Source: Prevotella sp.
GTDB lineage: Bacteria > Bacteroidota > Bacteroidia > Bacteroidales > Bacteroidaceae
Direction of reading: 5' to 3'
DNA: 41,487 nucleotides
Assembly (NCBI GenBank): GCA_022783515.1
Contig: JALEWR010000097.1
Location: forward strand, 1 to 41,487
In this document: piece by piece, positions 1-41,487 of the stretch
Numbering within the stretch: the stretch's first letter is position 1
Layout of the letters: each line of letters opens with the position of its first letter
The notes under the pieces: model-generated
What the model saw: only the letters and a program-made list of their open reading frames with translations
The model's database searches: none
Told to the model about the DNA's origin: nothing
Program-made: the position numbers and the translations under genes

Positions 1-112
1 CACAGCAGCGGGTCTGTTCAGGATTTGCACCTGATTCCCTTTTCACCGCATGTCCATCAGGAAGGCTTTCCAGCTCCTCAGCCAACGACCATGCGACACC
101 AAACATTGATAT
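1..112 (-). promoter_or_regulatory. Cobalamin (AdoCbl) riboswitch, 5' portion; continues past the left window edge
   Basis: Reverse complement reads ...GCGGTGAAAAGGGAATCAGGTGCAAATCCTGAACAGACCCGCTGCTGTG, matching the conserved cobalamin riboswitch core (RGGGAA..GGTGNRAATCC..CNGNCCCGCNRCTGT), with TCAGG/CCTGA and CGCATG/CATGCG pairings. A TATCTTTG -7 box on the minus strand lies just upstream (119-126). Confidence 0.85.
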
Positions 113-118
113 GCCCTG

Positions 119-126
119 CAAAGATA
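119..126 (-). promoter_or_regulatory. Bacteroidota-type -7 box (TATCTTTG) for the riboswitch transcript
   Basis: CAAAGATA on the plus strand = TATCTTTG on the minus strand, matching TAnnTTTG, immediately 5' of the riboswitch. Confidence 0.6.
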
Positions 127-237
127 GGCATTTATTACGCGAGTTCGGCATATTAATCCAAAAACTTAACGGTAGATTCCAATAGCAAGTGCAAATTTAC
201 CCCAATCGACCATTAGACATTAACAACCCGTAATCTC

Positions 238-271
238 CTTTGTAACTGACTGTAAAAAGTCACTTACAAAG
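238..271. repeat. Inverted repeat / hairpin, 14-bp arms (13/14), 6-nt loop
   Basis: CTTTGTAACTGACT gtaaaa AGTCACTTACAAAG. Confidence 0.55.
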
Positions 272-900
272 ACAATTTCTAATAGCGGTCATTAGAAAAC
301 ACCTAACTGGATGCTTTTGGACTCTAATAACCGATTTGGATTTAACAGAAAAAAACTTTCCCTCATCGTAGAAATTGACCAATAAAAATCGAGTATTATA
401 ACACCGATAAAGCCTTGTTTTTAAAACAACAGAGAGGAAAGCGAGCAAATAAGTCATTCTCACAATACACTGATAACCAAGCATTTGCCAAATCTTCCAA
501 ACAATTACACTCCCACCTCGGTCTTTCTTGCCCAGCAAAACAGTCTGTTTTGCTTGCTCAAAGACATCCTTTCGCCTCCTGATATGACTGCTTTGACCAG
601 AGAAAACCTATTGTTTGACCTCACAATTGCTATCCTCTAATGCCAAGCTGCCATAAAAAGCATGATATAACAGCTATTTTGCAACAGTTTCATCCTTCGT
701 TTTCGGCCTTCTCCCACCCTTTTTTTTCTATTTCAAGAATCATCAATGTACAAATATTTTACCGCAACATGAGAAAATGACCAACTTGAAGATGAGCAAT
801 GACATTCATCATCCGGAACAAAAAACAGAGGATGTATCAAAAAAATGACACACCCTCCGGTATATTGTTGTACCCGCCTTACTGGCGGTACGCTAATGAT

Positions 901-1392
901 TTAGAGATGATAAGCAAAACCTACCCCCAAAACAACTTGGTTATAGTTGTTGATAATCTGGTATTTCAATTCAGCGTTAAGCTTCAATCTTTCAGAGAGG
1001 TCGTATTGAATACCGCCACCCAAATTAACAGCGATTTTACCAGTAGATGCAGATGAAGATTTCAAGCCTTCAATTTCGATACCCGATACAGTCCAGTTTG
1101 TATAACCTAAACCTGCGAGGGGATAAACCTTCCAATCGTCGCTCAAGTCGATGAGATAGTGAAGATTTGCGTTCAAATCCCACATGCTGAGATAGTTTTT
1201 CTTGAAGAAATAGTCGAAAGAAGCCTCACCACGGAAACGATCGGTAAAATAGTATTGACCTTTAACGCCAACACCGAGGTTTTCAATTTCAGTACCATAA
1301 GAGAGGGTTGCACCCACTGCCTTTTCTCCTTGTTGTGCTGATGCACTCATGCATGTCAACATCATGAACATGCCAAACAAAAACTTTTTCAT
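901..1392 (-). CDS. Outer-membrane beta-barrel protein (porin-like family)
   Basis: Signal peptide MKKFLFGMFMMLTCMSASAQQ, alternating strand pattern, terminal GVGFAYHL; minus-strand TATCTTTG box at 1527-1534. Confidence 0.8.
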   Translation of the reverse strand: MKKFLFGMFMMLTCMSASAQQGEKAVGATLSYGTEIENLGVGVKGQYYFTDRFRGEASFDYFFKKNYLSMWDLNANLHYLIDLSDDWKVYPLAGLGYTNWTVSGIEIEGLKSSSASTGKIAVNLGGGIQYDLSERLKLNAELKYQIINNYNQVVLGVGFAYHL

Positions 1393-1526
1393 TGTTGTTA
1401 AATTTTAGATTGTCTATAAATTAAAACATAAATTTCATTCAATCCCCCCCTTGACATCATATCAAAATAAGGAATAAAACCATTGGAGACAGAAGCCCCA
1501 ACAGCTATAATCTAACATTATGTGTA

Positions 1527-1534
1527 CAAAGATA
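1527..1534 (-). promoter_or_regulatory. -7 promoter element (TATCTTTG) for the beta-barrel gene
   Basis: CAAAGATA on plus strand; about 135 nt upstream of the start codon at 1392. Confidence 0.5.
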
Positions 1535-1671
1535 TAAAAAGTTAACGAATGTACAAATTTTTATAAAATAAATTATACGCCATGCTATTGAGTATAACCC
1601 GAACCGGTGTATTAAATACACTTTTTTATAAATCGATTAGCAAATAATCAGCCTCTCTGCAAAATATTCTG

Positions 1672-1679
1672 TACTTTTG
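1672..1679 (+). promoter_or_regulatory. -7 promoter element (TACTTTTG) for the glycolipid operon
   Basis: TAnnTTTG match 20 nt before the ATG at 1699. Confidence 0.5.
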
Positions 1680-1698
1680 CAAACAAAAAATAAGGCAA

Positions 1699-3321
1699 AT
1701 GAAACGTTTCTTTTGGATATTCCTTTTATGCGTGGCAGCATTCCATGTTAACAACACTGCATTACTGCCCGATATTATGGAATGTCGCAACCTGGTTACA
1801 GCTCGTGAGATGGTGAGCGATGATGCGTGGTTGGTGCCAACGATGAATGGCAACCTGCGACTGGAAAAGCCTCCCTTGCCTACTTGGGTGGCAGGAGCAA
1901 TAGAAAAGGTTTCTCCCGACAATTTCGCCGCCCAACGCATGGCGGCCGGTGTGACAGGTATGCTTTGGGTCTTGTTTTTTTACCTGATGGCGAAGCGTTT
2001 GACTCGCCGGGACGATTATGCTTTTATAGCGACTTTGGTGTTTCTCACTTGCTATCAAATCGTATTGATGGGACGTACTGCCACCTGGGATATCTATTGC
2101 CATGCGTTTATGATGGGAGCCATCTTTTTTCTCTGGCGAGCTTTTTATGACGACGAGGTTGAAGGAAAGCACACACCACTGTTTCATTTTTTAGGAGCAG
2201 GCGTGTTCATGGGTTTATCGTTCTTGAGCAAAGGCCCTGTTTCGTTTTATGCCCTGCTATTACCTTTTCTTATTGCCGCCTTGTCTTATCAACGGCCCAA
2301 CATGAGGGGGAAATGGAGCGGCATGGCTGTAATGGTTATTGTATGCTTGGTCATCAGTGCCTGGTGGTATCTGTATCTGCGTATCTTCCATGCCGATGAG
2401 ATGCAAGCAGTGTTTCATAAAGAAACAGGAGCGTGGATCAATCGTAATGTACGCCCCTTTTGGTATTACTGGCGTTTCTTTACCGAGACAGGCGTATGGG
2501 CCATATTGATGCTGGCGGCTTTGTACATTCCTTACTGGAAGAAACAATTGACATGGAAAAAAGAATATCTTTTTGCCATCACTTGGGTATTATCCGCCTT
2601 GGTTTTGCTATCGCTCATGCCCGAGAAAAAGATGCGTTATCTCCTACCCATGATGGTGCCTTGTGCTTTATCGGTGGCTTTTATACTGTTACACCTTTGT
2701 CGGGAGAACAACAAGGTGAACCGCATTTTATTATGGCTGAATGGTGGCGTGGTGGCGTTAGTGTGTTGGGCTTTGCCCATAGCTCTCTTTGTGTTGAAAC
2801 TCAATGAAACAGCATTAAACGCCTTTCAAACCGTTGCGGCGGTAATCATCTTCCCGTTAATTGGCTTGTGGGTGATATATGCGGTAAGGAAAAACAACGT
2901 AAACGGCTTTGTGTACGGCGTGGTGGCTATCTTTGTGGCTGCCGAATGTTTGTTGATGGGAGCTATCGGACAGACATTGGGCAATCCGCATTTTCGTTCA
3001 ATTGAAGAAACCCGCAAGCTAAAAACACTGAATGGAATACCTTTTTATAGTCCGGCAGACGAAGAGCTGCGTATCGAAATGGTGTATGCAGCACATCGTA
3101 AAATATTGCCTTTGGAACTGACCGACTCGGCAAAGCTCATGTCATCATTGCCTTGCGTGGTGGTTTCGCAAAAACCAATCGACCAGGCTATTCCTCCTAG
3201 GCTACTCCATCTGCTGAAAACAGAACATATCGGCGACTACGACGACAATCGCCTGCCTAAGCACAGCAGACACTATAACACACTGTTTCTTAACCATGTC
3301 ACTCTCTTAAAACAAAAATAA
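1699..3321 (+). CDS. GT-C fold membrane glycosyltransferase (GT39/ArnT-like)
   Basis: 540 aa polytopic protein; N-terminal LLPDIMECRNLVTAREMVSDDAWLVPTMNGNLRLEKPPLPTW is the characteristic ArnT/PMT-like periplasmic loop. Confidence 0.85.
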   Translation: MKRFFWIFLLCVAAFHVNNTALLPDIMECRNLVTAREMVSDDAWLVPTMNGNLRLEKPPLPTWVAGAIEKVSPDNFAAQRMAAGVTGMLWVLFFYLMAKRLTRRDDYAFIATLVFLTCYQIVLMGRTATWDIYCHAFMMGAIFFLWRAFYDDEVEGKHTPLFHFLGAGVFMGLSFLSKGPVSFYALLLPFLIAALSYQRPNMRGKWSGMAVMVIVCLVISAWWYLYLRIFHADEMQAVFHKETGAWINRNVRPFWYYWRFFTETGVWAILMLAALYIPYWKKQLTWKKEYLFAITWVLSALVLLSLMPEKKMRYLLPMMVPCALSVAFILLHLCRENNKVNRILLWLNGGVVALVCWALPIALFVLKLNETALNAFQTVAAVIIFPLIGLWVIYAVRKNNVNGFVYGVVAIFVAAECLLMGAIGQTLGNPHFRSIEETRKLKTLNGIPFYSPADEELRIEMVYAAHRKILPLELTDSAKLMSSLPCVVVSQKPIDQAIPPRLLHLLKTEHIGDYDDNRLPKHSRHYNTLFLNHVTLLKQK

Positions 3322-3324
3322 GCA

Positions 3325-4065
3325 ATGAATAATACATCCCAATACGAACTCACCATTGTGGTTCCTATCTACAATGAAGAAGACAATATGCAGCGTTTGG
3401 AACAAGAGTTGACGGCGTTCTTGCCCAAAGCCCATGTAAAGTCTTGTGTGTTGCTGGTCAATGACGGGTCGAAAGACAAGAGTTTATCTATGATACAAGA
3501 AATCTGCGAGCGTCATACCGACTTCTTCTATATCAGCTTGCGAGAAAATAAGGGGCTGAGTACGGCCCTCAAAGCCGGAATTGACATAACGGAGAGTCGC
3601 TATGTGGGGTATATAGATTCAGACTTGCAGACAGCTCCGGAAGACTTTAACCTACTGTTGCAATATGCTCCCGATTATCAATTGGTTTCGGGCATCCGTG
3701 CCAAGCGTAAAGACACACCCTTTAAACGCCTGCAATCGAAGATAGCCAATGGATTTCGACGTAAGATGACAGGCGATACTGCAACAGATACGGGTTGTCC
3801 CTTAAAGGTGATGTGGACAGATTATGCTCAGCGTATCCCGTTCTTCGATGGCATGCATCGCTTTCTGCCTGCCCTAATGATGCTGGAAGACGGAAAGTTT
3901 AAAGAGATTGCAGTGCGACACTTCCCGCGTATCGCCGGTGTCTCAAAATATCATCTGTGGAACAGGCTGGTGGGACCATTCAAGGATTGCTTTGCCTATC
4001 GCTGGATGAAGAAGAGATATATACGCTATGAAATAGCTAAGGAGAATTTAATGCATCATTCGTAA
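3325..4065 (+). CDS. Family 2 glycosyltransferase (dolichyl-P-mannose synthase/ArnC-like)
   Basis: VVPIYNEEDNMQRL, LLVNDGSKDKS, YIDSDLQTAPEDF motifs; no C-terminal TM region apparent. Confidence 0.85.
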   Translation: MNNTSQYELTIVVPIYNEEDNMQRLEQELTAFLPKAHVKSCVLLVNDGSKDKSLSMIQEICERHTDFFYISLRENKGLSTALKAGIDITESRYVGYIDSDLQTAPEDFNLLLQYAPDYQLVSGIRAKRKDTPFKRLQSKIANGFRRKMTGDTATDTGCPLKVMWTDYAQRIPFFDGMHRFLPALMMLEDGKFKEIAVRHFPRIAGVSKYHLWNRLVGPFKDCFAYRWMKKRYIRYEIAKENLMHHS

Positions 4066-4119
4066 TTCATACAACATAATGTCTGGTTGAGAAGCGGAAT
4101 TACTCACCAACTTGCCGGT

Positions 4120-4142
4120 GGACGAACGCATAGGTTCGCTCC
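4120..4142. repeat. REP-like short hairpin
   Basis: GGACGAAC-gcatag-GTTCG(C)TCC inverted repeat in intergenic DNA. Confidence 0.45.
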
Positions 4143-4169
4143 TACATTCGCATTCATCACCCTCAAGGC

Positions 4170-4201
4170 AAGAACTCATCAACTCAAGAACTCATCAACA
4201 T
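4170..4201. repeat. 16-bp tandem repeat x2
   Basis: AAGAACTCATCAACTC AAGAACTCATCAACAT. Confidence 0.7.
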
Positions 4202-4212
4202 AAAAGCGAAAA

Positions 4213-4836
4213 ATGTCCGATACATTGATGTTTGCCATTGGTTTTTTGGCACAAGGCTTTTTCTCGGCTCGCATCCTCGTGCAGTGGATTATGTCGGAAC
4301 GTAGTCATCAAGTGGTTTCCCCGAGTGTTTACTGGGTGTGCAGCCTGGTGGGAAGCGTCTTGCTCTTTACATACGGCTGGATGAGAGATGATTTTTCAAT
4401 TATTCTCGGACAAATACTTTCATATTACATCTACATATGGAACCTCAATGCGAAAGGCCTTTGGGGGCGGCTGCCTCTTGTGTTGCGTGGTTTAATCATA
4501 CTATTGCCTTTGGCGGCATTCATTCGCATGGCAAGCGACTTGCCTTTATTTGTCAACACTTTTTTACGCAATGACAAAGTTCCTTTACCACTTCTTATAT
4601 GGGGGTCTTTGGGACAGGTTATCTTTACCGTTCGTTTTATCTATCAATGGTATTATTCCTATCGTCGTCATCAATCCATTCTTCCTTTAGGTTTTTGGCT
4701 GATAAGTTTGATAGGGTCGGGTATTATCATTTCGTATGGTATTTTCAGGTTAGACCCCGTCATTGTCATCGGACAGTCGTTCGGGTTTGTAGCCTACATC
4801 CGTAACATGATACTGTATAAACAAAGTAAACAATGA
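4213..4836 (+). CDS. Membrane protein with two tandem LAB_N (lipid-A-disaccharide synthase N-terminal-like) domains
   Basis: Two internal copies of R-I-x-x-QW..S.R.H......Y/FW..SL.GS......YG..R.D...I.GQ......Y..N. Confidence 0.8.
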   Translation: MSDTLMFAIGFLAQGFFSARILVQWIMSERSHQVVSPSVYWVCSLVGSVLLFTYGWMRDDFSIILGQILSYYIYIWNLNAKGLWGRLPLVLRGLIILLPLAAFIRMASDLPLFVNTFLRNDKVPLPLLIWGSLGQVIFTVRFIYQWYYSYRRHQSILPLGFWLISLIGSGIIISYGIFRLDPVIVIGQSFGFVAYIRNMILYKQSKQ

Positions 4837-5849
4837 AAATACTAATAACAGGTACTGCCGGCTTTATCGGTTTTCATTTGGTAAAAGCACTCGCCGGCAC
4901 TAACCACGAAATAGTGGGCATAGACAATATCAACACCTACTACGACACCCATTTGAAGTATGGCAGATTAGCCGCCACAGGTATCTCGCGTGAAGCAATC
5001 TCACCGCTTGCTATGGTGCAAAGCTCCACCCTACCCTGCTATCGTTTTATTCAAATGGACTTGATGGATGCCTCATCCATTAACCAATTGTTTGCTCAAG
5101 AAAAATTCACGCATGTATGCCATCTGGCAGGACAAGCCGGAGTGAGATACTCCATCGAACACCCTGAAAGCTATATTGAGAGTAATGTCATGGGCTTTCT
5201 CCATATACTGGAAGCATGCAGGCACCATGGCGTGAAGAATTTGGTGTATGCCAGTTCGAGCAGTGTGTACGGAGATAATCCCGACGCTCCCTTCTCGGAA
5301 AGCGATTGTACTGATCATCCTGTCAGTCTCTATGCCGCCACAAAGAAAAGTAACGAACTGATGGCACACACCTATAGTACGCTATATGGCATTGCTACTG
5401 TTGGCTTACGCTTTTTCACGGTCTATGGGCCATGGGGACGCCCGGATATGGCACCCTTTAAATTTTTGAAGAGTATTTTAGAAGGGAAAACCATAGATGT
5501 GTATAATTATGGTGAGTGTCGTCGCGACTTTACTTATATCGCCGATATAGTGGAAGGAATAAAACGAGTGCTGGAGGCGGCAGAATCAAAACAATCCTGC
5601 CACCACATCTACAATATAGGATGCTCGCACCCGGTGCATCTCATGGAATTTATTCAAACCTTGGAAGAAGTCTGCGGCAAAACAGCTCAAAAGCAATTCT
5701 TGCCTTTACAGCCCGGAGATGTACCGCTGACCTATGCAGACACAACCGCTTTGGAACGCGACTTTGGCTACCGCCCCTCCGTTCTTCTAAAAGAGGGCCT
5801 GCAAGAGTTTTATCAATGGTATAAAGACTACTATAAGGAGGACAAGTAA
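4833..5849 (+). CDS. NAD-dependent epimerase, probable UDP-glucuronate 4-epimerase
   Basis: GTAGFIGFHL Rossmann motif, AGQAGVRYSIEHPESYIESNVMGF, YAATKKSNELMAHTYS catalytic YxxxK, FFTVYGPWGRPDMAPFKF, RRDFTYIADIVEGI: signature of the LpsL/GAE subgroup. Overlaps the preceding stop by 4 bp (ATGA). Confidence 0.88.
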   Translation: MKILITGTAGFIGFHLVKALAGTNHEIVGIDNINTYYDTHLKYGRLAATGISREAISPLAMVQSSTLPCYRFIQMDLMDASSINQLFAQEKFTHVCHLAGQAGVRYSIEHPESYIESNVMGFLHILEACRHHGVKNLVYASSSSVYGDNPDAPFSESDCTDHPVSLYAATKKSNELMAHTYSTLYGIATVGLRFFTVYGPWGRPDMAPFKFLKSILEGKTIDVYNYGECRRDFTYIADIVEGIKRVLEAAESKQSCHHIYNIGCSHPVHLMEFIQTLEEVCGKTAQKQFLPLQPGDVPLTYADTTALERDFGYRPSVLLKEGLQEFYQWYKDYYKEDK

Positions 5850-5898
5850 TTTGAGTGTGTGAGTTGGTGAATTTGTGAGTTGGCATGTTGCCAAAGAG

Positions 5899-5931
5899 GA
5901 ATTGTGCATTATGAATTGTGCATTATGAATT
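5899..5931. repeat. 14-bp tandem repeat (about 2.4 units)
   Basis: GAATTGTGCATTAT x2 + GAATT. Confidence 0.7.
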
Positions 5932-5940
5932 AGAAATGAT

Positions 5941-5948
5941 TATCTTTG
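5941..5948 (+). promoter_or_regulatory. -7 promoter element (TATCTTTG) for tdk
   Basis: TAnnTTTG ending 7 nt before the ATG at 5956. Confidence 0.55.
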
Positions 5949-5955
5949 TAGCGTT

Positions 5956-6528
5956 ATGGTAGATTATTTGGCAGGCGAAGCACACCGCCGAGGAAGAATA
6001 GAAGTTGTGTGCGGCTCGATGTTCTCGGGCAAAACCGAAGAACTGATCAGAAGAATGAAACGTGCTGTCTTTGCCAAACAGCGTGTGGTGATTTTTAAAC
6101 CCACCATCGACACACGCTATTCGGACGAAGACGTGGTGAGTCATGATAAAAACTCTATCCCTAGTACGCCCATCGATTCGTCATCGTCAATCCTTCTTTT
6201 GTCATCAGATATCGATGTAGTGGGAATAGACGAGGCACAATTTATGGACGAGGGGTTGATAGAAGTGTGCAACGAACTGGCCAACAGAGGCGTGCGTGTG
6301 ATTGTGGCAGGCTTGGATATGGACTTCAAGGGCATCCCCTTTGGCCCTATGCCCGGTCTTTGTGCCATAGCCGATGAGGTGACAAAGGTTCATGCCATCT
6401 GTGTAAAGTGTGGTTCTTTGGCGTATATCAGCCATCGCACGGTGAGTGGCGACAAACGTGTACTGCTCGGCGAGAAAGAAGAATATGAACCCCTCTGCCG
6501 CCATTGCTATCAAAAGGCGATGAGGTAG
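5956..6528 (+). CDS. tdk: Thymidine kinase
   Basis: [22 protein letters not shown]-loop, [16 protein letters not shown]...CRHCYQ zinc ligands. Confidence 0.96.
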
Positions 6529-6670
6529 CAGCCGGCCGGCTTTTGTGCCGGGTATTTCTATGTTTCCCTTGGTATCCTTAGGGTCATCCGGTTATCCATA
6601 GTTACCCATAGTTCTCCCTATGCAATCATAGGTTTATACCCCTTAACCCCTCTTTTAAAAGTCCCTCCCT

Positions 6671-7771
6671 ATGTTAGAAGGCAAAATCACTTTCGATAAA
6701 TTCATCAAAGGAGCATTGGCTGTTGTCCTGCTCCTGGCTGTATTGTTGGCAACCAATTATCTGAGCGGCGTATTGCTGCCTTTCTTCGCTGCATGGCTCT
6801 TGGCTTATCTGCTCAATCCGGTGGTCAACTTTGTGCAAAACAAGATGCGGGTAAAGGTGCGGGCCTTAGCCATTGTGTTCACCATGCTTGTACTCTTCAT
6901 TGTCATCGGAGGCATCATTTACCTTATCATACCACCCATGATAGAACAGTTCAAGATGCTGGGCAGTGTTATCGACAAGTATGTACAGCAAACCACGCAC
7001 AGCAACAGCTTGACACAAATGATAGGCGAATGGTTGAAAAGCCATCAAAAAGATATAGACACCCTACTTAATAGCAAGGACTTTCAAGAGGCTGTCAAAC
7101 AGGTAATGCCCAACTTCTTTTCGGTCTTGGGACAAACGGCCAATGTGGTATTGAGCGTCATTGCCTCGCTCATCACCTTAATATATATGTTCTTTATCCT
7201 CTTGGATTATGAATACCTGACCAACAATTGGGTAAAGATTTTTCCTAAAAAGAACCGCCCCTTCTGGCAAGAACTCATGGTAGACGTAGAACGAGTGCTG
7301 AACAATTATATTCGCGGCCAATCGATGGTGGCACTCAGCATGGGAGTGATGTTTTGTATCGGCTTAACGATTATCGATTTTCCCGTTGCCATAGGTTTGG
7401 GTATATTAATAGGTGTTCTCACCCTCGTGCCATACCTTCATTCGCTGGCGTTTATCCCCATCATCTTCCTTTCCTTGCTCAAAGCAGCCGACACAGGCGA
7501 AAACTTTTGGGTCGTCTTTGGCGGAGCCTGCCTGGTCTTTGCCATCATTCAAATCTCATTCGAGGCTTTTATCACACCCAAAATCATGAGTCAGGCGATG
7601 AATCTCAATCCTGCCATACTCTTACTTTCGCTTTCTGTATGGGGAGCCTTATTGGGTTTTATCGGTTTGATTATTGCCCTTCCACTGACCACACTCATCA
7701 TTGCCTACTGGCAGCGATATGTCACAAAAGAGCATGATTTGCAAGAAACTGACGAAAAAAGTAAAGAATAA
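6671..7771 (+). CDS. AI-2E family transporter
   Basis: Polytopic 366 aa; FFAAWLLAYLLNPVV, PFWQELMVDVERVLNNYIRGQ, GLGILIGVLTLVPYLH and ...IMSQAMNLNPAILLLSLSVWGALLGFIGLIIALP are family hallmarks. Confidence 0.9.
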   Translation: MLEGKITFDKFIKGALAVVLLLAVLLATNYLSGVLLPFFAAWLLAYLLNPVVNFVQNKMRVKVRALAIVFTMLVLFIVIGGIIYLIIPPMIEQFKMLGSVIDKYVQQTTHSNSLTQMIGEWLKSHQKDIDTLLNSKDFQEAVKQVMPNFFSVLGQTANVVLSVIASLITLIYMFFILLDYEYLTNNWVKIFPKKNRPFWQELMVDVERVLNNYIRGQSMVALSMGVMFCIGLTIIDFPVAIGLGILIGVLTLVPYLHSLAFIPIIFLSLLKAADTGENFWVVFGGACLVFAIIQISFEAFITPKIMSQAMNLNPAILLLSLSVWGALLGFIGLIIALPLTTLIIAYWQRYVTKEHDLQETDEKSKE

Positions 7772-7803
7772 TTTGGAAGATATAAAAAAAAGATATACCT
7801 TTG
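7772..7803 (+). promoter_or_regulatory. Promoter of tRNA-Lys (TTTG-N20-TACCTTTG)
   Basis: -33 TTTG at 7772-7775 and -7 TACCTTTG at 7796-7803 with 20-bp spacing. Confidence 0.7.
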
Positions 7804-7837
7804 CACTCGCAAAACGGATATGACGTCTTGTTGGAAA

Positions 7838-7910
7838 GATTCGCTAGCTCAGTTGGTAGAGCACAACACTTTTAATGTTGGGGTCTTGGGTTCGAGCCCC
7901 AAGCGAATCA
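7838..7910 (+). tRNA. tRNA-Lys (anticodon TTT)
   Basis: Cloverleaf read by hand: acceptor GATTCGC/GCGAATC, D stem GCTC/GAGC, anticodon arm CAACA-CTTTTAA-TGTTG, T arm TTGGG-TTCGAGC-CCCAA, discriminator A. Confidence 0.97.
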
Positions 7911-7913
7911 CAG

Positions 7914-7950
7914 AGAGAGGTTTCAGCAATGAAACCTCTCTTTTTCTTTT
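7914..7950 (+). terminator. Rho-independent terminator after tRNA-Lys
   Basis: AGAGAGGTTTC-agcaat-GAAACCTCTCT perfect 11-bp stem followed by a T-rich tract. Confidence 0.9.
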
Positions 7951-8083
7951 TAACAATTCCCTTTATTGCTTTATCCTTTTATTCCTCTTTATTATTATCC
8001 ATATACCGGTTCGCATTAAGAAATGTGATTAAAAGTTGGCAACCATTAGGTTTTAAGTAATTGTTTTTGGCTGTCAGTTTGTA

Positions 8084-8232
8084 TGTTGTGAATGATTGTG
8101 TGTGCTGTTGCAGAAATAAGTTGAAGAGCAACGACACACAAACTTATTTTTAAGAGCAACGACACACACAACAGTTCACAACTCTAACGAATAAGTGATA
8201 TTTGTTGTGATAATTTGTGTGTGTCGTTGCTT
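8084..8232. repeat. Cluster of MITE-like terminal inverted repeat copies
   Basis: TGTTGTGAATGATTGTGTGTGCTGTTGC (8084-8111, +), AGAGCAACGACACACAAAC (~8124-8142, -), GAGCAACGACACACACAACAGTTCACAAC (8154-8182, -), TTGTTGTGATAATTTGTGTGTGTCGTTGCTT (8202-8232, +); all relate to the TIRs of the 18618-18848 element. Confidence 0.75.
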
Positions 8233-8500
8233 ACAAAACAAGCCGTGACAAACTTTTCTGCGATTTTTTTCATCGCGACTGCGATGTCTGCACATTCTTG
8301 CAACTCTGCTCAAAGTAAAGTCTTCTGCGTTATCTGCGAGAACGTTTAAATGAAGCCAAATGAGCAGAACCAAGCTTGCTTGGGTTATGCCATGGCGGAA
8401 TGAGTTGATGAACTTGCAAGTAAAACACACTTTTCGAGGAACGAGAAAAGAACTTTTGAGCTAAGTGTTTGAGTTAATGTGTCGAACTCGCGTATAAGAT
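8202..8500 (+). repeat. MITE-like element, copy 1 (rearranged; right TIR missing; interrupted by a REP-like unit)
   Basis: TTGCTTACAAAACAA-CCGTG..., CATCGCGACTGCGATGTCTGC, TTCTGCGTTATCTGCGAGA and GTTAAT..CGAACTCGCGTA blocks occur in the same order and orientation as at 18618-18848. Confidence 0.75.
8341..8452 (-). repeat. REP-like palindromic repeat, copy 1
   Basis: Reverse complement of the 41319-41487 units: GTTCTTTTCTCGTTCCTCGAAAAGTGTGTTTTACTTGCAAGTTCATCAACTCATTCCGCCATGGCATAACCCAAGCAAGCTTGGTTCTGCTCATTTGGCTTCATTTAAACGTT. Confidence 0.85.
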
Positions 8501-8655
8501 GCAATGAAGACTGTAAAAAGGCTTTTAAGACCATTCACTGTAAATGAGTGTTAATATATTCTACACTTTTGCAGTTTTACAGAGCCTCTTAATTAAAAGA
8601 TGTTAATCAAATCAAATAATTTTTGGATAAAATTATAAGAAATATATAAAATAAG

Positions 8656-8663
8656 TAGATTTG
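8656..8663 (+). promoter_or_regulatory. -7 promoter element (TAGATTTG) for the susC-like operon
   Basis: TAnnTTTG match about 54 nt before the ATG at 8717. Confidence 0.45.
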
Positions 8664-8716
8664 CATCGGTAAGTATGAATTAGAGATATTTTCAATCTAT
8701 TAGCACAATCCATTTT

Positions 8717-11700
8717 ATGAAGTATTACAAAGTACTAAAACCCTCAGGTTTAATGAGCCTTTGTGTCTTGCTGGGTGGAGTGTCAAATACTGCGATAGCA
8801 GCCGATACACCCAAGCAATTCATTCAACAGACCAACCCAGGGAGCAAAATTAGAACCATCACAGGTACGGTTGTAACCTCAGACACCAATGAACCGGCTA
8901 TTGGAGCTTCAGTTCAGCTAAAAGGTGAAGACGTGAGAACCATTACTAATATTGATGGTAAGTTTTCAATCAATGTAAGAGGTAAACACCCTGTCCTCAT
9001 CGTATCTTATATAGGTATGAAGAGCAAAGAGGTTGATGTTTCCAATACAGAAAACGTCAACGTTTCTCTTGAACCGACCGATGCAGCTTTGGACGAAGTG
9101 ATTATCGTGGGATCAGGTACACAGAAAAAGGTGAGTGTAACCGGTGCCATCACTTCCATTAAAGGTAGCGACTTGGTAGTTCCTTCCAGTAACCTTTCTA
9201 CCGCTTTTGCCGGACGTATTGCCGGTGTGGTAGCTCGCCAGACCAGTGGTGAACCCGGTAGTGGTGCCGATTTCTATATTCGCGGTATAGGAACTTTCGG
9301 TGGTCGCCAGACACCTCTCATCTTGCTCGACGAAGTGGAAATTTCTGCAGCCGACCTTAACTATGTTCCCGCAGAAAACATTCAGAGTTTCTCTATTTTG
9401 AAAGACGCTTCTGCTACAGCCATTTATGGTGCTCGCGGTGCCAACGGTGTAATGATTGTTACGACCAAAGGTGGTGACTACAACTCCAAGACACGCGTAG
9501 ACGTAACTGTAGAAAACTCTTTCAACTACCTCGACAAGTTCCCCAAGTTTGTTGACGGTTCTACATACATGCGTATGTACAACGAAGCAGCCATGGCTCG
9601 TGGTCGTTCTACCAAGTACACCGACGAAGACATCGAGCGTACAGCATCAGGATTCAATCCTTACCTCTATCCCGATGTCAACTGGAAAGAAATGCTGTTC
9701 AAAGATATGGCCATGCGTCAGAAAGCTAACATCAGTGTAAGTGGTGGTGGTAGCCGTGTAAGATACTATATGTCATTGCAGGCAAGCCATGATGCAGGTT
9801 TGCTCAACACCAAGAAGTTGCATAGTTGGAACAATAATATCAGCATCATGAACTATACGTTCCAAAACAACATCGCCTATAAGCTGACAGCGAGTACGAC
9901 CATCAAGATGAATATGAATGCTCAAATTCGTCAGAACAAGGGACCAAATCGCTCTGCACAAGATATTTTCCACCGTATTCTTACCACCACTCCTATTTTG
10001 TTCCCCGCTGTTTATCCCGGACAAGAAGGAATGGATCACTTGCCATACGGTAACAACTATATCACAGGTACCAATCTTTATCCTAACCCCTATGCAGAAA
10101 TGCAGAGTTCGTTTAAAGAAACCAATCAAAATAAGGTAAACACGGTGATTCGTCTGGACCAAGACCTCGACTTTATCACTAAGGGCTTGAAGTTCTACAC
10201 ATGGGTCAACTTCAACAGCTGGTCACAGAGCTATTATACCCGTTCGGTCAATCCTCACTTCTACCGCATGGAGTCCGGTTCATTCGACCCTAACGATCCC
10301 AACACATCATACACATTGGAATCAATCAACCCCGATGCAACCAACTTTATCGAACAAAGTGGTATCTCTAAGGCGAGCGACCAGACTTTTGAATGGCAAA
10401 CAGCCTTGAACTACGAACGCCGCTTTGGCTTGCACACCGTTGGCGGTATGTTGATCTACAAGCAACGCGAATTCCGTACCGACGTATTGCCTAACCGTAA
10501 CCAAGGCATCTCCGGTCGTTTCACCTACGACTATGACCACCGTTATCTGGCAGAATTCAACTTCGGTTACAACGGAACGGAACGCTTGGCTAAAGCCGAC
10601 CGCTTCGGCTTCTTCCCCGCCGTTTCTTTAGGTTGGGTCGTAAGTAGCGAAAAGTTCTTCCGCCCATTGTCCAAGACCATCACCAACTTAAAACTCCGTG
10701 CTTCTTACGGTCTGGTTGGTAGTGATGACCTAAAAAAAGCAGGTGGCAGCTACTTCCTCTATATCGACAAGATTACCAACAACGATATCAACTTTATCAA
10801 GTGGACATCAGGCGAAGACTTGAACTTCGAAAAGGGTGGTCCTCAGCTGACCTATTATGCACAACGCGGATTGGGTTGGGAAAAAGTGAAAAAGTTGGAC
10901 ATTGGTGTTGACATCAGCTTATGGAACGATTTGTCTTTGACCTTCGACTATTTCCGCGACCACCGTTACGACATCTTCATGAACCGTGAGGCATGGCCGC
11001 AATCTTTGGCATACGACATCGCCAAACCTTGGAGTTCAATAGGTGAAATGCGTAACAGCGGTTTTGAAGCCAGCTTAAACTATAATCACAGTTTCAACAA
11101 AGACCTTTCTGTGTCTTTGCAAGCCAACTTTACTTATAACCAAAACAAGGTTTTGAACTATGACGAGCCTATGTATCCCACAGTGTGGAAGATGCAGCTC
11201 AACAAACCTTTGGGTGCAATCTTTGGTTATGTAGCCGACGGTTTGTTCAGAAGTCAGGAAGAAATCGACAATTCTCCCAGACAAAACCTTGGTTCAACTC
11301 CTGTAGTGGGTGACATCAAGTATCGCGATATCAGCGGTGACGGCAAGATTGACACCGACGACCAGATGATGATTTCTGAATATGGAGACACTCCTCGTGT
11401 TCAATATGGTTTCGGTGGAACTGTCACATGGAAAAAATGGGACTTCGGAATCTTCTTCTCAGGTTCGGCCAAGCGTTCAATCATGACCAATGGCATTGAC
11501 CCCTTCCAAGAAGGTATCGATAAAGGAAACCGTAACATCTTCCAGTTTATCGCAGACAACTATTTCTCAATGGACAAGATGAACTTTGACGCAGCATATC
11601 CTCGTTTGGGACTTGTCAGCACCGACATCGCCAATAACAACCAGGCCAGCACCTACTGGTTGCGTGACGGAAGCTTCATGCGTCTGAAAAACATCGAATT

Positions 11701-11851
11701 GGGTTGGTCTTTCAAGTATGGCCGCGTTTATGCCAGTGGAGCCAATCTCCTGACCTTTAGCAAATTCAAGGCCTGGGATCCCGAACTTGAAGGTTGGAAC
11801 AGCTACCCCATGCAGAAAGTGGTTAATATTGGTGTTCAACTTCACTTCTAA
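8717..11851 (+). CDS. SusC/RagA-family TonB-linked outer-membrane protein
   Basis: Signal peptide, CarboxypepD_reg-like region (ITGTVVTSDTNEPAIGASVQLKG...DGKFSI), plug with ...YIRGIGTFGG...PLILLDE...SILKDASATAIYGARGANGVMIVTTKGG; 1044 aa. Confidence 0.96.
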   Translation: MKYYKVLKPSGLMSLCVLLGGVSNTAIAADTPKQFIQQTNPGSKIRTITGTVVTSDTNEPAIGASVQLKGEDVRTITNIDGKFSINVRGKHPVLIVSYIGMKSKEVDVSNTENVNVSLEPTDAALDEVIIVGSGTQKKVSVTGAITSIKGSDLVVPSSNLSTAFAGRIAGVVARQTSGEPGSGADFYIRGIGTFGGRQTPLILLDEVEISAADLNYVPAENIQSFSILKDASATAIYGARGANGVMIVTTKGGDYNSKTRVDVTVENSFNYLDKFPKFVDGSTYMRMYNEAAMARGRSTKYTDEDIERTASGFNPYLYPDVNWKEMLFKDMAMRQKANISVSGGGSRVRYYMSLQASHDAGLLNTKKLHSWNNNISIMNYTFQNNIAYKLTASTTIKMNMNAQIRQNKGPNRSAQDIFHRILTTTPILFPAVYPGQEGMDHLPYGNNYITGTNLYPNPYAEMQSSFKETNQNKVNTVIRLDQDLDFITKGLKFYTWVNFNSWSQSYYTRSVNPHFYRMESGSFDPNDPNTSYTLESINPDATNFIEQSGISKASDQTFEWQTALNYERRFGLHTVGGMLIYKQREFRTDVLPNRNQGISGRFTYDYDHRYLAEFNFGYNGTERLAKADRFGFFPAVSLGWVVSSEKFFRPLSKTITNLKLRASYGLVGSDDLKKAGGSYFLYIDKITNNDINFIKWTSGEDLNFEKGGPQLTYYAQRGLGWEKVKKLDIGVDISLWNDLSLTFDYFRDHRYDIFMNREAWPQSLAYDIAKPWSSIGEMRNSGFEASLNYNHSFNKDLSVSLQANFTYNQNKVLNYDEPMYPTVWKMQLNKPLGAIFGYVADGLFRSQEEIDNSPRQNLGSTPVVGDIKYRDISGDGKIDTDDQMMISEYGDTPRVQYGFGGTVTWKKWDFGIFFSGSAKRSIMTNGIDPFQEGIDKGNRNIFQFIADNYFSMDKMNFDAAYPRLGLVSTDIANNNQASTYWLRDGSFMRLKNIELGWSFKYGRVYASGANLLTFSKFKAWDPELEGWNSYPMQKVVNIGVQLHF

Positions 11852-11874
11852 AACAATTCAAAGGAGACATTACA

Positions 11875-13815
11875 ATGAAAATAAAATTTAAGATATTAAC
11901 ATTAGCCCTGGCTGCTGTTTCTCTGACCAACGCATCTTGTGATTATTTGGATGTTGTTCCACCCGAGCAGCCCAACTTAAAGGATGCCATGTCTAATCAC
12001 GACCGTGCATTGGGCTTCCTGCACTCATGCTACGCAGGTACTGACTTGGATAAACCTGTGAGTTATTTGAGTTCTGTCAACTCGTCTACCGACGAAACCA
12101 CCCTACCATATGAGTGGTCTGCCGACAGCCAATGGGACGATTATGCAACCGATAACGTAACACCTATCAACCAAGACTGGATTTGGGGCGGTGCCTATAA
12201 ATATGTTGGGCAATGCCTGTTGTTCATGCAACAGCTGGACGCGACACAAGGAGTTGATTATATCACAGCTGAAGAGCGTAAACAATGGACTGCAGAAGCA
12301 AAGTTCCTGATAGCTTATTATCATTTTGTAACCCTGCGCCGCTATGGTCCTATTCCAATTACCGACAGCTATATTCCTCAAAACTCTCCAACCGACTCAT
12401 ACAATGGACGTTCTCACTTCGATTATTGTGTGAAATGGATTGCAGACAAGTTTGATGAGGCTGCAGCTGATCTGCCTGCCGCTCGTTCTTCACAAGCTTG
12501 GGGACGTGCCACATCTACAATGTGTAAGGCTTTCAAAGCACGCTTGTTGCTTTATGCTGCCAGCCCATTGTGGAACGGCCAATTCCCTTATCCCAACTGG
12601 AAGAACACCAACTACCAGACTCCTGATTACGGCTATGAACTGGTGAGCAAGACTTACGACGCCTCTAAGTGGCAAAAGGCTCTTGACGCCAACCTCGAAG
12701 CGCTGAAACTGGCAGAGGGTGACGGTGGCCGTCAGTTGTATAATGATGAAGACTATTATTCTCGTCAACAGCTGAATCTCCCCTATGCTCCCGGCATCAG
12801 CGATGGCGACTATTCAACAATGCCCGAAGCTCAACAGAAGTTCTTGAAGACTGTGATGAAGATGCGTTATCTTGTATCGACACGAGAGAATGAAGGCAAC
12901 AAGGAAATCATTTGGGGTATCAGTTCACAGAACACCATGGAGGCACAGTTGCCTCACCGCATCTTGAGAGCAAGCAACGGTAACTGGGCTTCCGGATGGA
13001 GTGGAGTTTCTCCCACACTCTTCACCGTAGAACACTTCTATACAAAGGACGGCAAGTTGCCCGGCATGGACCCCAACTTTGTGGCTCAAGAAGACTGGTT
13101 GAAGTCAGCCGGCCGTGCAGGTCGTCCCGACATCATCAACCTCAACACCAACCGCGAGCCTCGCTTCTACGCCTGGCTGGCTTTTGATGGAGGCGATTTC
13201 GGAAGCCGTGTCAATGCAGGCAATCCTTTGAGATTGCAAATGCGCAATAAAGATTTGCATGGTTACAACCCGGCACTCTTTAACCGCGACCACAGCGTAA
13301 CAGGTTATCTCTCACAAAAGTTCATCGACCCCCGCATGGAAGTGAACAGCAACGGCGGATACAACTGGGGAAATTCGGCTCCCACCATCTTGATGCGTCT
13401 GGCTGAGCTTTACCTTAACATCGCTGAATGTTATGCGGCTTTGGGACAAACGGAAAATGCCTTGCAATACCTCAACCCCATCCGCCTCCGTGCCGGTATC
13501 CCTGCTCTTACAAACGCTGACATCACAACTGAGATGCCTATCATGGAATGGGTGAAGAACGAACGTTTCGTAGAGCTTTGGAACGAAGGCCACCGCTTCT
13601 TCGACATCCGTCGTTGGGCTGAAGGTCCCAAGTATTTGGGAGAAGGTCATGTGAAGGCATTGAATGCTGAAGTGGTAGCCCCCTCTTTTGCTGAATTCAA
13701 CAAAATAACAACAGCCAAGATACCTGTCAAGTGGACAAACCGCATGTACTTGAACCCTGTGTTCTACAACGAGGTTTACAAAAACCCACAAATGGTACAG
13801 GCACCCGGTTATTAA
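11875..13815 (+). CDS. SusD/RagB-family nutrient-binding surface lipoprotein
   Basis: Lipobox ...SLTNASC-DYLDVVPPEQP; C-terminal MRLAELYLNIAECYAALGQTENALQYLNPIRLRAGIP...ERFVELWNEGHRFFDIRRW. Confidence 0.95.
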   Translation: MKIKFKILTLALAAVSLTNASCDYLDVVPPEQPNLKDAMSNHDRALGFLHSCYAGTDLDKPVSYLSSVNSSTDETTLPYEWSADSQWDDYATDNVTPINQDWIWGGAYKYVGQCLLFMQQLDATQGVDYITAEERKQWTAEAKFLIAYYHFVTLRRYGPIPITDSYIPQNSPTDSYNGRSHFDYCVKWIADKFDEAAADLPAARSSQAWGRATSTMCKAFKARLLLYAASPLWNGQFPYPNWKNTNYQTPDYGYELVSKTYDASKWQKALDANLEALKLAEGDGGRQLYNDEDYYSRQQLNLPYAPGISDGDYSTMPEAQQKFLKTVMKMRYLVSTRENEGNKEIIWGISSQNTMEAQLPHRILRASNGNWASGWSGVSPTLFTVEHFYTKDGKLPGMDPNFVAQEDWLKSAGRAGRPDIINLNTNREPRFYAWLAFDGGDFGSRVNAGNPLRLQMRNKDLHGYNPALFNRDHSVTGYLSQKFIDPRMEVNSNGGYNWGNSAPTILMRLAELYLNIAECYAALGQTENALQYLNPIRLRAGIPALTNADITTEMPIMEWVKNERFVELWNEGHRFFDIRRWAEGPKYLGEGHVKALNAEVVAPSFAEFNKITTAKIPVKWTNRMYLNPVFYNEVYKNPQMVQAPGY

Positions 13816-13833
13816 TATTCAACTTGACAAGGC

Positions 13834-13883
13834 TGCCGGCGATGAAAGCAGCTTACAAAGAAGAGTTTCTCTCATCACCGGCA
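13834..13883. repeat. Intercistronic inverted repeat (12-bp arms, 11/12)
   Basis: TGCCGGCGATGA ... TCATCACCGGCA between susD-like and the next lipoprotein gene. Confidence 0.6.
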
Positions 13884-13914
13884 TCCTCTCAAACACACTA
13901 TAAAAAGAATCACA

Positions 13915-15234
13915 ATGAAAAGAAAATATTTATTCCTTTCACTTGTTCTTGGTCTTGGTTTGACTTCTTGTGAGAAGTTTGACAACATTGTGCCTGCACA
14001 ATACAACAAAATTCTCTCAATGAAGGCCAACGGTGAGCAAGCATTGAAAGTGTATGCCACTGGTGAAGTCAACGAGTATGACATCACCGTTATGAAAGGT
14101 GGTTATGAAAATTCAGCCACAGCGGCAGCGAAGGTTGACGTCATGACCGAGATTGAGTTTGCACAATGGAGCCAAGAGACTGGCAAGTCGTTTGTCCGCA
14201 TCCCCGAAAGCTGCTTTAGTTTGTCTGACAACGACTTGCAGTTTGCCTCCGGCGATATGTATAAGGTGGCCAAGTTGAGCGTAGACCCCAACAAGTTGGC
14301 TGCGTTTATCGAGGAGACCAATACAGCTTACACCGGCTCCGGCCGCCCCACTCCTACTTATACCATTCCTTTGATTACCACCAGTCAAACCGACTCTGTG
14401 TTGGCGACAGGAAACAAATTGATTTACACCCTTTCATCAGTAACAAAACCTGTTGTGGGTTACGCCGATGTCACCAATCATGAAATGACTGCTGAGGTAG
14501 CTAAAGAAGGTGGTGAAATCACTGTTCCTTTGCGACTGCAAATTGATAACATCTGGGACTTCGCGGCTAACTTGGAAGTGGATGCCGCAAATACCACATT
14601 CGACGCAGCCGATTATGAATTGGCAGATAATGGTAAGGTTCAGTTTACTGTTGGCAACAATGGTGAATTGAAGGTGAAGTTCAAAGAGTTGAAGCAAGCT
14701 GTAGGAACTTTGGCTTTGAAAATCAAGAACCTGGAAGGCAAGGGCTTTGGTTTCGATAACCAAGTGCTTCGTGTCAATGTTCGTGCTCCTAAGTATCCTT
14801 TGACAGTGGGTATGCTTTCGTCTAACGCAGTAGAACCTTCTGAAGGTTCATTGGCTAACCTGCTCGATGGCAGTGTTGACTCGTACTTCCACTCTGAATA
14901 CACTCTTGGCCTTACAGAACGCCACTATCTGCAGACAACTTTCACCGAGCCTGTCTCTGCTTTCGGCTTTACTTATACCAACCGTGCTCCTAACGGAAAT
15001 GCAGCCTTGTATAAGTTTGACATCCAAGTAAGTACCGATGGAACAAACTTCACCACACTTCGCACTTACGATGCTGCGAACGGTGACGTTCTTCCAATGG
15101 AAGGAAAAGGTGTATTCAACTCTACCAATCTGAAACCTGCCCAACCTGTTAAGGCTGTACGTCTTGTATGCCACAGAAATAAATTGGGAGACAGATTCTT
15201 CGTATTGAGCGAATTTGCGTTCTTTGCCATCTAA
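13915..15234 (+). CDS. PUL-type surface lipoprotein: DUF1735-like N-terminus, C-terminal discoidin (F5/8 type C)-like domain
   Basis: Lipobox GLTSC-EKFDN; ...VYATGEVNEYDITVMKGG; C-terminal ...ANLLDGSVDSYFHSEYT...HYLQTTFTEPVSAFGFTYTNR... resembles discoidin folds. Position typical of a SusE/F-like accessory gene. Confidence 0.7.
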   Translation: MKRKYLFLSLVLGLGLTSCEKFDNIVPAQYNKILSMKANGEQALKVYATGEVNEYDITVMKGGYENSATAAAKVDVMTEIEFAQWSQETGKSFVRIPESCFSLSDNDLQFASGDMYKVAKLSVDPNKLAAFIEETNTAYTGSGRPTPTYTIPLITTSQTDSVLATGNKLIYTLSSVTKPVVGYADVTNHEMTAEVAKEGGEITVPLRLQIDNIWDFAANLEVDAANTTFDAADYELADNGKVQFTVGNNGELKVKFKELKQAVGTLALKIKNLEGKGFGFDNQVLRVNVRAPKYPLTVGMLSSNAVEPSEGSLANLLDGSVDSYFHSEYTLGLTERHYLQTTFTEPVSAFGFTYTNRAPNGNAALYKFDIQVSTDGTNFTTLRTYDAANGDVLPMEGKGVFNSTNLKPAQPVKAVRLVCHRNKLGDRFFVLSEFAFFAI

Positions 15235-15252
15235 GTGCAATCAAATAAGCAT

Positions 15253-15298
15253 ATTAAAAGCTGTCCTACCCTTTGCATGTGGTGGGATGGCTTTTAAT
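15253..15298 (+). terminator. Terminator-like intercistronic hairpin
   Basis: ATTAAAAGCTGTCCTACC-ctttgcatgt-GGTGGGATGGCTTTTAAT: 18 bp, all pairing if three G-U wobbles are allowed; weak T tract (gttttg). Confidence 0.65.
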
Positions 15299-15431
15299 GT
15301 TTTGAGTTGTTGAGTCTTGAATTAGTTGCAGACAAGTCCTGCCTACCGACTTCTCCGACTATCGAATCGAAGAAAAAAACTACCGACTCACAACTCATCA
15401 ACCAACCGTATTATCCATAAAAATTTAGAGT

Positions 15432-18329
15432 ATGTTAAAAAAAATAGCAAATATTGCCCTTGCACTCTTGGTTTTATTACCCATGACAGCATGTGGCGGT
15501 AGTGAATCGGGCGATGGCGGTGGCGGCGGCACGCCTGCCAATGGCAGCTTTTCGATAGACGAGTCTGCACTGGTACAAAACTTTGAGAAAGACGCCAAAA
15601 CCATTCGTATCCCGGTCAACACCCAACTTTCAGCCAGCCAGTGGAAGGTATCTTCCGACGCAGCATGGTGTATTGCCGAGAAAAGTCGCGACGGAAAAGG
15701 CATCGACTTGATGGTGAAAGAGAGCGAAGAGCCCGAGGTGCGTACAGCCAACGTAACGATTATAACTCCCGGTAAGACTTATCAGATGACGGTGAGCCAG
15801 CTGGGTTATGGCCCGGCCATCTTGTTGAAGGCTAACAGTGTGAACATTGGCTTTGCAGGTGGAGAAATAGATATTACCGTAACCACCAATGTCGAGTACA
15901 AGGTTTCCGAACCCACCGTTACCTGGCTAACCCCGCTTTCTCCCTCGCGTGGTTTTGTCAAGTACGACCATCGTTATAAGGTTTTGGCTAACCCTCTCTA
16001 TCAGAATCGTACCACCCGTTTGGTATTTGAAGACAAGCGTACCAACGCCACCAAGAAGGCGGAGCCTCAAACGCTTGAAATTGTACAATCTGCCCTCGAC
16101 GGCAATCCTGCCGATGTAGTGACCGAAGGCGACAGCTTGCTGAAAGTGAGCAGAGTGGAAGCCTTGAATGGTGAGTATCAGCCGGGCGATGAACCCAATT
16201 ATATGATTGACGGTAAGATTGACAATAATATTTATCACTCACGCTGGGGCGACCAAACAGTCTTCCCCGTAACACTCGACTTCTCTTTCAATACACCGGC
16301 CGATATCGACTATTTGGTGTATCATCCCCGTCCGGGTGGTGGCAATGGTAACTTTGGCAAGATAGACGTGGTCTTGTTCTACTCTTCCGCCCCCAATACA
16401 CCCCATAAGTATGGCTCTTACGATTTCAACGAGAGCAGCTCGGCTTCTGTCATCAACTTTGCGGCTACCGAAAAGAATGTTTCTAAAGTTCGCCTTGTAG
16501 TACACAATGGCTACGGAGGCTTTGCCAGCAGTGCGGAAGTGCAATTCTTCCTTCGCAACAAAGACAAGGCACTCGAAAAGCAGTTGCTTACCGTCTTTAC
16601 CGACATCACTTGCAGCGAACTGCGTAGCGATGTAACCTTAGAGAAAATCAATCAATTGCCTTCTTATTTTGCGATGGTCGCTTCTCGTTTGCATGATGGC
16701 AGCTACGATGCAGCAGAAAAGGAATTCCGTATTCAGACATACAAGCCCTATAGCGACCCTGCAGTATGGTCGCAAAAGCTCATCACCCGCAAATACACCA
16801 TGCTCGACAACCCCACAGGCATCTATGTCAATGCAGGCGATGTAGTGGTGGTATTGGTGGGCGATACCTACGGCAACAATTTGGCGATGCATAATGTGGG
16901 CGAGCAGCAGATGGGCGATGGTGCCAACTCTTATGTACAAACCGAACCTATCGGCGACAGCTATATCCTGCATCCCGGTGTCAATAAGATTGAAGCCAAG
17001 AAAACAGGTATGCTCTTTGTGGTTTACAACACCGACTTGGCATCAGCCAATGCCAAACCCGTCAAGATTCACATTCCGCTCAAGAGTGGTAAGGTGGGCG
17101 GTTTCTGGGATCTCGACACTCATAAGACCAACGACAAGTTCAACGAGCTGGTTAACCGTTCAGAGTACAAATATTTCCCTGTACGCGGCAAGAACATCAT
17201 CTTCTATTTCCACCGTGTGCAATTAAAAGAAGCTGTGGCTCAAAACATCGTGTCTGCCATCAATCTTTGGGATGAAATCGTGGGCTATCAGTTTGAGTTG
17301 ATGGGGGTAACGCCGATGCGTGCCAACCAATTCAACAACCACATCTTTGCCATCTCACCCGAAGGCAGCTATATGTGGGCATCCGACCATTATATCGGCT
17401 TTGTATATACTTATTTGAACAATCTCCTCTTGCCCGAGAAGATCAATGCCAATGCCGACAACGCTTGGGGGCCTTCTCACGAGATTGGACACTCTAATCA
17501 AATGGCAATCAACTGGCCCAGTGCAACAGAGTCGTCCAATAATCTCTTTGCCAACTATACCCTTTACAAGCTCGGCAAATATGGTTCGCGTGGGGCTGCC
17601 CTCAAGGCGGTGGCAGATGCACGCTATGCTACTACCGGCGTTCAACAGAGTTGGGTACATTTGGGCGGAGCCACCTATCAAGGCGAAAACCCCGACCTCC
17701 ATATGCGTATGTTCTGGCAGTTGTGGGTTTATTTCCATCGCTTAAACATCAATCCCCAATTCTATCCCACCCTCTTCAACTTGTTGCGTGAAACTCGCAT
17801 GGCTGCAGTAACACCGGGTCAAGGTCAACTGTTGTTTGCCAAGATGGCATCACAAGCGGCGAACTTAGATTTGACCGAGTTTTTCGACCATTGGGGTTTC
17901 TTCATCCCTGTCCCCAGCTTCACCCTCGAGCAGTATGGCAGATACACTTATGAAGTAACCGGTACACAGATTAACGAGGCTAAGACGTTTATGCAAAAAT
18001 TCCCAAAACCCAAGCATCCACTCCAATACGTAGAAGACCGTAAGAGAGGCGAATTGGGATGGGGCGTCGATCCGGGTGATGTAGGCCATATCTCACAATT
18101 CCAAAACAATGTGAAGATTTCCGGCACAGTAAGCTATACCCAATCAGGACAAGAGGTAATCATTACCAACGGTCAGAATGCTGTAGCCTTCGAGGTAATC
18201 AAGAATGGCAAGGTGGTATACTTCTTCAACACCTTACGCGTGCAAGTTCCTGCCGGCATCAGTCTTACAGGTGCTATCCTGAAAGCAGTACAGGCAGACG
18301 GTACGCGTGTGGATATGGTGAAGAAGTAG
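15432..18329 (+). CDS. M60-family (enhancin/mucinase-like) zinc metallopeptidase lipoprotein with BACON-like and discoidin-like domains
   Basis: Lipobox LLPMTAC-GG; Gly-rich linker; two BACON-like repeats; discoidin-like segment ...LKVSRVEALNGEYQPGDEPNYMIDGKIDNNIYHSRW; HEIGH at 17478-17492 followed 12 residues later by Glu (17529-17531), matching HExxH(8-28)E. Confidence 0.9.
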   Translation: MLKKIANIALALLVLLPMTACGGSESGDGGGGGTPANGSFSIDESALVQNFEKDAKTIRIPVNTQLSASQWKVSSDAAWCIAEKSRDGKGIDLMVKESEEPEVRTANVTIITPGKTYQMTVSQLGYGPAILLKANSVNIGFAGGEIDITVTTNVEYKVSEPTVTWLTPLSPSRGFVKYDHRYKVLANPLYQNRTTRLVFEDKRTNATKKAEPQTLEIVQSALDGNPADVVTEGDSLLKVSRVEALNGEYQPGDEPNYMIDGKIDNNIYHSRWGDQTVFPVTLDFSFNTPADIDYLVYHPRPGGGNGNFGKIDVVLFYSSAPNTPHKYGSYDFNESSSASVINFAATEKNVSKVRLVVHNGYGGFASSAEVQFFLRNKDKALEKQLLTVFTDITCSELRSDVTLEKINQLPSYFAMVASRLHDGSYDAAEKEFRIQTYKPYSDPAVWSQKLITRKYTMLDNPTGIYVNAGDVVVVLVGDTYGNNLAMHNVGEQQMGDGANSYVQTEPIGDSYILHPGVNKIEAKKTGMLFVVYNTDLASANAKPVKIHIPLKSGKVGGFWDLDTHKTNDKFNELVNRSEYKYFPVRGKNIIFYFHRVQLKEAVAQNIVSAINLWDEIVGYQFELMGVTPMRANQFNNHIFAISPEGSYMWASDHYIGFVYTYLNNLLLPEKINANADNAWGPSHEIGHSNQMAINWPSATESSNNLFANYTLYKLGKYGSRGAALKAVADARYATTGVQQSWVHLGGATYQGENPDLHMRMFWQLWVYFHRLNINPQFYPTLFNLLRETRMAAVTPGQGQLLFAKMASQAANLDLTEFFDHWGFFIPVPSFTLEQYGRYTYEVTGTQINEAKTFMQKFPKPKHPLQYVEDRKRGELGWGVDPGDVGHISQFQNNVKISGTVSYTQSGQEVIITNGQNAVAFEVIKNGKVVYFFNTLRVQVPAGISLTGAILKAVQADGTRVDMVKK

Positions 18330-18392
18330 GAATTTTCCTCTTCCCTCCCTCGTTTGATTGCTTTCCTCGCTGCAATAACAGCGAACTAAACT

Positions 18393-18432
18393 GCACCCCA
18401 AAAGTTAGGCAAAAACTTTTGGGGTGCTTTTT
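18393..18432 (+). terminator. Perfect 14-bp hairpin with short T tract (operon terminator or IS-end-derived palindrome)
   Basis: GCACCCCAAAAGTT-aggcaaa-AACTTTTGGGGTGC-TTTTT. Confidence 0.75.
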
Positions 18433-18617
18433 ATGAACTAAAGTTATGACCAGCTACTCCTTATTGTACAACGGCTCGTTTCTAAGCAACTACACATAAA
18501 CAACAAAACCATGAATACGCCAGTTCGGGCTAAGAAACGTGGTTAAAAGATTCGCAAACATCGCAGTCGCGATGGCAAGATAAGGCAGAAGAAATTACCG
18601 TATAATAATGGAAGACT

Positions 18618-18848
18618 TGTTGTGAATTGTTGTGTGTGTCGTTGCTTACAAAACAATCCGTGGCTAACTCCTTCTGCGAGTTTTTTCATCACGACTGCGA
18701 TGTTTGCGTGTTCTTTCTACTCTGTTTGGTGTAATTTTTTCTGCGACTTCTGCGTTATCTGCGAGAGCTTTATCTAAGTTAATATTCCGAACTCGCGTAA
18801 TTAATACTTAAAATTTAAAAGCAACGACACACACAACTATTCACAACA
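18618..18848 (+). mobile_element. MITE-like element, copy 2 (intact, 231 bp, 30-bp TIRs)
   Basis: TGTTGTGAATTGTTGTGTGTGTCGTTGCTT (18618-18647) and reverse complement of 18819-18848 (TGTTGTGAATAGTTGTGTGTGTCGTTGCTT): 29/30 identical. No internal ORF. Shares internal blocks with 8202-8500. Confidence 0.75.
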
Positions 18849-19053
18849 TATCAACTAAACGACCAAACACTAACACTTAATCACTCATACTTAACTAAAA
18901 TCCACCTGATTGTTAAAATTCAAGCGTTCTCCTTGCGTTATTTTCCACGAAGATAGAGTTGGGAGAGAAATAAGCGAGTTTTGAGCGATTGTGCTATTTA
19001 TCTATCAATCAGCAATTTACAAAAGAGAGAAAACAAAAAAGCAAAAGATAGCG

Positions 19054-19207
19054 AGTAAAAGACATAGAATGAGGTTGCAAAAGACATGCTTTGGCAAGGT
19101 AAAAGGATAGCTTTCAGCCTCCAAAAGGATAGCTTTGGCAAGGCGAAAGCATAACTTTGGCACATGAAAAGACATAAAAGCACCCTGCAAAGGGCATTTT
19201 CTTGCCT
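19054..19207. repeat. Tandem array of seven 22-bp degenerate units
   Basis: AGTAAAAGACATAGAATGAGGT / TGCAAAAGACATGCTTTGGCAA / GGTAAAAGGATAGCTTTCAGCC / TCCAAAAGGATAGCTTTGGCAA / GGCGAAAGCATAACTTTGGCAC / ATGAAAAGACATAAAAGCACCC / TGCAAAGGGCATTTTCTTGCCT; no indels between units. Confidence 0.8.
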
Positions 19208-19502
19208 TTCAGGAGATAACAAACAAGATTTTCATCGCTATTTTATCGAAAAACGAAAGGAGTTGTATGAGATTCTTTTTAAGTTAAAACTGTTAATAAA
19301 AAGACAGATAAAAGAGAACAGAAAAGAAACTTGAAGCAGGCTTTTCCGAAAGACTTGATGGCGTCGGATGAAACAGAGCAGTCCTACGCTTCCTATTAGT
19401 CTGAGAGAAAAAAGCAGCCCATTCCCCTCCCGTCTTTCCTTCCCTCCCTCATCATCACTAAAAAAACGCCCGCCACACCCACATTTAAATAAAAACTTTT
19501 CG

Positions 19503-19510
19503 TAACTTTG
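19503..19510 (+). promoter_or_regulatory. -7 promoter element (TAACTTTG) for purH
   Basis: TAnnTTTG match about 52 nt before the ATG at 19562. Confidence 0.55.
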
Positions 19511-19561
19511 TAACTTGATAACAACCCGTTTTTCGGGTTCATATAGTTTACCAAAAAGGTT

Positions 19562-20155
19562 ATGGCAGCAACAAAACAAATCAAGACAGCACTTGTGTCG
19601 GTTTTTCATAAAGACGGACTCGAAGAATTGTTAGCAAAATTGCACGAAGAAGGCGTCACTTTTCTATCTACCGGCGGCACCCAGTCGTTCATCGAATCAT
19701 TGGGCTATGAATGTCAAAAGGTAGAAGATGTAACATCTTATCCTTCCATCTTAGGCGGACGCGTAAAGACCTTACACCCCAAAGTGTTTGGCGGCATCCT
19801 GGCTCGCAGAGAGCATGAGGGCGACCAACAGCAAATGGCAACATATGAAATCCCCGCAATCGATCTCGTCATCGTAGACCTCTATCCCTTTGAACAAACA
19901 GTGGCAAGCGGAGCTTCAGAGGCAGACATCATCGAGAAAATCGATATCGGCGGCATCTCGCTCATTCGTGCAGGAGCCAAAAACTTCAATGATGTGGTGA
20001 TTGTTCCCAGTAAGGCAGAATATGGTATGCTGCTCGACATTCTGAAAAAGAACGGAGCAAAAACCGAATTGGAAGAACGCCGTAACTTTGCCATGCGTGC
20101 CTTTGGTGTAAGTAGTCATTACGACACGGCCATCAACCAATGGTTCGCGAAATAA
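19562..20155 (+). CDS. purH: IMP cyclohydrolase (MGS-like domain of PurH only; no AICAR transformylase domain)
   Basis: IKTALVSVFHKDGLEELL, FLSTGGTQSFIESLG, SYPSILGGRVKTLHPKVFGGILARR, DLVIVDLYPFEQTVASG, IEKIDIGGISLIRAGAKN. ORF ends at 197 aa; full-length PurH is about 500 aa. Confidence 0.9.
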   Translation: MAATKQIKTALVSVFHKDGLEELLAKLHEEGVTFLSTGGTQSFIESLGYECQKVEDVTSYPSILGGRVKTLHPKVFGGILARREHEGDQQQMATYEIPAIDLVIVDLYPFEQTVASGASEADIIEKIDIGGISLIRAGAKNFNDVVIVPSKAEYGMLLDILKKNGAKTELEERRNFAMRAFGVSSHYDTAINQWFAK

Positions 20156-20221
20156 GACAAGAGAGTAACTGCACAAGACAAGCAGAAGACAGCTATTTAT
20201 CAGTTTAAGAATAACAATACG

Positions 20222-20328
20222 GTTGGCGAAAGTTAGCAAGGGAGAAGGGCTGCAAGCGAAATAAGAGCTGTAGCTACAAGGGGGTGCAAGCCCCACCGAC
20301 AAGAACAAGCTTGATAACTTTCGGCAAC
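20222..20328. repeat. Inverted-repeat-bounded intergenic element with internal hairpins
   Basis: Outer arms GTTGGCGAAAGTTAGCAAG / CTTGATAACTTTCGGCAAC (17/19); internal TGTAGCTACA palindrome (20269-20278) and GGGGT-GCAA-GCCCC hairpin. Confidence 0.65.
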
Positions 20329-20345
20329 TCCTAAAAACAAGAATA

Positions 20346-21368
20346 ATGGGATTTTTTTCTTTTATGCAAGAAATTGCAATGGACTTAGGCACAGCCAATA
20401 CCATCATCATCAGCGATGATAAGATTGTGGTGGACGAGCCTTCAGTGGTGGCTTTAGACCGCCGTACCGACAAAATGATTGCCGTGGGCGAAAAGGCGAA
20501 GATGATGTATGAAAAGACTCACGACAATATTCGTACCGTGCGTCCGCTTCGTGATGGTGTGATTGCCGACTTCACCGCCTGCGAACAGATGATGCGCGGA
20601 TTGATTAAGATGGTTCATACAGGCAGTCGCCTGTTCTCACCTTCATTGCGTATGGTCATCGGAGTGCCTTCCGGCAGCACCGAAGTGGAGCTTCGTGCTG
20701 TCCGCGACTCTGCCGAACATGCCGACGGACGCGATGTTTACCTCATCTTTGAGCCTATGGCAGCAGCTATCGGTATTGGTATCGATGTGGAAGCACCCGA
20801 GGGCAACATGATTGTAGACATCGGTGGTGGCAGCACAGAGATTGCTGTGATTTCATTGGGCGGTATCGTTTCCAACAACTCTATCCGTGTTGCAGGAGAC
20901 GACCTCACAGCCGAGATTCAAGAATATATGAGCCGTCAGCACAACGTGAAGGTGAGTGAGCGTATGGCAGAACGCATCAAGATACATGTAGGTTCGGCTC
21001 TGACCGACTTAGGCGACGACGCTCCCGAAGATTATATCGTACATGGTCCTAACCGTATCACTGCCCTGCCTATGGAAGTGCCTGTATGCTATCAAGAGAT
21101 TGCCCACTGTCTGGACAAGACTATCGCAAAGATTGAAAATGCGGTGCTGTCGGCTTTGGAGAATACTCCTCCCGAATTGTATGCCGACATCGTGAGAAAT
21201 GGAATCTATCTCAGTGGTGGTGGTGCCTTGCTTCGCGGTCTCGACCGTCGCCTGCAAGACAAAATCAACATCCCCTTCCACATTGCCGAAGACCCATTGC
21301 ACAGCGTGGCACGCGGTGCAGGCATCGCATTGAAAAACGTAGACCGCTTCTCTTTCCTCATGAGATAA
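20346..21368 (+). CDS. mreB: Rod shape-determining protein MreB
   Basis: MDLGTANTIIISDDKIVVDEPSVVALD, MVIGVPSGSTEVELRAVRDSAEHA, MIVDIGGGSTEIAVISLGGIV, YLSGGGALLRGLD. Confidence 0.97.
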   Translation: MGFFSFMQEIAMDLGTANTIIISDDKIVVDEPSVVALDRRTDKMIAVGEKAKMMYEKTHDNIRTVRPLRDGVIADFTACEQMMRGLIKMVHTGSRLFSPSLRMVIGVPSGSTEVELRAVRDSAEHADGRDVYLIFEPMAAAIGIGIDVEAPEGNMIVDIGGGSTEIAVISLGGIVSNNSIRVAGDDLTAEIQEYMSRQHNVKVSERMAERIKIHVGSALTDLGDDAPEDYIVHGPNRITALPMEVPVCYQEIAHCLDKTIAKIENAVLSALENTPPELYADIVRNGIYLSGGGALLRGLDRRLQDKINIPFHIAEDPLHSVARGAGIALKNVDRFSFLMR

Positions 21369-21372
21369 CACT

Positions 21373-22230
21373 ATGCGGAACCTCATAGCTTTCCTGGCTA
21401 AGTACAACCATTGGTTTGTATTCGTTCTGCTCGAAGTGGTGAGTATGGTATTGTTGTTTCAATTCAACAACTACCAAGGCAGCGTATGGTTCACATCAGC
21501 CAATACCGTGACCGGCAAAGTGTATGAATGGAACTCGGCAGTCGAGTCGTTTTTCTCGCTGACGAAGGTCAACCAAGAACTCACCCAACGCAATCTCTAC
21601 CTCGAACAGCAGGTGGCAAAGATGCAAGAGTCGATGGCAAAGAAGACGCAAGACATCAACTATGCTCATAAATTGCAGATGGAGGTGCTGTCGGGTTTCA
21701 AGGTTTATCCGGCCAAGGTTATCAGCAACAGTTTGGATAAGCTCGATAACCTTATCACCATCGATAAAGGTTCTGCCGACGGAATACGCAAAGACATGGG
21801 TGTGGCATGCGGAAATGGCGTGGTGGGTGTGGTATATATGGTATCGCCCCACTACTCTATCGTTATTCCCATACTCAATGCACGTTCGCATATCAGCTGT
21901 ATGATACGCGGAAGGGGTTATTTCGGCTATCTGAAATGGCCCGGCGGAGACCCCACCATTGCGTATGTCGACGACATACCTCGCCACGCCCGCTTCAAGA
22001 CAGGCATGAGCATAGTTACCAGCGGTTATTCTTCAATCTTCCCGCCGGGTATCATGGTGGGTAAGATCAAGCGTGTGTACAACTCTCCCAACGGCTATTC
22101 TTATCGTCTGATGGTGGAGCTGGCAACCGACTTTAGCAATCTGCGTGACGTCTGTGTGATTGACAATGCACCCATGGAAGAGCGTTTAGAGATAATGAGA
22201 GCTGTGCAAGACTCACTCAAAACAAGATAA
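21373..22230 (+). CDS. mreC: Rod shape-determining protein MreC
   Basis: N-terminal TM plus coiled coil, LDKLDNLITIDKGSADGIRKDMGVACGNGVVGVV; directly after mreB. Confidence 0.95.
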   Translation: MRNLIAFLAKYNHWFVFVLLEVVSMVLLFQFNNYQGSVWFTSANTVTGKVYEWNSAVESFFSLTKVNQELTQRNLYLEQQVAKMQESMAKKTQDINYAHKLQMEVLSGFKVYPAKVISNSLDKLDNLITIDKGSADGIRKDMGVACGNGVVGVVYMVSPHYSIVIPILNARSHISCMIRGRGYFGYLKWPGGDPTIAYVDDIPRHARFKTGMSIVTSGYSSIFPPGIMVGKIKRVYNSPNGYSYRLMVELATDFSNLRDVCVIDNAPMEERLEIMRAVQDSLKTR

Positions 22231-22248
22231 AAAAGAAGAGAGGAAACA

Positions 22249-22749
22249 ATGTATTTAAGTTGGTTAAGATACCTCGCTGCATTTGCAGCCCTGCTATTGG
22301 CACAGGTGTTAGTGCTCAACCACATTCACCTGTTCAACTGTGCCACACCTCTATTGTATCTTTATATGGTGTTGCTCTTCCCCCGCAACTATCCCAAATG
22401 GGGCAGCTTGCTATGGTGTTTTTGCTTGGGTTTGGGCGTTGACATCTTTTCCAACACCCCGGGAGTGGCCGCGGCGTCGATGACATTAGTGGCTTTGGTA
22501 GTACCCTATTTCTTTGAGCTCTTCCTCCAACGCGAGAGTGCGGAAGACCTGCATCCGTCCATCCCCTCATTAGGCATAGGCAAATATATCCTCTTCACAC
22601 TCGTTATTACTTTATTATATTGCATCACCTTCTATTCGTTAGAAACGTTCTCTTTCTTCAATTGGCAGCAATGGTTGCTCAATATCGGCGGAAGCACATT
22701 GCTGACAAGCATCTTAATCATCGTATTGGATAATCTCAGAGAACGTTAA
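22249..22749 (+). CDS. mreD: Rod shape-determining protein MreD
   Basis: 166 aa polytopic protein between mreC and mrdA; FNCATPLLYLYMVLLFPRNYPKW...GLGVDIFSNTPGVAAASMTLVALV. Confidence 0.9.
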   Translation: MYLSWLRYLAAFAALLLAQVLVLNHIHLFNCATPLLYLYMVLLFPRNYPKWGSLLWCFCLGLGVDIFSNTPGVAAASMTLVALVVPYFFELFLQRESAEDLHPSIPSLGIGKYILFTLVITLLYCITFYSLETFSFFNWQQWLLNIGGSTLLTSILIIVLDNLRER

Positions 22750-22760
22750 AGCAAGTGTAG

Positions 22761-24611
22761 ATGAAAGATTTCGACTTAGAAAAGCGCAGACATGTCATTT
22801 CGGGCATTGCCACAGTTATTGTGGTAATCTATATCATTCGTTTGTTTACGCTTCAGCTTCTCAGCGATGACTATAAGAAAAATGCCGACAGTAACGCTTT
22901 TCTCAAAAAGGTGGAATTTCCCTCGCGTGGTGTTATCACCGACAGAAACGGAAAGCTGATGGTCTATAACCAACCTTCTTACGACATCATGGTCATCATG
23001 AATGAACAGAAAGGCAGAATAGACACCATGGAATTTTGCAAGACTGTGGGTATCACCAAGAAGCAGTTCATCAAACGAATGAACGAGATTAAAGACCGTT
23101 CGATTAATCCCGGTTACTCTCGCTTTACGCAACAGCTGTTTCTTAGTCAGCTTTCGGATAAAGAATTCAGCATTTTTCAAGAGAAGATGTATCGCTTTCC
23201 CGGCTTTTATATCCAAAAGCGAAGCATCCGACAATACCAATATCCCAATGCCGCCCACGTCTTGGGCGATGTGGCAGAGGCATCGAAGGGCGACATAGAA
23301 GAAGACGATTATTACCAGGCAGGCGACTATATCGGCAAGTTGGGCGTGGAAAAAAGCTACGAAAAACAACTTCGAGGCGAGAAGGGAATACAGATTCTTC
23401 TTCGGGATGCACACGGACGTATCAAAGGGAGCTATCAAAACGGAAAGTTAGACCGTCGCCCCGTGGCAGGCAAAGACCTCACCTTGAGTCTGGACATCAA
23501 CCTGCAAGCCTTGGGAGAACGATTGCTTGAGGGCAAGATTGGCAGTATTGTAGCCCTCGAACCCTCCACCGGCGAAGTGCTTTGTATGGTTTCCACACCC
23601 ACCTACGACCCACATTTGATGGTAGGAAAAGAACGCGGCAAGAACCATTTGGAACTGTCTCGAGATGTATGGAAACCGCTCCTCAACCGTTCTATCATGG
23701 GCCAGTATCCTCCGGGGTCGACCTTTAAAACCACTCAAGCTCTCACCTTCCTCACCGAAGGCATCAATACCGTTGGCACTCTGTATCCCTGTCATCATGG
23801 GTTCAACTATCGCGGGCTGCATGTAGGCTGCCATTCACACGCAGCACCCATCGCCCTTGTCAACGCCTTAAGCACGTCGTGCAACAGTTATTTCTGCTGG
23901 GGGCTCTACCAAATGATGTCCAATCGCAACAAATATGCCACCAAACAAGACGCCATGAACACATGGAGAGACTATATGGTGAGCATGGGTTTCGGTTATA
24001 AACTGGGCATCGACCTGCCGGGAGAGAAACGTGGACTGATACCTAACGCGGCCTTTTACGACAAGGCTTATAAGGGGTCGTGGAATGGTCTGACCATTAT
24101 CTCCATCTCCATTGGCCAAGGTGAGGTCAACCTCACCCCTCTACAGATTGCCAATCTCTCGGCAACCATCGCCAACAGAGGCTACTATTATACACCGCAT
24201 GTGGTGAGAAAGGTGAAGGGCGAACCCTTAGACACCGCCTTCACCCGCAGACACTACACCAAGGCTTCACGCCAAGCATACGACTATGTGGTGGCAGGAA
24301 TGCGGTCGGCAGTGGAGAGAGGCACTTGCAGAAGTGCCAACAGTCCACACTATGCCGTATGCGGAAAGACGGGAACGGCACAAAACCGTGGTCAAGACCA
24401 CTCCATCTTTATGGGCTTTGCACCCATGGAAAAGCCCAAGATTGCCATCGCAGTATATGTAGAAAACGGTGGATTTGGAGCCGACTATGCAGTTCCTATC
24501 GGCTCACTTATGATGGAACAATATTTAAAAGGCAAACTTTCAGAACATTCGGAAGCAAGAGCAAAAGACTTCCAACGCAGAAGAATAGGCTATGGCAAGA
24601 ACAACAGATAA
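22761..24611 (+). CDS. mrdA: Penicillin-binding protein 2
   Basis: GRIDT.., GSYQNGKLDRRPVAGKDLTLSLDINLQ, GQYPPGSTFKTTQAL (SxxK), STSCNSYF (SxN), CGKTGTAQN (KTG). Confidence 0.96.
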   Translation: MKDFDLEKRRHVISGIATVIVVIYIIRLFTLQLLSDDYKKNADSNAFLKKVEFPSRGVITDRNGKLMVYNQPSYDIMVIMNEQKGRIDTMEFCKTVGITKKQFIKRMNEIKDRSINPGYSRFTQQLFLSQLSDKEFSIFQEKMYRFPGFYIQKRSIRQYQYPNAAHVLGDVAEASKGDIEEDDYYQAGDYIGKLGVEKSYEKQLRGEKGIQILLRDAHGRIKGSYQNGKLDRRPVAGKDLTLSLDINLQALGERLLEGKIGSIVALEPSTGEVLCMVSTPTYDPHLMVGKERGKNHLELSRDVWKPLLNRSIMGQYPPGSTFKTTQALTFLTEGINTVGTLYPCHHGFNYRGLHVGCHSHAAPIALVNALSTSCNSYFCWGLYQMMSNRNKYATKQDAMNTWRDYMVSMGFGYKLGIDLPGEKRGLIPNAAFYDKAYKGSWNGLTIISISIGQGEVNLTPLQIANLSATIANRGYYYTPHVVRKVKGEPLDTAFTRRHYTKASRQAYDYVVAGMRSAVERGTCRSANSPHYAVCGKTGTAQNRGQDHSIFMGFAPMEKPKIAIAVYVENGGFGADYAVPIGSLMMEQYLKGKLSEHSEARAKDFQRRRIGYGKNNR

Positions 24612-26061
24612 ACAAACCAGCGTATTTGCATCGATAGACTGGTGGACGATAGGCATCTATCTGGCACTTCTCACCTTTGGATGGATCAGCGTATGCGGTG
24701 CCAGCTATACCTATGGCGACACCGACATCTTAAGTCTGGACACACGTTCGGGCATGCAAATCGTGTGGATAGGCACATCGATATGCCTCGGCTTTGTGCT
24801 TTTGATGCTCGACGACCGCTTTTATGACACCTTTGCCTATATCATCTTTGGTGTGCTGCTCTTGCTACTCTTTGCCACCATCTTCAACCCTCACGAAATC
24901 AAAGGTTCGCGTTCGTGGCTCGTAATGGGTCCGTTGCGTCTGCAACCTGCCGAATTTGCCAAGTTTGCCACGGCTCTGGCGGTGGCAAAACTAATGAGTA
25001 CATACGGTTTTTCGATGCAAAATTGGAAACATTTTGCTACGGCCTGTGCCTTTGTTATCCTTCCGATGCTCTTCATCATCGGACAAAAAGAAACGGGATC
25101 GGCATTGGTTTACTCAGCGTTTTTCCTTATGTTCTACCGAGAGGGTATGCCCGGCAGCATCTTGTTTTCAGGTGTTGCCATGGTCATTTATTTCGTTGTG
25201 GGCATTCGTTTTGAAGAGGTGATGCTCTGGCAGACACCCACGTCCATCGGAAAATTTGTCGTCTTGCTCCTCGTTCAGATATTCAGCACGGCAATGGTGC
25301 ATATCTATTGCCAAGACAGAAAAGCGGTGTGGTGGATGACAGTCATTGGTATTACGACCACCATTGCTGCCTTACTCCTCTCGCATTTTGTATATCCATT
25401 CGACGTGGTATGGATTCAGCTTCCTTTGTCTGCCATGATGGTGGGTTTTCTCATCTATCTCTGGTTGGGTAGCCGACTGCTCAATTATTTCTATATCGCT
25501 CTCTTTGCCATCGGTTCTATCATGTTTTTCTATTCGGCCGACTATGTGCTGAACGAGGTAATGGAACCCCACCAGCGAGTGCGTATCAACGTTTTGTTGG
25601 GTTTGGAAGAGGATTTGGCAGGAGCAGGCTATAACGTTCATCAGAGCGAAATAGCCATCGGATCAGGAGGACTGATTGGGAAAGGCTTTCTTAACGGTAC
25701 ACAAACCAAACTAAAATTTGTACCGGAACAAGACACCGACTTTATTTTCTGTACAGTGGGAGAAGAAGAAGGCTTTATCGGAGCAGCCGGTGTATTGTTA
25801 CTTTTCCTGACTCTTATCCTGCGATTGATTCATGTGGCAGAACGCCAAACATTCAAGTTTGGCAGAGTTTACGGCTATTGTGTGGTCAGTATTTTCCTCT
25901 TCCATGTCTTTATCAACGTGGGAATGGTTCTCGGCCTGACACCTGTTATCGGCATCCCCCTACCTTTCTTCAGCTACGGAGGCTCAAGTCTATGGGGCTT
26001 CACCCTGCTCCTCTTTATATTTTTAAGGATAGATGCCGGGCGAAACAAATCAAGAGCATAG
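24592..26061 (+). CDS. rodA: Rod shape-determining SEDS protein RodA
   Basis: GSRSWLVMGPLRLQPAEFAK, QKETGSALVY, EQDTDFIFCTVGEEEGFIGA, TPVIGIPLPFFSYGGSSLWGF; overlaps mrdA by 20 bp. Confidence 0.96.
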   Translation: MARTTDKQTSVFASIDWWTIGIYLALLTFGWISVCGASYTYGDTDILSLDTRSGMQIVWIGTSICLGFVLLMLDDRFYDTFAYIIFGVLLLLLFATIFNPHEIKGSRSWLVMGPLRLQPAEFAKFATALAVAKLMSTYGFSMQNWKHFATACAFVILPMLFIIGQKETGSALVYSAFFLMFYREGMPGSILFSGVAMVIYFVVGIRFEEVMLWQTPTSIGKFVVLLLVQIFSTAMVHIYCQDRKAVWWMTVIGITTTIAALLLSHFVYPFDVVWIQLPLSAMMVGFLIYLWLGSRLLNYFYIALFAIGSIMFFYSADYVLNEVMEPHQRVRINVLLGLEEDLAGAGYNVHQSEIAIGSGGLIGKGFLNGTQTKLKFVPEQDTDFIFCTVGEEEGFIGAAGVLLLFLTLILRLIHVAERQTFKFGRVYGYCVVSIFLFHVFINVGMVLGLTPVIGIPLPFFSYGGSSLWGFTLLLFIFLRIDAGRNKSRA

Positions 26062-26237
26062 GAAAAAGGCAAGACAATGGCAAGCCCGAATGATCGAGAA
26101 AGAAAACTAAAGATTTGTCTTTAAACATTTAGGAGAGTCTATAATGGCATGAGATAAACCAAGGCGTACATAGAGAAAAAAGAAAAATACTACCCGAAAA
26201 GCAAGCTTTCTGCCGCCCACTTCTCCATTTTTCCCTC

Positions 26238-26717
26238 TTAATCTCTGCTCACCCTCACCCCAACATTAGCGATTCCGGGCAAAATCTCACGTTTCATGTC
26301 GTGTCGAATGGTAACAACCAAACTGTCGTTATTGGCTAATTTTACTTTTTTCAGCAAAAAACGATACTGAAAATAGCCCACTCCATTCGCCATCTGCAAG
26401 CCATCGCGAGCATGAAACTTACACGAAAGGGTATCGACCAACACCTGATTAGATGGCAATATCCGCTGATTGACGATGAGCGTCAAGCCTGTAAAGGGAT
26501 ACAAACCATTGATACGCACCCCCACATACTGGCTATACAAACCCTCATCCCTTACTTTCGGCACATGAAAAGTCAGCGTATCTGCCTTTTCCCAACCTGC
26601 CACTGAGGTATGCTCATAACGGTCATATACGGTGGAAACATCACACGAAGCGGTTGTGGTTAACAACATAACCACAACCGCCCATACGATATATATATTC
26701 CTACTTAGGGTTTGCAT
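26238..26717 (-). CDS. gldH: Gliding motility lipoprotein GldH homolog
   Basis: Lipobox LLTTTASC-DVSTVYDRYEHTSVAGWEKADTLTFHVP...; position next to ricT is common in Bacteroidota. Confidence 0.85.
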   Translation of the reverse strand: MQTLSRNIYIVWAVVVMLLTTTASCDVSTVYDRYEHTSVAGWEKADTLTFHVPKVRDEGLYSQYVGVRINGLYPFTGLTLIVNQRILPSNQVLVDTLSCKFHARDGLQMANGVGYFQYRFLLKKVKLANNDSLVVTIRHDMKREILPGIANVGVRVSRD

Positions 26718-26726
26718 TCCAATAAC

Positions 26727-28019
26727 TTATTCACTACCACGCTCAGGTCTTGGCTCTCGTTTAGGCCTATCGTTGCGACGACGCTGCTGTCCGCCTCCCT
26801 GCCGCTCCCTGTCATTACGCTGTTGTGGTGCAGGAGCCTCTCCTCCACTCTGCTGACGACGATTATCCTTGCGACGATTCTCACCATTGTGTTGCGGCCG
26901 GCCATTGCTCTGACCACGATTCTGACCTTGTTTCTTCTGGCGTTTCGACTTGTCAAAACGACTGATATCAGCTCCCGCCAAAAGGTCTATGGGCTGTTCC
27001 ACAGGCTTTTTCACATCCTCGCCTGCCAACGCCACCGGCTTTTCTCCACGACGATTCATTTCGATAATAGCCTTAGCACGCTCTGCCGAGATGGTTTCCA
27101 GGTTAGAAGCCATGTTCTTATCAGTAGAATAAGTGACAAGACCGGCCAAGATGTCCACTTTGAACACATAATAATCGCTGTCTTGTGTCTGCAAAACAAC
27201 CTCACGACCGGGCATTTTCCTGCCTGCTTCCACATAACTGTCGACCTCATAATTGAGACAACATTTCAGCTTTCCACACATTCCAGCCAACTTCTGCGGA
27301 TTGAGCGAGATATCCTGAAAACGTGCTGCATTGGTGTTGACAGAGACAAAATTCTTGTTCCAAGTGGCACAACACAACTCACGGCCACAAGGACCTGTAC
27401 CGCCGATGCGTCCGGCCTCTTGTCTGGCACCAATCTGTTTCATCTCGATACGCACATGGAAGGTATCAGCAAGCACTTTGATGAGCTGACGGAAATCCAC
27501 ACGCTCGTCGGCAATATAATAAAAAATGGCTTTGTTGCCATCGCCTTGATACTCCACATCGCCAATCTTCATGCTCAAGCCAAGGTCTTTAGCGATTTGT
27601 CTACTTTGTATCATCGTGTCGTTCTCACGGGCTTTGGCTTCCTCATATTTTTCCATATCCACCTGCTTCGCCAAACGATAAACACGCTTAATGTCATCAG
27701 CCGACTTCAAGTTGGCTTTCTTTATTTGCAGCGTAACGAGACGTCCGGTGAGAGTAACCACGCCAATATCATGACCGGGAGTTGCCTCCACTGCCACAAT
27801 ATCGCCTTTTTTCAAGTCGAGATTGTTAACGTTGTGGTAGTAGCCCTTACGAGTGTTCTTAAACTGAACCTCCACTAAGTTGGTGGCATCGGGATCGCGT
27901 ACGATGTCTGCCAACCAGTCGTAGGTATTGAGTTGGTGGTCTTGTCGACAACAACCGCCCTTACACAAGCCGCGATCGGTACCCATTGCCACCTTAAATT
28001 TCATATTTTTATAATCCAT
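26727..28019 (-). CDS. ricT: RicT/YaaT (PSP1-domain) regulatory Fe-S complex subunit with long basic low-complexity tail
   Basis: CKGGCCRQDHQLNTYDWL, ADERVDFRQLIKVLADTFHVRIEMKQIGARQEAGRIGGTGPCGRELCCATWN, GMCGKLKCCLNYE. Confidence 0.93.
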   Translation of the reverse strand: MDYKNMKFKVAMGTDRGLCKGGCCRQDHQLNTYDWLADIVRDPDATNLVEVQFKNTRKGYYHNVNNLDLKKGDIVAVEATPGHDIGVVTLTGRLVTLQIKKANLKSADDIKRVYRLAKQVDMEKYEEAKARENDTMIQSRQIAKDLGLSMKIGDVEYQGDGNKAIFYYIADERVDFRQLIKVLADTFHVRIEMKQIGARQEAGRIGGTGPCGRELCCATWNKNFVSVNTNAARFQDISLNPQKLAGMCGKLKCCLNYEVDSYVEAGRKMPGREVVLQTQDSDYYVFKVDILAGLVTYSTDKNMASNLETISAERAKAIIEMNRRGEKPVALAGEDVKKPVEQPIDLLAGADISRFDKSKRQKKQGQNRGQSNGRPQHNGENRRKDNRRQQSGGEAPAPQQRNDRERQGGGQQRRRNDRPKREPRPERGSE

Positions 28020-28155
28020 TCATTCGATATATTAAAATGTGCCGCACAGCCTTGAACCGGCTGAAAGCACCATGTGATGATATATATTTATACCCCTTGT
28101 GGGGTGAATTGCAAATTGATGATGAACCAAAACTGATGTTACAGAATGGTTCTCC

Positions 28156-29292
28156 TTACTGCTTTAACAGCATAATTGTGCGTAAAGCAAAATCGAAGAA
28201 CACCATTTTGGCATTGGCATTCTGTCCGATGTCGCGAATACTGAGATTGATGAGTTCGGATATTTCGACGATATTACGCTCGTTGATAAAAGGTGAGAAC
28301 TTCTTGGCAAAAGTTTCTTCTTCCTCGGTCATATAAGTCAGCTCCGACACGCGGAAGTTGTAGACAAAATTTTCACGCACCATGCGAGCAAAATATACGA
28401 GCATGCGACGCTGCTTCTCACGTCCATAACTTGCCACTGCCTCGCTCCACTTCTTCAAATCCTTGATATTACGCATATAAGCCAACCGCATGAGCATGAT
28501 GAACATATCGAGAAACTGTCTGTTTTCGCTGTTAGCATCCAGTTCGCCAATAGCTTTTGTCCAACTGCCGTGTGCCACTCGTGCCAAGCGATGTGCCATC
28601 GCCGGTTCTATTCCTCGCAATCGTTGCAAGGCCTCTTCAACAGCCGATGTATCGATACGTTTCACATCGATGCGTTGAGCCCTACTGCGGATGGTATCCA
28701 ACAATTGTTCCGGGTCTTCGCATATCATGAGAAAGAGTGTCTGTGCAGGCGGTTCCTCCAATAGTTTGAGCAGTTTGTTGGCACATTCGCCATTCATTCG
28801 CTCGGGCAACCATATGACCGAAATTTTATATCCGCCTTGACTCGACTTCAAACTCAATTTTCTTATCAACACATCGCTCTCGCCCACACCCATCAGTGCC
28901 TGCTGATTGGCGGCATCCATAGCTGTGAGCCAGTTGTCCATCGTGATATAGGTACTCTTACAAAGCATCTCCCGCCACTCTTGAATAAAGTCGTCGCTCG
29001 ACATCTTATGTTCGCTCGACGTTCCCGCAGGACGGATAACAGGAAACGAAAAATGCAGGTCGGGATGCTCCCATTTACGCAACATGGCACACTGCGGACA
29101 ACTGCCGCACGCCTCGCCTCCATCTTTGTTACCCTCGCAGAGCAGATAAGAGGCAAAAGCCAACGCCAACGACAGCTTGCCACTGCCTGCGGGGCCGCAT
29201 AGCATCAGTGCATGCGGCAGCCGATCGCCTTTCGACAGCTGCACCAATCGTTGCTTTATATTGTCTTGCCCTATTACGTCTGCAAACTTCAT
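28156..29292 (-). CDS. holB: DNA polymerase III delta' subunit
   Basis: VIGQDNIKQRLVQLSKGDRLPHALMLCGPAGSGKLSLALAFASYLLC, C..C..C zinc cluster, SVIWLPERMNGECANKLLKLLEEPPAQTLFLMICEDPEQLLDTIRSRAQ. Confidence 0.93.
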   Translation of the reverse strand: MKFADVIGQDNIKQRLVQLSKGDRLPHALMLCGPAGSGKLSLALAFASYLLCEGNKDGGEACGSCPQCAMLRKWEHPDLHFSFPVIRPAGTSSEHKMSSDDFIQEWREMLCKSTYITMDNWLTAMDAANQQALMGVGESDVLIRKLSLKSSQGGYKISVIWLPERMNGECANKLLKLLEEPPAQTLFLMICEDPEQLLDTIRSRAQRIDVKRIDTSAVEEALQRLRGIEPAMAHRLARVAHGSWTKAIGELDANSENRQFLDMFIMLMRLAYMRNIKDLKKWSEAVASYGREKQRRMLVYFARMVRENFVYNFRVSELTYMTEEEETFAKKFSPFINERNIVEISELINLSIRDIGQNANAKMVFFDFALRTIMLLKQ

Positions 29293-29484
29293 TCCTTCGT
29301 TCTATCTTTCTGAAAGTATATAAGCCATAGCAAAATGCAGCACCAAAATAGGCTGCACTTGTTGCAAAGGTAGTAAAAAAACACGGCTTTTATCCATCAC
29401 ACGGATATATTTTTACCACAGGCGGCACAAGTATATTCAACCTAAAGACAAGCAGAATGAAATATAACACAAGGTAAACTCACC

Positions 29485-29526
29485 AAAAAAAACGGGAATG
29501 AATCGACTATTCCGTCAATTCATCCC
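29485..29526 (-). terminator. Rho-independent terminator for the 29594-30193 gene
   Basis: Minus strand GGGATGAATTGAC-ggaata-GTCGATTCATTCCC-G-TTTTTTTT; stem complete with G-U wobbles. Confidence 0.8.
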
Positions 29527-29593
29527 CGGCTTAAAAGACATATCAGATAGCGAAAACATCGCTCGTATGTTGCCTTTATCACACTTAGGGTGA

Positions 29594-30193
29594 TTAATCA
29601 AGATGCGTAATCACACCCTTCCCCTTCCATGAGAAGGAGATAGAATGGGGTTGACCATCGCTATTCTGCCCTTTTTCAAGATGCAACCGGGCATCCACCA
29701 GGTTCAACACAACATCACCTGTAGCCACATTAACCGAGATTTGCATTGTTCCACTTGTAAAAGGCTGATGTGCTTCATCGCCACTACCGACAAAAACCCA
29801 TGATGCACTTTTCATGTATCCTACCTGCCAAGCAATGGTTTCTTGCAATTCTTCGGTCTTGGTGAGGTCGATTGTCTTTCCATTATACTGCTTGGTATTA
29901 CCTAAAATCTGCACATACTCGCTCTGATCTTTCGACAGATAAAAACGCACGGCATAGTCATCATCTTTCATATCAAGCACTTCTGCACGGACGATGGTTT
30001 TCTCTACATTATCCACCATCAACTTATTGGTTGCTACGACAACAGGTTCTACACGATCATCATCGTTTGAACAAGCAGTAAAGCCCAAAACAAGGGTCAA
30101 GGCTGCAACAACAGCAAAAGCAACTTGTGATACTCTCTTCATCATTCTTAAATCTTTCATTCTATTCATTTTTCTCTTATTCAACATTCTCAT
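29594..30193 (-). CDS. Uncharacterised lipoprotein
   Basis: Signal peptide with lipobox VLGFTAC-SNDDDRVEP; promoter box at 30278-30285 and terminator downstream. Several in-frame ATGs near the 5' end, so the start is uncertain. Confidence 0.7.
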   Translation of the reverse strand: MRMLNKRKMNRMKDLRMMKRVSQVAFAVVAALTLVLGFTACSNDDDRVEPVVVATNKLMVDNVEKTIVRAEVLDMKDDDYAVRFYLSKDQSEYVQILGNTKQYNGKTIDLTKTEELQETIAWQVGYMKSASWVFVGSGDEAHQPFTSGTMQISVNVATGDVVLNLVDARLHLEKGQNSDGQPHSISFSWKGKGVITHLD

Positions 30194-30277
30194 CCATCCT
30201 TTCGCTCGTCAATGGTTAACTACTCTTTATATAGAAAACGAAAGCGGATAAGCTTAATCTCTCTGAGTTAACCGATG

Positions 30278-30285
30278 CAAAGATA
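30278..30285 (-). promoter_or_regulatory. -7 promoter element (TATCTTTG) for the lipoprotein gene
   Basis: CAAAGATA on plus strand, about 85 nt upstream of the annotated start. Confidence 0.5.
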
Positions 30286-30738
30286 CATATAATGCACCAT
30301 CCAAACCATAAAAACAATGAGAAAAAGACAAAAACCGCTTTTTTCTTGACACAAATCTACTCGCAACATTTTTTGGTCAATTTCTTATATCGCAATCTTT
30401 CATATGGACACCCATCTTTTTAAAATCTATCGTAAAATTAGAAAAATGTGCCTCAAAAATACCTCTTCAGCCAACCAAAACCATCATTAAACCCTTCATC
30501 CCACACTTTTTATAATGCTAAAACAAAGCCTTCCACCCTTCAACAGTTATGAATTATGCCCCAAAATGCCATTATTTGCAACAAGATACGATTTTGATTG
30601 AAAGAAAGACCTCTTGGAAGAAAAACAGCAAGAAGAAAATTGGGCATTTTCTACGATAAATATTCCAAGTATCCTTCCAATGAGTGGAGAGACTGAGAGT
30701 TGGCAAATTCTTTTAGTTTTGAGCTTATAAAGGATGGG

Positions 30739-30779
30739 AAAACAATAAAGGCAGACCACATAGAAGTCTGCCTTTATTG
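30739..30779 (-). terminator. Terminator of the exbB-tonB-TPR gene cluster
   Basis: CAATAAAGGCAGAC-cacatagaa-GTCTGCCTTTATTG, perfect 14-bp stem, followed on the minus strand by TTTT. Confidence 0.8.
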
Positions 30780-30833
30780 CTATAATATCGTTTACCTCTA
30801 AGTCGAAAATGACCTGCGAGGATTCAATTATCA

Positions 30834-32252
30834 TTATTTTATACCCAATGCCTGCTTAGCTGTTTCATTATTGGGGTCAATTTCCAACACCTTATTCCAA
30901 TAAGTATCAGCTGTTGCCTTGTTGTCTTTCACAAGATAGTAGTAACCCAAATATCTGTAAGCCTCCAACAAACGAGCGGTGTCTGCCTTATCACGATCTG
31001 CCTTATTTGCCAAGCTGGTCACCAAAGCTTCATAGAAAGGTTTAGCCAGTCCTTCTTTGGTTTCCGGATCGAGGTTAGAGTTAAGACGGGCACGCATAAA
31101 GTTAGCGTAATCGATATTGAGAGGGAACTTCTCACCCAACTCTGCATACACATTGTCAGCCTTCTTGAATGCAGCCTTTTGTTGCTCGCCTGTGAGCTTA
31201 GCGGCCATATTCATGTAGATAGTTGCAAGACCTGCCATATCGCTGGCTGTTGCCTTGGGTGCATTCTTGAGGTATTCCTCGTAGTATTGTGTAGCATTAT
31301 CGAAGTCGTCCAAACCCAAGTAAGCGTCAGAAAGCGACTTACGGTTGCTGTTGAGCAATTCGGCATTGTCTTTATTCTCAACCATAGCATTCTTAAACAT
31401 CTCAATAGCCTTTGCATATTGCTTGGCATTGTTAAGAGCAGTACCATAATAGGTATAGTCGTAACCTGAAATCTTGGCACTGTCTGATGCGTTAAACAAA
31501 CGGTCTGCATAGGTAAGAGCCTCCTCTGTCTGACCTTCGTCGGTGAGGTTATAGAATGCCAAACGGTTCCAAGCAGCCTTGCGAGGATTCTTTGTAAGTC
31601 CGTATTTTGCCATCTCTATACTCTTTGCACGTTGCTGAAGCATCCATGCTGCCATAGCATAGTTGGTGATATCGACATCTTCCAACTTACTCTTATCTCC
31701 AACTTTATCGTAGTATTGCAAACTCTGCTCCATGCGGTTAGAAGAGTAGAGAATACGAGCCGCCAAAGCGTCTACAGCCAAGTCGGGACGCTGAGCACGA
31801 AGATCGTTGAGTTTAGCAACAGCTTCCTCGGGGCTACGACCACGATAGATATTAGCATACTTGTAGTAGCCATCAGGATTCTTGGGGTCGAAGTAGATAG
31901 CTTGTTGATACCATCCTGCTGCTGCACCACCATCATCCTTCATCACTTCCAAGTCGCCAAGAAGAATATAGCTGGGCGAATAGTTTTTGTTAGCCTTGAT
32001 GGCTTGCTGAGCAAAAAGCTTGGCATTAGCTGTGTCGGCTACTTCGTAATAAGCACGAGCAATGCCTACCAGCACTTCTGCATTCTTCTTGTTCTTCTTC
32101 ACTACGTCTTTTACCTGATCCTTAGCCGCTGCGGGATTGGCTTTAATAATCTTTGAGATGGCATCGATAGTGGTTTTAGCGTCTTGTGCCATCGCAGATG
32201 TGCCGGCACCTACGGTCAGCACACCCATCAATAAATATTTAATTGCTTTCAT
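30834..32252 (-). CDS. TPR-repeat periplasmic/secreted protein
   Basis: Signal peptide MKAIKYLLMGVLTVGAGTSAMAQ; repeated TPR-like helical pairs ending AYRYLGYYYLVKDNKATADTYWNKVLEIDPNNETAKQAL. Confidence 0.88.
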   Translation of the reverse strand: MKAIKYLLMGVLTVGAGTSAMAQDAKTTIDAISKIIKANPAAAKDQVKDVVKKNKKNAEVLVGIARAYYEVADTANAKLFAQQAIKANKNYSPSYILLGDLEVMKDDGGAAAGWYQQAIYFDPKNPDGYYKYANIYRGRSPEEAVAKLNDLRAQRPDLAVDALAARILYSSNRMEQSLQYYDKVGDKSKLEDVDITNYAMAAWMLQQRAKSIEMAKYGLTKNPRKAAWNRLAFYNLTDEGQTEEALTYADRLFNASDSAKISGYDYTYYGTALNNAKQYAKAIEMFKNAMVENKDNAELLNSNRKSLSDAYLGLDDFDNATQYYEEYLKNAPKATASDMAGLATIYMNMAAKLTGEQQKAAFKKADNVYAELGEKFPLNIDYANFMRARLNSNLDPETKEGLAKPFYEALVTSLANKADRDKADTARLLEAYRYLGYYYLVKDNKATADTYWNKVLEIDPNNETAKQALGIK

Positions 32253-32360
32253 AATTCTCTCATTTATCTATTAAAACATCTTTTGCCGAATTGTAAGTAA
32301 AACGACATTTATCAATACAAATATACTTATTATGACGTACGAAATAGCTAAAAGTTGTGC

Positions 32361-33320
32361 CTATTGGCTAATATTAACATCTCTTATAGTAATATCGCCT
32401 TGTACAGGCAGCAAACCCGACTTAAAAACAATCATCTGGCCCTTAGGTGAGGCAATGAACTGAGCAAACCCCCATGGAAGTCCGTTATAAGGATCGTTAA
32501 GGAGGGCATAGATTGTGCGTATCAGTGGGTAATTACCATTATATATATAGTATTGGTAAGGCTTCCAACTATTGGCCGGTGTAGCCTTGTCCATGCGGCT
32601 TACCGACATGGTGCGAATATTCTTCTTGAAAGTGAGGTTGGTGGTATCTCGCTTGTCATTAAGCCAGTTGCTACCAATAATACCGATAGCACCGGGCGTA
32701 TGCTCAACATAGTCGATAACATCTGCTGTCTTATTTGTTGCCACCACATTGGGATTGGTAATTGGCTTACCGCCCAAAATTGAGTCTTCGGCAAAGTGAA
32801 CCGTACTGGATTTCTTATTGTCGAAAACGAGGTGAATATCGCCACGAGTGGAGCCTGGATAAAGATCCGACCACTTTCGTGCTTCACCTGTCAATATCTT
32901 TGCTATATCTTTTACAGATATACATGTGTCTGTGTTGCTCTTATTGACAATAAGAGCCAAGCCATCGTACGCCAGCTTGACCGACTGGGGCATGAACTGG
33001 CGATCAATAAAGTTTTGCTTCTCTGCCTTCTTAAAGTCGCGACTTGTAATAACTAGTTGCACCTTTCCTTGAAGAAGACTATCCATACCTTCCGACTCTG
33101 TGGTATAGAAAGGAATTAGCTGTGCTTCACGATAAATAGATTGAAACACTTCTCTCTGTTCTTCGATTATCGGACTAAAACTTTCGTCAGAGGCGAAAGT
33201 AATCACCCCTGACGAATATGTGTCTGTGCGTCCGTCTTTTCTCTTGCTTTCAGTACAAGAAGTGCAGACGAGAACATTCAGTATTAATCCTACTAAAATG
33301 TAAGATGTTGTTTTCTTCAT
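32361..33320 (-). CDS. PstS-like phosphate-binding-family lipoprotein
   Basis: Lipobox VLVCTSC; ...VQLVITSRDFKKAEK, YDGLALIVNKSNTDTCISVKDIAKILTGEARKWSDL, VEHTPGAIGIIGSNW. Confidence 0.85.
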   Translation of the reverse strand: MKKTTSYILVGLILNVLVCTSCTESKRKDGRTDTYSSGVITFASDESFSPIIEEQREVFQSIYREAQLIPFYTTESEGMDSLLQGKVQLVITSRDFKKAEKQNFIDRQFMPQSVKLAYDGLALIVNKSNTDTCISVKDIAKILTGEARKWSDLYPGSTRGDIHLVFDNKKSSTVHFAEDSILGGKPITNPNVVATNKTADVIDYVEHTPGAIGIIGSNWLNDKRDTTNLTFKKNIRTMSVSRMDKATPANSWKPYQYYIYNGNYPLIRTIYALLNDPYNGLPWGFAQFIASPKGQMIVFKSGLLPVQGDITIRDVNISQ

Positions 33321-33329
33321 AAAAAAATC

Positions 33330-34163
33330 TTATTGCAGTCTGAATGAAACAGGTACATTGTATTTCACACGAACAGAAGAACCGTTTTGCTTACCGGGAA
33401 TCCAGTTAGGCATGCTTTTAACCACGCGAACAGCTTCTTTGTCCAATGAGGGGTCAACCGAGCGAGCTACTTTCACATCTGTGATAGAACCATCTCTTTC
33501 AACCACGAACGAAATAACAACACGACCTTGTACACCATTCTCTTGTGCTACAACGGGATACTTGATATTCTTACCCAAGAATTCCATCAAAGCTGCATCA
33601 CCACCGGGGAAAGTAGGCATCTGTTCAACGACATCGAATACCTTTGTTTCTTCAACCGGTTTGGGTTCGGGCTGTGTAACGGCTTCTTTTACTTTAAGAA
33701 CCTCACCTGCGGTTTCGTCGTTACCCTTCACATCCAAAGCACCAATAGCGGTCTTTGTATTTGTGAGTTCTTCCTGTGTCTTCAATTCGTCTTCGGGTTT
33801 CACCTCAGAGTCTTTCTTAATCACGGGAGCGGTAAACTTAACCGAACTCTTCACCTTCTCAACCACCTTCTCCGGCTCAATATTCACCTTAGGTTTCTGC
33901 TTTACCTCTGCCTTTTTCTTGGGCTGATTCAAAGCCGACAACTCTACGGTTGAAGTTACTGCCACAGACTTTCTATTAGCATCAACGATGCTCTTGATGG
34001 CTGCAATAGAGAATATAAGTGCTGCAAGTGCAAATATTGAAAGAATGGCGATGATATTTCTCTTTGTAGTACCCTTACGAAGCTTGTAAGCTCCATACGC
34101 TTGGTTTTTACCTTCAAATACCAAATCTACCCATGCACCATCCACTAAATCTATCTTTGACAT
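33330..34163 (-). CDS. tonB: Energy transducer TonB
   Basis: Single N-terminal TM, K/E/P-rich linker, C-terminal PTFPGGDAALMEFLGKNIKYPVVAQENGVQGRVVISFVVERDGSITDVKVARSVDPSLDKEAVRVVKSMPNWIPGKQNG. Confidence 0.95.
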   Translation of the reverse strand: MSKIDLVDGAWVDLVFEGKNQAYGAYKLRKGTTKRNIIAILSIFALAALIFSIAAIKSIVDANRKSVAVTSTVELSALNQPKKKAEVKQKPKVNIEPEKVVEKVKSSVKFTAPVIKKDSEVKPEDELKTQEELTNTKTAIGALDVKGNDETAGEVLKVKEAVTQPEPKPVEETKVFDVVEQMPTFPGGDAALMEFLGKNIKYPVVAQENGVQGRVVISFVVERDGSITDVKVARSVDPSLDKEAVRVVKSMPNWIPGKQNGSSVRVKYNVPVSFRLQ

Positions 34164-34206
34164 TGTTTTCTCCTTTTTTAATGTTTAATTAATGAGGCCA
34201 CAAACA

Positions 34207-34866
34207 TTATTCAACACCTTTTTTCTTCAAGAGTTCAGTATCTTGAGGGTTGATCTTGTCAATGACATATTTACCAATATTGCAAATCTGCATTTCATCA
34301 AGCACGTCTACCAAGTTTCTGTATGACGCCTTGTCTGTAGCTTTGATAATAACAGTAAGTGTTGGGATCTTCTGTCCATCAACCTCACCGGCTTTCAGCT
34401 TAGACAATTCTTTGTCATATTCTTCTTGTGTAAACTTAGGATTATCGAACTTCTTCTTATCCAATTTTACTTTAGCCTGTGCAATGATTTGTGCAGGTAT
34501 TGTACCATCTTCCACTTGGTGATTCATAATGACTTTACGAATACCTTGAGAACCCCATGTGGTTTCCTTCAAGGTTGCGGGGTCATTATAGTTGGGAAGT
34601 CCTTCGACATAATAGATTTTATCGTTACCGGCTGCATAAACCGTAATGGTTTGTGATGCCTTTGTAACGGTCTTATCGTCGTCCGTCATGTTCTTGTCGT
34701 TACTTGGCATACTCAACTGCATGGTCTGAGGTTTTGCCAATGAAGTACATAGCATGAAGAAAGTAATAAGAAGCATCATCATGTCTACCATCGGAGTAAA
34801 ATCGACGCGGACATCTTTTTTCTTTTGTTTGCCTTCGCCTCCGCCTTGTTCAACTAATTCTGCCAT
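34207..34866 (-). CDS. exbD: Biopolymer transporter ExbD (paralog 2)
   Basis: VRVDFTPMVDMMMLLITFFMLCTSL N-terminal ExbD/TolR motif. Confidence 0.92.
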   Translation of the reverse strand: MAELVEQGGGEGKQKKKDVRVDFTPMVDMMMLLITFFMLCTSLAKPQTMQLSMPSNDKNMTDDDKTVTKASQTITVYAAGNDKIYYVEGLPNYNDPATLKETTWGSQGIRKVIMNHQVEDGTIPAQIIAQAKVKLDKKKFDNPKFTQEEYDKELSKLKAGEVDGQKIPTLTVIIKATDKASYRNLVDVLDEMQICNIGKYVIDKINPQDTELLKKKGVE

Positions 34867-34869
34867 ATA

Positions 34870-35481
34870 TTAATCCTCCACCTTTTTGTATGATGTAATC
34901 AAATAGTAACGGTTCTCATTCATACTTTGAAGAGATTCCATGACCCTCTTAATAATAGAATACGGAGTTTTCTCATCGGCTTTAATAGCAATCTTAATAT
35001 CACTATTTGCGTTACGAGCTTGTTCAACCCAAAGTTGGAACTCACTTTTTCCATCATCAATACTATCTGTCGGTATTCCCTGACTGGGCAACTCTTGTGC
35101 CATTACTTTTTCGTCGAGCGACAAGTAGGTTGAGAGCTTATCCATAGGTACACCCCACATAGGATCCTTCAAGAACTTCTTCTCTTGTTCTCCATTGAGC
35201 GAGATTCCAAACTGACCAGTCATACCTTGCAGTACAGCTATCAAATCGTGTTGGTTATCCATGCTCATAAATATCTTACCTGTGTTATCCACAAGGATAT
35301 TGAGAACATTCTTCTCTGGGACTTTAACTTCCGATACAGAGCCAGGTGATACTACCTTTACCGGTTCATTCTTCACGAAGGTTGATGTCAACATGAAGAA
35401 AGTCAGCAAGAGCACCATGACGTCACTCATCGGAGTCATGTCAATCCAGGTCGACTTTTTCTTAATTTTTACTTTACCCAT
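34870..35481 (-). CDS. exbD: Biopolymer transporter ExbD (paralog 1)
   Basis: STWIDMTPMSDVMVLLLTFFMLTSTFVKNEPV; C-terminal DIKIAIKADEKTPYSIIKRVMESLQ. Confidence 0.92.
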   Translation of the reverse strand: MGKVKIKKKSTWIDMTPMSDVMVLLLTFFMLTSTFVKNEPVKVVSPGSVSEVKVPEKNVLNILVDNTGKIFMSMDNQHDLIAVLQGMTGQFGISLNGEQEKKFLKDPMWGVPMDKLSTYLSLDEKVMAQELPSQGIPTDSIDDGKSEFQLWVEQARNANSDIKIAIKADEKTPYSIIKRVMESLQSMNENRYYLITSYKKVED

Positions 35482-35511
35482 AGCGATAAAAATTTAAAGG
35501 GTTAGCAAAAA

Positions 35512-36342
35512 TTAAGCTTCGTCTTCGTGATTGGCTTCGTATGTCTGAGCAATTGAATAACCAACCTCGTCAAGGGCGTAAGTCAACTTATCGATCTTGT
35601 TTGTGAAGAAACCGTAAGAGATAACGGCGATCCATGAAGTCAAAATACCGGATGCGGTGTTAACCAACGCCTCAGAAATACCAGCTGACAGAGCAACAGA
35701 GTCACCACCACCACCAGCAGCAAGAGCTTGGAACGACTTGATCATACCGGTTACAGTACCGAGAAGACCTGTCAATGTACCCAATGTTACCATTGTTGCG
35801 ATGATAGGAAGGTTCATTTGCAATGTAGGCATTTCCAATTGTGTAGCCTCTTCGTGAGCTTGTTGAATCTTAGCCACCTTTTGTGCCTTCTTAATACCGC
35901 TTGTTGCTTCCATTGTCTTGTAAGCACTCAAAGACGCAGAAACCACGTTAGCTACAGAACCTTTTTGCTTGTCGCAAATTTGTTGAGCCTTAGCGAAGTC
36001 TTTTTCGTTCAAAGCTGCTTTGATGTTAGCAACGAACTTAGGTAAAGAACCTGTACCGAAAGCGGTGCGGAGAGCCAACCAACGTTCAACTGACAAAGCC
36101 AAAGTACTGAGAAGCAATGTCTGAATCACAGCTACGACGATACCACCGTGATAAACTGTACCCAAGATATTCAAAGGACGAGCCTCAGGATCACCACCTT
36201 GGAAGTTTGCAGGTGCACCTAAATAGAATTTGTAAATACAGAACGCGATGATACCGCAAACTACGATAACCCAGAATGCTGCTCTGATTCCTTGAAAGCC
36301 CTGTGATTTTTTAACGGGGCTGGCTGTTTTTTGTGTTGCCAT
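35512..36342 (-). CDS. exbB: MotA/TolQ/ExbB proton channel protein
   Basis: MPTLQMNLPIIATMVTLGTLTGLLGTVTGMIKSFQALAAGGGGDSVALSAGISEALVNTASGILTSWIAVISYGFFTNKID. Confidence 0.95.
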   Translation of the reverse strand: MATQKTASPVKKSQGFQGIRAAFWVIVVCGIIAFCIYKFYLGAPANFQGGDPEARPLNILGTVYHGGIVVAVIQTLLLSTLALSVERWLALRTAFGTGSLPKFVANIKAALNEKDFAKAQQICDKQKGSVANVVSASLSAYKTMEATSGIKKAQKVAKIQQAHEEATQLEMPTLQMNLPIIATMVTLGTLTGLLGTVTGMIKSFQALAAGGGGDSVALSAGISEALVNTASGILTSWIAVISYGFFTNKIDKLTYALDEVGYSIAQTYEANHEDEA

Positions 36343-36457
36343 AATTGTTTTTTAATTTTTAAATTGTTAATAAATATTTAAGTTCTTCTTTCTTTTCTTA
36401 ATCTTTTATTATTACTTCTTCATAAAACGGCACGAGAAAACCCATACAATTGATACG

Positions 36458-36465
36458 CAAAGATA
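36458..36465 (-). promoter_or_regulatory. -7 promoter element (TATCTTTG) for the exbB cluster
   Basis: CAAAGATA on plus strand, about 115 nt upstream of exbB. Confidence 0.5.
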
Positions 36466-36562
36466 ACAATTTATGAATAATGTGAAAGACAATTTAGAAG
36501 TTTTAACGAATAAAATCGTCTATTTCACTCTGTTTTTATTGCTATTTTCTATGTTTCACCCC

Positions 36563-37762
36563 CTATTGTAGCTTTTCTATCGCTTCTTTGATGCGCCGCA
36601 TGGCCTCTCTGATATTCTCATCGCTGGTGGCATAACTCATACGGAAGCATTCGGGATCGCCAAAGGCATCGCCTCCAACCGTTGCCACATGAGCTTCTTC
36701 CAAAAGATACATGGCGAGTTCGGTCGAGTTATTGATGATTCTCTTACCATCGCTCTTACCATATAGGCTACTACATTTAGGGAAGAGATAGAATGCTCCT
36801 TGTGGTACATTCACTTCCAGACCGGGAATGTCTTGTGCCAGTTTCACGATGAGATTACGTCTTCTTTCAAAAGCCAAACGCATATCTTCTACACATTGCT
36901 GATCGATGGTATAAGCCGCTTCAGCCGCTTTCTGACTTACCGAACAAGGGCCACTGGTATATTGTCCTTGCAGTTTATTACAGCCTTTAACAATCCACTC
37001 GGGAGCTGCAATAAAACCTATTCTCCAGCCTGTCATGGCATATGCTTTCGACACACCATTAACGATAATCGTCCGGTCTTTCATACCGGGGAATTGTGCG
37101 ATACTCTCGTGTTGACCGATATAATTGATATGCTCGTATATCTCATCGGCTACCACATACAAGTCGTCATGTCGTAGTATGACATCAGCCAAGACTTTCA
37201 ATTCTTCTTTTGAGTAAACACTTCCGGTGGGATTACTGGGCGAACAAAGAATGACCAAACGTGTTTTAGGAGTGATGACAGCTTCCAACTGTTCACCTGT
37301 AATTTTAAAATTCTGTTCAAATCCACCATTAACAATGACGGGGGTACCCCCTGCCAATTTCACCATCTGTGGATAACTCACCCAATAGGGGGCAGGAATA
37401 ATCACCTCATCGCCCTTATTGACAAGTGCCATTATAGAATTGGTAACACTCTGCTTTGCACCATTCGATACCAAAATCTCGTTGGCGGCATACTCGAGGT
37501 TGTTCTCCCGTTTTAGCTTGTTTACGATAGCCGCTCTCAATTCTGCATATCCAGGAACCGGAGAATAAGTAGAGTAGTTCTCGTCGATGGCTTTTTTAGC
37601 AGCAGCTTTGATGGCATCAGGTGTATTGAAGTCGGGTTCTCCCACGCTCAAGTTGATGACATTAATGCCTTGTGCTTTCATCTCACTACTTTTCTGCGAC
37701 ATTGCTAACGTCTCAGACGGAGCAAGTCTGTTGAGTCTGTCGGATAATTGTGCCATTGTCAA
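36563..37762 (-). CDS. aspC: PLP-dependent class I aminotransferase (aspartate aminotransferase-like)
   Basis: INLSVGEPDFNTP, NEILVSNGAKQSVTNSIMALVNKGDEVIIPAPYWVSYPQMV, CSPSNPTGSVYS, VNGVSKAYAMTGWRIGF. Confidence 0.93.
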   Translation of the reverse strand: MTMAQLSDRLNRLAPSETLAMSQKSSEMKAQGINVINLSVGEPDFNTPDAIKAAAKKAIDENYSTYSPVPGYAELRAAIVNKLKRENNLEYAANEILVSNGAKQSVTNSIMALVNKGDEVIIPAPYWVSYPQMVKLAGGTPVIVNGGFEQNFKITGEQLEAVITPKTRLVILCSPSNPTGSVYSKEELKVLADVILRHDDLYVVADEIYEHINYIGQHESIAQFPGMKDRTIIVNGVSKAYAMTGWRIGFIAAPEWIVKGCNKLQGQYTSGPCSVSQKAAEAAYTIDQQCVEDMRLAFERRRNLIVKLAQDIPGLEVNVPQGAFYLFPKCSSLYGKSDGKRIINNSTELAMYLLEEAHVATVGGDAFGDPECFRMSYATSDENIREAMRRIKEAIEKLQ

Positions 37763-37784
37763 TGATTTTATGGTTTGTCTTTTG

Positions 37785-37792
37785 CAAAATTA
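37785..37792 (-). promoter_or_regulatory. -7 promoter element (TAATTTTG) for the aminotransferase
   Basis: CAAAATTA on plus strand, 23 nt upstream of the start codon. Confidence 0.4.
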
Positions 37793-37964
37793 ATGAAATA
37801 TTTGATATAAGAGAAGAAAACATTATTTATATGTTATTTTTTGTTGTCAGAATCACCCTCACAATTCTCCCTTGCCTTAACAACAACTAAAAACGCACCC
37901 TCGAAGATTATCGAAGATGCGTTTTCAATCTTGTCTTTTATTAAGAACTACTCCAAATTCCGGC

Positions 37965-39185
37965 TTATTCAATGTGCAAATCGTGGCCCATTCTCTCTTG
38001 CTTTGTTTTCAAGTAAGCATAATCGTGTTCGTTGGGATCCACTTCTATCGACACATTCTCTACCACTTCCAGCCCGTAGGCTTCCAACCCCACACGCTTC
38101 ACGGGATTATTCGACATCAGTCGCATCTTATGCACACGCAAATGACGCAGCATCTGTGCTCCACAACCATAATCTCGCTCATCGGGTTGGAATCCCAGGT
38201 GAACATTAGCATCGACTGTATCGTAACCTTCTTCTTGCAGTTTATAAGCCGCAATCTTATTCATCAAACCGATACCACGACCCTCTTGCAGCATGTAGAT
38301 AAGTACACCCTTACCCTCTTTCTCGATTTTCTTCATCGCCTTGTGCAATTGCTCACCACAATCACAACGCATACTACCCAAGATATCGCCTGTTGCACAA
38401 GACGAATGTACTCTCACGAGGATAGGTTCATCATCATCCCACTCGCCCTTTGTCAAAGCAAAATGTTCAAGACCATTACTCTTTTGACGGAAAGGAGTGA
38501 GTTTAAACTCTCCATATTTGGTAGGCATATTCACCGTATTACCTACCTCAATCAACGATTCCGTTTGCAAGCGATAAGCAATCATGTCTTTGATACTAAT
38601 CAACTTCAAGTCGTACTTATCAGCCATTTCTCTCAACTCAGGCAATCGTGCCATCGTTCCGTCTTCGTTCATAATTTCCATCAAGGCACCGGCGGGATAC
38701 AAACCGGCCATACGACACAAGTCGATAGCTGCTTCTGTGTGTCCACTTCTTCTCAACACACCATTATCCTGTGCATACAAGGGATTGATATGACCCGGAC
38801 GGCCAAAGGTGGATGGGGTAGACTTGGGGTCGGCCAAGGCTTTGATGGTCTCGGCTCTATCGTGTGCCGAAACGCCTGTGGTGCATCCTTCCAGCTTATC
38901 GATGGTTACGGTGAAGGGGGTGCCTAAGATGGAGGTGTTGTCTGACACCTGATAGGGCAAGTCCAGCTCCTTGCATCGCGACAAGGTGATGGGTACACAC
39001 AACACGCCACGGGCATTCTTCAACATAAAATTGACAGCTTCGGGTGTTATTTTCTCGGCTGCCATGATGAGGTCGCCTTCATTCTCTCTATCTTCATCGT
39101 CCACCACAATGACGAATTTTCCTTCTTTGAAGTCTTTTATGGCTTCTTCAACGCTATTCAACTTCACTTCGTTCATATCTTGCAT
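37965..39185 (-). CDS. ribBA: Bifunctional 3,4-dihydroxy-2-butanone-4-phosphate synthase / GTP cyclohydrolase II
   Basis: [30 protein letters not shown]-like [58 protein letters not shown]. Confidence 0.96.
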
Positions 39186-39348
39186 ATATTGTTTGTTTTC
39201 TTTTACGCTTACTTTTTGTTTTTTCTCCTATATATAATAAGGTGGAGTTTTTAGTTTTTGAATTGCCCAACAAGACCAACGAGTCTGACTGATGGATTAA
39301 TTCTACTGCCCTGACCACTCCGAAAGTTCCAACCAATCCGTTCACCAA

Positions 39349-41268
39349 TCATTCGCTATCCTTTCCCGCATCATTATATTTCTCATCAATTCGCCGCACA
39401 ATCACCTGATTGGTCTGATAAATACTCTTAATATCCCTATACAATCGCACTCGGAAGAGCCACATTCGGATATAAAAGAACAGAGCCAAAGGCACAATAA
39501 AAGCAACAAGCATGTTAAGCCACTTTCTTTCAAAGGGGCGAGTATGCGCCTTGGTGATAATGATGGGATATTTGCTAAGTGCCGTGATAATGACCTTGTC
39601 GCGGGTATTACTCATATCGGCAATAGCCGCCTCCAAGTCTTCGTATATCTCTTCTATCTGATGATCGGGCTGATACTTAAAGAAAATACTGATGGGGTTG
39701 GGGGCTTTTGTCAGGCGATGCACTTGCTCATACTGCTGTATCTGCTGATTGATTCTGTTCAGAATCTCACGATCTTTCAAGTAGTCGGGGTCTTGAATAA
39801 TCACCTCTTTCGCAGCGATATGCCGTTTCACTCGCAACGCCAGCACCTTATTAAAGAAAGCTTTATAAGCATCCATATTAAACACCACCGAGTCTTTGTT
39901 TGCCTTATAAGTAACAAATACTGCCAAGGGGGTCAGCACACCAACTGAGAGACCTTTACCAAACCAGATAGGCCACATACCTCCGCGTGCCATACGATAT
40001 CCCGTATTCTCGAGAATATAATAGGTTATGAAGACCAACACCGACACGATGACGGGTATCCCCAATCCTCCCTTACGGATAATGGCCCCCAAAGGTGCTC
40101 CGATAAAGAAGAAGATAAGACATGATAAAGCCACCGTAAACTTATTAATGGCTTCAATCTTGTGCATTCTCAACTCTCGTTCGCCATCGTTGGTCAGCAT
40201 CGCTTTAAACTCCAATTCCGAAATCATACTCTGCACCTGATTCCGCATATTACTTATCACGTCGGCCTTGGTCTCACTATTGAGCTTACTATACAGCGTA
40301 TCGATTTGTATATCGTTCTTAGCCACCAGCCTGACAGCCTCCAAGGAGTCGTTGCGATCGATATTGGCGGTTCTAAAATGTATCACCTCAGCATCGCGAT
40401 AAAACGAGCGACCAATACTATCATAGTTATTGTTAATCGAATCGATATCAATGGCTATCTTCGCCAAGCTCTTTCCGCGTGGATCGCTGGAGAAGAGGGA
40501 GGCGTCGGTCATATTGAAATCGGCATTAAAGTCGATGAGCAACGTTTTGTGCAAAAAGGTTTCGCGACGATAAGGCACTGCCGCACTACTGGTCATCTGC
40601 TGTGTCATATTGCCAAACCACTCGCCTGCCCAGAGAGTTAGCAAAAGGTGCTTCTTATCGGCTGTCGACTGCAACATGGCGGAATCTGCCAATATAATTT
40701 CAGCATCCTCATAACTACCGCTCATGCGATAAATCATCACCCCATAGAGCTTTCCTGTCTCAATGTCTTTTTTCTCTACATAGATATTGCTATTGGGGAT
40801 GCCGTCATAAAACATTCCTTCAGGAATACCCAATTCAGGACTCTTCTGTTTCATCGAAATAAAGAGCTGCGCTAACTTGACATTGGCTTGCGGACCGATA
40901 AAGTTTTGGAAATAAAATGATCCTAAGCTAATAAAAATTACAGCTATAACGAGCGAGCGAAACGCCTGCATAAGAGATATGCCGGCGGCTTTTATGGCGG
41001 TCAATTCACAGCTTTCGCCCATATTACCAAAGGTAATGAGCGACGAAAGCAATATTGCCAACGGTAGGGCTTGCGGCACAAGCATCAAGCCCATATGCCA
41101 AAAGAATTGTGCCAAGATTTCCATCGGCACGCCCTTACCAATAATGTCGTCTATCTGACGCCAAAGAAACTGCATCATCAGTACAAACTGACAGATGAAG
41201 AAGGTGCCGATAAAGAGCATGCCAAACTGGCGTAAAATAAATATGTCGAGTTTCTTAATCCTAAACAT
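39349..41268 (-). CDS. LptF/LptG-family (YjgP/YjgQ) LPS export permease
   Basis: LDIFILRQFGMLFIGTFFICQFVLMMQFLW, ALPLAILLSSLITFGNMGESCELTAIKAAGISLMQAFRSL, IGAPLGAIIRKGGLGIPVIVSVLVFITYYILE. Confidence 0.93.
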   Translation of the reverse strand: MFRIKKLDIFILRQFGMLFIGTFFICQFVLMMQFLWRQIDDIIGKGVPMEILAQFFWHMGLMLVPQALPLAILLSSLITFGNMGESCELTAIKAAGISLMQAFRSLVIAVIFISLGSFYFQNFIGPQANVKLAQLFISMKQKSPELGIPEGMFYDGIPNSNIYVEKKDIETGKLYGVMIYRMSGSYEDAEIILADSAMLQSTADKKHLLLTLWAGEWFGNMTQQMTSSAAVPYRRETFLHKTLLIDFNADFNMTDASLFSSDPRGKSLAKIAIDIDSINNNYDSIGRSFYRDAEVIHFRTANIDRNDSLEAVRLVAKNDIQIDTLYSKLNSETKADVISNMRNQVQSMISELEFKAMLTNDGERELRMHKIEAINKFTVALSCLIFFFIGAPLGAIIRKGGLGIPVIVSVLVFITYYILENTGYRMARGGMWPIWFGKGLSVGVLTPLAVFVTYKANKDSVVFNMDAYKAFFNKVLALRVKRHIAAKEVIIQDPDYLKDREILNRINQQIQQYEQVHRLTKAPNPISIFFKYQPDHQIEEIYEDLEAAIADMSNTRDKVIITALSKYPIIITKAHTRPFERKWLNMLVAFIVPLALFFYIRMWLFRVRLYRDIKSIYQTNQVIVRRIDEKYNDAGKDSE

Positions 41269-41318
41269 TCCTTCGTTTGCAATAGCGTGAAGCTATGTTG
41301 ATACTGACCTTTTTTGTG

Positions 41319-41487
41319 CCTCAAAAGTGCGTTTTATTCGCAAGCTCATCAACTCGTTTCGCCATGGCATAGTTCAAACAAGTTTGGCTCTGCCCATTTG
41401 GCTTCATTTAAACGTTCTTTTCTCGTTCCTCTAAAAGTGCGTTTTTCGCCATGGCATAACTCAAGCAAGCTTGGTTCTGCTCATTTG
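41319..41487 (+). repeat. REP-like palindromic repeat, two tandem units running off the right edge
   Basis: CCTCAAAAGTGCGTTTT...TCGCCATGGCATAGTTCAAACAAGTTTGGCTCTGCCCATTTGGCTTCATTTAAACGTTC then CCTCTAAAAGTGCGTTTTTCGCCATGGCATAACTCAAGCAAGCTTGGTTCTGCTCATTTG. Confidence 0.88.

Follow-up and report, generated by a model that had tools for sequence, protein, structure and literature searches.

The array of seven 22 bp units at positions 19054-19207 of the window, the term used here for the whole 41,487 nt stretch of Prevotella sp. DNA that was analysed, is a member of a largely unrecognised repeat family that reaches hundreds of copies in certain Bacteroidales of the gut and mouth. These arrays are most plausibly regarded as cooperative binding sites for a predicted homodimeric, and probably architectural, protein, situated within elements that have also been multiplied; from comparison of the sequences, we assign this reading a probability of roughly one half. 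Little is known about how chromosomes are organised in Prevotella and Bacteroides, which are dominant in many communities of the gut, the rumen and the mouth. A rigid 22 bp repeat with tens to hundreds of copies in a genome, a design conserved across genera and a core that is not, offers a clear starting point for identifying the predicted protein that recognises it. Arrays are also found at rearrangement breakpoints that separate relatives, and at ends of contigs in the assembly from which the window derives.

A phased array of dyads upstream of purH

The sequence-only reading described seven consecutive 22-mers lacking any indel, and direct reading confirms this: across the 154 bp of 19054-19207, to which no strand is assigned, units start at 19054, 19076, 19098, 19120, 19142, 19164 and 19186 in exact register. 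When scored against AAAAG-N5-CTTTT, for which the maximum is ten matches, they have 6, 9, 9, 9, 8, 5 and 7 matches in order. The strong core, likewise unstranded, occupies 19076-19163 and consists of four complete dyads with the cores ACATG, GATAG, GATAG and CATAA, while the three outer units have degenerated or are half-sites. The same period, 22, emerged independently from Tandem Repeats Finder, at 19077-19162. The top four-unit score in the window was 35 at this period, compared with 23-26 at periods of 18-21 and 23-27; windows simulated under a first-order Markov model (n = 60) gave a mean of 23.6, a standard deviation of 1.1 and a maximum of 27. AAAAG/CTTTT was the best-performing half-site, with a core that is species-specific, such that the AAAG-N5-CTTT dyad originally proposed has held up, whereas the longer consensus given with it proved to be of local validity only. 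The view that the array is not a CRISPR was also sound, as it comprises 15 bp dyads and 7 bp linkers at a period of 22 bp, rather than conserved repeats separated by unique spacers.

A sequence profile (A1, R1) was built from 21 arrays. R1 matched the window at 19076-19161 (E value of 1.9e-19) and at 537-619 (E value of 2e-9), both values being optimistic because the training set came partly from the window genome and included the array at 19054-19207 itself. The second match, together with an array parser, defines another array of the family at 537-639, again unstranded, which is more degenerate and consists of five units.

A dispersed family in the Bacteroidales

The genome-wide and cross-species search suggested by the sequence-only reading recovered phased arrays at other sites of the genome as well as in relatives. 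Twelve additional matches were obtained when the array was compared by BLAST with the genome of origin, and the R1 search of the 2.4 Mb draft identified around 38 distinct array sites. When an exact three-unit pattern was sought in one genome per GTDB species, at least 120 stretches matched; among the 80 matches listed with titles, all were from Bacteroidales (Prevotella, Bacteroides, Mediterranea, Marseilla, Leyella, Xylanibacter and others). Allowing up to three mismatches, the pattern was found at 608 positions in P. histicola, 411 in Marseilla, 406 in G100, 264 in G055, 146 in P. bivia and 70 in the window genome, counts that include overlapping units and for which a reversed-pattern control was near zero; it was found at no position in several complete genomes of the genus. 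R1 detected arrays in 33 of 60 genomes of the genus, the remaining 27 having none. As their distribution is patchy, and they are missing from several complete genomes, the system is dispensable.

With two mismatches permitted, the three-unit pattern was present in 0/394 sampled Bacteroidota genomes from outside the order Bacteroidales, and only a single sampled Bacteroidales genome outside the window's family, G893, was matched. The same 22 bp architecture recurs with other cores, among them AAAAGTCTAACTTTTT, in G893 and at loci L032, L040 and L066 from UBA5515, UBA4893 and RGIG6215. These distinct-core arrays, at least one of which lies outside the window's family, could reflect either an independent origin or old inheritance. 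The only record matched in a plasmid collection was NC_022111.1, a 1.77 Mb replicon of Prevotella sp. oral taxon 299 filed as a plasmid, which has approximately seven arrays per 100 kb (L379, L380), degenerate and in most cases of four units. A blastn search of phage records found no match to the array. Eight contigs of the G000 assembly (C128, C78, C16, C25, C11, C113, C195 and C37) have arrays within a few hundred bases of their ends, which suggests that these repeats break assembly.

Conservation of spacing and symmetry

Among 1.68 Mb of fetched loci, 204 three-unit arrays had a loop of five and a period of 22, compared with 0-2 for other combinations except the 44 bp harmonic, although this count is partly circular, as many of the loci were fetched using the pattern itself. 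A generic palindrome scan that made no assumption of AAAG, and from which matches to the pattern were excluded, also peaked at 22, albeit on small numbers (three versus 0-2). Successive strong dyads were spaced by exactly 22 bp in 111/115, 83/85 and 240/261 cases, with most of the others being 44, and indels within arrays are very rare. Half-sites are 80-93% identical in G055, G100 and the window genome, as against 36-58% for linkers. Retention of the spacing while the sequence decays, first noted from the window alone, is genuine, and general across the family. In these three genomes, units resemble others of their own array barely more than they do those of different arrays; in G055, for instance, within- and between-array identities are.93 and.93 for the arms and.40 and.43 for the linkers. 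Recent slippage or local tandem copying is thereby excluded.

A4/T4 tracts lie 11 bp apart in 411 of approximately 472 steps, making intrinsic curvature likely. Arrays mostly comprise four to six units. Those of G055 usually have exactly four, with sharp conserved outer edges, and long flanks shared between them are not evident. At the G055 loci L259-L278, the central units 2 and 3 share core orientation in 92% of cases, relative to 47% expected, and units 1 and 4 are for the most part oriented towards one another. An apparent pairing of units 1 and 3 in the arrays of G100 was discarded, being 0.73 against 0.60 expected once the elements were in register.

Selection for a hairpin predicts covariation of paired positions within a genome, whereas a drifting site for a symmetric protein predicts covariation between species. 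No compensation between paired positions was detected within any genome (z <= 0.4), G-T mismatches being as common as A-C. Between species, N5 positions 1/5 and 2/4, as well as the flanking bases A1 and out1, covary symmetrically (z of 6-9). The first result argues against a hairpin, and the second is as expected for a site recognised by a putative symmetric protein.

Enclosing elements and genomic context

The arrays of the window genome are located centrally in elements of around 400 bp that have two families of ends. Sequence matches in the flanks, constant in their distance from the other arrays, delimit an element of approximately 386 bp around the main array (18911-19296, unstranded, end family II), consisting of a TGTTAAAATT end, the central array and a TTTTTAAGTTAAAACTGTTAA end. 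The latter, at 19276-19296 on the plus strand, is common to the flanks of L233, L238 and L243. Flank alignments also revealed a conserved module adjoining the array at 18968-19023 on the minus strand (TTTGTAAATTGCTGATTGATA ... CTCAAAACTCGCTTATTT), which is common to other arrays of the window genome and to those of G012. The second array lies in an element of around 417 bp with end family I, defined by flank comparison at 368-784 and also without an assigned strand, whose ends are in direct orientation: GTAGAAATTGACCAAT at 368-383 and AAATGACCAA at 775-784. The ends of 18911-19296 pair no better than shuffled sequences, and hence give no indication of the terminal inverted repeats that characterise MITEs. 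A third family is found in the ~380 bp elements of G012, which are 85% identical, and each array of G100 lies in a conserved block of ~189 bp. Since the ends and flanks differ between genomes while the array geometry stays the same, it is the array, and not the flank, that is the constant part.

A separate MITE-like element with nested inverted repeats (35 bp, 91%; 22 bp, 95%) is present at 18553-18848 of the window, pieces of which reappear near other arrays of the genome (L223, L228, L236, L218 and L229). When an unoccupied counterpart of the window locus was sought, the best relative among 300 genomes was only 83% identical over mreB. G017, a relative of G100 at ~91% identity, has arrays at loci orthologous to those of G100. 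The orthologous sites that were compared are filled in both genomes, with cores swapped between types, and differ in occupancy only by a contraction at one pair of arrays, the lengths of which differ by exactly 44 bp, or two units. Breaks in synteny between this pair of genomes were observed at arrays in L328 (9319), L329 (16080) and L322 (6167 and 12438), indicating recombination between dispersed copies. Such breaks are expected of any dispersed repeat, and no evidence was found for the replication or recombination site once envisaged.

Arrays are intergenic in 119/123 cases. They are modestly enriched in convergent relative to divergent gaps (odds ratio of 1.9, p value of 0.005), a signal driven mostly by one genome, G100, and those in tandem gaps are nearer the 3' end of the upstream gene, this context being based on a simple ORF caller. 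Clustering of 599 adjoining ORFs yielded no convincing recurrent neighbour or cognate gene family, the largest spanning six genomes. The special link to purH that the position of the array had prompted is unsupported, as the adjacent genes vary between arrays, purH being simply one of them. The purH ORF of the window (19562-20155), which is followed by mreB, encodes only 197 aa that match positions 3-194 of a 510 aa bifunctional model. The AICAR transformylase half seems to be missing through truncation, splitting of the gene or an assembly error.

A predicted binding platform and its alternatives

Cooperative or architectural binding by a predicted protein, as originally proposed, is still the best reading of a spacing that is preserved as the sequence decays. 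Each array would be one copy of a dispersed chromosomal binding platform, in which every 22 bp dyad AAAAG-N5-CTTTT is recognised by a homodimer through its pair of DNA-binding domains, with half-site centres about one helical turn apart. The two-turn unit repeat would then set four to six dimers on one face of the DNA, where they may bind cooperatively, and the phased A4/T4 tracts would probably give the DNA a curvature, with wrapping or bending on complex formation. These intergenic platforms, numbering from dozens to hundreds and mostly situated away from divergent promoters, may act in organising the chromosome or insulating it topologically, and not in the control of purH or of any other single gene. 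The element carrying the array has also been copied around the genome. It is the combination of the dyad, the two-turn period, the narrow range of unit number, the phased A-tracts and the symmetric drift that points to cooperative binding by a homodimer. Several observations weigh against such a platform: the distribution is patchy, enrichment between convergent genes is modest and comes mainly from one genome, and copies amplified as whole elements in some lineages, namely the P. intermedia group and G012, resemble a multiplying repeat.

A selfish non-autonomous repeat, of the MITE or REP type, is the main rival, although on balance a doubtful one: the dyads would be recognition sites for a transposase or recombinase and the element would have no host function, and an enzyme of this kind reading the dyad could also be the source of the symmetry across species. 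Sharp-ended whole elements have been amplified in G012, G100 and the window genome, copy number is high and distribution patchy, and there is a precedent for a tandem repeat trapped in a MITE (BrickBuilt; PMC4596501). Such an origin is difficult to reconcile with the absence of terminal inverted repeats, the lack of any gene family recurrently adjoining the arrays, ends that vary around a constant array geometry, and the arrays of G055, which lack shared long flanks. Furthermore, when the Y1 transposase of the RAYT type (PF01797) was searched for in 60 genomes of the genus, it was absent from the array-rich G000, G012, G055 and G062. Mobility of the element and recognition of the dyads by a host protein are nevertheless compatible, and the two readings do not exclude one another.

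The other explanations are each much less probable. Phased A-tracts in AT-rich arms might matter as curved DNA alone, with the unit read by no specific protein, yet this is improbable given that the G and C flanking N5 are strongly conserved in most genomes, that N5 is species-specific and dyad-symmetric across species, and that Bacteroides arrays have the same geometry with AAA tracts only. No better placed is an RNA element, in which transcribed tandem hairpins would act as a terminator, an sRNA or a protector of mRNA ends. The units are palindromic, and arrays in tandem gaps lie towards gene 3' ends, but there is neither compensatory pairing within genomes nor an excess of G-U over A-C, the core in the window folds with a z of only -1.8, and an Rfam search gave no match to the arrays, returning only tRNAs and weak unrelated matches. 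The FopS sRNAs of Bacteroides, also considered, are unrelated to the arrays. An operator for purH or neighbouring genes would accord with the position of the array 355 bp upstream of the purH start; it is highly improbable when around 38 copies sit next to unrelated genes, with no recurrent neighbour family, and convergent contexts are common. Least probable of all is a neutral minisatellite arising from replication slippage. The 44 bp difference between orthologues is what slippage would produce, but the explanation is already inconsistent with the counts of the 22 bp geometry and with the comparison of units, same-array copies being no closer than those of different arrays, and unit number is narrow and the geometry single over many species.

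A stronger form of the binding hypothesis is tentative, and seems to us rather unlikely: a dedicated, co-evolving chromosome-organising system of the Bacteroidales, with one predicted homodimer per genome recognising a species-specific dyad and forming nucleosome-like particles on tens to hundreds of arrays of 4-6 units. These would constitute distributed architectural sites unlike any described nucleoid system.

Comparison with known systems

A published account of one form of the family appears to exist. PINSR, reported in 2015 from P. intermedia, is a 188 bp intergenic repeat of 177-184 copies, with no inverted ends and of unknown function, which is located downstream of tnaA and was thought to be specific to the P. 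intermedia clade (PMC4755523). Like the array family, it is dispersed, intergenic and non-coding, and lacks terminal inverted repeats. An intergenic block of about this length and a copy 3' of tnaA (~235 bp downstream) were found in G100, to which alone this agreement applies. The genome of G100 is divided between two replicons (1.97 and 0.71 Mb), and 58 arrays were counted in the 400 kb sampled. From these agreements in block, replicons and tnaA, we infer that G100 belongs to the P. intermedia group, and PINSR almost certainly represents the 22 bp array family in P. intermedia. The sequence-only reading, which took the element as possibly undescribed, is thus correct only in part, the P. intermedia version having been published. 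The account of PINSR, as one 188 bp repeat of a single clade, makes no mention of an internal 22 bp dyad array in the text consulted (PMC4755523), and the literature search found PINSR in no other paper. The 386 bp element of the window differs from the G100 copies and PINSR in its flanks, its core and its four strong units. On this view PINSR becomes a single instance of a broad family.

The BrickBuilt minisatellite of Porphyromonas gingivalis, a MITE with 1-23 copies of a 23 nt unit (AGAYCATARTATCCTCTCRTRTG) and IS5-like TIRs, resembles the arrays in being intergenic and multi-copy, with a short tandem unit between a leader and a tail (PMC4596501). Neither its unit nor its IS5-like TIRs (GAGACCTTTGCA) were found around any of 257 arrays. 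REP sequences and BIMEs, associated with RAYT transposases, are likewise high-copy, clustered intergenic palindromes of species-specific sequence, with BIMEs binding gyrase and IHF (PMC2817692, PMC3733652). The arrays are distinguished from them by the rigid 22 bp tandem period, the lack of RAYT and the lack of compensatory stem changes, there being no Watson-Crick excess in any genome. The GTAG and CGTC tetramers typical of REP occur in only 77 and 95 of 1045 units, on either strand.

Similar in dimensions are the iterons of plasmid R6K, seven 22 bp units of two helical turns each. These are direct repeats at one replication origin, whereas the arrays described here are dispersed dyads of mixed core orientation. 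For the predicted protein, an octamer of the Lrp/AsnC type, with four dimers wrapping four dyads, would by analogy be a concrete candidate. The operators of BarR, an octamer of this type, contain several 15 bp semi-palindromes, each occupied by a dimer, with the DNA wrapped on the octamer (PMC10201364). Such operators are single regulatory regions, in contrast to the dozens to hundreds of dispersed intergenic arrays found here.
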